Below are positions 1 through 64,000 of a stretch of DNA of 64,000 nt, in pieces. The position numbers and the translations under genes were made by a program. Source of the stretch: Fulvia fulva (taxonomy: Eukaryota; Ascomycota; Dothideomycetes; Mycosphaerellales; Mycosphaerellaceae); the NCBI RefSeq assembly GCF_020509005.1, contig NC_063018.1:1798001-1862000 (forward strand). Direction: 5' to 3'. The notes under the pieces are model-generated. The model had not been told where the DNA came from. It searched no databases and saw only the letters and a program-made list of their open reading frames with translations. Position 1 is the first letter of the stretch; every line of letters begins with the position of its first letter.

Positions 1-3000
1 TTAATTATTTAGTATAATGTGAATAGAAGTAAAGACAAGGTCTAAAGGAGCTTTCTACAAGCCTTAGACCCGGAGGAACACCACATTATAGCAATATAGG
101 AACTATAGATCAACCTACACTCTAGGATTCTATTAACTATACGAGACCCGAGATACTACGTAGTAATAAATAGAACCGAGGGAGTCCCACGAACTTATAT
201 CTAGGTCAGTAAGAAGGTACTAGTAGAGGACTAGTAGGCCTAGCCGAGAACCGATAGGGATATTACTATAGTATAGCTTAAAACAACTTAAGGCTAGGTC
301 CTAATCCATAGCGTATATAACCTACCTCTAGAGTCTAGAAGCAGCATATAACTATATACGCTAGGAAGGCTCCCGGAAGTAATAGACTAACAAAACCACA
401 ACATCGTAATAGGAGATTTTAACCTCTACTACCTAAGGTAGGGATCGGACTTTACCCTAGTATACCACTTCTTAGTAGGGAGGCTTATTAGTCAGATAGA
501 AACAGCCTAAATGGACTTGATCACGCTAAAGGGAACAGAAACTTAGGCTAGAAACAACAGTTCTAGTACGCTAGACCTATACTTTATGTCCTACGCCTTA
601 ATACGACGGGTAGAAAGCTATATAGTTAATGACTAACTAGAGTCCTTATTAGACCACTATCTAATCTAAACCGACATCTAACTTATAGTTAAGGAGGAGA
701 GGGAACCTAAGAGGAGGCTCTACTAGAAGTAGGCCGAGTAGACACTAGTATAGTAGCGGCTAGAAGGCGAACTAGAACAGGTGAACATTAATAATATATA
801 TATAACGGAGGAGATTAACCAAGTAGTAGAGCAGCTAATAGAAGCTATACAAAGGGCAGCCTAGGCCTATATACCTAAGAAGAGATGGTCGCTATACTAG
901 AAGCTATACTAGACACTAGAGTATATAGCTAAAGTCAAGGAGGCAAGGAGAGTAAGAAGGAGATAGGAGTAACGACGCACCTAAGTAAACTAGGAAGCCT
1001 ATAACAACGCGTATAAAGCAAAGAAGGCGTAGATTAGAAGAGACAAGACGTAGGAGTAGAGGTCAACTGTAGGGATGATTATAGAACACCCGGAACAAAT
1101 CTAGAGACTAGTAGAATAGGCTAGGAAACTAGACGAGGAACGAAACTCCCCGCCCTAGTTTCCCTTAATATAGGACTAAGACGGGGAAACGCAAACCACT
1201 CCGATAGGGAAAGCGAAAGCATTCGTAGACCACTTCTTTAGGACTTAGGTAGAGGCAGACCTAAGTAACATCCTAGGAATATACATTCCTCCGCTAAGGG
1301 AGGCTAACTAGTAAGTATCTACTATAGAGATCGGAAATATTATTAAGAAACTAAAGGGCAACAAAGCCCTAGGCCTAGACAAGATCCCTAACTGTTACCT
1401 AAAAGCTAGTAGTAGCCTCATTACTCTAGTACTTACGCCAATCTTTACCTAGTGTATAAAGTAGGGGTATTGCCTAAAGGCCTTTAGACAATCACTAACT
1501 TACGTCCTAAGGAAACCCTAAAAGGAAGACTATACTAAGTTGAAGTTATATAGACCAATTGCATTACTAAATATACTAGGGAAGCTCCTAGAGAAGGTCG
1601 TAGCTATAAGGCTCACCGGAATAGTAGAAGAACACAACCTCCTCCCGGTAACGTAAATAGGGGGGAGACAAAAGAGATCTACCCTTATAGCAGTCGAACT
1701 GATTATAGAGCAAATCAGACATATCTAGCACTATAGTAATAACAAGGTAGCCTTACTACTTTTACTAGATATATTAGGGGCTTTCGACAACGTGTCCTAC
1801 GTAAGGCTCCTATATATCCTTAGAATAAAAAGTATCCTAGCCTAGATAGTACACTTTATATAGTCATTCCTTAAGGACAGAACAACCTAGATCCTCCTAG
1901 GGTCCTTTAAAGCCCCGTAGACCCTAATTACGAATACGGGCATCCTATAGGGCTCTACACTCTCCCCAATTCTGTTCCTCCTCTTTATAGCCGGCCTGAC
2001 CCTACTCCTAGAAACAGTAAACACCTTAGTATCGGGGTTTATAGATAATATAAATATCCTAGCGTAGTCGGGGTCTATAGAGGAAAACTGCGCAATTCTA
2101 GAGGAGAGACATAGACAATACGAAAAGTAGGTAAGAGAGTATAGGGCAAAATTCGTACCGAATAAGTACTAACTTAGCTATTTTAGTAAGGTAAAGACAA
2201 AACACAACTTAGTAGCACTAGTAAAAATCCAGGGGTTCGAGACCTATCCTATAAGGGAACTTAGAGTCCTTAGGATATAGCTAGACCCGAAACTTAGCTA
2301 GGGACTATAAGTAAAGAAGGCGTAAGCGAGAGCGGACACTAATAGACAATTAATCGAGAGACTCACTACGTTAACCTAGGGGGCGACCTTCATAAAGGCC
2401 TAGACTATGTATAAGGCTATTGTCAAGCCCGTAATACTATATAGAGTAGCAATTTAGGTAGCGGAAAAACACATCCCAAAGAGAATTAAGGACCCCCTTA
2501 ACAGAGCGTAGGTAGCCTACCTAAAGAGAGTACTAGGGGCATATAAGTCAACCCCTTATAGGACAATAGAAATGGAATTAGGTACAGCCCCTATTAGGGA
2601 GTACCTCTAGGGCATAAGGTGTCAATACGTAGAGAATACATCAGTATACCTAGCCTAGGGAACTATCTAAGTAGCTACTTAAAGGATAAGAACCTAGTAG
2701 GAGAGGAGGAGAAGACCTAACCGGCCACACATAATCCTATAGAAGGAAGCAGACCTAAAAACATTATAGGAAATCCTAGCAGCCCTTAAACAGAGAGAAG
2801 CTCTAAGGGAGCAAGCTAACATAGGGGACAAAGGGAAAAAGAAGCAAAGCTAAGTAGAAAGGATCGTAGGTCACCTATAGGAAACGCGTTAGAACTAAAA
2901 ACCGGTGAGGCTAGGAGCCCTACTAGCGGCTAGGACCTTCGGGAGGTATAACTACCTTATCTACAAAGACCTAAAGAGGGCGGAAGCAAGCATAGCTATC

Positions 3001-3594
3001 TAGATTCGCTCTAAGCACATTGGGCTAAGAGTATACTTATACTAAAGAAGAGTCCTAGGATACGATTCTAAACGTTACCCCTATAGCTATCTATCCTAAA
3101 ACCCGGAGCATATAGTACTAAACTGTACTAAGTAGGTAAAAAGGAGAAGCTAGTAGAGGGCGAAGGCAAGAGATAGGCAATACTAGGCCATCATCTAGGA
3201 TAGACAAGATATAAGGAGAGTAATAAGATAGACCCCTAACGAGGACTACCTAGAGCAGTTCTCCCTAGTAGTAGAAACGGAAAGGTGGATAGAGAGGAGG
3301 GAGAGAGAGAGAGAAGAGCCGGGGAAACAGAAGGGAGAAAGGGAATCGAGAGGAGGACATTACTAGGGTTACGGGCAAGGTAGTTATAGGGTAACAACTA
3401 TAACACTAGCGTACCCTAAAGGAAGGAGAACGAAAGGACAAGACAGGAAAGAACGAGGAGGGTAAAGACGAGGAGGTTTTTATCCGTTAATCGGGTTTCC
3501 TACCTATACAAATAGACCTAAATAGCGAGAGACCTATATAGGCCATAGGGCACTAAAATAGGCGAATAAATAATCTATCTATCTATCTATATCT
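1..3594 (+). mobile_element. LINE-1: RIP-degraded Tad1-like non-LTR retrotransposon, 5' end outside the window
   Basis: Relic of a LINE ORF2 on the + strand. Reading through TAG codons, an endonuclease block VIGDFNLY is visible near 405-435, a reverse transcriptase block LSPILFLLFIAGL near 1960-2000, and the catalytic box near 2036-2070 reads FIDNINILA (expected F-V-D-D-I; the second D became N by TpG to TpA). Near 3000-3150 there is a C-terminal region with the HIGL/RRV and later H-x-L-N-C pattern of Tad1/I-clade ORF2. The element ends in an ATCT simple tail. Dozens of in-frame TAGs rule out function. It appears inserted into a gypsy integrase that resumes at about 3595. Clade assignment is by motif, not by phylogeny. 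Confidence 0.8.
3573..3594 (+). repeat. (ATCT)n 3' tail of LINE-1
   Basis: About five ATCT units mark the 3' terminus of the LINE. LINE-3 has the complementary GATA tail at 57849-57864, so the simple-repeat tail is a family trait. Confidence 0.8.
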
Positions 3595-5156
3595 TCGTAC
3601 GTTATAGTATTCCTAAGAGCATCGTCTCGGATCGGGGCTCCTAGTAGACGTCTACGTTCTAGAGACGAGTTTGCTCCCTACTTAGTATTTAATAACGACT
3701 GTCGACGGCCTTTTACCTAGAATCCGATAGATAGTCTAAAAACACGAATAAGGTTATAGAACGTTATCTTAGGGCCTACATTAACTACGCCTAAGATGAT
3801 TAGGTTAATTAGTTACTACCTACCGAGTTTACTACTAATAATTATATATTAGCTACTACTAGAGTATTACCCTTCTACGCTAATACCGGTCGTAATCTAG
3901 AATTTACGGATACTAGTCTAACTACCCCTATAAAGCTTATGCCCTATAAGTAACGACTCGATATAGAATCTACGAATACGTTTGCTAAGCGTATAAACTA
4001 GATATACGTATATCTAAGGCAAGAAATTATATTGGCCTAAGCGTTATAAGTAGATTTTATAAACGTATATTGCTAGCTACCTCCGAATTATAATATTGGC
4101 GACGAAGTTTATATTAATACTACTAACTAGTCAACTATACGCCCGTCTAAGAAGCTCGATATTAAGAACGTAGGGCCGTACGAGATCACCGTAGCACTCC
4201 CGTATCAAAATGCTTACCGCGTTATAATACCTAATTAGTTAGGCAATCTCTATAACACTTTCTACGCCTCGCTCCTATAACTAGCTACTAATGACCCCGA
4301 ACCTAGATAGATCCTAGTACCGCCGCCTCTAATCGAGATTACCCGTAACGACGACAGCGAAATATCCGAAGAGTACTTCGTAGAGGATATACTTAATAGG
4401 AAATATTTTAAGCTAAAGGGAAGACTACTAAAATACTTACTACCGAAGTAAGACGAGTATAAGTACCTAGTAAAGTAGAAAGGATACCGTGAGCCGAGCT
4501 AGGAGCTACTAGAAGTATTAGTAGGAGTAGCCGCCTCTGTTATAGACTTCTACTACAACTTTCCGACGAAGTCTATACCCGCCGACTTTAAGCCGCCGTA
4601 CGACTAGGTACCTAATAAGGACCGAGTTACTAGTATACTACGATCTTATACTAAGTCTAGGTAGTTACCTACGGAGAACGCGAGTACGTCTATACCGGTA
4701 GTTATACCGTAAACTAATACACCCGTAACGGCGTCTAAGCTATAAGTAAGGACGTTACGCCGCTCGATAAGACTTAATACAAGTACGATAGAGTTCGACA
4801 CGCCTATAGTTAACCTATAAAGCTCTATAGAAACAAACGCTATAGATATAGGCTCGGATACTTAATACGCTAGGGCTACTATAGAACCGCGTATACCTAC
4901 TTCTATAAAGATAATAACGGATAGAAGTCTCTATAATAAGCGTTAGAACAAGGATGTCGCTATATACCCTAAGCCTCTATATAGCCGTACTAGCTTAGCC
5001 GCCCGACGGATATAGTAATCGATAGTAAGGAGGATATTAAGAGTTTAGAGGATGCTTAAGCTAAACAAGGTAGACTAGAGGATAATATAGTTTTCGTAGA
5101 TACACTACTATAGAGATAGAGCCGTCCGAGGACGAATAGCGATCTAAAGGGGGGGT
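3595..5156 (+). mobile_element. Gypsy fragment: integrase C-terminal half and chromodomain (RIP-degraded)
   Basis: Reading + through TAGs gives an integrase core tail (SIPKSIVSDRGSQ near 3608-3645), then YNIGDEVYINT near 4090-4120, the usual Ty3/gypsy GDxVYL box. A late region resembling a chromodomain follows (KYLVKQKGYREPSQE near 4460-4510). A purine run (AAAGGGGGGG) at about 5144-5153 is the polypurine tract, just before an LTR. The 5' part is missing, cut by LINE-1. Related to, but not shown identical with, gypsy-3 at 57015. Confidence 0.75.
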
Positions 5157-5308
5157 ACTATTACGGTTTACTACTACCGTAACGTTACGCGCCTTAGCGC
5201 TTCCTTATATATCTCGCGCGCTTTACGCTTCTCTTTCGTAGCCTTACCGAATAACGCTTGTTTTACGGTAACCCTATACTATCGTCTTATAGATTACTAC
5301 CCGTAATA
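5157..5308 (+). repeat. 3' LTR of the 3595-5156 gypsy fragment
   Basis: Begins TATTACGG (from TGTTACGG) directly after the polypurine tract and ends ..CCGTAATA. The next bases match the interior of gypsy-2 (same order as the reverse complement of about 45.58 kb), so this element was inserted in gypsy-2 copy A. The end is placed by that junction; the LTR may be truncated. Confidence 0.6.
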
Positions 5309-8300
5309 GAAATAGCGCCTTTCCTTATACTAACCTAGCGTCTTGATCTAGTAAACTACGTATACTAGCGATACGGACACTTTACGGCGCCCGGACTAAT
5401 AGGTTAGCTCGAGATAAGAGCCTAGTAGCCTAGTATAAGAAAGGACGTACGAAAGTTCATCGAATCCTACCCTAGATACTAGCTAACGTAGAAAAAGAAG
5501 CCTAATAAGCCTAAAACACGCGAGCCGCGGTTTTACTAGGTTAACGATAAGCTTCGGCCCTTCGAGAGATAGGCGATTAATGTCGTAGGGCCTTTACCGA
5601 AGAGTCTACTAGGGAACGAGTATATTATTACGGCGATAGATTACGCTACGAGTTAGCTAGTCGCTTAGGCCGTTCCGCGTACGGATACTAAAGCGACTAT
5701 AGTATTCCTATACGAGAGAATCTATTAGGACTACGGGCCACCCCGCGAGCTCCTCTAAGATAAAAGTAAGAACTTCCTAAGTAGGGTTATAAGCTACCTA
5801 ATAAAGCAGTTTAAGGCTAATTATCGTCTAGTATCCCTATATTATCCTATAACGAATAGGAAGGTAGAAAACCTAAACGGTATACTAGGATCGATACTAA
5901 CGAAGCTATATATCGGTAACGATATTAGGCTATAGGATACCTTTCTACCTAAAGCGATCTACTATACTAGATACCGCTAGTATATAATAACCTACCTTAG
6001 CCCCTTCTACCTTATATATAGCTAATACCTACGAATCCTAGAAGACGAGAACGAGCTACGAGCTAAGAATGTCTTAGTTAACGACTATAGGAAGCGTATC
6101 GTCCGCGTCCGCTATACGCGTTAGCTCGTAAATAAAAGACTACTTTCTCGGGCTTAGACTAGGAACCTAATAAGTCTAAAGTTGCTTCCGCCGGAGGTAT
6201 AGCTAAGACGTAAAGTCGGAGAATAGGTCTTACCAATAAACCTAGATCCGCGTAAGCTAGAAGCTAAGTACTTTAGACCCTATAAGATCCGTAAAGCGAG
6301 CTTCCTAGGGACGTATATACTTTAGACCCCTACGGGTAGGATTCTAAGGCATCTCGTCTATAGGAATAGGCTTATATTAGCCGTACGTAAGGATCTAGCT
6401 AAATTCTAGTATCTATATCTAGCTAGGAGACTTCTAGATAGGTCTAGTATTTTAGAAGATAAGCTAGAACTTAAGGAAGTTCTAGGCACTAGTCAAGACA
6501 CGAGTCTTAATCTAAAGGACCTTTTGACTATACCGGAGGCTAAGTAGTTAAAGAAACAAGTTGAACTCTAGACTACGAAAGAACGTAGCTAACCTTACGT
6601 AGGAGCGCGAGGGTTCTTAGTAGGGGAGGAAGGTTAAAGAAGAGAAGTTGACTTACTAGAGCAAGTTTAGCGAGACCTAAGAGTTACGAAGAATGCTTAG
6701 AGGAAAAGAAGCGAGCAAAAGACTTTAGCTAAAGCACTTAGGTCTTAAAGGCGATCTTATTAGATTGAGTTAAGAAGAGTAGGCAAGGAGTAAGATTAGG
6801 TATATTCCCTACTACTCGAGAAGGACACTTAGGAAGATCGTTAGCCTCTATAATAAGAAAGTCCTTAGGAAGCTATCCCTACCCTAGCTAAACCCGCTAA
6901 GGTCCCGTAGGAGATACCGGTTAGGGAGATTGAAGTGTTTAGCTCGACGCTCTATCCCTAGGCCGACGAAAAAGAGTCAGCCCTACCTTAGGGAACATTA
7001 CTTAGATTAAGCGTAGCGGACGAAGTTATAGCCGAACCTAAAGCGGCTAATAGCCTTTTAGATATAGATATACCGGACTTAGTAGACCCGGGGGTTAGAT
7101 AAGCTAACCTATCGTAGTAGCTACTTTAAGAAGCCGAGGTAGTAGCTAAGACCGCTCGCCTAAAGGGACTAAGGTAGCGGATAACGAAGAAGAAACTATA
7201 GGAGTAAGCCTAGTTACCGAAGCGGCGCTAAGGGAGTTAGGTCGTAAGAATTATTAATTAGGGTTGTTAGTCTATAGTACTCTTAAGTTAGGCTACTCGG
7301 CTACCTATCGCTCGTATAAAACAAGAACGTAGTACTAAATTATAAAGTAGCCTCGGGCTTATTATTATCTAGGCTCTTAGAGCCTTACTTCTAACCTAGG
7401 AACCGGAAATTACTAGGTACTACCTCTAGATCCTCTCTATTATCATCCTCTATTATCGGTATAGGCGAACGAGCTAAGGAGCTAGATAGAACTATAGCCC
7501 CTCTCGGCCTCTCGGTAATCGAGCCGAATTATAAAGTACGTCTAGTCGCGATTAACCGCCTAAACCGCTTAGCTACTAGAAGAACGGGAGGACTAGCTAT
7601 ACGACCGTAGACCGTAGGCGAGGTTACGACCGCCTCGCCCTTACCCTTAGAGTCTTCTAGGAGAGGCGTCTATACCGGAATCTCGCGGAGCTACCTAATG
7701 TAGTCGGAGGTATCGCTTAGACCCTCCTACGGCTCGTTACGGTCTAGGGTATAGCGCGGCGATATCTACCGAGGGCTACGCCGAGTCCTAGGAGCCGACT
7801 TCTTAGCTAAGGCCGCGGGCTTCTTACTAGCTAAAGACACGGGCTTCTTACTAGGAGGCTTCCTAGGCACCTTAGGTATACTAGCGGACTTACTAGGCTT
7901 AGTTAGTAATACGAACAAGCCGTCGTCCTCCTTATCTAAGGTGTTCTCCTCCTAGCTAGGTCTATTCGTATTAGTCTCGGCGTTCTCGCGAATAAAGGCG
8001 CGGACGTAAGCCAAGTTAGCCTTTAACGCGGCCTTTAGGCGGCTAGCGGCGTCGCGGGTAGTATAAGGCTTACGACTAACCTAGAAGACTAGACTATATA
8101 TAGCTAGGGTCGGGGCGTTAATCTAAGCTAGATTATAATACTTAAACTTAGTATTCTAGAACTAACTAGACTCCGTAACCTAAGTGATATCGTAGGCCTA
8201 GGGAAGATTAGAGAAGTTAGCTACCTTACTAGAGGTAACTAGGCGCTTAGAGTCCTTTAACCGGGAAGACCGCTTAGTATAGCTAAACTTAGTACGAGAC

Positions 8301-9563
8301 CGGCTACGGTCGTAGGTAGAGTACTTACTAGTCTAGAAATAATTAGTATAGCCGCCGCGCTCGATAAAGGTAAAGTCGCCTATAGTATTAGGCTTAGGAT
8401 CCTCCTAGTCGCATTTCTCTAGCTTACTACTTAGTAGGCTAAGTTACTAGTACTTAGTAAAGATTCCTAGCGGACGCTCGGTATCGCCCTTAGAACGGTA
8501 GCTTTATACGTATCGCGTAGATCTAGAGCGGCCGCTATAGTAGCTAAAGACAATCGCCGCTAGCCTAGTTTATACGGTATACGGTCTATAAGCGATAGGC
8601 TACCTTAGAATACCGCCCTTAGGGACCTCTTTGAAGACGTTAAAGTCGGAGTCTAACGCGGCTACTAGCTTTAGAACGCCGCTAAACTAGAAGCGGCTAT
8701 AGCGCGAAGGGAGTATATAAATTATCTTAAAGAATCTAGATCCTCCGTCGATCCTTAGATACTAGCGCGCGATATAGGCTAACTATAGCGCGATCTGATC
8801 GTCTAGCTTAATAACGTCGCGAGAGAACTAGACTTTAAACTAGAAGGCGTAGAGCCGAGTCTACTAACCGGCTAACTATCCGGTAGGTATACCCGGAAGG
8901 CGCGTCTTAGTACAAACGGGGAGCCGCGGGAAGTTATTAGATACGGCCGAAGTATAGGTGACGGTAAGGGCGTCTATCTAAGCTATTAACTCCTCGCCTT
9001 AAGGAGAGCGCGGGATAGGAGCTATAGTAAGCTATAAGGAAGAAAGGAGTCTAAAATACGTTAGTATTACTACGTTAACGCCGATACCGCGGCGCGGCTT
9101 ATATACCTTAATCTAATTAAGAATAAGTTAGCTAAGGCTAAAGAAGGTTAAGGAAGAAGCTACTAAAGGGCGAAGAGGTTATTAAAGACTTAGTAAGCTT
9201 GAAGGATAATGTTCGTAGTCAGATTGATTTAGAATAAGAGCGTACTTTTATACTTACGTTCTATACGAGCTACCTAATACTACGAGCTTCTAACGATATA
9301 GGAAGGCGCGAACATACGTAAGAAGCTCGCGGCGAGGTTACCTAACGGGGTCAGTAAGCTCGTAGTAAGCTTAGGTAGTAGAGTTAAGCCGCGTAAGGTA
9401 GTTATATATACGGAGTAAAGTAAGCTAAAGGGTCGTAGGCTAGGAAGCTACGACGAAGGAAGCTAAAGCTTTAGGATCTCTTTTGTTATCGATTTAAGTA
9501 TATAGGCGATTAGGCTGGCCGCCTTAGGCTGACATAGGTGTGTTAGGGTCTAGTAGGGGAGGA
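5309..9563 (+). mobile_element. Gypsy-2 copy A, 3' portion (integrase plus opposite-strand ORF), RIP-degraded
   Basis: The + strand carries an integrase relic (GPLPKSLLGNEYIITAID near 5590-5645, then QDYGPPRELLQDKSKNFLS near 5728-5780). This matches the reverse complement of 44.4-45.5 kb in gypsy-2 copy B, so it is the same family in opposite orientation. Downstream, about 7.0-9.05 kb reads as protein on the minus strand and corresponds to the opposite-strand frame of copy B at 41.87-43.6 kb. The copy lacks gag and RT here because the upstream side is occupied by another gypsy. Confidence 0.75.
7000..9050 (-). pseudogene. Opposite-strand ORF relic of gypsy-2 copy A
   Basis: Minus-strand reading lies in antisense to integrase and between integrase and the 3' LTR. 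It is the counterpart of the frame described at 41870-43640; the Lys/Pro/Ser-rich stretch (GFLVRK.../SKKP-type repeats) is recognisable near 7790-7870. The reading frame survives only if TAGs are read as Gln/Trp. No homologous family recognised. Confidence 0.55.
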
Positions 9564-9673
9564 TATAACGTTCTTATCCGAATATACCGCCGGCTTAGCG
9601 CTTAGCTTTATATTTAGAGTTTTCTTAGGTAGCTTTTCTATATCTCAGATTTATACTCGCTAAGGTTCTTATA
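9564..9673 (+). repeat. Gypsy-2 copy A 3' LTR (110 bp)
   Basis: Starts TATAACGTTC and ends GGTTCTTATA. It is the reverse complement of the 110-bp LTR at 41237-41346, with the few differences seen being TpA-type changes. Preceded by a purine-rich tract (TAGTAGGGGAGGA). Confidence 0.8.
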
Positions 9674-10690
9674 CCCTAGCTATATAGTAGTTAGGTAGTA
9701 GTGAGCTTAAGAGCTAGGTCATCCTCACATTAGCTTTCCTATAATACTAACTCTCTAGGTCAACATTAGCAATCCTTTCTCTAAGAGGAACTAGGTATGT
9801 CTATATAGATCTAATAGTGAACTCTTTACTTATCTTAAAGGTCACAAATTGCTTTGTGAACTTATATATATAGGTTAGTAGCACCTAGCTATACTTGTTC
9901 TAGAGATACACCTACTTCTTAGTAGCTCTTCTAGATTTATATAAGCCCTTAAGCTCAAATTCATCTTCTTCTATAATCCTACTAAAAATACTAAAGTTGT
10001 ACACTATATTATGTCTTGTCTATATTAGCGTATTAAGGATCTCTTTAGTTATAGCCTCTTCTTAGAGTTTTAGAGTCTTGCCCTTAATGTTATTAAAAGA
10101 CACTTCTATTAGGTCATTAATTATAAAGAATGCTAATTGGCTCTCTATCTTATATCTCTAAAGGTTGAACTATCTCTTCTAATTATCCCGCCTAAGAATT
10201 AGGATTTTGCCTCCCTTCTCCTCTATCTTCTCTTAGTATAAATCTATACTAGATTAGATGTAATAAAACAAGGTGCGTATATTCTAAAGTAGTAGCTTGG
10301 ATCCTACTAAGGCTTCTAGTATAGAATAGGAAAGTTCGTAGGTATAGATACTAAGGCCTACTTAGTAAAGTAAAGAAGGAGCGGTATAAAGTCTTAGAGC
10401 TAGGACATAGGTCTGTCTCTCCTAGCAGAGCTTTAGATAACTTACTTAAAGTCCTTCTTAATAGTATCTCGATAAAGTTCTACCTATAGAGTATCTTTAA
10501 GGTATTGGCTTTAAGTAAGCCGTATAGAGTCCTTGTCTAGGTTACCTATTACTTAGTATTAATCTAAGCTCCTTAATAGGATAGACGGAGTAGACTTCTA
10601 ATTCCTAGATATTTTCTACTACGATAGTAAGGGATATAAGTAACCTATACTAATATAGGTTGCTCTTATTCCTATATAAACCCGGGCTTA
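9674..10690 (-). mobile_element. Retroelement fragment, gag-like, minus strand
   Basis: Minus-strand translation near 9900-10160 gives an open stretch including YKIESQLAFFIINDLIEVSF, which looks like a retroelement gag. The edge near 10650-10690 contains TTATAAC..TTAAATAGGTACG, the reverse complement of the LTR end/primer-binding junction of the copia element at 49640-49670, so a Ty1/copia origin is likely. RIP is milder than in neighbours: CpA and TpG are still common. Boundaries approximate. Confidence 0.5.
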
Positions 10691-10929
10691 TAACTTGTTA
10701 AATAGGTACGGGTAGATAGTAGCGGAGTAGAGGAAGAGATCAATCTTTAACTAACTAATAGCACGAGTATATAGCAATATATTAGGAACTAATATGTTGA
10801 TTATATTAGATGTCTATCTAAGCTAAAGGGGAGAGAAGGTATCTCCCTATAAGCTAAGTCATCGTAGATACTTTAGGCTACTAGATCACTTCCTAATTGT
10901 TAACTCCCTTTAAGATACTACATCTTAAT

Positions 10930-12000
10930 ATATAGCGTATATAACGAGGATATCTATAACTTCGATAAGACGGGCTTTTAAATAGGTATAATTAGCTCTA
11001 TAAAAGTCGTTATAAGCTTAGAACAACGCTCTCGCCCTACGGCTACTTAGCCTAGTAATAGAGAGTAGGTTATAGTTATTTAGAGTATCTATACCGCTAG
11101 CTACTTTACCCCGCCCTTTATTATCTATAAAGGGCGCGTCTATATTTTAGATAGCTATAAGAGCTATTTAAACTAGGGTTTTAAGGACTACTATCTAGAC
11201 TATAAGATCCTTACGCTCTATATACTAGCGTATTCGTCGTATATCCTATAGCCTCTTAACGTAGTTTATTTTACGCCGTTAAAGCTAAAGTACTTATAAC
11301 GTCTACGGGACTTAGCGCGTTAGCGCGTCTTCTATATTAATAAAGAAACCTTCCTTCCGGCGTTTAAAGACGCGTTTTTCGACGTGTTTACGGCGTCAAA
11401 CTATAAGAAGGCCTTTAAGGCTATAGGGTAAGTTCCTATTAACGCGTAAGTAGTACTTAATCGCCCTAATATACGCCTACGAACCCTGCTAGGACTACCC
11501 CCGCCTTAGACGACATCATAGTAGTCTTAAACTCCGAGTAATTTAAAGTAGTTTACGTCGTAATCTAAGCTTATATACGACGCTATACTATATAACTCCA
11601 AAACAGCTTATAATAGCTCCTCTTAGCTTATAAAAGGCGGTAAAGTAATACTATAAGAGAATACGCTTCTTAGAGCTCGTAACTCTAAGCTTAAACAATA
11701 AGTTAAGACTCTTATAAAGCGCCGATCTCGTAAATAAAAGCGTCTCTAGTACGGCGGAGTCTTAGAGTATAGAGTTAGCTCGTTATAGGTAGTCGTCTAG
11801 TCGTTAAAGGCTATAGAATAGATAAAGAAGAGTTATAGGCTAGAGGGTACAAAAGAGGGCTAGCTAAGTAGACGGCGGTATAGTAACTACGGTCGGACTG
11901 GCTATAACGTACGAATATACTAGGAAGACAAAGAGAATAATTCTAAATCAGATATGAGTATTAAGTTTACTAGTTCTCTATTTAATAGTAGTAAAAACGG
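10930..12000 (+). pseudogene. Pogo-type (Fot1/Tc1-mariner superfamily) transposase C-terminal relic
   Basis: Plus-strand reading through stops at about 11220-11450 gives a YSSYILQPLNVVYFTPLK-like block followed by LPAFKDAFFDVFTASNYKKAF and IRLRT. This is the order typical of fungal pogo/Fot1 transposases (HSSHLLQPLDVG..PLK, FLPAF.., R..TP). The HTH N-terminus and TIRs were not recognised here. Confidence 0.6.
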
Positions 12001-12040
12001 TTAATAAAGAAAACGAGTTAGTCGTGCCAAGACGAAATCC

Positions 12041-12074
12041 CTAGCTCACTAGTGTTTCTAGCTCACTAGTGCTT
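12041..12074. repeat. 17-bp tandem duplication
   Basis: Two adjacent copies of CTAGCTCACTAGTGTTT/CTT lie at the fringe of the pogo relic. They retain several CA/TG dinucleotides, unlike the surrounding sequence. Confidence 0.7.
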
Positions 12075-12410
12075 TATGTTAATTATTATATAGGTTTCTA
12101 TAAGTTATAGCGAAAAATCCTAGATCTAAAAAAATTTAGAAAGATAAAATAATATTTTCTAACTAATATTTTAATCGAAGACTACCTAATAGATAATAGC
12201 TCTTTAGCTAAATCTTACTTTATATTGAAGCTCGACATTTAGCATTTCGGAATAGTAAGTAATACTTAGGCAGGACTTACTTAGAATCTAATAAGCTATT
12301 ACTTACGTCTCTAGAATTCGATTCTTTAGGATAGGTAAGAAACTACGATATATAGATACTAATATATAGACACTACGATTAAATATATCGAGGTTACGAT
12401 ATCTTACAGT
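12075..12410. other. AT-rich RIP fringe with no recognised gene
   Basis: Transition between the transposon relics and the gene island. I see no ORF, LTR or TIR here. Confidence 0.6.
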
Positions 12411-12450
12411 AACTTACGACAACTTATGACAACTTACGACAACTCGCGAC
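12411..12450. repeat. 10-bp tandem repeat (4 units) at the left edge of the gene island
   Basis: Four consecutive units AACTTACGAC, AACTTATGAC, AACTTACGAC, AACTCGCGAC. It sits where RIP-type composition gives way to ordinary sequence. Confidence 0.85.
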
Positions 12451-13014
12451 AACGAGTAACCTACAAACATCGAGGGAAGACATAAGGCAGACGATCGAAT
12501 AGTCGGCGAGAAATACAAGGCCGCAGGGCGCAATATTGCGGAAGTCGAAAAAACCAAGTAGGAGTTAATTCCTGCCGTCATGGGTGTGGGTGTGGCAGAT
12601 GACGGGATGCGAGCAAGCTTGCTATCAAGATTGACGCGGAGCTTGCATCGCAAACTATACTACAACCACTGCTATAGCTGCATTCAACCAAATCCCCATA
12701 TCCATCATCTCCCACCTCTGGTACAGCCGTCCGGTCAGAGCTGCGTACCTTCGAAACCCATCTCCGCCTGCCAGACGCGACATCTCTCCCTGCTGCATAA
12801 TCATCGATGCCTATTATATGATTCCCACTCCCTGCACGTGCTCGTTGTCGGCAAGAGATGCAGCATAGTCCCATCTGTTGCTGCTCGCGATAAGAGCTGT
12901 ATGGCCCATACTTGGCTGTAGATCGCCTTCGAAGTCTATCAACAGTCTGCCCAGCCATACGTTGCGTGCTAAGACGGTTTTGTTATTGCTAAAGCTTGGA
13001 CGCCTCAAAAAGTC
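12451..13014. other. Upstream region of the VNX1-like gene
   Basis: Non-RIP sequence from about 12570 onward. Short open frames on both strands here look like chance. It presumably holds the promoter and 5' UTR of the antiporter gene; no clear TATA box picked out. Confidence 0.5.
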
Positions 13015-16000
13015 ATGGCCGACGACAACACCGACCGACCAGCTGCAGGCAGTGGTCGAGAAAACACTCCTCGCATCCCCGCCGTCGACACCATCGACTA
13101 CGCCCAGCATTCCACAACCAACACCGCCCCCTCCACGAGGCGAACCTCAACGTCGTCGTTCGGCATGAGCAACCCAAGCCGGCCGGGCGAGTCGCAGCAA
13201 CAGAGCTACAGCAGCATGCAAGCCAGCCAAGGCAGCTTGCAGTCTGATGGCACCGAGCGACGGAACAGACCAAGACTGAATTACGGTATGCTTATCTACT
13301 GATTGCTGCTTGGGAGGCTGTTCGTTGTTGGCTAATGCACCCCAGGCACAGTGCAGGGTTCCTCCACAACGTCTGGTGGAGGCCGCTCCCATACCCAAAC
13401 ACAGGCCCAGACACTTGGACAGCAGACGCCCAAGCGACCGGGCACTGTACGGAAACCATCCCAGATACCCTTCCGTGGCGAGATCTTCTCCGTCGACGAT
13501 GATGCGAGCGAAATTGAAGAGGAAGCCCTTCGGCAACGACGAGAGTCGACTGCAGCCACACGAGACAGAGAGCGTGAGCGGGAACAACGCGAGCGCCAGC
13601 TAAGACGGCGAGAGAGCACATTACGAAGACGACCTACAGCACAGCCGCCGGCCTTGTCGAGAGTGGAAAGCGACGATCGCGAGCAAGCAACACAGTCAAC
13701 AGGGACAGATGCTGCACCTACACCTGCATCTGTGATCAGACGAGAGTTGTCTGGAGACCAAGAACCGAGCTCGGAAGAGACGCTGCAAGGTGGAGAGGAA
13801 GAGGAGGAAGAAGCAGAAACGCCCGATGCAGACGAAGACGATGCTGACCTGAGTGACGCGGAAAGCTTCACACTCAAGGATAGGCAAGAAGCGATCAACG
13901 AAACACATCCGTTTGGTATCAGAATATGGAAGCCAGCGCTGTACAAGAAAAGCCGCTCTGTGCAACGGAATGCTGAGGGAGACATACATAGTGCTCCTGG
14001 TGGCAACGTCAGTCGGTGGCTGTGGATCTTCAATGGCTTGTGGACGCTCACCTGCGGCTGGTGGCTGTCACTCATCACTGCTATTGGCGGTGTTGTGTGT
14101 ATGACCTTCGCTCTGGTTCAACCCGAGGGCTCTGGCTGCCAGGAGTATGGTCGTGTGATGATCAACCTGGCACACTACCTCTTCTACCCATTCGGCATGT
14201 ACGTCAAGCTGGAGCGGGACGAAGCATACCTCCACGAAGACGAAGGTGAAGGCAGAGACATTGCAGAGTACGAGCAATGGCAAGCTGGAGACATCGAAGA
14301 AGGCCGCCTTATCTTCGGACCGACCGACATCAACCGTTCGATCATCGGCCGCCGGCGAGAGGAAGAGCCAGACCTCGACAACAACGAGACCGACAGCCTT
14401 CTTGGTCGTCAACGAAGAGAAGGCTCCATCGCACGTCGTGCCCGCAGCAGGACGAAGAAGCGTCTGTTCGGTCGTGGCAAGTGGAACCTCGGCCGTGTGA
14501 TCTTCTTCCTGTCCTTTTACTTCCTCATCACGCCTTTTCTGTTCATCGTCAGTGGCATCTGCTGGTTCTTCGTCTTCACGATACCCATGGGCAAAGTGAC
14601 GCTGCTTCTGTTCTACCACTTACGACGCCATCCGCTTGCCATGAGTTTCCACACTGACAGCCACTACCAACGTGTCCCATCACAGCCCCGGGGCAGCAGC
14701 GACAGTGTCATCTTGCTATGCACATACCGAGCGGTAGGGACCAAGTACTGGAAGTACACCATCGATGGTACCAACATCTTCCTCATCAATCTGCTAGGCA
14801 TTGTGTTCTTCGCCATCCTCGACTACTTTGTGCTGTACAAAGCCCTCGGCATCAGAGTGTGGATCACACAGCCCGGCTTCGTCTTCGTGGTCGCTCTGGC
14901 TTCGATCATTCCACTTGCATACTTCATCGGTCAAGCTGTTGCATCAATCTCAGCGCAGTCTTCAATGGGTGTCGGAGCGACCATCAATGCATTCTTCAGC
15001 ACGATCGTCGAGGTCTTCCTGTACTGCGTGGCACTGGACGAGGGCAAGTCTCAACTTGTTGAGGGAAGCATCATTGGCTCAATATTTGCTGGAATACTGT
15101 TCTTGCCTGGACTGTCCATGTGCTTTGGCGCCATCAAGCGAAAGACGCAGCGCTTTAACGTCAAGTCTGCAGGCGTCACTTCGACGATGTTGCTGTTCGC
15201 TGTCATTAGCGCTTTCGGCCCTACCCTTTTCCACCAATTCTACGGCACGCACATCCTGAACTGTCGTCAATGCGCCAGCTACGGACATCATCAGAATGAG
15301 CGCGACTGTCGAAGATGCTACTTTGCTCAAGTGCCTGACATCAACGACAAGTTCTGGACCGAGGCGGTGCAGCCGTACATCTACATTTGCTCGGTATGCC
15401 TGTTTTTATCGTACGTGGTCGGCCTGCTATTCACACTGCGCACACATGCTGCGATCATCTGGAACAACGAGCCAGAGCACGAGAAGAAGGAGTGGAAGGG
15501 TGATCATGCCGCGCTTTCTGCTAATCATACGCACGCACCTTTCACTGTTGTCGGCGCCGAAGGTAATACCCACAGCGGTGCCACCAAGTCTGCACAGGGC
15601 ACGCTGGCACGCGAGGACATAAGATCGAGTCAAATGTACAAGCGTATCCTGAACACCAGCTTGAAGCAAGCTGGCGTCGTGCAGCACTCCGGAACAGACA
15701 AGGTCAAGAAGGACACCACTGACGCAAACGCCGAGGGAGTCGCGCCACACATCGTCCCGCCAAAGAGTGCCGGCAACGATACGATTTCTTCCAGCAACGT
15801 CAGGATCCATGGCCTGAGTGCTGAGGACAACCGCGCTCTGGTACAGCAGGTAGCCGAGATGGCAGCTACCGCCGCCACGGTTGCAGCAAGAGATGCGACA
15901 AAGGCTCCGCGCCGCGCCAGTGTCATGGCTACAACCGCTGGAAGTCCTACTGCATCTCGTCACCAGTCATACAGGGATCCATCGAAAGGTCACAAAGATG

Positions 16001-16766
16001 CGAAGGCTCAGCTGCATCACGATCGCGACTTACCTCCGGATCCAGCTACTGGGAAGCCTGCTGCTGCACCGGAAGAGCCAGCTGGTGGTCATGGAGGTCA
16101 CGATGCTCCGAATTGGTCCAGGACGAAGTCTGCTATCATCCTCATGGTCGCGACGGTTGCCTACGCCATCATCGCTGAGATTCTTGTCGACACTGTCGAC
16201 GTCGTGCTATCATCCGTACCCGGCATCCCAGAGAAGTTCCTCGGCATCACACTCTTCTCCCTCGTGCCCAACACGACCGAATTCTTGAACGCCATCAGCT
16301 TCGCCATGAACGGCAATGTCGCTCTATCCATGGAGATCGGATCGAGTTACGCCCTGCAAGTGATCCTACTCCAGGTCCCCTGCTTGGTGCTCTTCAGCGC
16401 CATATACTCCAACTTCATTCCCCGCGGCGAGATTCTCAGCCACTCTTTCTCGCTGATCTTTCCGCAGTGGGATATGGTCTGCGTGATCTTGAGTGTGTTC
16501 CTGATGGGCTGGGTCGTGGGTGAGGGCAAGTCGAATTACTTCAAGGGGAGTATTTTGATTTTCACGTATGTGGTTGTCGTGCTTGGGTTTTGGTTTACGG
16601 GGAAGGTGGATTTGGATGTGAGTAAATCCCAGCATCTGAATTTGAGAGAAGTGTACTGACGTGATTACAGAGCATGGGGGTAGACCGCTTCGATACCCTC
16701 GCCCTGGGCATCCACCCTGAGTCTTTCAGAACCATCGGAAAGAGCACGAGTGGTGCGGCGTTCTAG
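13015..16766 (+). CDS. VNX1: VNX1-type vacuolar cation/H+ antiporter (CaCA family)
   Basis: Three exons: 13015-13285, 13346-16617 and 16671-16766, giving 1212 aa. Intron 1 (60 nt) is GTATGC..CTAAT..CAG and intron 2 (53 nt) is GTGAGT..CTGAC..CAG; both restore one frame. The protein has a long acidic/basic hydrophilic N-terminus (about 220 aa), then NETHPFGIRIWKPALYKK and a YccF-like block (WIFNGLWTLTCGWWLS). Multiple membrane segments follow, with the two alpha repeats of Ca2+/H+ exchangers: GVGATINAFFSTIVEV near 14970-15015 and LVPNTTEFLNAISFAMNGN near 16262-16320. Between the halves lie two CxxC pairs (CRQC, CRRC near 15262-15320) and a long hydrophilic loop. In yeast, Vnx1 exchanges Na+/K+ for H+ at the vacuole; the same role is inferred here. 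Start chosen as the first ATG with a sound context in an open exon. Confidence 0.9.
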
Positions 16767-17283
16767 ATTGAGAAAACGAATGCGTTATTCAACATGCTGC
16801 TGGCAGCACCATTATGCAAGCAAGAGGAAGTGGACGGAAGGATGTGAGAGAAAAGAGAAGGATGTCTATGTTTTTCGACTCCGGCTAGGGTAATACAGTA
16901 CAATGGCCGAGGTATTCGTTGAGCGTTCGAAGCGGAGCATTGGTGAATGGCGTTAATTGTTTGGCATTTCAGGGATGGGTTGATGGCGGCTCTTTTAGGG
17001 GCTGCCTTTGCATTATATCCGTTTGCGCGCGTGGTGGGGTTGGTAGGGTAGTGGAATGGAGTTGTTCATGGTTTGGCCGTCTCACTTTTTGTCTGGCAGG
17101 TGACCAAAAACGGAGAGGTCTGAGCTTTGCAGCTGACCCCTGGAACCCGTGAGAATTTCCTCGCACGTGCATTCGACCACAAGCACAAGCACAAGCACAT
17201 AGCTTAACGATCCGCACACATCTTCAGCTACGGACCACCAACATCAATTCAACAGCGCCGAAACCACCACGAAACTCGACGAA
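16767..17283. other. Intergenic region: 3' UTR of the antiporter gene and promoter of P1
   Basis: No convincing ORF. Contains a perfect GCACGTGC palindrome (17162-17169) and a CACAAG triplicate (17178-17199), followed by a pyrimidine/adenine-rich leader with an A-rich context before the P1 ATG. These are possible regulatory sites only by resemblance. Confidence 0.55.
17178..17199 (+). repeat. CACAAG x3 short repeat upstream of P1
   Basis: Three perfect CACAAG units plus CACA, about 85 bp before the P1 start codon. Function unknown. Confidence 0.75.
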
Positions 17284-17978
17284 ATGGCTCGTACCAAGCA
17301 GACAGCACGAAAGTCTACAGGAGGCCAGGCACTACCAGTTGTTCGAGCTGCACCACCACCGCCACAAGCATCGCCATCACACTTCGCACCGCCTGCACCA
17401 CAAGCGTTAGGATTTGTGCCGCCAGCCGGGTGGTTCTGACAACCCATAATTCCAGCCTTGCCGGCATCAGTACGAACAGCTCACATGTCTCTAGATTGAC
17501 TGCTGCTAATTCGTGGTAGCGCGCTCGTCGTCCATGTCCTGGCACTGGCCGCCGCCAGCAAGGCCACAGAACTACAGTCGCAGCTCGTGAAGATGACGAT
17601 GACGATGAAGAGCCTGTGGTTATCAAGCGCGAGGATTCCGGAGTGAATCAGCGGGAGGTCATTGACCTCGAAGCAGCCGGCGAGACGCCACCAGGTCAAG
17701 TCGCTGATGAGAAGACCAACGGAAGACCGACGGAGGAAGCGCTCACCACTACGAACGAGATAATGGGGAAGCGCAAGCGGGAGGGCAATGATGAGGGTCA
17801 CGCTGACGATAATGAAAACTACCTGAAGGCGCAGCTCCGCGAGAAGCGCGCAAAGCGCGAGATGAAAGAGGCCGCTCTCGAGGTGAAGGAGGCAGCGTTC
17901 GAGGAGGCTGAGATCGAGCGTAAGATCGCAGCCCTTGAGAAGAAGTCGACATGCAGGGAGAGGGTTTGGAGCACGTGA
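17284..17978 (+). CDS. P1: histone H3 tail-mimic N-terminus joined to acidic SIM/coiled-coil protein (splice model unresolved)
   Basis: The first exon opens M-ARTKQTARKSTGG-Q, identical to histone H3 residues 1-13 (R2, T3, K4, R8, K9, S10, T11 kept) with Gln where H3 has K14. It then becomes Pro/Ala-rich and, unspliced, stops at 17437-17439 (51 aa). A second exon is open from 17520, right after CTAAT..GTGGTAG, to 17978. It holds a D/E run, the sumoylation consensus IKRE (17622-17633), the SIM-like EVIDLE (17655-17672), a KRKRE basic patch, and a coiled coil NYLKAQLREKRAKREMKEA. That tail is clearly paralogous to P2's. The joining intron is uncertain: the strongest acceptor is 17519, and 17455 also has a CTGAC branch. 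Phase-0 donors (17338, 17341, 17416) are weak, while GTACGA at 17470 would make a typical 50-nt intron behind a micro-exon. No histone fold. A nuclear role is inferred. Confidence 0.65.
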
Positions 17979-18299
17979 TGGACCTTGGACACTGAACATT
18001 GGGTTACCACGAGTTGGCGCATTTTGAGTGTATGTCAGCAACCTGGAATGCAACTCTCGGTGCTAATCCTCTCGTTCCTCGGATGGCCTATGGTGGTGTT
18101 GCTGCCCTTCTGGCGTCCAAGTGAAGTGATGACAAGGATCTTCAACGGCTGACAAGGGGACTGGTGGTTACGCGAGGTGCATTCTGGTGAGCTTACATGT
18201 TATGCGAGGAACATTGAAACTCGCGGGTCGAACCTCACCACCTTCAATTCCACCGACGGCTCATGCCACGTATATGACAACACATCAAGAAGCACAATC
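17979..18299. other. P1-P2 intergenic region
   Basis: No convincing gene. An open frame from 18177 runs in frame into the P2 start, but the later ATG at 18300 fits the family better. Confidence 0.5.
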
Positions 18300-19083
18300 A
18301 TGCCAGGCCCGCCAAAGCTCGAAGACCATTCGGTAAGCCATCAACAGGCCGCGCCGCCAGCTGCTGACACCTCAACAGCCCGCATAAAAAGCATACAAAG
18401 CCCTTAGGCGAGCACCGCAGCACCTTCCGCCATTTTCGCTCAATGAGGATGGCGTCCCCAAGGTCCGAAGACGAGAGCTTGTATGTCGCATGCGAGGCGA
18501 CGATGGACAGCCTTGCAGTCGTCGATGCGACAGTGAGCCTCGACTATGGGACCATCTGCATTCCAGCATGCACGGGATTCCGCGAAATTGCCGTCCAATT
18601 CTCGTGAAGAGTGGCTTGAGTCAAGCTGTTACGGTCAAGCTGGACCGCTTCTATGGGAAACTCATGCGGCACGAAGATTATGATGGCAAGGGCATGAGGA
18701 ACGATGGACGTGCTAGCAGGGCCCGCATGGTCGCGCCGAGCATGCCGACACCTAGCGATGATGGAGATCGAGGCCTGGAGGTCGTGGAGAGATCAAACTA
18801 TTATGAGAAGCGTGAGTACATCGAGATCGATTCCTCACCAGAACCAGAGCAGCGCCAGGTCAAAGAGGAGAGCGATAAGGAGACTCCACACGAGGCACGA
18901 CGCTCAATTAATGGTACTGCAGGAAAGCGGATGAGAGGAGAGGCTGTTGAGTTTGAACCTGACGATGACGAAGCGTATTTGATGGCACAGTTGAAGGCAA
19001 AGCGCGCGAAGCGGGAGCTTAAGGAGGCGATGCTGGAGGAAGCCGAGTTTGAGCAGAAGCTGGCTGCACGGAAGAAGCGCTAG
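18300..19083 (+). CDS. P2: C2H2-like finger, SUMO-motif, coiled-coil family protein (possible in-frame TAA)
   Basis: Exon 1 is 18300-18332 (MPGPPKLEDHS), donor GTAAGC. The natural acceptor (CTGAC..CAACAG, 18378; 46-nt intron) aligns with P3-P5, but an in-frame TAA (18385-18387) then follows two codons later. Using 18420 instead gives an 88-nt intron and an open frame to 19083. Exon 2 has KAYKALRR, a finger CRMRGDDGQPC-x12-H-x5-H (about 18484-18570), then FYGKLMRHEDYDGKG, a SIM-like YIEIDSSPEPE (about 18817-18849), the consensus VKEE, and a C-terminal KxKRAKRELKEAMLEEAEF coiled coil. The coiled coil is the closest match to P1. CAA to TAA is the RIP-type change, so this may be a recent pseudogene. 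Function unknown; nuclear SUMO-linked adaptor is an inference. Confidence 0.65.
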
Positions 19084-19499
19084 AAACGATGAAGAAAGGG
19101 TGTGAAGTACGTGCAGGATCAAGGAATTGTAAGGTCTGAAGGTGCGTAGGAGGTGCTGAAGCTGCTCTCTGCAAGTGTGGGACTTGCTATGGTGGGCGTG
19201 CCTTTCTTGCATAGCGGTGCTGAAACCGTGCCTTGTGGGACACATTTCAACCGATCAGTTTCAGCGTCGAGAGTAAAATTGAAGCGCCGTGAAGGGGTTG
19301 TAACACGTTTCCTACTACTAGACTTCAGGCTGTAAGGCTTTGGATAGTGCCTGTATACTAGGTAGTACCAGGGTACCTTAGTACCGAGTGCATCTGTTCC
19401 TGGTGTGCTTACCTATGTTTTGGCCCACCTCTGCACTGCGACTTACAAGCAATCGAGACTGAACGCAACATCTTACACCTATGGGTTGACACCAGCCTT
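19084..19499. other. P2-P3 intergenic region
   Basis: Contains a local duplication-like stretch TACTAGGTAGTACCAGGGTACCTTAGTACC near 19358-19385 that can fold on itself. No gene recognised. Confidence 0.45.
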
Positions 19500-20426
19500 G
19501 AACTGTCCTGGTATCGGCCTCCGCTTCAGGCCGTCGCGCATACCTCGAGCTCAGGAATCGGAATCAGAACTCCAATCTGAGATACGGCGTATGGAACATC
19601 CCAACAACTCTCTACAAGGAGTCGGTAAGTTGCTTTCAAATCTGAACACGATTCATAGCTAATCTCCCAAAGGCTCACTATCGGGCTTACTTCCGCCTAC
19701 AGCGCCTGCCCGGCAACGCTCCGGCGTTTGAGCTTGACGCAGAAGGCTGTGTCATCGTTCAGACTGGAGAATACGTATGTCGCATGAGCTCGCCGGACAA
19801 TGGCTCGCTATGCGGCCACCGATGCTGTGGTAGACAGCACCTTGTCAAACACATCAAGCGGCATCACAAGTCTAGCCCATCCGAGCGTTCACGTGGCGCA
19901 AACACCGCGGTCAGGGGTGAAACCATGGGTATGATACACGAGGCAGTGCAGACATTCCAGAAGCTGACTATAGCATTAGCGTGGTACGTGGACTTCATGC
20001 ACGATGAGGCCATCCAAGAGACTCGTGAACAGCGCCATGACACTGCAAATCTCCCAGAACGGCTTGTAATGGCAGATGAGGAGGCTTGATGACGAAGAAG
20101 ACCTTCTAGCAGCTCAATTGCCGACTCCCGCTGCAGACTACCATCCACCAGCAATCAAATCAGAGGCCAAGCAGCCCGAACGAGAGGTTGTTGATCTCGA
20201 CTCATCTCCGGAGCCCGAAGAGCAAGACATCAAGCCTGGCAGCAATGCGCAAAGTGAGACCAACAGCCAGCAGGCCGGTCTGCTGGATCGCGAGCGTTCG
20301 GAACAGGTGATGCAAGAAGAGTCTTCTGACGAGGATGATATGCAGTTCGAGTTGACACAGCTCAAGCTCCAGATTCGTCAGAACGAGCTTGAACACAGCC
20401 TCCGCAAGAAGCGTGAGACGGGATAA
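19500..20426 (+). pseudogene. P3: paralogue of P2/P4/P5; start not found, frame change near 20075-20089
   Basis: Family alignment fixes two introns: 19625-19672 (GTAAGT..AAAG, phase 0) and 19929-19979 (GTATGA..GCTGAC..TTAG, phase 1). Exon 1 ends IPTTLYKES, exon 2 starts AHYRAYFRLQRLP and carries the finger CRMSSPDNGSLC-x12-H-x3-H (about 19770-19865). Exon 3 starts [A]WYVDFMHDEA. That frame stops at 20087-20089, while the paralogous C-terminus is open one frame over from 20076: IKSE (about 20154-20165), VVDLDSSPEPE (about 20187-20219) and a final coiled coil ending 20426. Either another intron or a one-base indel separates them. No in-frame ATG was found in exon 1 back to the TGA near 19499, so the true start lies in an unseen upstream exon or is lost. 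Confidence 0.6.
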
Positions 20427-20726
20427 GGGGAACACGAGCATACGACAACGTACTCGGCGGCCGCAAGATGAGTGACGTTGTCCTGTCCGTTAGAAGACCC
20501 CGGCTGCGCAAAAAAGGCACAAGGCTTCATGAATGATGTACCATAGCTGACATCCGTGCGTTTCGAGGCAGGCGACCAGTATCGTCGTTTGACCACTTTC
20601 CAAGTTGCCGAGCACTAGGTTCGCGGCGTTGTTTGTACCGCATGTCTCGCTTGCCCGGTTTCGCTTTGGGTCATGTCACACAAGGCTACTGCAGGCTTCC
20701 TCTGTCTGCAAACATCCGACTGCTGA
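20427..20726. other. P3-P4 intergenic region
   Basis: No recognised gene. Should contain the P4 promoter and perhaps its first exon; an ATG at 20642 is a candidate, but no donor in the right phase is evident. Confidence 0.4.
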
Positions 20727-21794
20727 TCTTTCAGCCCGGGGTACCGTCTATCACATACCTCAAAAGAAGCCAACTTTGCGGTCACTTACCCACAACATGG
20801 CTTATTCCGAGCGTCAAAGTCGCATACAGCTGGCAAAGCCAGAGAGGAAAATGGTGGTCACTCTACTGGCACGTCTGACATACCATTAGGACTCTACGAA
20901 CACAGCGTAAGCAACTTCCCGACCACAACTCTGGCTCCCGTCTGACCCACTCCAGGCTGCCTACAGGGCCTACGTCAAGATACAGCGTCTTACCGCAGAC
21001 GCCCCGAACTTTCAGAACTCTGGCAGTGGCTATCCGATTGTGTACCAGGGAGAGTACATATGTCCGATGCCCGGAACGCTGCCTCAGAAACACTGTGGTG
21101 TTAAGGTCCTTAGAAAGGATTATCTGCATCAGCATTTGCAGACAGCTCACAGACTGGATCCTGATGATCGTCCACTCGACTTCGGCGCGAGAGGAGTGGG
21201 GAGGCAGATATGTCAACAGATGGCACGTGGTGAGTTGCCAGCACATGGCTTGCTTTGTACTTCGCTGACATGGCAGATTTCTACCTGAAGATTATGAAGA
21301 GTGAGGAGTATGAGGGTAAAGAGCAGGCGGAGAGGCAAGTGATCGCTCATGAGCAAGTCACTGTCCACCACGCAGGAACAAGCCGTCCACCAGGAGAGGC
21401 TCAATAGCCAGAACCAGCCCGTCAGCGCAACCCTGCCTGTCACTTACCTACACCCTCTGAGCCAGCCGAAGACTTTCAGTACATACACTCCGTCAAGCAC
21501 GAAGTGTCAGAAGTGCCAGAACCAGCACATCGGCCTCAATCACCGTGGCGAACAGCAGAAGTCGTCGATCTTGTGAGCTCACCAGAGCCCGAGGGTTCCA
21601 TAAAAAGTATCAAGCGAGAGACTGATCTGACACAGTCACCGCTGCAGCATCAAAGAAAACGCAGACGCTGGGGCAAACTTGAGGACCAGGGCAGCGAGGA
21701 TGAAGAGATCGAAGTCGAGCTGAGGAAGACGAAGCTTCAGATGAAGGAGATTGAGTTGGAGAAGAAGTTGCGGAAGAAGAGGAGGCAGGTTTGA
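20727..21794 (+). pseudogene. P4: paralogue with C2H2-like finger, SUMO motifs and coiled coil; single in-frame TAG
   Basis: Exon 1 ends 20906 (..DIPLGLYEHS), followed by a 49-nt intron (GTAAGC..CTGAC..CAG). Exon 2 is 20956-21229 (AAYRAYVKIQRL; finger CPMPGTLPQKHC-x12-H-x4-H, about 21058-21150), then a 47-nt phase-1 intron (GTGAGT..GCTGAC..CAG). Exon 3 is 21277-21794, beginning [D]FYLKIMKSEEYEGKE. TAG at 21405-21407 interrupts exon 3 between AQ and PEPARQ; CAG to TAG would be a single RIP-type change, and the frame continues cleanly afterwards. The rest has VKHE, VVDLVSSPEPEG (about 21562-21597), IKRE, an RKRRR nuclear-localisation-like patch, and a coiled coil ELRKTKLQMKEIELEKKLRK. Exon 1 is open back to TGA 20724 without an ATG, so the start is unresolved. 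Confidence 0.65.
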
Positions 21795-22065
21795 AGGACT
21801 GTATGCTTCGAGACGAATGGTGTGTCGATGGATATATACATGCTTGTGCAAGCATAGGGTTGTGCCATTCGATGACATGTGAAAGTCCACTAGCTCACGG
21901 TAGTCTACCCGGTAGTGATGCCAAGCAGTGGCGGCTATCAATAGACTACTGCTACAGTACTCGGTCCTCAGACCCTCTCGAACCCAGCACTTGCCACCGT
22001 TCTCCCATTAAACCTTACTTGAACGCGAAGACACTGCCGATGTACTGTCCCTTTCAGCCCACGGC
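21795..22065. other. Convergent intergenic region between P4 (+) and P5 (-)
   Basis: 271 bp between two stop codons; the 3' UTRs of both genes must lie here. Contains CATGCTTGTGCAAGCAT (21839-21855), a near-perfect inverted repeat that could form a hairpin. Confidence 0.5.
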
Positions 22066-22887
22066 CTACGCGAGCCCGCGGCGCTTGTGCAACCTTTGCT
22101 GCAGCTCGACCTTCTTGATCTGTAGATTCGTTCTCTGAATGTGTAGATCCGTCTTCTCGATCTCCAGCTCCAGCGTTCTTGTTTGGGCTTCGGACGTCGC
22201 CATTGAAATATCGCCTTCAGACAAAGCACGCTTGCGGCCTCCACGAGCTGTGGGACCTCTGGTCAAAGGCTGCGGCATGAGGTCTGTGCCAGGTTCCTGC
22301 TTCACTACTACCTTGATCCGCTCCTTCTCTTCGCCCTCAGCACGATCGGCCTAAGCTTCGTCTACGTTGCCCTCCCCCTTTCCGTCGTATACCTCATGCT
22401 CCATCACCATCAGGTAAAATTCTAGGAACGCACGTCAGTCCAGCTCCATGTTCTTTCCCAGCTCTCAACTTACTACACGCCTCCCCTCTCCCCGTCGTGC
22501 GTTTCCTTCCACTCGGACACTCTGACTTCAGCCCATGGTCGCGGTGCACATGTCGCACGAGGTGAGCCTTCCCGCCATATAGCGCACCGCAGAGCGTATC
22601 ACTGTCGCTTGCTGATGACTTCATGCGGCAGACGCACTCTCCTTGATGGATGGTCGGGTAGCCTTGTGCATCGAGGTCGAAGGCTGGGGCGCCGGTGGGG
22701 AGTCGCTGAAGCTTGATGTATGCCCTGAAGGCGGCCTGGATGCGGTCAGTAGAGAGATAAGATCGGGAAGGATGGCTGAGCGTACTGAGTCCCGGTAAAG
22801 AAGGCCTGAGACGTCGCTCTTGCCGTATTGTAAGAGCGCATTCTCGGCGAGGGCGGTGTCTCGAAGTGTGCGATCGCGGGTCTCCAT
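22066..22887 (-). pseudogene. P5: inverted paralogue, complete three-exon structure with one in-frame TAG
   Basis: Best-resolved member. Exon 1 is 22887-22786 (34 codons, METRDRTLRD..GLLYRDS), intron 50 nt (GTACGC..CTGAC..CAG). Exon 2 is 22735-22474 (AAFRAYIKLQRLPTGAPAF; finger CRMKSSASDSDTLC-x12-H-x4-H), intron 52 nt (GTAAGT..CTGAC..TAG, phase 1). Exon 3 is 22421-22066 ([K]FYLMVMEHEVYDGKGEG). A TAG at 22353-22351, in ..DEA*ADRAEGEEKER.., is a CAG-to-TAG type change. Downstream, IKVVVKQE combines a hydrophobic SIM-like run with a Psi-K-x-E site, then RGGRKR and a coiled coil LELEIEKTDLHIQRTNLQI. The DLxSSPEPE form of the motif is absent. Without the TAG the protein would be about 239 residues. 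The intron positions and phases match P3 and P4 exactly. Confidence 0.75.
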
Positions 22888-23170
22888 TTTGCGGTAGTGG
22901 TGGCGGTAGTGGTGGCGGTATTGGTGGCGGTGGTGGCGTTGATGATGTTCATGTTACCGCTCGTGGAGTGTCTTGTGCCACTGGGCGGAATGATCGAGCG
23001 ACTGGTAAGTTGAACACAGCCCACCGACTAAGTTGGATCATCGCTTTCATTCACTCCGTGCAGCTCGACGAAGCTGGAAGACTGCATCAATGCTTTTACG
23101 CGAGGCCGAGGTTTATCCGTGAACAAGCATGTGATCACGAATTGGGTTAAGCTCAGGTACTCAGCCTGCG
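22888..23170. other. P5 upstream region and right edge of the gene island
   Basis: Non-RIP sequence with a GGT/GGC trinucleotide-like run; open frames on both strands here are low-complexity by-products. Composition switches to TpA-rich at about 23170-23220. Confidence 0.55.
22892..22939. repeat. Imperfect GGTGGC/GGTAGT microsatellite-like tract
   Basis: Repeats of GGTAGTGGTGGC and variants immediately upstream of the P5 start codon on the opposite strand (5' UTR or promoter of P5). Confidence 0.8.
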
Positions 23171-23295
23171 TGGTCTCAGCTTCTACGCTATACCGCAAGC
23201 GGGCGCGAAGCTATACGTAGGCTAAGAGCGTAAGTCGCTTTTTAATAGATAGCTCTATAGAGGATTTTTAGATATTATAGTACTATAAAATTGTA
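23171..23295. other. RIP-type flank, target site of the pogo element
   Basis: TpA-rich, no gene seen. Ends with the TA dinucleotide (23294-23295) duplicated at 25179-25180. Confidence 0.6.
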
Positions 23296-25178
23296 ACGTA
23301 CTTTACTACCGAGCGGGCCACACTACCGAGCGGGCTATACTACCGAGCGGGCCACTTTTGCTAAGAACTATACTACTTCTACTTTGATTACGACGGTATC
23401 TTAATACGACGACATCCTATAGAATCGTTACTAGGAGGACAATTCCTCTTTAGATTCTTCGCTATCTAGTAAGTCTACTTAATAGGTCTGTACGTTATGC
23501 CCCGACTCGCTATATCACTTATAGCGTCGTAGCCTTAGTACTAGCCGAACACTATCTAGCGACTCTCTACTCACTTCCTACCTCCTAGTATCCTCTAGAG
23601 GTATTAATTACGACGCCTTATCGAAGGTTAGAGACCCTCTAGACTAAATGTACTTACGCCTTCGTGCTTTTCGCTATATAAGGGCCTCGTTAGACTTACG
23701 TAGCTTACTAATCTCGCTTTATATAAGAGCTATCTAATACGCTATCTCTCTACTCCCTTTTATAAGCTAATATACCCCTTCCTATAACGAGTTTAGCGAT
23801 AAACCTGCCCGGGCACGTATTTTGTTCGTTACTAGTGTCGATTAAGAGTCGAATTCTTTTATAGTTCGTAGTGTCTTCGACTCCTAAGGGGTAGAGTCCG
23901 GAGCTAGAGGGGTTGGCGTACGTAGCTTAATATTAAGCTTGTCTATCACTGCCTATAGATTAAATAGAACCAAACTAGCGCCTCTGAAGCTCGATAGAAT
24001 GTTCTCCTGTCTGAATATAGCGTTATAGGCTGCCCGGAAGGCGCGTAGGAACTCTACTTTATCGATATAAGTGATACGCTAGCGTACTAAGCCCGAGAGC
24101 TAAGTACCGTATACCTTCTTTAAAGGCGAATAGCAACCTATATCTAATAGCTAGAGTAAGTACGAGGCGTACGATAGTATATATAGGGCTAAGATCTTGT
24201 ATTCCTTATATAGATTCTAGAATGCCTTCGAGTTATAGCTCTCGTAGCTATCGATAATAAGTAGTCTCTATGCCCTAGTTATACGAGCTATAGTATACTT
24301 CTAGAAATGCTCTAGCTACCGTATACCGAACTTATTATTAGTCTAGCCGTTCTCTATTAGCCCGATTGTCTAGTCTAGACCTAAGTTGCCGTCTTAGTAC
24401 TAGGTACTAATATACTATTTGCCTATAAGGATGACGTAGGGTAGGAGCGCTATTCCGTCTATATAGATAGTCTTAATTACTATTATATATTCTCTGTTGC
24501 CCTATTGAACGACCTTCCTCTTTCTACTACGCCTTTCTGTACCCGTAACGACGCTCTAAGACGTAATACTACCTATTATAAACCCTGTCTCGTCGAAGTT
24601 ATAGGTGTCCTAGTTAAGGATAATATACTTCTCCTTTATATTACGTATAAGCAAGAACTACCTCTCGATAACGTCTAGATCTTCTATTAGGGCTCGCTAA
24701 CAATCGTATCTACGTGTTATACGAACCTTTAGCTCACGATACCGCCTAATAAACCTGTCTGTCTAATTGAGACTAGTGGGCTTAAGACCCTTCTCTTATA
24801 GTAATGAATCGGCTATTACTCGTATACTAGCCTTTAATAGCGGGAAACCTCTAAGGTCTAGCTCGAGTATATACTTAAGTATCACCCTCTCTTCTAGCTC
24901 TATAAGCTTCTTCGAATTAGGCTCGTAGTCACCCCGAGGAGGTCGTCTATTTAATCGATACCCTAGTGTAGTTCGAGACGCGTTGTATACCTTTATAGCA
25001 AGGCGAATCGTGATTATCGCGTCGCGTTTCGTGGCCTGGACAGCTAAGGTCAGTTTGGCCTCATTTGAAGACAATATACGCTTTAATAGTAGTTGTATAG
25101 CTATATCTATAGAAGTGGTACAGTTCTTAGCAAAAGTGGCCCGCTCGGTAGTATAGCCCGCTCGGTAGTAAAGCACGT
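23296..25178 (-). mobile_element. Pogo/Fot1-like DNA transposon, RIP-degraded, with TIRs and TA target duplication
   Basis: 1883 bp, the usual size of fungal Fot1-type elements. Terminal inverted repeats are 23296-23368 and 25123-25178, both beginning ACGT[A/G]CTTTACTACCGAGCGGG and ending at CTAAGAAC in the inward direction. They contain tandem 17-bp ACTACCGAGCGGGCCAC-like units, three on the left and two on the right. TA flanks both ends. The transposase is on the minus strand: the N-terminal HTH region is open at 25176-24796 (TKRDAIITIRLAIKVYNASR), and further on NFDETGF (about 24590-24610) carries the first catalytic Asp of the pogo DDE domain. Many TAG stops make it non-autonomous. Confidence 0.85.
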
Positions 25179-26836
25179 TATATTCTAAAGAGTATAATCA
25201 ATTCTACCGTATTGTACTATATATTTCCGCTCTTAATAAGTGTACTTTGCCTTAAGTGTGCTACTATAGCTATGCCTAAAGCTATAGAGATTCGCTATAG
25301 AAATTACTACTCTATAGCTTAGGGTCGCTTTTTTAGTAAAGATAGTTACTTTTATAGGTAGATAGGTATATAGTAGGTTAGTAGGACTATTCGCTTTAAG
25401 GTTTCCTATCTATCTATATCGTATACTCGTACTCGTATAGTAAAGGCTAGTCCTCCAAGCCTCTACCTAATATTAATATTAACTATAGTGCTACTATAGA
25501 AATCTATTGTATTTAGAATCGCTTTTTACTATAGGAAGTAGCTTATATCCGTAGAACTATACGTAAAGCCTATCTATATTAGCTAGTCGTAGAATTAGTT
25601 AAAGTATTTAAAAGTTAAGAATAGTAAGAAATTAGGACCTAAAAAGCCGCCTCCCCTCGTACTAGAGTAACTTATTTCTAACTTATTACTACTATCTACC
25701 GCGGAACTACTAGTTATATAACTAGTTAAGAAACTTAGTTATCGCCGCGATATACGCGATTAAATTACCTAGCTAGCCTAGGGTATTACGGGCTATATAA
25801 TTAACGATAGCGATTATAAGCTATATTTCGAGAATAGCGCGTATCTAAGGTAGAGTACCGTAAGTACTTAAGCTTCGTAGTATATCCCTAAGCTTCGAGG
25901 CGCGGTTAATAAATAACTACTAGTTAGCTCTAGTAAAGATACTAATAAGGTTAGTTATAGCTATTATTACTTCGTCTTAGTAGTCCTACTAGTTATCGAA
26001 GTAAATTATATCGCTAGTTACGTTCGCTAACCCGCGAACTAGAGTATAGTTGACGCGGGTTTAAGTACTAGAACGTACGGTCTAACGGGCTATTATAATA
26101 CGGGTTAGGCCTTTCTAGATTATAACGACGAGCCTCGATACGGTACTTTTAACCTCGTTTAGTTAGCGGCTAGCGGCGTCGATAACACGTATCTAAGTTC
26201 TAAGGCATAAGAAGCTAGTATAGATATCGCTAATTACCTATTATATCTACTAATAGAATAGCTTATCCTAGTACCGCCTAAATACGTAGAAGCGTCGTAG
26301 GCTATATAGTAATCTATAGATAGTCTACTAGATAAGATCTGTTACGAGACTATAGTAGGCGAGTATAGTAGTAGTTTATTAACGAAGTCGATAGCTAACG
26401 AGGTAAGAGAGTCTAAGAGAGAGAGAGCTTCTTAAGGGAAGCGGAAGTCGAGCTCGGGCCGAGCTTAGTCATCGGGCTCACGTGATCACAAGTCACATGA
26501 CCCACCCCAAGTCCTTTACTTACGAGGCAGCCGTAACACTACCCCCCCTTAAAACACCTTCGTCTCGAAGTATATCGTGTCCTTAAGCCTTCCTTATTAC
26601 GTATATAAAGGCTTTATTGTCCTCTATATCTACCGTATTATCTAGTAGCTTAGTTATATATATCGTTGAATTCGGTCCTCCGTAGTAGCTAACTTAGCCT
26701 ATACGAGTATATAAAGGTATAGCCGAGCTAGTATTCTTACTTAGATAATTACTAGAAGTAGGTACTAGCGTAACCCCTCTATTATTCGGCTAGTCTATTA
26801 AGATCGCGTAGCGTCTCGTTTAGAACCTAGTCCTAT
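25179..26836. mobile_element. RIP-degraded repeat of uncertain class, including the 3' flank of an old minus-strand gypsy
   Basis: About 25274-26450 can be read on the + strand as a long frame if TAGs are ignored (begins MPKAIEIRYRNYYS), but I recognise no domain. From about 26530, after a CCCCCCTT tract, the sequence appears to be the 3' end of the old minus-strand gypsy whose integrase resumes at 32604; the chromovirus interrupts it. Assignment of 25.2-26.5 kb remains open. Confidence 0.4.
26832..26836. repeat. Target-site duplication CCTAT, left of the chromovirus
   Basis: Identical to 32599-32603 immediately outside the other LTR. Confidence 0.9.
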
Positions 26837-27279
26837 TGTTAGGGCGAGAGCCTAGCCTATAAGATGTAAGGGTGAAAGCGAGAATGCAGGTGCGAAGTGC
26901 AGATGCAAAAGGGTATGGTATGATTGCTACACAAAACAAAAGACGAAGAAAGCAAGAGAGGCCTGGGGAAGGCCAGATATTTATACGCGACCCTCGCGAG
27001 TGCGTGTCCCCGCATTAACAGGGCTAACCCGTGCGAAGCCGCGCTCAGCAGCTTTGCTCAAAACCTTATTCCAACCTGCCCTACGTTCCGAGTCTTCCAC
27101 GTGCTTCAAGGTTTGGTAGAGGGGTGAATTTGGAGGGCTGGGTCCCGTAGTGAATGTTGCGGGGCATGTGATTCTTGGCGCTCACACACCAAGCTGGACT
27201 GTCACTTCTTGACGACTTCTGAGCGCTCTAAGGCTCTTCTGTCCCCACCTTCTGTACACTCTGTGGGGAGACCATGACA
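26837..27279 (-). repeat. Chromovirus 3' LTR (443 bp)
   Basis: Differs from the other LTR at seven positions (in TGTTA, CCTAG, CCTATAAG with two changes, GGTATGG, CATTAAC and CTCTAAGG). In every case it has TpA where the partner has CpA or TpG, so this copy is the mutated one. Confidence 0.95.
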
Positions 27280-27389
27280 GTAGCCCCCCCGAACAAAGCT
27301 GAGTTCCTACGAAGCCGTAGTAGTTCCACATATCGAGGATGTTCAGCTTCAGTACCAGGCCTAGGCCTGATGTCATGGTCGATACACCA

Positions 27390-30300
27390 TTAGTAAGCCC
27401 CGTCGAAGAGCTCAGATTCGAAGAGCCTGCCGATGTTGACTTCTGGGCCGTCTGCGCGGGCGTGGTATTCTTCGATTGCTTGACGATTGAAGATGATATG
27501 TTGGATAGGTTCCCATGAGGTATCCTACTCAGGGCAACCTTGCCATTCGACTTCATACTTGATCGGCGGTAGTCCTTCAACGTCGTTAGGCTCTGCGCGG
27601 ATTCCCCGGATCTTGCGGACGGCATAGTCGTCAGAAGGTAGGTTAATAGGCTCGTCGACTTCTACTTCATCGGGAGGACCTGGCATGTCTTGGTTTTGGT
27701 TCGGGAATGGGTCCTCAGCCGACGGCCGAAGGCGTACGGGATGGAAGACGTCGTGGATCTTCATGTTCGCAGGAAGAGCTAGACGGTAGGCGTGTGAACT
27801 GATACGCTCGGTGATCTCAAAAGGACCTAGGTTCTTCCAGTTCAGCTTCTTAGAGGGGCGGTCCGTCTTGATGTTCTTAGAGTTGAGGTAGACCATATCG
27901 CCTACTTGGTAGTCGGGAGCTGGCTGGCGACGACGATTGGCTTGATCCTCGTAGATTGCTTGTGCGTACACCATCTCGTCGTGAACTTCTTCATGGATCT
28001 GTGAGAGCATAGTAGCGAACGCGTCTGCTGCTTGCTCGTTTGCGTCTTCGGTAGGCGGGAGAGGTTCTTCTGGTTCCATGCCTGTACGAGGGTGGTAACC
28101 TCTCGTAGTATAGAAGGGAGAGTAGCTAGTAGTCTCCGAGTCCCAGTTACGAGTAGCGAACTCCACCGCAGGGATATGCTGAGGCCAATCCTTCTGGTGG
28201 TAGTCGACGAAGCAACGAAGGACCTGCTCGAGGATAGCGTTCGTAATTTCGGTCTGGCCGTCGGTCTGTGGCTGAAAACTGGTCGAGAGGTTATGCTTGA
28301 TGCCCAGGATAGCACACAGACGCTTCCAGAAGTGCGAGATGAACTGGGTGCCTCTGTCAGAGGTGATGCTATCCGGGAGGCCTTGAAAGCGCCAGACGAA
28401 TTCGTAGAACAAGCGAGCAGTCTCCTTTGCGGTCATGCTCCAGCACGGGATCATGTACCGGTCCTTGGAGTGACGGTCCACGATCACTAGAAGGGCCTTT
28501 GCTTTCACGCCGCTGAAGGTCTTGCCGTGAGGAAGATCGGTGATAAAGTCCATAGTGATGTGCTTCCACGGACGATCAGGAGCCGGGAGAGGGTGCAAGA
28601 GACCGTGGGGACGGTGGCGGTTAGCTTTGGCTCTTCGGCAAGTAGCGCAGTTCAGCACGTAGCGGCGGACGTCCTTCCAGGAATGCGGCCACTAGTAACA
28701 CCTAGCGAGGAGCTTGTGGGTCTTGGCTACGCCTGGGTGACCCCTAGAGGCGGAGTCGTGGATGATTTGAAGAATCTCAGCTCGGATATTAGAGCCTTCG
28801 GGCTGCGGTACGTAAAGCTTCTTACGGAAGTAGACGACACCTTCCTGGAGCTCGCACTCGGACAGCGAGAAGCCCGGGAATGTCCTCGCGCCAGATCCAA
28901 GGGCCTGAACTAACTCTTGGGCGTCTATGTCGGCATCGTACGCTGTTCGTACTCGTGCCATAATGCCTTCGGGCTGCTCCTCATTATCAAACCCCTCAAA
29001 GTCTGATTCGGATGAGCCGTCGGTCGTTACTAAGCCCTCTTCATCGTCGTTCAAGTCCTTAGCGTCCGAGGCGTATTCTTCAGGCTCGGATTCATCGTCA
29101 CTCTCGTCAAGGTAGGCAGGAGCGAGCACGAGAGTAGCAAAGGAAGCGGCGAGCGTAGGCTGGCCGTTCGATAGGTACTCTCGAAGCTCGGAAGAGAGGT
29201 TGTGCTCTTTGATGACTTGTTGCCCTGCGATTTGCCGGCCCCCTCTTCGATCAACTGGAGAGTCACCAGGGCGGCGGGTAAGGGCGTCGGCCATCGAGTT
29301 GGCCTTGCCGGGCGTGTACGAGATCACGAAGTTGAACCGGGAGAGGAACTCGCTCCAGCGGGCCTGGCGACGATTGAGCAGCTTGCTCTTCATAAAGTAG
29401 ACGAGGTTCTTATGGTCGGAGCTTACTTGGACGGGCATAGCAGAGCCTTCGAGCTCGGGGCGCCACTCTTCGAAAGCTTTGACGATGGCGAGAAGCTCCT
29501 TGTCGTAGATCTCGTAGTTACACTCCGTAGCGGTCATCTTCTTGGAGAGGAAGGCGACAGGTAACCAGGGGGATTCAGGCGAGCGGCGTTGTAGCAGGAC
29601 ACCGCCCACCACGCCGTCGGATGCGTCGGTCTCTACACGGGTCTCCAGTTCGAAATCGAAGTGCCGTAGAAGCGGGTTCTTAACAAACTTCGCTTTGAGC
29701 AAGTCAAAAGCCTCCTGGCATTCGTCGGTCCAGGCGAACTTCTCACCCTTGCGCGTGAGCTTCGTCAAAGGGCGTACCACGCCCGAAAATGCGTGGATGA
29801 AGCGGCGGTAGAAGTTGGCAAAGCCTAGGAAACCCTGGACCTCTTTGACGTTCGTAGGAGCATCCCATTCGACGATAGCGTCGATCTTCTCTTGGTCCAT
29901 CTTGATGCCGTCTGCGGTAATGATCAAACCAAGGAACTTGACTTCGGTCTTCTCAAACTCGCACTTGTCGATGTCGAGCTGCAAGCCGGCGTCTGCGAGC
30001 TTCTGAAGGACCTTACAGACGTGCTCGCGGTGCTCCTCCTTGGTCTCGCTGTAGACTAGGATGTCGTCGATGTAGGCAGTACAGAACTGATCGAGGAACT
30101 CCTGAAGGATGTCGTTAATGAAGTTCTGGAAGGTACTAGGCCCGTTACAAACGCCGAAGGGCATAACGAGCGACTCGAACAGCCCGTAGCGAGTACGGAA
30201 GGCTGTGAGATACTCGTGTCCTTCTGCCATTCGTAACTTGTTGAACGCAGCGATGACATCGAGCTTGGTGAAGTACTTGGCCTTAGAGAGGCGCTCGAGC

Positions 30301-30950
30301 GTCTCCTGAATCAACGGTATTGGGTAGCGGTTCTTCTTTGTAACAGCGTTTAAGCCTCGGTAGTCTACGCAGAAGCGTAGACCACCGCCGGGCTTCTTGA
30401 CGAACATGACGGGACTGCCAGCGCTGGAACGGCTCGCTCGAATGAACCCCTTCTTTAGGTTCTCTTCGAGGTATCTCTTGAGGACGATAAGCTCTTCTCG
30501 GGACATGGAATATAACGGTCCGAACGGTGTCTCTGCACCTTCTTCTAGCTCAATCTTGTGGTCGTGAGGGCGATGAGGAGGCAGCTCGTCTGCGGCTTTA
30601 GCATCGAATACGTGGAGGATGTGGTGTGCCCAAGGAGGGACCTTCGTAGCAGGGTCGGTAGGTGTACGCTTCTTGTCGAGCTTCTCGAGGGCGATGTCGA
30701 TATCGCGGAGAGAGGTCGCGAGTTTATAGTCCATAAAAGACTCGCCTAGTGCGCCAGTGTCCATGAGAGTGAGATTGGAAGAAGAGAGTTTCTTTGAGCC
30801 GATATTTACATTCGTGACGAACGGTTTGCAAGCGTGGTCCTTGCCCGTCTCGTCGTACAGGTCTAGCTGTGCTGTATTGATCCTCAACTTCTTTCCTCTC
30901 TTCACTTTCGGTAAACGTTGTTCTTGGTCTTCATCGCGTCGATGAGGAAG
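27390..30950 (-). pseudogene. pol: Chromovirus pol: protease, reverse transcriptase, RNase H, integrase, chromodomain; two premature TAGs
   Basis: The protease box LMDTGALGES lies near 30745-30775. RT carries FVKKPGGGLRFCVDYRGLN and the catalytic AYIDDILVYS near 30055-30090. RNase H has ETDASDGVVGG and YDKELLAIV. The H2C2 integrase finger runs H-x3..H..C-x2-C and is cut by TAG at 28694-28692, between RCY and WPHS. The integrase core shows DFITDLP, TSDRGTQF and the following E region (LEQVL). The GDMVYLNSKN box is followed by a chromodomain IKYEVEWQGCPE-[TAG 27527-27525]-DTSWEP, in which TGG to TAG replaced a conserved Trp. The frame ends at a natural TAA, 27392-27390. Translation likely depended on -1 frameshifting: the pol frame is open across the gag stop, next to GGAAAAAG (about 30961-30954). 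Confidence 0.9.
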
Positions 30951-30952
30951 AC

Positions 30953-32113
30953 CTAGGCTTTTTCCTGCTCAGCGGGAGCAGCAGGAGCAGGCTCGATAGC
31001 GCCGACAGCGCCGCGAACCGGGTTGCGGGCGTTACGGGCAGCGAGCTGCGGACAGTTGGCTGCGATGTGGCCTGGACCGCCGCAGTAGGTGCAGAGTCCG
31101 GCCTGGCGACGGCGAAGCTTCTCTTCGGGAGTGAGCTTACCGTTGACGAGGCCCTGGACTCGAGGGACGGCGGCACCAGCGCTGAGATCCATAGCGTCAC
31201 CTACAGAGACGGGAGGGAGAGCCGTAGGAGCGGCGGCGCCTAGTGGAGCAGCGAAGTGGCTTCCGGGACCACGAGGCTGACGACCTTGAGAACGGGAAGC
31301 GAGGAGAGAGTCGGTGTGTTTCATGTTGGAGTCGAGGCGCTGGCAGGTCTCGACGAGCTCACGGAAGCTCATAGCACCGACGTCCTTGTCCTCGAGGGCT
31401 CGAAGAAGCTCTGCTGACAAACCACGGCGGAGAGTGCTCTTCTTGGTCTCTTCGTTGTAGCCGGTGAACCCGATGTCGCGGTTGAAGGCCGCGAGGTACT
31501 CGGCGAAGCTCTTGTTCTTCTAGAGGAGGTTGTGGATGGCGTTCTGGGCGGTGGCTCTACGGTCTGGATCACCAAAGGCAGCACGGAGGTCCTGCATCAA
31601 GGTGAGGACGTCCGGGCAGCCGATAGTCTGCGTGGCGTTGTCGATGTAGTGTTGTACCTGAGCCGCGGCGTCTCCCCGAAGGAGGGAGAAGACGTACGTG
31701 ACTTTGTCCTTCTCTTGCGGAAAGTGGTCGGCATTAGCCAACAGCTTGATGGTGAGCTGTGTCTCAAATGCCTCAAACTTGCTCTTGTTGCCGTCGAACT
31801 CGTCTGGGTCGTTGACCTTCTTGGAGAAGTGCTGGCGGCGGTTGTCGTCGGCGTGCGGGGCGAGGTTCTAGAAGGTGTTCACAATACCTTGAAGGTATGT
31901 TGCTTGGTTGTTTGCTTGCTCGACCTGCTGGGCGGTCTCGCGGAAAGAGGAGACGGTGCGGTTGATGAGAGCGTAGGCGGTGTCGGGGTTGGCGTTTGCC
32001 CAGGCACCGAAGGCAGCGGCGTTCGAGAAGGGGATGTCAGTCCACTCACTGAAGTGGAATGGAGTGTCTTGGTTGTCGAGGTTGACACCTCTATCGGTGG
32101 CGTGGTCACCCAT
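30953..32113 (-). pseudogene. gag: Chromovirus gag with CCHC zinc knuckle; two premature TAGs
   Basis: Begins MGDHATDRGVNL at 32113 and ends with its natural stop at 30953-30955 (386 codons plus stop). TAG at 31870-31868 (..VNTF*NLAPHADD..) and TAG at 31522-31520 (..AIHNLL*KNKSFAEYL..) interrupt it; both fit CAG to TAG. Capsid-like helices are followed by a zinc knuckle CTYCGGPGHIAANC (C-x2-C-x4-H-x4-C, about 31090-31050). It would form the virus-like particle and bind template RNA. Confidence 0.9.
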
Positions 32114-32155
32114 GAGGATGACTCGAGTGGTTGACGGTTTGTTGGTCTTTTGTGA

Positions 32156-32598
32156 TGTCAGGGCGAGAGCCTGGCCTGTGAGATGTAAGGGTGAAAGCGA
32201 GAATGCAGGTGCGAAGTGCAGATGCAAAAGGGCATGGTATGATTGCTACACAAAACAAAAGACGAAGAAAGCAAGAGAGGCCTGGGGAAGGCCAGATATT
32301 TATACGCGACCCTCGCGAGTGCGTGTCCCCGCATCAACAGGGCTAACCCGTGCGAAGCCGCGCTCAGCAGCTTTGCTCAAAACCTTATTCCAACCTGCCC
32401 TACGTTCCGAGTCTTCCACGTGCTTCAAGGTTTGGTAGAGGGGTGAATTTGGAGGGCTGGGTCCCGTAGTGAATGTTGCGGGGCATGTGATTCTTGGCGC
32501 TCACACACCAAGCTGGACTGTCACTTCTTGACGACTTCTGAGCGCTCTGAGGCTCTTCTGTCCCCACCTTCTGTACACTCTGTGGGGAGACCATGACA
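32156..32598 (-). repeat. Chromovirus 5' LTR (443 bp)
   Basis: Same length as its partner and keeps the CpA/TpG state at all seven differing sites. In element orientation it lies directly upstream of gag, so it contains the promoter. Confidence 0.95.
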
Positions 32599-32603
32599 CC
32601 TAT
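32599..32603. repeat. Target-site duplication CCTAT, right of the chromovirus
   Basis: Matches 26832-26836. Confidence 0.9.
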
Positions 32604-33260
32604 AGCGGATAAAAGTTAGCTAGTATAGACTTGTCTTAGTTATTATACTTAAAATCTACGACTACCTTTGGTATATCTTTATATATTATACTCGCGCGCT
32701 CCTAAGTAGGCTTACGATAGCCTTACTACTTCACTAGTATAGTAATACCTCTACCCTTAGGCTTCGAATCTAGAATACGCTCTACTATCTAAGCTTAGAA
32801 GGTGTTTCTAGTATTATCTATAATCTCTATCGGCGGGAGTAGCGTATCGTCTTCGGGGTCGGCTATTCGGAGTAGGTTCGAGTAAAAAGAGTTATAGATA
32901 TAGATCTTCTCGGGGAGTACTAATTGATATACGTTGTCCCTAAGAGCGTTCGTAATAACTACTAGTCTAAACTATTTTACGTCTAGCTTCTTTACGGGCC
33001 GTAACGACTTCTAGTTCTTAGTATTAATATAAACGCGATCGCCTACTTAGTATCGCGGAGGGACTATACGGTATATATTAGCGTTATTAGCCTATAGGGC
33101 CTAGTTATAACGTAACTACTTATATAGGTACTAATAGATAGACGGAAAAAGCGGATTCCTAATTTATCGACGAGGACTATCTATTCGATAGCCCTTATTA
33201 AGACGAGTAATCTACTTAAGTAGTAGCGGCCCGCCTACGCTAGCGGCGGCGTAATCGTAG
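32599..33260 (-). pseudogene. Old gypsy integrase C-terminus/chromodomain relic
   Basis: Minus-strand reading gives PRYQVGDRVYINTKN (about 33005-33060), then a chromodomain-like tail toward 32620 with several TAGs. It is the disrupted host of the chromovirus; its continuation is at 26530-26836. The upstream boundary near 33260 is where LINE-2 begins. Confidence 0.65.
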
Positions 33261-35293
33261 TATAAAGAACCCTAAAACTAAGGTTCCGTTCCCCTAACGG
33301 TAGACTCTAGAGTTACGGAGTTACGGAGGATAACTACCTAATTAGGAAGCGCGACCTCACCCCGAATAGTAGCGGAGGATAGTAACTAACGAGAGCTATA
33401 GCCTTACGAACATTTAGTAATAAGAGCTAAGCCGAGGAATAAACTAAGGAAAGACCTAGGATATAAGCTAAGGCCTACTATATAGAAAGCCGAGGCTAAC
33501 GATAGATAATATAGCGTAGACGACCCTATATACGGAGGCGGAAAACTTACTAGGGGATAACGAACACCTAGCCCGGGTATATAAGAATACTATAGTATAG
33601 CTACTAGGAGCGCTTAAAGCGCTATTATACTAAATCACAAAGACAATCTAATAAGCAATATAGAAGGTAGCCTAGAGACTAACTATATAGGTAATAGTAG
33701 TAGTAGGTAAGAATTAACCCCCTACGAAGGTAAGTAATATAGTACGCCTATATATTACTAATCCGGCGGAGAAACAAGAAATCGTAGCCCTAATAAGCAA
33801 GGAGATTGTCGATAGAATCGGCCAAAAGGAGTTAGTTAGAGCGAAGATAGAGGCAATAGGCGTAGTAAGACTCTTTACCGTATAAGAGTCTAATAGATAA
33901 GAACTAGAGACCTATAAGGAGTGGACTACTAAAGTCGCGAAGTCGGTACGAGTCTCCTACTAATAGTATACCGTTATTACCTACGGGGTCCCTAGGACAT
34001 TTAAGGTCGAAGACCTTCCCTAACTCTAAGTATAGAACTAGAATATATCTCTAGGAGTACGACTAACGAAGGCGGTATAGTTATATAAGATAGTAGACCG
34101 AGAGAAGACGTATTTATAGCTTATTATCTAGGTAGAGACAGCGGAATAAGCTACCTAGATACTACATAATAGGGTATTCTAGAACTACGAGAGAATAGAT
34201 ACGGAGATCTACTAGAGTAGCTATAGGATACTATAATACTTCTAATACTAATAGTACGGTTATATAGCCCTAAAATACGGGGAGAAGACCCTAAGGTACC
34301 CTTACTACGTAGGCCTATACTAGGGAAAGGAATGCCTAAAAAATAAGAGTAGGTATATATACTACGGTAGAAGGTACCTAGCGTACTTAAACTAATACCT
34401 AGCTAGAATAGTAGTATAAGAACGAGCGAGACAAGTAAGGACCTCTATACTAGCTAGGTACCCCTAACGATAGTAGGAGGGACCTACCGTATATTAGGGC
34501 TTTGAGCCGAGTAAGAGGAAGAGGGTAGAAGAGTTAAATAAGGGAACCTAACCTTAAACGTATCTACCTCCCGGTAGGCCTAGACACCTTAACTAGGCTA
34601 CTAACGAACTAGGCCAAATACGAATCTTTAGGGCGCCCTAGCGGTCCTAGGGCTAGCCGAATAGCGAGATATAGACTTAGGAGATATAGTAGGTTAGTAC
34701 GGAAATAGACCTTACGGATAACAAATAATACTAGACGACGATATTACTATTATATAGTATAACGTAAATAGAAGTAGGGACAAAGTCTAGCGCTACTTTC
34801 TATAAAAGCTAGACCCGCTACGGTATTACGTTATTACGGTATAAGAACTATAGATCAACCCCTATATAGGACTCCTAGCTACTTATAATAACCGGAGATA
34901 CTATACCGTAATTATAGGTAAACGAGGCGTTATCCCGAGGATATATATATACGTAAGTAAGACTATAGACCTAAAGTCGTAGAAGGTTAAACTACCGTAG
35001 TAGGGTAACCTAGGAGACATAATATTAATCTAGATCGATACGGTATAAGGCTCTATCTAGATCTATAACGTTTATAACCCGCTACCGTAGGGTCGGACGA
35101 GTAGGGAACTAGGGACCCTCGCCTACCTAGAGCGGACCCTTAGCTAAGACATAAAGTAAGTACTCCTCGGCGACTTTAACCTCTACTACCTATAATAGGG
35201 ACTCGAATTTACTCCCCCGTACGCGTTTCTAGGGGGAAAGCTACTAGATATAACCGTACGCTACGGAATAGCCTTAGTAATACTAAAGGGAAC
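33261..35293 (+). mobile_element. LINE-2 5' part: ORF1 (gag-like, CCHC) and start of the endonuclease, RIP-degraded
   Basis: ORF1 relic reads + with a zinc-knuckle region near 34238-34400 (C-F-Q-C-Q-Q-Y-G-H..C read through stops). ORF2 starts near 34735 and matches LINE-1 position 1 onward (AGTATAA[C/T]GT[A/G]AATAGAAGTA.., TATAGATCAACC). GDFNLYYL of the endonuclease lies near 35165-35195. Interrupted at 35293 by gypsy-1 and resumed at 56150, where the sequence again matches LINE-1 (position about 540). Confidence 0.8.
35289..35293. repeat. Target-site duplication of gypsy-1, left (GGAAC)
   Basis: Partner at 56145-56149 reads GGAAT; LINE-1 has GGAACAG at the corresponding place, so the right copy carries a CpA-to-TpA change. 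Confidence 0.8.
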
Positions 35294-35489
35294 TATTACG
35301 GTACAGCCCTACGGCCTACGGCCTTCGGGTCACGTGACTTCGTGAATATAACGTAACGCCTCGGCTCGGCAAACGTCGCGCTTATCTTCGATACGCGCCT
35401 TAGCTAGAACTTCTCTTCTCTATAGAACTTATTCGATTACTTAGCTACGATACCCTTTTACCTACCGAGAGTAGCCTAGACCCGTATTA
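35294..35489 (+). repeat. Gypsy-1 5' LTR (196 bp)
   Basis: Aligns base for base with 55949-56144, with differences mainly CpA/TpG versus TpA in both directions. Confidence 0.9.
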
Positions 35490-36779
35490 TTAAGTTCTAC
35501 TACTCTAAATCCCTCTATAGTAAGTACGCGTATTATCGGCGATATTACCGACCGGTTTACGACACTTTAGTAGGAGTTAGTAAATAAGACCCCGAGTTCG
35601 AGGCAGATTATAGTAGTATAATCGGGTGTCCTATATACGTAGGAAGTATATAGAAGAGGGGGACACGATATAGTCAGTCGTAGACACTTTCGTAGGAGTT
35701 TATTAAGATACGTAGGATCAATATTAATATCCGCCGAACCGTCGAGGATTCGAGATAGCCGCGACTATAGCTACCGATAATTACGAACCGTAACCGTAGT
35801 AGACCTAATAGAATAATAGAAGTTAGACTATAGTTAATAGCTAAGATCAGACCTACTAGATACGATAAGCGACGGCGGGTTAATAGTAGAAGACGGAAAT
35901 TACGTATACGACTCTTAAGACTAAGTACGACCGGCGTAAGCGCATTTACTAATAAGATAGAGGACAGGGTACATCGTCGAGAGTAGATAGGTAGGGAGGC
36001 TAGTACGCGCCGCTCGACCTATCGTATACTATACCCCTAGATCCTATAGAAGATAGTAAAGGCGCTTAGTTCCGATACGATCTATAAGTATTTAAGCTAT
36101 ATACCTACGAAGAGTTAGCGGCGTTAGTTAAGAAGATACCTAAAGCTTAGCTTAATATCTAGGGTAAGAAAGTCAACCTCGAGGTAGCCCTTTAGTAAGA
36201 AAAGGAGGACTCGGAAGAAGCGGCGGGCATTAGTAAAGGTCTGACCGTTCAGAACGAGGAAAAGGATAGGCGAATTTAAGAACTAGAAGCTAAGGTATAG
36301 ACTAAGGACGGCGATACGGAAGATACTATAGTAGAAATCGAGAGCCTATAAGAGGATAACAACACTTAGCGTAGGTTAGTCGAGAGTCTAAAGTAGCGTA
36401 TTAAGGAGCTCGAAGTACTTTAGAAGTAATAGTAATAGCCGGAGAGACTAACGACACTAGCTCGCTAGCCCTCGAAGCTACGCGCCCTCCTAGATTTACG
36501 AAAGAAGGACGTAGGAAACACTCTAGGTGTTCGCGTCAATACGTATATAGAGAAAGTCCTACTACGAGGGCTCGGAACTACGCTACTATAACGTACGGCT
36601 AGCGCGCTAGGCGGGCGTAGGTAAGAAGTCGAATTTATAGGTATTAATAACTTCGAGACCGCTTACGACGATAGTATCCGTAATATACGCATATCGACTC
36701 TATACTAGTTTATGTTAGAGGGTCTCGGTAGGTTCGGCGATGCTAATAATACGCCTAATCTATACGCGCGTCCTTTTAC

Positions 36780-37420
36780 CCCTACCCTAACTCTAGGTAC
36801 GTAGTCTATAAAGTCTATTAATATATCTTAAGAGAACCCTATTAAGGTTCTACCTATCTTCTACGCCGACCTAAAGGAAGACAAGGTCAGCTATATTAAG
36901 TAGCGTAAGAAGGTTAGCGAGTACCTACTTATAGAACCTAATCGACCGGATACCGAATTATATATTATGTTCTACGGCCTAGTAGGTACGAACGCTCTCG
37001 GCCGTATTCGACCTTATAAGCCCACTATTAAGCATTAGAATAAGGCTCTCGAGATCCTCGACTTATCGTATAGCGACTACTTCGAGAAGCGTCGTTACCG
37101 TAAGGCCTTTTACGAACTCGAATAGAAGTAGGGTAAGAAGTTTAACCTCTTCTATACGAAGTTTTCCGAGTATACGTACTACCTTAGGAAGTATACTACT
37201 AAGGACGGGCGCGAGGAACTAATAGAGAACCTTAAGGAGAAGATTCTTCTACGTCTACGCGCGAAGATCGCGGGTATATAGTTTAGGAGCCTAACTAAGA
37301 TAGAAGATACTCTCCGTAATATCGAGATCGACCTCGACGATATACCGCGCTAGTAGTAGCAACTACCTAGTAAGAAGCTAAGTAGAGGAGGCCAGACCGG
37401 TAGCTAAGGTAACGCGCGAC
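36780..37420 (+). pseudogene. gag: Gypsy-1 gag relic
   Basis: With TAGs read through, a continuous capsid-like frame is visible: ..PTIKHQNKALEILDLSYSD.., ..EYTYYLRKYTTKDGREELIE.., ..FRSLTKIEDTLRNIE... It is followed by a Gly/Ser/Arg-rich tail. Non-functional. Confidence 0.75.
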
Positions 37421-37919
37421 TAGGTTCCTCCGGTAGTACTAGAGGCGGCGGCGGCGGTCGAGGACCTATAGGCAAGCCGCGTAGCGAGCGTATAGACGAG
37501 AAGGTATACTAGTAGTACGATATAGTAGCCGCTAAGCGTACTAGCTTAATATATTACAAGCTTACGAAGGATAAAGCGGCGTACTAGAAGGATAAGACGT
37601 TCTACTACGTATATAAGAGCCCGGACTATAACTAGTAGTACCGATCTTACGAATAGTTCTAGTTCCGTAAGGGTAATACTAGAGGTAACGTAGCTACTAC
37701 GGTCGACTAGAACCTTATTGACTTCGAACCCTAATAATAGGGAAACGGGGCAACTCTAGACTAAGGCGTATAGTTCAGAGTGTAGCTATTATTGCTATAG
37801 CTAACATTACGCCTAGTAAGGATCCTCCTAAGAATATCTACGAGCACCTTACGTTAGAAGAACTAAGTATATATCCGTTAGGCAAAGGCCCGCTAAGGAT
37901 ATTAGAACCTACGTCGATA

Positions 37920-40900
37920 CCCTAGTAACGAAACAAAAAGGTTAACCTACTATAGTAGTAGACTTCGGAGGTAGACATACCTAAGGTTATAGATATCGAG
38001 ACTATAAAGGTCGGAGTAATTAAAGTCGACATCCCGCTACGTAGTAATCGTCTTATTATATACGGCACCGTTAAAGATAAGCCTACTAGATGCCTAGTAG
38101 ATCTAGGCGTATAGTCGATCTTTTATAGTACGAAGTTTATAAAGGATTATAATCGGACAAAGCTACCTACTCTATTTAGAATCAGTATAGTAGACCCGTC
38201 TAAGAAGAACAAAGCTACGGAGTACGTAAAAGCGACTCTAGACCTAAATAGTCACGTCGAAGAATTGAACTACTTTGTTACTAGTATTAAGTATGACTTT
38301 ATTCTTAGTATACCGTAGGTATAGAAGTACCTACTAGACTTCGGGAACTAGACGAATACCGTTATATTTACGTCTTACTACGGAGACTATTACGAAAGAA
38401 TACTAACGACGGTACGCTATTAACTAGAAAGATAAGCTCGGTAGTAATAGCGTGCCGATCGGACAGACGTAGCGGCAATCATAGGCATTAACATCTCGTC
38501 TATAAGTACTACGGAGGCCGTAGAATGTCTAGAAGATTAGCTTAAAGAGGGCTAATAACTATAAGAAGGATACCTAATTTAGGAGTAGAATAACGACGCG
38601 CTACCTATAACTAAGGAGGAGGCTATAGAAGAAGTTAGTATATAGCTTAGCGCTATAGTAGCGTCCGACTTCTAATAATATATAAAAGGTAAAGACGAAG
38701 TAGACCTAGATATATCGCTTCCGCGTAAATTCAAGTCGCGACGTAAGGCCTTCGTTCTACGTATAGGAGACGATACCTTACCTCCTTATCGTAAAGGAGA
38801 CGACCTCGCTATCGACTTTAACCTAGGTACTAAGCTGCCTTTCGCTCGACTATATCTAATGAGCCTATAGGAGCTCGAAGTCGTAAAGAAGTATATCGAC
38901 GACTTGAAGACGAAAGGCAAAATTAGAGAAAGTACGTTACGTATTATATCGCTAGTTATCATTGTTAGAAAGCTAGGTAGTAGACTACGCGTCTACGTAG
39001 ACTATAGAGTAGTCAACGCTATTACGATTAAGAACCGATACCCTATCCCGTAGGTTCGAGAGACACTATAGCGAATAAGCGGGTACTAATACTTTACCGT
39101 ACTCGATGTCGTTACTACCTTTAATAAACTACGTATCCGAGTAGGCGACGAATAGAAGACTATATTCACCTTACGGTATAGGACCTTTAAGTACCTAGTA
39201 GTGCCCTTCGGATTATATAACGCTCCTAGCGTCTTCTAGGCCTATATTAACAAAGCCCTAAGGCCTTACCTTAACGACTTCGTTACCGTATACCTTGATA
39301 ATACGATCGTCTTTAGTAGTATAAGAGAGGAGTATATAGAATATATACTTAAGGTACTAGACTGCTTTATCGATACTAAACTACTATTAGACATCGCGAA
39401 GAGCAAGTTTTTCTAGAAGGAAGTTAAGTACCTTAGTCTAATTATTACTACCGAAGGTATTAAGATAGACCTAAAGAAGATCAAGACGATCCTCGAGTAG
39501 GAGATACCTAGAAGCGTAAAGGACGTCCTTTCCTTCCTCGGCCTCGCGAACTTCTATCGAAGGTTTATAGAAGGCTTCTCGAACATTATACTGCCTATAA
39601 CTACTCTTATAAAGGGGGTCGGTAGTAAGGACAAGTCAAAGCGACCTACGAAATATACTTAGAACTAGACACTAGAGTACTAGTAAGCTTTTAATAGGCT
39701 TAAGGCGGAGTTTATAAAGCAACTAGTACTATAGTACTTTGACCTAAGTAAGCCTTACGTTATCGAATACGACGCCTCTAATATATATACCGGTAGCGTT
39801 CTTTTATAGATCGGAGAAGACGGACAGCTTTACCTAGTTATATACTATTCGTAGAAGATAGATCTAGCTAAGTATAACTATAAGATCTACGATAAGGAGC
39901 TTATAGCTATCGTTCGAGCTTTTAAGGAATAGCGGCTAGAGCTAATAGGTAGTAAGACTAGGGTGTTATCTAATTACCGCGGTCTATAATACTTTATAAC
40001 TACTAAGTAGCTAAATCGCCGATAAGTACGATAGAGTAAATTCTTATCCGGGTTCGATTTCTAGATCGAATACCGACTAGGTAAGCTAGGCGGTAAGCCT
40101 AATACCCTAATACGCCGTACTTAGGACATAGACGTAATAGACGATATTAAGAACAGATAATAAACGGTCTTAAAGGAACGTAACCTCGCCCCTAAAGTAT
40201 AGGAGTTCCTTAGAGTATTAGTAATAACAACGTATACGAACGCTCGCGACTAATATTAGCTCGCGCTTACCGTGCTTAACGCGAACGAGGCGTCTATTAA
40301 GGAAGAGATCTAGAACGCCTACGATTAGGACGAGCTCGTAGTAGTAATTAAGAAAGGCCTATAAGCTAGCGATAGTCGGCTACCGTAGAAATTGAATACG
40401 TATATTAATCTTAGCGAGTACGAACTAGAGCACGACCTAATTTATATTTAAGGCCGCCTCTACGTACCTAATAGTATTAATATCCGCGAAGAACTTATAG
40501 CCGCTTATTATAATGCCCCTATAGCCGGCTACCCGGGGCGCGAGAAGGCATACGAGCTAATAACTCGTACGTACTATTAGCCTAGTATATAGGCTAATAT
40601 CGTACGATATGTAAAGAACTGTTATATATATACTAGAACTAAGGCTTTCTATAATACTTACTAGGGCAACCTTAAGTAAATCCTAATACCTAACGGTATA
40701 TTCGAGGAAGTAGCCCTAGACTATATTATAGCACTTCTAGATAGCTATAGCCCGGAGGGCGTCAAGTATAATAACATCCTTACCTTAATATGTCGTCTTA
40801 TAAAGCGTAAGTACCTTATACTAGTCATCGACATAGAGCCCGAGATAGCTATAGATATAATTATCCGCTACGTTATTAAGGATCAAGGCCTATTCCGCTC

Positions 40901-41236
40901 TATCTACTTAGACCGCGGCTCGTAGTAGGTAAGTCGCTTCTAGAAGACGCTTTATAAACGCCTAGGTATTAAGTATAAGATATCGACGGTATAGTACCCT
41001 TAGACTAATAGTTAGTCCGAACGTACGAACTAAGTTATAGAGTAGTACCTACGTATATACATCAATTACGCCTAAGACAACTAGTACGACTAGCTACTAA
41101 TAGCGGAGTTTACTTTAAATAATATAAAAAGCACTACCGGCGTGTTACCGTTCTTCGTAACCTTAGGAAGAAACCTAAGAATAGAAGTTCTTAGTAGACC
41201 TACCCGTACGGACGTACTACTAGTAACGTAGAAAAT
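37920..41236 (+). pseudogene. pol: Gypsy-1 pol relic (protease, RT, RNase H, integrase up to the gypsy-2 insertion)
   Basis: Readable blocks: protease region near 38090-38130 (CLVDLGVQSIF, expected D-[ST]-G changed), RT near 38990-39310 (RLRVYVDYR, FGLYNAPS, YLDN), RNase H near 39760-39960 (IEYDASNIYTGSVLLQIG, YNYKIYDKELLAIV), integrase zinc region near 40590-40650, and GLFRSIYLDRGSQQVS near 40880-40935. Interrupted at 41236. Confidence 0.8.
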
Positions 41237-41346
41237 TGTAAGAACCTTAGCGAGTATAAATCTGAGATATAGGAAAGCTACCTAAGAAAACTCTAAATAT
41301 AAAGCTAAGCGCTAAGCCGGCGGTATATTCGGATAAGAACGTTATA
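41237..41346 (-). repeat. Gypsy-2 copy B 3' LTR (110 bp)
   Basis: TGTAAGAACC...AACGTTATA; in reverse complement it equals 9564-9673 of copy A. Confidence 0.85.
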
Positions 41347-41869
41347 TCCTCCCCTACTAGACCCTAACACACCTATGTCAGCCTAAGGCGGCCAGCCTAA
41401 TCGCCTATATACTTAAATCGATAACAAAAGAGATCCTAAAGCTTTAGCTTCCTTCGTCGTAGCTTCCTAGCCTACGACCCTTTAGCTTACTTTACTCCGT
41501 ATATATAACTACCTTACGCGGCTTAACTCTACTACCTAAGCTTACTACGAGCTTACTGACCCCGTTAGGTAACCTCGCCGCGAGCTTCTTACGTATGTTC
41601 GCGCCTTCCTATATCGTTAGAAGCTCGTAGTATTAGGTAGCTCGTATAGAACGTAAGTATAAAAGTACGCTCTTATTCTAAATCAATCTGACTACGAACA
41701 TTATCCTTCAAGCTTACTAAGTCTTTAATAACCTCTTCGCCCTTTAGTAGCTTCTTCCTTAACCTTCTTTAGCCTTAGCTAACTTATTCTTAATTAGATT
41801 AAGGTATATAAGCCGCGCCGCGGTATCGGCGTTAACGTAGTAATACTAACGTATTTTAGACTCCTTTCT

Positions 41870-43640
41870 TCCTTATAGCTTACTATAGCTCCTATCCCGC
41901 GCTCTCCTTAAGGCGAGGAGTTAATAGCTTAGATAGACGCCCTTACCGTCACCTATACTTCGGCCGTATCTAATAACTTCCCGCGGCTCCCCGTTTGTAC
42001 TAAGACGCGCCTTCCGGGTATACCTACCGGATAGTTAGCCGGTTAGTAGACTCGGCTCTACGCCTTCTAGTTTAAAGTCTAGTTCTCTCGCGACGTTATT
42101 AAGCTAGACGATCAGATCGCGCTATAGTTAGCCTATATCGCGCGCTAGTATCTAAGGATCGACGGAGGATCTAGATTCTTTAAGATAATTTATATACTCC
42201 CTTCGCGCTATAGCCGCTTCTAGTTTAGCGGCGTTCTAAAGCTAGTAGCCGCGTTAGACTCCGACTTTAACGTCTTCAAAGAGGTCCCTAAGGGCGGTAT
42301 TCTAAGGTAGCCTATCGCTTATAGACCGTATACCGTATAAACTAGGCTAGCGGCGATTGTCTTTAGCTACTATAGCGGCCGCTCTAGATCTACGCGATAC
42401 GTATAAAGCTACCGTTCTAAGGGCGATACCGAGCGTCCGCTAGGAATCTTTACTAAGTACTAGTAACTTAGCCTACTAAGTAGTAAGCTAGAGAAATGCG
42501 ACTAGGAGGATCCTAAGCCTAATACTATAGGCGACTTTACCTTTATCGAGCGCGGCGGCTATACTAATTATTTCTAGACTAGTAAGTACTCTACCTACGA
42601 CCGTAGCCGGTCTCGTACTAAGTTTAGCTATACTAAGCGGTCTTCCCGGTTAAAGGACTCTAAGCGCCTAGTTACCTCTAGTAAGGTAGCTAACTTCTCT
42701 AATCTTCCCTAGGCCTACGATATCACTTAGGTTACGGAGTCTAGTTAGTTCTAGAATACTAAGTTTAAGTATTATAATCTAGCTTAGATTAACGCCCCGA
42801 CCCTAGCTATATATAGTCTAGTCTTCTAGGTTAGTCGTAAGCCTTATACTACCCGCGACGCCGCTAGCCGCCTAAAGGCCGCGTTAAAGGCTAACTTGGC
42901 TTACGTCCGCGCCTTTATTCGCGAGAACGCCGAGACTAATACGAATAGACCTAGCTAGGAGGAGAACACCTTAGATAAGGAGGACGACGGCTTGTTCGTA
43001 TTACTAACTAAGCCTAGTAAGTCCGCTAGTATACCTAAGGTGCCTAGGAAGCCTCCTAGTAAGAAGCCCGTGTCTTTAGCTAGTAAGAAGCCCGCGGCCT
43101 TAGCTAAGAAGTCGGCTCCTAGGACTCGGCGTAGCCCTCGGTAGATATCGCCGCGCTATACCCTAGACCGTAACGAGCCGTAGGAGGGTCTAAGCGATAC
43201 CTCCGACTACATTAGGTAGCTCCGCGAGATTCCGGTATAGACGCCTCTCCTAGAAGACTCTAAGGGTAAGGGCGAGGCGGTCGTGACCTCGCCTACGGTC
43301 TACGGTCGTATAGCTAGTCCTCCCGTTCTTCTAGTAGCTAAGCGGTTTAGGCGGTTAATCGCGACTAGACGTACTTTATAATTCGGCTCGATTACCGAGA
43401 GGCCGAGAGGGGCTATAGTTCTATCTAGCTCCTTAGCTCGTTCGCCTATATCGATAATAGAGGATGATAATAGAGAGGATCTAGAGGTAGTACCTAGTAA
43501 TTTCCGGTTCCTAGGTTAGAAGTAAGGCTCTAAGAGCCTAGATAATAATAAGCCCGAGGCTACTTTATAATTTAGTACTACGTTCTTGTTTTATACGAGC
43601 GATAGGTAGCCGAGTAGCCTAACTTAAGAGTACTATAGAC
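41870..43640 (+). pseudogene. Opposite-strand long ORF of gypsy-2 (unknown protein)
   Basis: Plus-strand frame, antisense relative to gag-pol. Reading TAGs as Gln/Trp gives one continuous frame of several hundred residues: PIPRSPQGEELIAQIDALTV, then RDVIKLDDQIALQLAYIARQ, VAALDSDFNVFKEVPKGGIL, SRLKAALKANLAYVRAFIRE, a Lys/Pro/Ser-rich SKKPVSLASKKPAALAKK region, and further hydrophilic sequence. I recognise no domain. The same frame exists in copy A. That every stop along it is a CAG/TGG/CAA-to-TAG/TAA type argues that it was a real protein-coding frame before RIP. Confidence 0.6.
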
Positions 43641-43899
43641 TAATAACCCTAATTAATAATTCTTACGACCTAACTCCCTTAGCGCCGCTTCGGTAACTAG
43701 GCTTACTCCTATAGTTTCTTCTTCGTTATCCGCTACCTTAGTCCCTTTAGGCGAGCGGTCTTAGCTACTACCTCGGCTTCTTAAAGTAGCTACTACGATA
43801 GGTTAGCTTATCTAACCCCCGGGTCTACTAAGTCCGGTATATCTATATCTAAAAGGCTATTAGCCGCTTTAGGTTCGGCTATAACTTCGTCCGCTACGC

Positions 43900-46800
43900 T
43901 TAATCTAAGTAATGTTCCCTAAGGTAGGGCTGACTCTTTTTCGTCGGCCTAGGGATAGAGCGTCGAGCTAAACACTTCAATCTCCCTAACCGGTATCTCC
44001 TACGGGACCTTAGCGGGTTTAGCTAGGGTAGGGATAGCTTCCTAAGGACTTTCTTATTATAGAGGCTAACGATCTTCCTAAGTGTCCTTCTCGAGTAGTA
44101 GGGAATATACCTAATCTTACTCCTTGCCTACTCTTCTTAACTCAATCTAATAAGATCGCCTTTAAGACCTAAGTGCTTTAGCTAAAGTCTTTTGCTCGCT
44201 TCTTTTCCTCTAAGCATTCTTCGTAACTCTTAGGTCTCGCTAAACTTGCTCTAGTAAGTCAACTTCTCTTCTTTAACCTTCCTCCCCTACTAAGAACCCT
44301 CGCGCTCCTACGTAAGGTTAGCTACGTTCTTTCGTAGTCTAGAGTTCAACTTGTTTCTTTAACTACTTAGCCTCCGGTATAGTCAAAAGGTCCTTTAGAT
44401 TAAGACTCGTGTCTTGACTAGTGCCTAGAACTTCCTTAAGTTCTAGCTTATCTTCTAAAATACTAGACCTATCTAGAAGTCTCCTAGCTAGATATAGATA
44501 CTAGAATTTAGCTAGATCCTTACGTACGGCTAATATAAGCCTATTCCTATAGACGAGATGCCTTAGAATCCTACCCGTAGGGGTCTAAAGTATATACGTC
44601 CCTAGGAAGCTCGCTTTACGGATCTTATAGGGTCTAAAGTACTTAGCTTCTAGCTTACGCGGATCTAGGTTTATTAGTAAGACCTATTCTCCGACTTTAC
44701 GTCTTAGCTATACCTCCGGCGGAAGCAACTTTAGACTTATTAGGTTCCTAGTCTAAGCCCGAGAAAGTAGTCTTTTATTTACGAGCTAACGCGTATAGCG
44801 GACGCGGACGATACGCTTCCTATAGTCGTTAACTAAGACATTCTTAGCTCGTAGCTCGTTCTCGTCTTCTAGGATTCGTAGGTATTAGCTATATATAAGG
44901 TAGAAGGGGCTAAGGTAGGTTATTATATACTAGCGGTATCTAGTATAGTAGATCGCTTTAGGTAGAAAGGTATCCTATAGCCTAATATCGTTACCGATAT
45001 ATAGCTTCGTTAGTATCGATCCTAGTATACCGTTTAGGTTTTCTACCTTCCTATTCGTTATAGGATAATATAGGGATACTAGACGATAATTAGCCTTAAA
45101 CTGCTTTATTAGGTAGCTTATAACCCTACTTAGGAAGTTCTTACTTTTATCTTAGAGGAGCTCGCGGGGTGGCCCGTAGTCCTAATAGATTCTCTCGTAT
45201 AGGAATACTATAGTCGCTTTAGTATCCGTACGCGGAACGGCCTAAGCGACTAGCTAACTCGTAGCGTAATCTATCGCCGTAATAATATACTCGTTCCCTA
45301 GTAGACTCTTCGGTAAAGGCCCTACGACATTAATCGCCTATCTCTCGAAGGGCCGAAGCTTATCGTTAACCTAGTAAAACCGCGGCTCGCGTGTTTTAGG
45401 CTTATTAGGCTTCTTTTTCTACGTTAGCTAGTATCTAGGGTAGGATTCGATAAACTTTCGTACGTCCTTTCTTATACTAGGCTACTAGGCTCTTATCTCG
45501 AGCTAACCTATTAGTCCGGGCGCCGTAAAGTGTCCGTATCGCTAGTATACGTAGTTTACTAGATCAAGACGCTAGGTTAGTACGAGGAAAGGCGGTATTC
45601 CCTTGTCGTCTAGAAGAATAAAGCCTAATCTAGGTTCCTTAGACTCGTCGATCGGTAGGAGTAGCTCGAATTCCTCTTCTCGTACCTTAATTAAGCTCTC
45701 GAGGTAGGGACCGTAAGTTAGTATCTATCCCGTTAACTTGAACTGCCTTATTAGTTTAGGGAACAAGTCGGTCTCGTTAGCTTTGAATCTTATAGCTACA
45801 AGTTGCTTAACCGGCTAAGCTAGGTTAGTAGGTCCTTCTCCGATAAAGTCAGGCCGACGGGAGAGCGTATCGGGAACGATTACCTCTTCTCCCTTACGAT
45901 ACCTAATGTCTAAGTTATATTACTAAAACTCTTTAGCCTATCGTACGATCCTCTTGCTCTAGCCCTTAGTCCTATTAAGGTACCTAAGCGACTAGTAATC
46001 GGTTAGGATCGTGACCGTATAGCCGTTTTCTACGTAGTTATCCTAGGTTCGGAGGGCTTCCTTAATTACTAGACCCTCCTTTTCGTAAACTAGGTAATTT
46101 AGCTCGGCTCCCTAAAGCTTCCTTCTAGAGAAGGCTATAGGGTATAGCTAGTTGTTAGCTCCTATTTGATAGAGAGTAGCGCCTATAGCCTATTTAGATA
46201 TATTAGTCTTAATCGTAAAGGGCTTCTTAGGGTTAGGCGGGATTAGTATAGGCCCTAAGATTAGCGCGAGCTTTAGGCTCTTAAAAGCGTATACGTACTA
46301 GGCGTTCTATCGTACTAGGCGACGCTTTTTCCGCCTAAGGGACTCGTCGCTTTCCTTAAGAAGATCTAAGAGGGGTGCTACGAGTTTCGTAAAGCCCTTA
46401 ATAAAGCGGCGGTAGTAGCCTACGAGGCTAAGGAACTACCTAATCTACTATATATTAGTAGGCGTAGGCTAACTATTAATCGCGTCGATCTTGTCTTATA
46501 GTAGCCTAATCGAATTCTTCTCGATCTAATGCCCGTAGAAGGTGACTAACTTGACTCTAATGTTGTACTTCTTAGGGGAGTAGAATAGTTTAGCTTTCTT
46601 TAGGCGGTCGAAGACCTCCTTTAGGTCTTTTTCGTGCTATTCCTTAGAGTCTAAGAAGACTAGGATGTCGTCGAGGTACACGAGGACCTTCTTCTAAAGT
46701 AGATCTCTTAGGATCTCGTTTATTATAGACTAAAACGAGGCTAGGGCGTTTGTTAGCCTAAAGAGTATAACGAGGAACTCGTACTTCCTATCCCTAGTAT

Positions 46801-47950
46801 TAAACGTAGTCTTATACGTGTCGGCTAAGTCGATTAGTAGCTACTAGTACCCTAAGACTAGGTCTAGTTTACTAAAGTATTTAGCCTTCGCGACCGTGTC
46901 TAGGTACTCCTAGATACGTAGGAGGGGGAAGCCGTTTTTAGTAGTTACGGCGTTTAGGGCGCGATAGTCGATATATATACGCTACTAGCCGTCTGGCTTA
47001 GGGACAAAGAGGACTAGGGATCCCTAGGGTAAGGACGAGACCTTAATTAGTCCGCGATTAAGGAGTATCTAGATATCGCGAGCCTATTCTCGAAGCTAAC
47101 CCGGGTTTAGACGGTATACGGGCTAGTTAATAGGTCGAGCGTTACTAGTAGGGATAGTATAGTCGAAAGCTCTCTTCCGTAGGAGTCTAGCCGGGAGCTA
47201 AGCTCTCTAGATCTCTAGGAAGAGATTAACTAACGTCTAGAAGACCTAGTTACCTACCTACGGTAGCTAAGACTCGTCGTCTAGGTCCCCTACTATAGCT
47301 ATAAGGCGTTCGTATACCTTATCTAAGCCGTACTCCTCGAAGTCGATATTAACTAGGGCATTATTAGGGAGTCGCCTAAGCGAGTAGAAGAGCTAGGGTC
47401 CTTCGTGTCGTATAGCGAAGTCTACTAAACATATAGAGTTGAACATTTCTAGCTCGCCTTCGTCGTCCTTTAGGTCGAACACCTTAGAGTACGACCTGAT
47501 CGTATAGTACCGGCTACGCCGGTCCCGTAGTCTAGTAGAGCTAGACTACTAGTTTACGTTAGGGTTGACTTCCTAGAACTACTTAAGGCCTAGGATAAGG
47601 TCAAATCCTTCTATATTAATGACTCTAGCGGGGACTATATCCTACTAGGTACTAATCTAATATAGTAGAAGGACACCCTAACTAGAAATGATCTCCTTAC
47701 CGTTTAGGAGGACGATCCTTACTAGCGGTAAGTCCCTAAAAAGCGATCGAGGGAGTTGCTTCGATTTTCTGGCTAAGAGGTATACTTTAGAGGCTACGTA
47801 GTATAGGGTAACCTTAGCCTAAACCTTATTAGGTCCTAGGCGGGCATCGATAGTAAAGAGCCCTCCGCCTATTGCTATTAGCCTCTCTATCGTATAGTCG
47901 ACCTCCTCTTTAGTCTCCGACTCGGGTTCTTTAGATAAAGACAATGCCCT
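43900..47950 (-). pseudogene. pol: Gypsy-2 pol relic (protease, RT, RNase H, integrase)
   Basis: Minus-strand RT box YLDDILV at about 46680-46660 is preserved by chance of sequence context. The integrase block (GPLPKSLLGNEYIITAID equivalent) lies at about 45325-45270. The rest is broken by many TAGs. Confidence 0.75.
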
Positions 47951-48099
47951 ATCCTCTTCTACTTATATCTACTAAGCCTTATCCTTAGTAGCTAGGATCG
48001 TCCTATCCTAGTAGGATTCTCTAGGTAGGGGTATAGAGGCGTCTAATAATCCTAAGTATATCTACCTCGGTTAAGACGTCTTAGGCTCTATTTTTTGGC

Positions 48100-49330
48100 T
48101 AAGAGTAGTCGCGCGCGAAGTGGCCTGTCTTACTCTAGTTATAGTATTCGTCTAAGCGTCCGGAGGGGCCTCTACGATTACCTCGCCCGCGACTACGTCC
48201 GCCGCGGCCTCTACCGCGGCCTCTACCGCGCGCCGAGCTACCTAAGTCGCTCCGGAGAGCTATAAAGGCTTTAGTGTCCCCGTCTACGAACTTCTCGACG
48301 GCTAACATTATTACGGCTAGCTTCTAGTCTCTTCCGCGGCTAAGATAGAGTCGCTAGTCGGCTATAATAGCCTACTAGAAGTAGACGCGGATATTCGTAT
48401 TAGTCGCTCGGAAGTTACGATTGTCTAGTTTAGCTAGTATATCGGGCTTTAGGCCGGCTAAAAACTTGCGTAGGTAGGTAAAGTTATCTAGTAGGGGAGT
48501 TATACGGCTCCTAGTTAGCCTAAGCGACCTAATAAAGGTCCTAATACTCCTAGTTTAACGGGTAGTCTCCTACTTACGCTAGATCTGCTCCTTATAGTCT
48601 AGGTCGACTATAAAGTTAGAGATCTACGTGATTATATTATCGAAATCGCCGTGCCTAAGATAAGGGGGCTTTAGGCGCGTTTCTTTAATAGCTTTAAACT
48701 ATAACTAGTTAAAGCCGCTATAGACGAAGCTACTAACGAGCTCTAGTTTCTCTAGGTCGGAAAGGCGTCGTTTAATAATCTATTTCTTATTTAGGCTAAT
48801 CTAGGCTCTAATAGACGATATCTAGTTAAGGCACTCATCGTCCTAAGCGTTAGACTTTAGGACAGGGGGATCCCCTATCCTAGGCGCCTTACCTCTACTA
48901 GCTAGCTCGTTATATAGGCCAAAGTTATCTTCGTCTAGGTAGTCCGCCCTATCTATCTCCGCGTCGCTATCGCGGTTAGGGCGGCGGTACGACCGAGTAG
49001 CTAGGGGTATAGCCTAAGTAGCCCTAAAGGTATTGTTTAGGCTAGTAGGCTAAGCCGCGTAGTTATTACCTAGGGCGCGACTATAGGCTAGGCCCTCTCC
49101 GACTAGATAAGTAGCGAAACCTTACTAATCCGGTAGGTAATGACCGCCTCAATTAGGGTATTAGTTAGTGTCCTCTATACTAAAGGTTTGAGTAGCCCGC
49201 CCCGTTCGTAGGAGCTAAGATAAGGTTAGTAAGGTTACCTCGCTTAGCTTTAGTACTAAGGTCCGACTAAGGCGTAAGTTAGAGACTTATAGCTTAGGAG
49301 ATTTACTTATAGGCTAATCTAACCTAATAG
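48100..49330 (-). pseudogene. gag: Gypsy-2 gag relic
   Basis: Minus-strand position between the 5' LTR (49360 side) and protease, with hydrophilic helix-rich readable stretches and a CCHC-like cluster expected near 48.1 kb but not clearly resolved. Assigned mainly by position. Confidence 0.45.
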
Positions 49331-49418
49331 AAAGGCTAAAAGGAAGGGAAGCTACTAGATATAAGAACCTTAGCGAGTATAAATCTAAGATATAGGAAAG
49401 CTACCTAAGAAAACTCTA

Positions 49419-49423
49419 AATAT
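49419..49423. repeat. Target-site duplication AATAT of the copia element (left)
   Basis: Repeated at 54960-54964; both lie inside the gypsy-2 LTR, which becomes continuous when the copia element and one copy of the duplication are removed. Confidence 0.9.
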
Positions 49424-49657
49424 TATTAAGAACATATAGGCCGTAGGACAAGTATATATATATGAGTGTGTTATGTGACTAGATTACGTGACTAGGGTTT
49501 GCTAGCCTATAGGCTAGTAAACATCTAGACACCTAGTATCTACCTATACTAATACCGGCGATACTATATATAGATATATACTATCCTATTAGGTCCTTCT
49601 TCGTCTTTCGTATAATCCGCCGTCTTCTACTACTACGTAATTCGTACCTATTTAATA
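49424..49657 (+). repeat. Copia 5' LTR (234 bp)
   Basis: Followed directly by GGTTATAAGCCCGGG, the likely primer-binding site. Confidence 0.9.
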
Positions 49658-52600
49658 GGTTATAAGCCCGGGTTAGTAACTCGGTATTTCACTCTCGACA
49701 AAGTCGTATTAGAGTTATTCCTCTTTAGAACAAAAGGAAGGTAGACTAGAGACCGTACCCGTATTATATAGGAAGCTATAGCCGTGCTATAGGTATATAT
49801 AAGACGTAAAAGAGCCTAGTAAGGCACTATTAGACTCCGAGTTAGGGAGCCTATACTAATACCTTAGATAAGTAGGCGAGCTTACTAAGAAGAGTCGCTC
49901 TCCGGACATCGCGTTCGTATCGACTAACTGTTTATTCTAAGAGAGCCGTAGTGTCTTAGAAACCCCCTCTACTAAGAGAGTTACGCTATAGTGTCTTAGT
50001 ACTAATACGATCTTTACCGACCGACTTTCCTCCTCTTCCCGGCGAATAGCTATCCTCTCCGCTATCAACCTCGCGTTCGGTTTATCCTATTTCGATCCGA
50101 TCGCGTACGACCAAATACATCCTTTTACCTAAGGGTAGCTAACCTATCCCTTAACTTATAAAAATAGAGAACGAGACTAGGTTTATAAGAAAGAGAGTAG
50201 TAACTCTTCTAATAAGAGAGAACTACGAAACATAGTTCAAGCTAATAAGAATATACCTAGTATTAAAGCAGGTTGACTAGGTCCTCGAAGACATTATTAC
50301 GGACATTCCCGCTATAACCCTATCTATAGCGACACCCTCTATATTATCGGAGTCATCCCTTCCTTTAGATCAAGCGATAAGGAAGGCATCGTATAGACGG
50401 CATAATATAACGGCCCTATATAAGATGTATATCTGTCTGTCGATAGATAACTAAGAGATAATATACGAGATCCGGTATACGAAGGAGTTGTAGAAATAGG
50501 CTAAAGCTAAATATAAGAGAAGACTTCTTACTACTAGAAGAAGTTTGCTTTAGCAATACACTAATTTCGTAATAACAGAGGACTAGTTAATAGATGACGC
50601 CTAGTAGGAGCTTAGCTCAATTATAAGGAGGGCTATTTCAATCTCGCCTTAGTTCTAAGACATTAAGACTAAGGATAGAAAGATCTAGTAACTCTTAGTA
50701 GCTCTACTAGACTCATTTAGCTCAATTCGCGATGCAATTGATGCCTAGGTAAATCTCTTACTACAAGACATTCTTATAATTCTTAGGGAGAAGTAAGAAT
50801 CAATGATTTATTAAGGGATAGCTATGTTTGCTAAGAAGGGTTTCTAGGGTAAGCTTACGTACTATCTCTACGGTAGTGACCATTTTATAAGCAAGTGCCT
50901 ATACCTATCTATAGCTTAGTAGGCTATTAGGAATAAGGACAAACTAGCTAGGGTTATCTACCCTACTAAGAGACAACCGTTACCACCTCGTAGGAGGCCA
51001 TTATTACTAAACCTTCGTAATGTCCTTAAGGTAATAACGGACCTTATAAAGTAGATAAAGGAGAGCCGTAAGCCAAAGGCCTCCTCTAGTAAGCATATAA
51101 GGACCTATACGACCTAGGAAGACGCATTAGACTCTAAGATACTATTAGGAGATGATAATGTTGATAAGGTTGCCTATTCTACTATAGAAGCTAAAGGTAA
51201 GTACCCCTCGTCCGAGTAGTTACTTAACTCTTATATATCATTACATATGACTAACTAAGATTCACTATTTAGGATACTAAAGCCTCTTCAAAAGAGGAAG
51301 TAGATTAAGGTTAGGGGTGGCTATCTACAAGCTATATATATAGGAAGTGTAGTAATAGGTAGTCCTTCTAGAAAGCAAATTGTCTTAGAAAATGTCCTAT
51401 TTGTTCCTAGCCTTAGAGTTAGTCGTGTTTCGTAGAATCAGTTTAGCTAATAGTTTACTATCTAACTACCTAGTTTTACCCTAAAATCCTTGTCTAGTAA
51501 ACCCGTTGTCTAGACCAAACTACGAGGAGGAGTACCGTTTATCTACTCGATCTCGGAAATTCTTAAGCTATAGTATACTAGTATACTCTCTTAAGAACGT
51601 GACGGTACCGCTATAGCTAATACTAAGTCCGAAGATCAGTAGGAGCTATAGTATAGAAGATGTGCACACCTTAGTAAGGGACTGCTAAGAAACCTATATA
51701 GAGTCACTAATAAGAAAGATCCTATTCCTATTCCTTCTGAACACTAGAATTATAAGGTCTGCTCCCTTATAAACATAAGGAAGTTCAAAGGACCTACTAT
51801 AGAGAGAAAAGGAGAGAGGCTGGCCCTCATCTCTATTGATATCTATAGGCCTTTTTAGGGCGTAGTCTCTAGGCTAGGATACAAATATTAGCTTGAGATT
51901 ATAGACAACTTCTCTAGGAAGAAGTGGGTAATCCCTTTAAAGGCTAGGAGCGACGCTCCTACAGCCCTACGGGATTAGAAGGTCTAGGCAGAACGGCAGT
52001 CAAGGTGCTTTCTATCTACGATCCGTAGTGATAGTATAAAGGAAATTCTTGCCTTACTAAAAGAGTAGGAGAAGGAGTTTAGTACTTAGATAGACATAAC
52101 TAATGCCTATAACTCTCTTTAGAATAGACCTATAGAAAGGTCTATTTAAGCCTCTAAGAACATAGTCCGGGCTATACTTAAAGACTCTAGTATACTAGTT
52201 AAGTTCTAGCCAGAAGCTTTATAAGTATAGACTATAATTAGAAACAGACTGCCTAATAGTCCGATTATTAATAGTATTGCTCTTTTACTAGAAGAAGCCT
52301 TTACTAGCTAAGTACCGTTAGTCGACTATTTCCGCGTCTAGGGATACAAAGCTATAGTCTATATAGACCTAAGAGCCTAACCTTAAGGCTTAAGGAGAGA
52401 CAAGTTAATAAACCGAGGAAAAGAAGCCGTGTTTATAGGCTACTTAGAAAACACTACAAAACAATAGCTGTTCTAGGATCCCGATATAAAAGCTATAAAA
52501 GCGTATAGTCACGTCGACTACTTTAAGAATAAGAAGGGGGGAGATATAGATCTTGGTATCACCTTTACTAACTAGCCGAGTCGAGCGCTATAGCGTAATC

Positions 52601-54725
52601 CTATTAGGAGGAAGCCCTTTAGGGCGAAATTTTCCGATAGGGGATTATTAGAAACACCGTTACGAAGGCTAGGAGAAAATATTAAGGCGGTTATAACACT
52701 GTCGAAGGCCGACAACGGTAGATCTATACAGAACCTACCCGAGTCATTAATACTATAGCAACCGCTATTTATACAACTTCTCCCTCCCCTAAAGGACATT
52801 AGGGAATACTAGAAGTTTAGAGATTAGGGTACTCTAATAAAAGAAAAAGAAGATGTCGTTCAGTCCGACCTATCCGAACACCTAGCGCTACCTTAGGTTG
52901 TAGGTAATAAGAGGTTAAGGGGGGACGGAGATAATAACTCTAAAGAGTATAAGGCTAAACACTATAAGGCTCTTATCGCCTAGATGTTCTATCTAGACCC
53001 TATAATAAGCTAGGTAGAGGAGATTCTAAACGACGTAGAAGAACATACATTTGCTACTATTAGGCAGGCCATAGCCTATTAGTAGGAAGTGCCAATCCCA
53101 AAGTCCTATAAGGTAGCCGTAGGAGACCCTAAATAGGGATATATATAGAGAGAGGTAATCGAGAACGAACTTATTACCTTAGTAAGCAACAATACCTAGG
53201 AAGCAGTTATACCGCCAAAGGGTACGGATCTAATTACTTCTAGGTAGGTCTTTGATATAAAAAGAATGATTAGTAGAGCTATTAAGAAGTTCAAGGCAAG
53301 ACTAGTTATAAGAGGGTTTTTATAGAAATATAGGGCTGACTTCGAAGAGACCTTTGTACCTACTATTAGACATGATACTCTCCGAGTATTCATAGTAGTA
53401 GTATGTAAGAGAGATCTCGAGATACACCTAGTAGATGTGAATAATGCCTTTACCTAAAGTAGCCTTCTTAAAGACATCTATATAATCCTACCCCTAGGAG
53501 TTGAAGCACCTCTAAACATAGTATTTAAGGTCCTACAAAGCCTTTATAGGCTTAAGCAAGTAGCTAGAGACTAGAACAAGCTCTATGTTACGAAGCTAGA
53601 GAAGATTAGATTTACCTAGTCCTAGGTAGATCTATGCCTACTTATCTATACGGATAGAGACCTTATAGTCCTTACCTATATAGATGACATACCTATTATA
53701 GCTCCGAAGCTATTAGATGTTCAGTGGTTTAAGGCTGAGCTTAGAAAAGTGTTTAAGATTAAAGATCTTAGTAAACCTACGAAGATCCTTAGAATAAGGA
53801 TTATAAGAGACAGGTCCTAAGGTACTTTGAAGCTTAATTAAGGACACTATATCTACGCTAACTTATCCAAGATGAACATAGCTAGAGAGAAGGCTACGCC
53901 AACCTACTTACCTATAGAGAGCTACGAGCATTTAGTACCTACGGCACCTATAGATAAGAGGTACAATAAACAGGATTACTAGAGCTATAATAGTACCTAG
54001 ATATAGCTAATGATAATAACAAGGCCAGACTTAGCATTCCCCCTTAGAAGAATTAGCTTATATATTGCTAATCCCTCGTAGTAGTATATAAAGCCTTTAA
54101 AGAAGCTCTCCCGATACCTACGGTCGTACCTAGACCTAGGTCTTATATATAGAAAGGGAGGGGGCAATCTCTAGGGATACTCGGACTCTAACTACGCTAT
54201 AGACAAAGTAGATAGAGTCTCAATTCTAGGATACGTATAGTTCCTTTATAGATCACCTATGTCCTAGATAAGTAGGGAGTAGAAGTCTGTTATAACATTA
54301 ATAATAGAAGCTAAGTTTATAGCTATAAACGTAGCCGTAAAGTAGTCACAATTTCTTGCTGCTGTCCTTAGGGAAATAGGGTGCCTAGAACTAGTGGGAA
54401 AGAGCTCTTTCTAGCCGAGTATAAGGGCAAGTAAGGGCACTATTAACGAGGTAAGGCTAGTCAAGCTTATAGTTAATAACTAAGCCGCTTTAATACTTAT
54501 TAAAGATGCCTATATATATAAAAGGTCAAAGCATATTAATGTTATATATAACTATATTAGACATCTCTAGTAGTAGAAGAAGATTATAGTAGACTACTAC
54601 TATATAAAGGACATAGCTACTAATAGGTTAACAAAGCCCCTTAATAGCTAGTAGTTCTAAAACTTTATAAGGTAGCTCTAGCTTACGTAAAGGGATTGTA
54701 GGAGACTATATAGCCTAAGTAGGAG

Positions 54726-54959
54726 TGTTAAGAACATATAGGCCGTAGGACAAGTATATAGGTATAGGTGTGTTATGTAACTAGATCACGTGACTAGGGT
54801 TTGCTAGCCTATAGGCTAGTAAATATCCGGACACCTAGTATCTACCTACACTAACACCGGCGATACTATATATAGATATACGCTATCCTATTAGGTCCTT
54901 CTTCGTCTTTCGTATAATCCGCCGTCTTCTACTACTACGTAACTCGTACCTATTTAATA
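54726..54959 (+). repeat. Copia 3' LTR (234 bp)
   Basis: Same length as the 5' copy and starts TGTTAAGAAC (unmutated TG end). Confidence 0.9.
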
Positions 54960-55010
54960 AATATAAAGCTAAGCGCTAAGCCGGCGGTATATTCGGATAA
55001 GAACGTTATA

Positions 55011-55948
55011 AAATTAGCTAGTAAGATATAGACGCTTTCGTAACTTATATAAGCCGTATATATACACATTATATCAACTAGCTTAAGTATATATAAGTAT
55101 AGCTTAAAGCCGACTATTTGAAATATAGCCGGAGACCTACGCGGTTATATAAGGAAGAAGATAAGATTTGGCTTAATTTACGTAATATTCGTACTAAACG
55201 ACTAGCGAAGAAGCTTGATCATAAGAACGTAGGCCCCTTTACGATCATAATGAAAGTAGCGACCGATATCTACGAACTCGACCTACCTACGAGTATAAGA
55301 ATATACTACGTGTTCTATACCGACCTACTACGACTATCCGCCGAAGACCCGTTCCCTTTATAGACGTACAAACCTACGCTTACCCAAGTCGATAGCGAAG
55401 TTAAGGAATAGTACGATACCGTAGTAGTAGTAGACAGTCGCTAGACTAGAAAAGCAAAGAAGAGTATTAGCTATACTGTTAAATAGGTAGATAGGTAATA
55501 TACTAAAGAACCTTATATTAACTTAAAAGGTACTATAGACGAACTTGTAGTAGACTACTATTATAAGAACCCTCGCGCTCTAGGACCTCTACGCGGATAG
55601 TAAGTACTAGAGCCTAATATAACCGAGCTAATAGACTCGGCGGATAGTACTAGCGATACTAATAACGACGTAACCGGTACCGCCGACGCTAAGTACTAGT
55701 TACGATATAACCTAAGGCGTACTAAGGCATAATAAACAGTCACTTCGTTTCTATGATCTACGCCTAGGACTCGCTACCGCTAGTAACGTCGCTTTGCTCG
55801 TAGCTTAGGCTCGTCTATAGTTATATCTTTATATATACCGGAGTTTTAGATTATAGAGTTAGATAGATATACTCTATAGAGCGTTACTTGTTTTGAATTG
55901 ATAGATACCGCCTCGTAGGCGCTTAAGGCGATTTGAGAAGGGGGGTTG
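55011..55948 (+). pseudogene. pol: Gypsy-1 integrase C-terminus and chromodomain (continuation)
   Basis: Continuation of the pol frame after gypsy-2: KIWLNLRNIRTKRLAKKL (GDxVWL-type box), LSAEDPFPL, then a degraded chromodomain (YYYKNPRALGPLR near 55555-55600), and a polypurine tract before 55949. The stretch 55118-55363 has escaped stops. Confidence 0.8.
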
Positions 55949-56144
55949 TGTCACGGTATAGCCCTACGGCCTACGGCCTTCGGGTTACGTAACTTTATAA
56001 ATATAACGTAACGCCTCGGCTCGGTAAACGTCGCGCTTATCTTTAATACGCGCCTTAGCTAGAACTTCTCTTCTCCGTAGAACTTAATCCATTACTTAGC
56101 TACGATACCCTTTTACCTACCGAGAGTAGCCTAGACCCGTATTA
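55949..56144 (+). repeat. Gypsy-1 3' LTR (196 bp)
   Basis: Keeps the TGTCACGG start that is TATTACGG in the 5' copy. Confidence 0.9.
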
Positions 56145-57014
56145 GGAATAGAGACGTAGAAGGCCCGTATAAGTATAAGTATAATCGACCTATACTTTCT
56201 ATTACGAGAACTTAAAGAGAGACTAGTCTAATGCCGACCGAACTACGCGCTAGAAGCCTCTTTAGACTATATCTCTATTTAAACGACGCTAGGGGTAAAG
56301 GCGATAGAGGAGCTAGTAAGCGAACTACGCCGTAACTAGAAGAAGGTACGCTAGGACGATATAAGAGGCTTCCTAATAGCGAACCTACTATAATATAGAG
56401 AACTCGAGACGATAGCTTAGCTAGATCAAGTAGCGGAACAGATTACCTCGGTTATATAGTAAGTAGCGGAACGATATACGCTATTTCTCCGGCCCTTAAC
56501 GTAGTAGAAGGCCTTCTAGACCCCTAAATACTCTACGAAGGTAAAGGAGGCTAGAAGGGCAAGGCGGTAGTAGACGAAGGAGTATACCTAAGAGACGTAG
56601 GAGTAATACTATCGCGCGACATAGGAGAAGAAGGTATAGATAAGACGCGATAAGCTATAGGATTAGAGAGTAACGATCGGGCTCGTTATAGAATACCCGG
56701 AATAGATATAGAGACTAGCTAAATAGGTACGACTACCTAAGGAGTAACGAACCCCTTACTTCCCTTTAATTATAGACCGCGAAGGGATTACCTAGACTAC
56801 GCCCCGGGGTAAGGCAAAAGTATTAGCCGACTATTTCTTTTCTACGTAAGTAGAGGTAGACCTTACGGATATCGACCCGAGTATATACCCGGAACCCCTA
56901 GATATAGATTAGGCGGTTAACTCTAATATAGTAATAGTAGTTATAAGTAAGCTAAAAGAACGAAAAGCCCTAGGCCTAGATAGGATACTAAATATACTAC
57001 TAAAAGAGTATAGA
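56145..57014 (+). mobile_element. LINE-2 continuation (end of endonuclease to start of RT)
   Basis: Starts with the GGAAT target duplication and follows LINE-1 co-linearly: GACCTATACTTT.. (LINE-1 about 570) to AAAGCCCTAGGCCTAGA (LINE-1 about 1363). Cut at 57014 by the LTR of gypsy-3; the 3' half is not in the window. Confidence 0.8.
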
Positions 57015-57251
57015 TATTACGGGTAGCCCGCGACTACTTACTATAGCTACGTCGGCCCGGGTAAACCGCGGACCTTCCGTATCGGGTTAGCGCGGCTTAG
57101 CTTTACTTTATAACTTCGCCGCGCCTCGCGCTCCTCTTTCGTAGCTTCGTAGAACAATAACTCTCTTATTTAGACCCTACGGTACGCGCGCCCTTATAGT
57201 TTATTCTACTACCCTATCTAGATCGCGGATCTAGGTAAGGGACGCGTAATA
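57015..57251 (+). repeat. Gypsy-3 5' LTR (approximate end)
   Basis: Starts TATTACGGG exactly where LINE-2 homology ends and is tentatively ended at CGTAATA. GC-richer than the surrounding sequence. Second LTR outside the window. Confidence 0.6.
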
Positions 57252-57848
57252 ATAGGAATAGATAGAACTATAGAACTCGAAGAACGCGTAGAGTCGTATT
57301 AGAATATAGAATACGGTAAGGCGTATAGCGCGTAAATGTCTAGAGAACGTAACGCGGCGATATTATTAGTAGGTAGTCGCGCGCTCGTAGATAGTTAGGA
57401 AATAGGAATCGTTACGCCTCCCCCGAACCTAGATAATATAACTTTATAGACGAACGGCGGTATACTACCGCTACTAAAGCCTAAGAGTAAATATAAGTAG
57501 CGTATATCTCTTTTCCCCGACCTCTCCTCTTTTCCTTAGAGTTAGATATAGGACGATAACCGGCGGGTTATAGTAGATACCGGTATCGCGCTATAATAGG
57601 AAATTAATAAAGCTTACTAGAAAGCCTTCGAGCGAGAAGAAGGTAGTAAGATTGACTTTATAGAACTATTCGAGTTTAAGCTCGAAGAGAACCTAGGCGG
57701 CGACCTAGACGAGGTGTACCTATTACTCGACGAGGCAGAGTATATTCTCGTATCTAAATACTAGAATGTTATACTAGACAAACTTACGACCCTCGTATCC
57801 TAGTACCCGAAGACTACCTACGACTTCGTACTATAGGTAGTAAATATA
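57252..57848 (+). pseudogene. gag: Gypsy-3 gag, 5' part
   Basis: Hydrophilic frame with several TAGs (FELKLEENLGGDLDEVYLLL-like near 57670-57730). It is split by LINE-3 and becomes continuous with 62831 when LINE-3 and one TSD copy are removed. Confidence 0.6.
57835..57848. repeat. 14-bp target-site duplication of LINE-3 (left)
   Basis: AGGTAGTAAATATA, identical at 62817-62830. Confidence 0.9.
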
Positions 57849-57864
57849 GATAGATAGATAGATT
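57849..57864 (-). repeat. (GATA)n tail of LINE-3
   Basis: Four GATA units directly inside the left TSD, the complement of the ATCT tail of LINE-1. Confidence 0.85.
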
Positions 57865-60800
57865 TGTCATTCCCCTGTTCTAGGACCCTATCCGGCCTAT
57901 ATAGGTATATATCTATTGTTATATATAAAGGGAAACCCGAATAGGTGAAAACCCTTCCCGCCCCCGACTACTCCTTATCTAGTTTAGCTTTCCCTCTAAA
58001 CGTACGTAGTCTATGTCACTACCCCGTTAGCCCCCGCTCCTAGCCGGTCTCGTCGCGCTACGTCGTGTCCTCTCTTCCTATACTGTTCCTACTAGGCGGT
58101 ACTGTTCTAGCCAGCCCTTCCCTAGTATCTAGTTCGTAATACGCCGTAGGTCCTTAGCGTTATTAAGAAGTGCCCTAATCTTCCGGTTCCTCGCCTTTAC
58201 TATCTACTCCCCCCTTCCTAGCGACTACCTCGGACAGACGAGGAGTACGTACCGTACGTTCTAGGAGCGATAGCCGTAGGGGTAGCTAGTATTCGTGTAT
58301 CCTAGAACCTTCCTCTATAATAGGTACCCCTAGAGGCCGATGTGTTCGCTTCGTAGTTAGGTTACTATACTACTCTATGCCCTCGTAAGGCGGTAGTAGA
58401 TAAGCTTCGGGGGGTACTTGACCGCGGATTTTGTAGCTAACTATTCCTTAGGTTGTCCCGCTAGCTAAGGGCGTCTACTATACCCTATAACCTAGTTGTT
58501 CTACCTCTCTTTCTATAGTTGCTCTATAAACGATTTCTTACCTTCCTATTATATTACTAGCTATTCGTCCCTTGCCCGGTAGTTCGGCTCGTTTCCGGGT
58601 CGAATACCCCTATACGCTAGTACTAATTCGCGGGCCCTTACGACTATACTAGCGATGACCTTCTATACTAGGTACTATGCCGACTTGCCTAAGTAGGATG
58701 TCCGTAGTCCCTAGATATATAGGTCGATCGGCGGTATAGCGGTCTCGTGCTTAAGTATCCTCGTTAGTATCGACTTATATACCCCGGTGACCTTCCTTAG
58801 GCATTAGTTTTAGATCTTCGCTAGCGGCGCGACGAGTCCCTTCGATAGGTAGGCCCTCTCGCCTAAGGACTACACTTAGCTACTATAGGTAAGGACTGGC
58901 CGTATAATAGCCGTATATAGAAGTCGTGACTACCGGAAGTCCGCCCCCTATATAGACGTAGTAAGCCTCTAGTATAATGCTATATTCTGTTTAGCTTTCC
59001 GTAATATTACCTATACGTACTTCCTCTACCGTAGCGCCGGGTCCACCTATAGTCCGAGGATCCTAAGCTAATTTACCGGGTTAGTCGTGTGCCCCTATAT
59101 CTAGATAGAAGCTTATATATTGTAGAACCGTAGCCGGCGCGTAAAGTGTATTAGATTGTACTTTTCTAGGGCAAACCGAGCCCCGTGCCTCCTAGCCTAG
59201 TCCTCGTAGATCTTATGCTTCTCTTCTAGTAGCCTATAGTTCTCCTTAGTCGAGGAAGACTACGCTAGGATGTTTATGTCGTCTACGAAGCCGCTCGTAG
59301 CGGTGTTCTAGGATTCTAGGGCTAGGAGTAGCGTCGCTATAAAGAAGAGGAATAGAATAGGTACTAGCGTTAAGCCTTACGGGATTCTAGTATAGACTAC
59401 TTGAAATAGGCTTTTATACTAGCCGACTAGGATCGACGTACTACGGTTTTAGAGGTAGGACCGTACGAAGTTAATAAGCTACTTAGGGAGTCCTTTCGAC
59501 CTTAGGATATAGAGTAGCCGCGGGTATAACACGTAGTCAAAGGCTCCCGATATATCTAGACTAAGTAAGGATGCTACCTTGTCCCTATTCTTATACTAGA
59601 TAGCCTTTACCTAAGAGGTAATAAGTTCTATCGCGGATAGCGTCGATCGCTATAGGCGCGTACCTATCTAGGTGTCCGGGAGTAGGGAGTGTTCCTCTAC
59701 CGCCTCGGAGAGTCTCGTTATAACTAGCTTCTTAAGCGCCTTCCTAAGAGTGTTAAGGAGCGTAATTGGGCGGTACGACTTTACCTACGTATAGTCTTCC
59801 TTCTACGGCTTACGTAGGACCACTATCGTCGATTGTTTAAAAGCTATCGGGTGGTACCCGGTCTATAGGTAGGCGTTAAAGATCGCTATAACTACTAGGG
59901 CTAGTTAATCTCTACACTTCTTTAGTAGCTCGTTTAGGATCCTATCCGGCCCCGGGGCTTTCTTCGCCGGTAACTTCCTTAGCATAGCGGTAGCTTCTCC
60001 CTCGGACACCTCCTATTAGACCGCGATACTAGGGGCTAGGGGAGTAGAGCTATTTATGTCGCTTAGATCAGCCTCGACTAGGGGCGGGAAGAACTTGCTA
60101 GCTAGTAGACGCGCCTTGGCCTCGGGGTCGCTAACCGGGCTACTAGGCGATTATAGCGCTAGGATAGAGAAGGAGGGGCCCTATATAGGGTCCTGTCGGG
60201 CCCATTTCGCTAGCTTCTACATCCTCTCTAGCTTGCCGGCGATTTCTTCTACTATAGCCCTCTAGCCGACTACTTTCTCCCTTCGTATTATAGCTTTCTT
60301 CTGTTAGTATACCTCCCTATATACGTTCTAGGCCTCCTCGCTATAGCTGCTCGTCCACACCCGGCGGGCTCTCCTTACTTCTCTTACTACCGTAGTACAC
60401 TCCGGCGTCTAGTATAGTTTAGACTATGTCGTTAGTTAGGTAAGCGGAACGTAAAGTAAGGTCGCTTTTCTTATTTCGTCTATTAACCCCTAGACTACTT
60501 CGTCTATCTCGTCTTTACTATTATATTGCTACTACGCGATCTAGACTAGCCTCTTAGAGTCATCGAGGTACGCCTAGATATTGGCCTAGTAGGCCTTTCC
60601 CTAGTTTAGCTTAGGGGTTCTCGCTAGTGTACGTTATATCTATATCGTAATAGAGGTCCTGACTAGTATATAGTCTAACGACGCCTCGAGTTTATGTTCG
60701 ACCCTATAGTAGGTTACCGTATAGTAGTAGCTATCTAAGATCTAGGAGAGGTCGATCGTGCCTTAGAGTCCCTCTCTCTTCTAGGTGCCTAGGTCCTTCG

Positions 60801-62816
60801 GGGTATTAAGGGCAATTACGTTGCTCGCTATTAAGTCGAGTACTTCGTCGGCTATAGGGTACGGCTATATAAGGCTTTCCTAGGAAGGGTAGTATATATT
60901 AAAGTCTCCTACTACGATATAGTACCCTTGTCTCTTAAGCGTACTGTCTAGGTGTCTATAGACCCCTAGGTCGCGGCTAGACCTCGAGGCTAGCGGTTAT
61001 ATATATAGGCTGTGTATCTAGGTACTACCTACGTAGAGGGAGGTAATATCGCCCCCGCCTTCTTCGTCTACGTAGTACACTACCTCCCAGTCGGATTCTA
61101 GTATGTCCTTACTAATATAGAAGTACGTACGGGGTCTACCGTCGCCTCGTAGGTATATCGTATAGCCTAGTAACTTATAGGTCTTTAGTCTCTTATAGTA
61201 CGGGTTAATCTATAGCTCCTAGATTACTAGAACGTAGTAGACGTACGGGTCCGCCTCGTATAGGAAATGGTTCTAGACTATATCCTTACTATAGTTGACG
61301 TTATACTAGATAATACTAAGCGTGTCGAGGCTAGTTATCGGTATCGACAATTATTTCCTCTATATCGTCCTATATCCTACTGCCCTATACGTCCTAGTCT
61401 ACGCCTATCGGCTATATACTAAAGGGGAGCCGGGCCTAGTTAGATTCCCTCGCCGTAGCTAGTAGAGCACGTGGCCTCCCGTACGCCCTAGGTTACGTAT
61501 CCTTTATATCGTTCTCGGCCCTAGGGCGCTTATACCCGACCGCCGCTAGTTAGTTCCGGTATAGGCTAGCCTTACGGTCGCCGTAGAATCTTAGGGCGAC
61601 GGTTCTATTTGTGATTACCTTGTTTTTCGCTAGTTTCCGCTATAGGCATTCCGTACTATACGATAGGTAGTGCCCCGGACAGTTCGCGTACCGTCTCGTA
61701 GTCGATATATAGTCCCTAGACATATAGTCTCCTATATAGTTCAAGCAGGCCTACTTGTTTATACACGTGTAGGTTTAGTGTCTATACTGTTAGCATTTGA
61801 AGCATTAGAGGACACGAAAGGATGAGGAGTGCTTTTCTACTATCTTGAGGCTATATTGCTAGACTAGGCCTTGTTCTATCGCTAGATCCGCCGCTTTCGC
61901 GTCTTATAGCTATACTATTAGCGCCGAGGCCTTCTTGCCTTCTAGCCATTTCCTATAGAGCCAAGTCGCCTTCTGGATTAGAGAGTTAAGAGTGACCGGG
62001 TTGTCCTCTTAGAGAGCGCGTAGGTAACCCTAGTTAGTTAGGTCAAACTCCTTAGGTATGTCGTAGACTAGGATCGTGAATTGTTTCGTTAAGATCTTCG
62101 CTAATACCGTAACCTTAGATACCTACTATAGCTATACCTCTAGGTGCCTCCTAGTAGTAGTAGAGCTAGTATAGATCTATAGAGTGCCGTTAGACTATTA
62201 GTTCACTACGACCACCCCTAGTTAGTTAATTCGTTAGGCGAGCTCCTTGTTCGATAGCTTCGCAACTTCGGCCTAGTCTTCCTTTACTATAATACGGATC
62301 GTAACTATATCGTACGTTAGGCGGGGGCCTAGTATCGATGCCGCGACCGATGCCTAGCTATAGGGGTGTTGATTCCGGGTGGCCTTACTAATCGCCTAGG
62401 ACGTCGTCCTCATTTCTTATTGCCCTTAGTAATACGACAGTACAAGCGCCGTGCGTAGCTAAGTGATCATTACCTATAGAGACCGGTAAGGGAGCTAATC
62501 GTTAGTTTCTATACTTTTTGCGTCCTCTATAAGTTGCTACTAGTTGTCTTAGGGGGGCTTCGCCTATAGGGCCGTAGGCGCCGTTAGTACCGTAGCCTAG
62601 GCTACTATTACCTAGGAGTTGCCTAATGTAGCTAGGCACCTCCGCGGCGTTTGGAGCTGAAGAAACAGGGTGAAGAGAGCTTCAAGCTGTCTAGATTGAA
62701 TAAGGTAGAACTCCCTTAGTCCTAGGGGCAGTGGCCTGCTTTGTATATCGTTAGAATGGCCTTAATAAGAGCTTTCGAATGTGTCTTGTTTTAGCGTAGA
62801 GATCGATGAGCCGACC
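57849..62816 (-). mobile_element. LINE-3: full-length Tad1-like LINE, minus strand, RIP-degraded
   Basis: 4968 bp bounded by a perfect 14-bp TSD; the 3' end (low coordinate) is a GATA/ATCT tail. ORF1 (about 62.5-61.6 kb, minus) has CCHC-type knuckles (C-F-K-C-Q-Q-Y-R-H near 61800-61760). ORF2 has an endonuclease near 61.4-60.8 kb and RT with GFVDDINI at about 59295-59268. The 5' end (about 62640-62816) is strikingly less mutated, with many CpA/TpG. Stops throughout, so inactive. Confidence 0.85.
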
Positions 62817-62830
62817 AGGTAGTAAATATA
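62817..62830. repeat. 14-bp target-site duplication of LINE-3 (right)
   Basis: AGGTAGTAAATATA, matching 57835-57848. Confidence 0.9.
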
Positions 62831-64000
62831 GCGATTACTAAAGGTAGACAACTCGATATAATAGAGCGAGCTAACAACCTCTAGAACACCTAGTATACTA
62901 CGCTATATACCGAGTATAACCGTATCTATAAGATACTACGAAGCGAGGAGGCTACAATATAGAAGATGGCTATAGACCTAAAGAGTAAGAAGGATTATAA
63001 CCTAGTAAAGTTATAAGAGGAGAAGAAGAAGGTATAGGATGCCGAAGCTAAGAACTAGGCTCTATAGAAGGAGGTTAACGACCTAAAGACCCGACTCTAA
63101 GCTACTAAAGACACTATATAGAATAGAGGCCGCTCTAGTCACCGACCCTCCTATTTACCTCCGCGCGAGACTTCACTCGAGTAGCTAATACGTAAGTATC
63201 GTAAAGCTACTAGTAGAGGCGGTAGCGGCGGAGGCGGTAGTAACAATAATAACGGTAATAGTAATAATAACCGAGGACGTAATAGAAACCGTCTACGACC
63301 TAGTAACAATAACGGTCGCGACTCTCGAGCGCGTAATACCCGTATATAGACTCCCCTAACCGAACTTTTAGAACGCCTATTTACTATTAACCGTACTCTA
63401 ATACGCGGTATCGAGGTTAGTAAGGGCGTGCCTAACCCGAAGTACTTTAAGAACGATAACGACCCTAACTTCGATAGTTAGTATAGTAGCGTACTTCTTA
63501 AGCTAACTATAACTACTTCCCGCTCCGAGGTAGACGGCCTACGTTTTATATATAGATAGATTTAGGGTGACCCTTAGAGAAGTATTAAGCCGAGGATCCC
63601 TATGCCTAGATAACAATCATTTAACGAGTTTAAGACTAGTAAAGAACTACTAGATTAGATAACGCGCTAGTACGGTACTCGTAACGAAGGAACTAAGGCT
63701 ATAGTTAATATCGCTACCTATAAGTAGGAGTAGGGCGAGACTATTATTACCTTCTACGCTCGCTACTCGAAGCTACGTACTTAGATAGAGTAGACCGACG
63801 AGACTAAGCTAATGCTATTTCGTAACCGCCTAAACCGTAAGTACTTTATTAAGACTTTCGGTAATAGGGAAGTAGATAGACGCTTATATAATATATAGGA
63901 TGTTATGAAGAAATGTACGGTACTAGATAAGAGCTTCTACGAGACCGACCGACTATATCTATAGAAGGAGCGCCTACGTAGTAACCCTAATTCGAACAAT
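62831..64000 (+). pseudogene. gag: Gypsy-3 gag, 3' part (runs off the window)
   Basis: Coiled, charged region, then a Gly/Asn/Arg-rich linker (GGSGGGGSNNNNGNSNNNRG near 63210-63275), then a capsid-like domain: FNEFKTSKELLDQITRQYGT (about 63620-63678), ETIITFYARYSKLRT and LMLFRNRLNRKYFIKTFGN. Interrupted by TAGs. Pol lies beyond the window. Confidence 0.75.

Follow-up and report, generated by a model that had tools for sequence, protein, structure and literature searches.

The window analyzed here is a 64,000-nucleotide stretch of Fulvia fulva DNA in which an ATG at position 17284 opens the sequence MARTKQTARKSTGG. After the Met, 13 of 13 residues were found to be identical to residues 1 to 13 of histone H3. 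The frame is closed upstream by a stop codon, and as no Met occurs between that stop and 17284, this ATG is the first start of the frame. The translation of the whole frame is MARTKQTARKSTGGQALPVVRAAPPPPQASPSHFAPPAPQALGFVPPAGWF followed by a stop, with Gln as residue 14 and the match to H3 ending at residue 13. The exact 13-residue match after Met claimed in the original prediction was therefore borne out by the translation. The further claim that it exceeds chance also held, since the expectation of ATG plus ARTKQTARKSTGG was 1.5e-10 for the 67.17-Mb genome on both strands under the order-0 base composition of the window, and chance was ruled out as the source of the 13-residue tail on this figure. 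An assembly error at 17284 was considered unlikely, the assembly comprising 67,169,167 bases in 14 contigs. The consulted part of the published report on the Cladosporium (Fulvia) fulva Race 5 assembly gives 67.17 Mb, 14 chromosomes, and 0 gaps in its table (PMC9453070).

The predicted absence of a histone fold was supported by the Pfam-A search, as no family was found either in the 51-aa open reading frame or in the 171-aa spliced model described below. The PDB matches of the 51-aa frame (60 of 135 seen) were H3 peptides or variants together with one Cse4 row, with a best E value of 0.0016. Compared with histone H3 (PF00125), the frame has the tail sequence (positions 1 to 13, with none from 14 on) and lacks the histone fold. 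It presents an H3-like linear motif in a non-histone reading frame beyond chance expectation, which is the pattern of an H3-tail mimic, the protein itself being a predicted product. The locus had been placed near regions of repeat-induced point mutation (RIP) and heterochromatin, and this was correct to the extent that AT-rich blocks are present on both sides; the gene itself is not inside such a block but within a stretch of 53 to 55% GC (about 14 to 22 kb). Long open frames on the minus strand of the window at 27525 to 30905 (48 to 57% GC) resembled a Gypsy-type reverse transcriptase and integrase by eye.

Features of the H3-tailed locus in the window and of the two other non-histone genes with an H3-like start
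Feature	Position	Strand	Remark
Met plus exact H3 tail ARTKQTARKSTGG	17284..17325	+	36/42 nt shared with the spliced H3 of this genome
51-aa reading frame: tail, then Pro/Ala-rich part	17284..17439	+	residues 15-51 not coding-like
Candidate intron: donor GTTCGA, acceptor TAG, CTAAT-type branch site 14 nt before the join	17341..17519	+	weak donor; predicted
Downstream coding exon: acidic stretch, SIM-like motif, basic stretches, charged C terminus	17520..17978	+	coding score; 35% identity to C-terminal half of next gene
VIDLE, SUMO-interaction-like	17658..17672	+	sequence; putative function
KRKR, possible nuclear localization signal	17769..17780	+	sequence; putative
Paralogue 2: apparent start exon MPGPPKLEDHS, Cys/His-containing part, no H3 tail	18300..19083	+	no Pfam family
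Paralogue 3: no H3 tail	19591..20426	+	array comparison
Paralogue 4: no H3 tail	20797..21794	+	array comparison
AAA+ ATPase (DUF7025), N terminus MARTKQTARRSTGG (K9R)	start C12:2537917; region C12:2530500-2540400	-	about 69 kb from contig end
BTB protein, MARTMQTARKT (K4M, S10T)	start C11:124171	-	about 124 kb from contig start; tail-less neighbouring paralogue

The downstream exon was clearly coding, the stretch 17520 to 17975 giving a log-likelihood of +49.9 and a GC3 of 64% with the other two forward frames closed. An in-frame stop lies directly upstream of this exon, and its first in-frame Met is its codon 82. Since the exon has no start of its own, an upstream start exon is needed, and the ATG at 17284, by eye the closest suitable one, was deduced to be the natural candidate. 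By comparison, residues 15 to 51 (17326 to 17436) scored -2.5 in frame, against 0.2 for another forward frame and 4.3 and 4.7 for two reverse frames, and had a GC3 of 35% compared with 65% in a reference built from two genes. Exon joins were enumerated and their donors ranked with a simple donor score of our own making, by which no strong splice donor was found within 17284 to 17439. The join 17340/17520 would give a 171-aa model starting MARTKQTARKSTGGQALPV/RARRPC; the other in-frame donors into 17520, at 17338 (170 aa) and 17416 (196 aa), are like it weak. The donor at 17341 was preferred because most of the noncoding-like stretch is then left out. A donor at 17406 (GTTAGG) was rejected because a join from there to 17520 would not keep the frame of the coding exon. 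The original prediction that 17284 to 17439 is a first exon joined to 17520 is thus plausible as to the join and correct as to the coding nature of the downstream exon, but the donor is poor and residues 15 to 51 are not coding-like. The acidic stretch of the exon is accompanied by VIDLE, which we take to be a SUMO-interaction-like motif.

When the 171-aa model was used as a protein query, four rows were obtained at E values up to 10: P0016, two histones, and a protein of 126 aa that begins like H3. The sole strong match was P0016 (111 aa), from which exon 1 is absent, and within the 94- to 299-aa range covered by this search no annotated protein bearing the tail of the window gene was returned. 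The downstream frame is also present on two other contigs (the longest of 10,628 bases; P0016), which likewise speaks against a misassembly, but the P0016 protein is without the tail. Database protein P0018, from another organism, likewise has an H3-tail start followed by unrecognized sequence.

The downstream exon belongs to a tandem array of four members, of which the first extends from 17284 to 17978. The H3 tail is confined to this first member (1/4); paralogues 2 to 4 apparently have short start exons of their own and a Cys/His-containing part. All four share the SUMO-interaction-like motif, in the versions IEIDSSPE, VVDLDSSPE, and VVDLVSSPE in the paralogues, together with a charged C terminus. 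No Pfam family was found in the two paralogues tested, one of them in part, and a search of the genome for a second copy of 17100 to 18100 found none.

The origin of the tail was addressed by comparison with the F. fulva H3 gene on contig C9. In a search of the genome with the H3 protein (E values up to 0.001, blind to tail-only matches), this locus and a relative of 60 to 64% identity on C6 were the only matches. The C9 gene has an intron inside codon 8, while the window copy reads through codon 8 without one, this first intron position being the only one that can be judged. The source of the window tail is therefore deduced to have been intronless, that is, a transcript, a retrocopy, or a transposon-borne H3. 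Capture of the 5' end of an H3 gene, originally proposed as the simplest origin, is not supported in that form, and capture of the genomic 5' end with its intron was ruled out. Read in frame, the eight bases that open H3 intron 1, GTAAGTCA, complete R8 and then specify K9 and S10. Translation of an H3 transcript left unspliced would thus still give ARTKQTARKS, but not TGG, before departing from the H3 sequence.

The nucleotide identity of the tail to the genome's own H3 given in the table has a P value of 0.10 under codon usage alone, and 7 of 13 codons are shared overall (5.1 expected by usage; P = 0.18). Within the first seven codons, six are shared (P = 0.012, with the split chosen after the data were seen), and Ala at window position 15 also agrees with H3. 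As codon sharing is high early but ordinary overall, descent from this H3 gene is considered likely rather than proven. The six nucleotide differences from H3 are all at third positions and silent (6/6). For free drift after departure from this H3, the probability of a silent-only pattern is about 0.007, a value that presupposes this gene as donor, and it falls to 0.0005 if all of the changes occurred on the copy. This silent-only divergence is the main evidence suggesting that the window tail was kept for its protein sequence. Immediately past residue 13, identity between the window DNA and H3 drops to 8 of 21 nt. Borrowing of the tail from the ATPase gene described below is unlikely, as the window and ATPase tails are identical at 28 of 42 nt compared with 36 of 42 for window and H3.

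A 33-base pattern allowing up to three mismatches was found at four places in the whole genome (the window, the H3 gene, C12, and C11), three with no mismatch at the four pattern places and one with a single mismatch; the control gave 0. Two further non-histone genes with an H3-like start were thereby recognized, an AAA+ ATPase on C12 and a BTB protein on C11. The ATPase is 693 aa by our own splicing, and the annotated protein (P0002, 691 aa) contains DUF7025 and AAA by Pfam. The BTB protein has 299 aa, and over this full length of 299 residues its match to a Fulvia fulva protein is 100%. The tail was not found in BTB relatives in a whole-protein search with three hits, these being the protein itself, the tail-less neighbouring paralogue, and a tail-less Lophiostoma BTB protein.

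Weaker tail-like starts were located at nine places at up to three mismatches (controls 1 and 1), at six places with a pattern for the first six codons (0.85 ARTKQ starts expected by chance), and at six places in a further search for weak starts (controls 0 and 1). The weak starts beyond the four were judged from their translations (seven read) to be due to chance or undecided. On the minus strand at C9:3447465, about 40 kb from the H3 gene, a frame starting MARTKQLKRNVSPEL has an in-frame stop upstream, a basic stretch, and F-box-like and 2EXR matches below the cut-off; only its ARTKQ equals H3, which could be chance.

Relatives of the ATPase were sought with the first 60 residues of the F. 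fulva protein, tail included, which gave 14 proteins at E values up to 10 among 32 candidates. Of these, 11 (P0002 to P0012) were AAA+ ATPases; because the query region included the tail, this set leans toward tail keepers, and tail-less orthologues were possibly missed. The eight named sources comprise F. fulva, Septoria linicola, Cercospora kikuchii, C. zeina, Zasmidium cellare (two), Friedmanniomyces simplex, and Acrodontium crateriforme, and both Mycosphaerellaceae (Fulvia, Zasmidium) and Teratosphaeriaceae (Friedmanniomyces, Acrodontium) are represented within Mycosphaerellales. Several of the relatives are annotated, P0003 under the name "Putative histone H3/CENP-A, AAA+ ATPase domain." Identity to H3 residues 1 to 13 ranged from 8 to 13 in 11 of 11 sequences (12, 13, 13, 13, 12, 8, 12, 12, 12, 11, and 9 from P0002 to P0012). 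In this tail-biased set, mean pairwise identity was 0.84 over A1 to T11, 0.20 over the next 40 columns, and 0.62 over the rest. In P0004 and P0005, 21 of the first 22 H3 residues are kept, and the ATPase tail was therefore deduced to descend from H3; the comparison suggests that its first 11 to 13 residues were kept while the remaining H3-derived part decayed. Individual sites vary, K4 being replaced by L in P0008 and by I in P0007 and K9 being lost (R9) in F. fulva's own ATPase. The P0009 model starts with MPSYMARTKQ, and if this model is correct, the end of the tail would be masked.

These data strengthen the initial mimic reading, as a near-identical tail is carried by an unrelated AAA+ ATPase and kept in its relatives. 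H3-tail mimicry on the ATPase appears well supported by these comparisons, and much better than for the window gene; for this reason the finding is of interest whatever the fate of the latter. The same alignment bears on Gln14, which had been interpreted as a mimic of acetyl-lysine at the K14 position. That interpretation found no support, since the H3 similarity ends at residue 13 and residue 14 varies across the 11 AAA+ sequences (R in five, K in two, M in two, L in one, G in one), and Gln14 is more likely to reflect drift. Three other database proteins, returned at E values of 6 to 9, also start like H3: P0013 continues as a SET protein, P0014 (Podospora comata) as an F-box protein, and P0015 (from the alga Edaphochlamys) as a BTB protein. 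All three are database models and may include misjoined genes.

A free ARTKQTARKS end is bound by H3 writers and readers, and removal of the initiator Met is expected where Ala is at position 2. The statement that H3K9 methylation operates in RIP/heterochromatin regions agrees with what the genome encodes, namely one Pre-SET/SET protein with DIM-5 as its best PDB match (E = 1.1e-50) and one chromo-shadow match, in a frame containing one stop. Four SWIRM matches were also present. The window gene is proposed, tentatively and as a reading that may well prove right, to be a histone-mimic gene, an H3-tailed member of the four-gene tandem family with a tail most likely from an intronless H3. In such a gene, the tail would occupy the place of the Cys/His-containing N-terminal part of the other array members, and Met removal would leave a free N-terminal ARTKQTARKSTGG. 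The protein could be brought to the nucleus by its remaining part, with the acidic stretch, SUMO-interaction-like motif, basic stretches, and charged C terminus, and there the tail might serve as a substrate of a DIM-5/Clr4-type K9 methyltransferase, as a ligand of HP1 or K4-site readers, or as both. A K9-methylated tail might then be bound by HP1, or the tail might occupy K4-site readers, and the protein would recruit or titrate these chromatin factors, either mode being compatible with the data. For the window gene, we infer from its sequence how the exons join, that the gene is expressed, that Met is removed, and that the protein is nuclear, modified, and active in recruiting or titrating.

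A quite possible alternative is that the locus is dead, a piece of intronless H3 having come to lie upstream of a truncated paralogue; the ATG and its 51-aa frame would then be relics from which no product with the tail arises. The low GC3 and noncoding character of residues 15 to 51, the weak splice donors, the failure of the search in the 94- to 299-aa range to return an annotated protein, and the single-copy state of the region are all consistent with this, as are the hAT-carried intronless H3 copies documented in Mycosphaerellaceae in the consulted part of PMC6710886. Against it stand the divergence from H3 that is silent only (6/6; P about 0.007), the downstream coding exon with no other visible start, and the kept stretch (1 to 13), of about the same extent as the one kept among the ATPases. 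For the window gene, the balance between a functional mimic of recent origin and a dead fragment is close. It is improbable that the frame encodes a stand-alone, intronless 51-aa microprotein in which the tail and Pro/Ala-rich end form a free, soluble H3-tail decoy: the frame has its own stop at 17437 to 17439 and no strong donor interrupts it, but residues 15 to 51 score as noncoding and the exon at 17520 would be left without a start. Very improbable is convergence, with a tail that arose de novo under selection rather than from H3, since the ordinary overall codon sharing and nucleotide identity (P = 0.18 and 0.10) and the possibly convergent BTB tail are opposed by the six of seven shared first codons, the Ala at position 15, and P0004 and P0005, whose H3 residues point to descent at least in the ATPase family.

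The histone-mimic reading of the window gene can be compared with known systems. In the consulted part of PMC8034647, the VRTK N terminus of PAF15 is bound by the UHRF1 PHD finger. PAF15 is likewise a non-histone protein with an N terminus copying that of H3, and it binds an H3 reader, but VRTK comprises 4 residues compared with 13 exact ones in the window tail. Short H3K9-like motifs of the ARKS type are methylated by EHMT1/2 in non-histone targets that include WIZ and LIG1 (PMC10611923, consulted part). The likeness lies in a K9-like site on non-histone proteins, written there by H3K9 methyltransferases, but these are short motifs searched as 10-residue segments, while the window has a whole N-terminal tail with K4 and K9 sites.

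A third comparison concerns mobile H3 sequences. According to the part of PMC6710886 consulted, a hAT transposon of Pseudocercospora fijiensis acquired an intronless H3, and H3-like repeats occur in five more Mycosphaerellaceae genomes, with hAT-borne H3 copies in Pseudocercospora, Cercospora, and Sphaerulina. The extra H3 copies in these six genomes carry RIP stop codons, and 94% of those in P. fijiensis match exon 3 only (PMC6710886, same part). The H3L copies in Pyrenophora tritici-repentis are mostly whole (PMC3538342, consulted part). H3 sequence has thus been moved within Dothideomycetes genomes, intronless as stated for P. fijiensis, but the window has the tail alone, leading another protein. 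As in hAT transduplication, the H3 sequence of the window lacks the source-gene intron at the first intron position, and by analogy a hAT-borne intronless H3 is a possible source of the tail. A further likeness is to the Mycosphaerellales AAA+ ATPases, in which the same tail starts a non-histone protein within the same order, differing in the unrelated body (DUF7025 and AAA in P0002) and in having relatives in two families.

No earlier account of a full H3-tail N terminus on non-histone proteins was found among the papers listed, at the level of titles and abstract openings. In the parts of the literature consulted, mimics copy short motifs (VRTK, ARKS), and a 13-residue H3 N terminus is longer. 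The sequences suggest that such tails may serve as docking or methylation sites on non-histone proteins. It is also possible, if somewhat doubtful, that Mycosphaerellales use the free H3 N terminus, in an ARTKQTARKS-like form, as a portable tag on unrelated proteins under selection, by which H3 writers, erasers, and readers would regulate or recruit them; this would cover the AAA+ ATPase (in at least two families), the BTB protein, and the window protein. Were this true, the change of K4 to a hydrophobic residue, which is M in the BTB protein and L or I in some relatives of the ATPase, would set K9-type recognition apart from the K4 type. These fungi would then possess natural decoys or substrates modeled on the H3 tail, present more than once in a single genome and preserved in a conserved ATPase. 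Such tails would offer a direct test of which H3 writers and readers work on the tail away from nucleosomes, in fungi whose genomes are shaped in large part by RIP.
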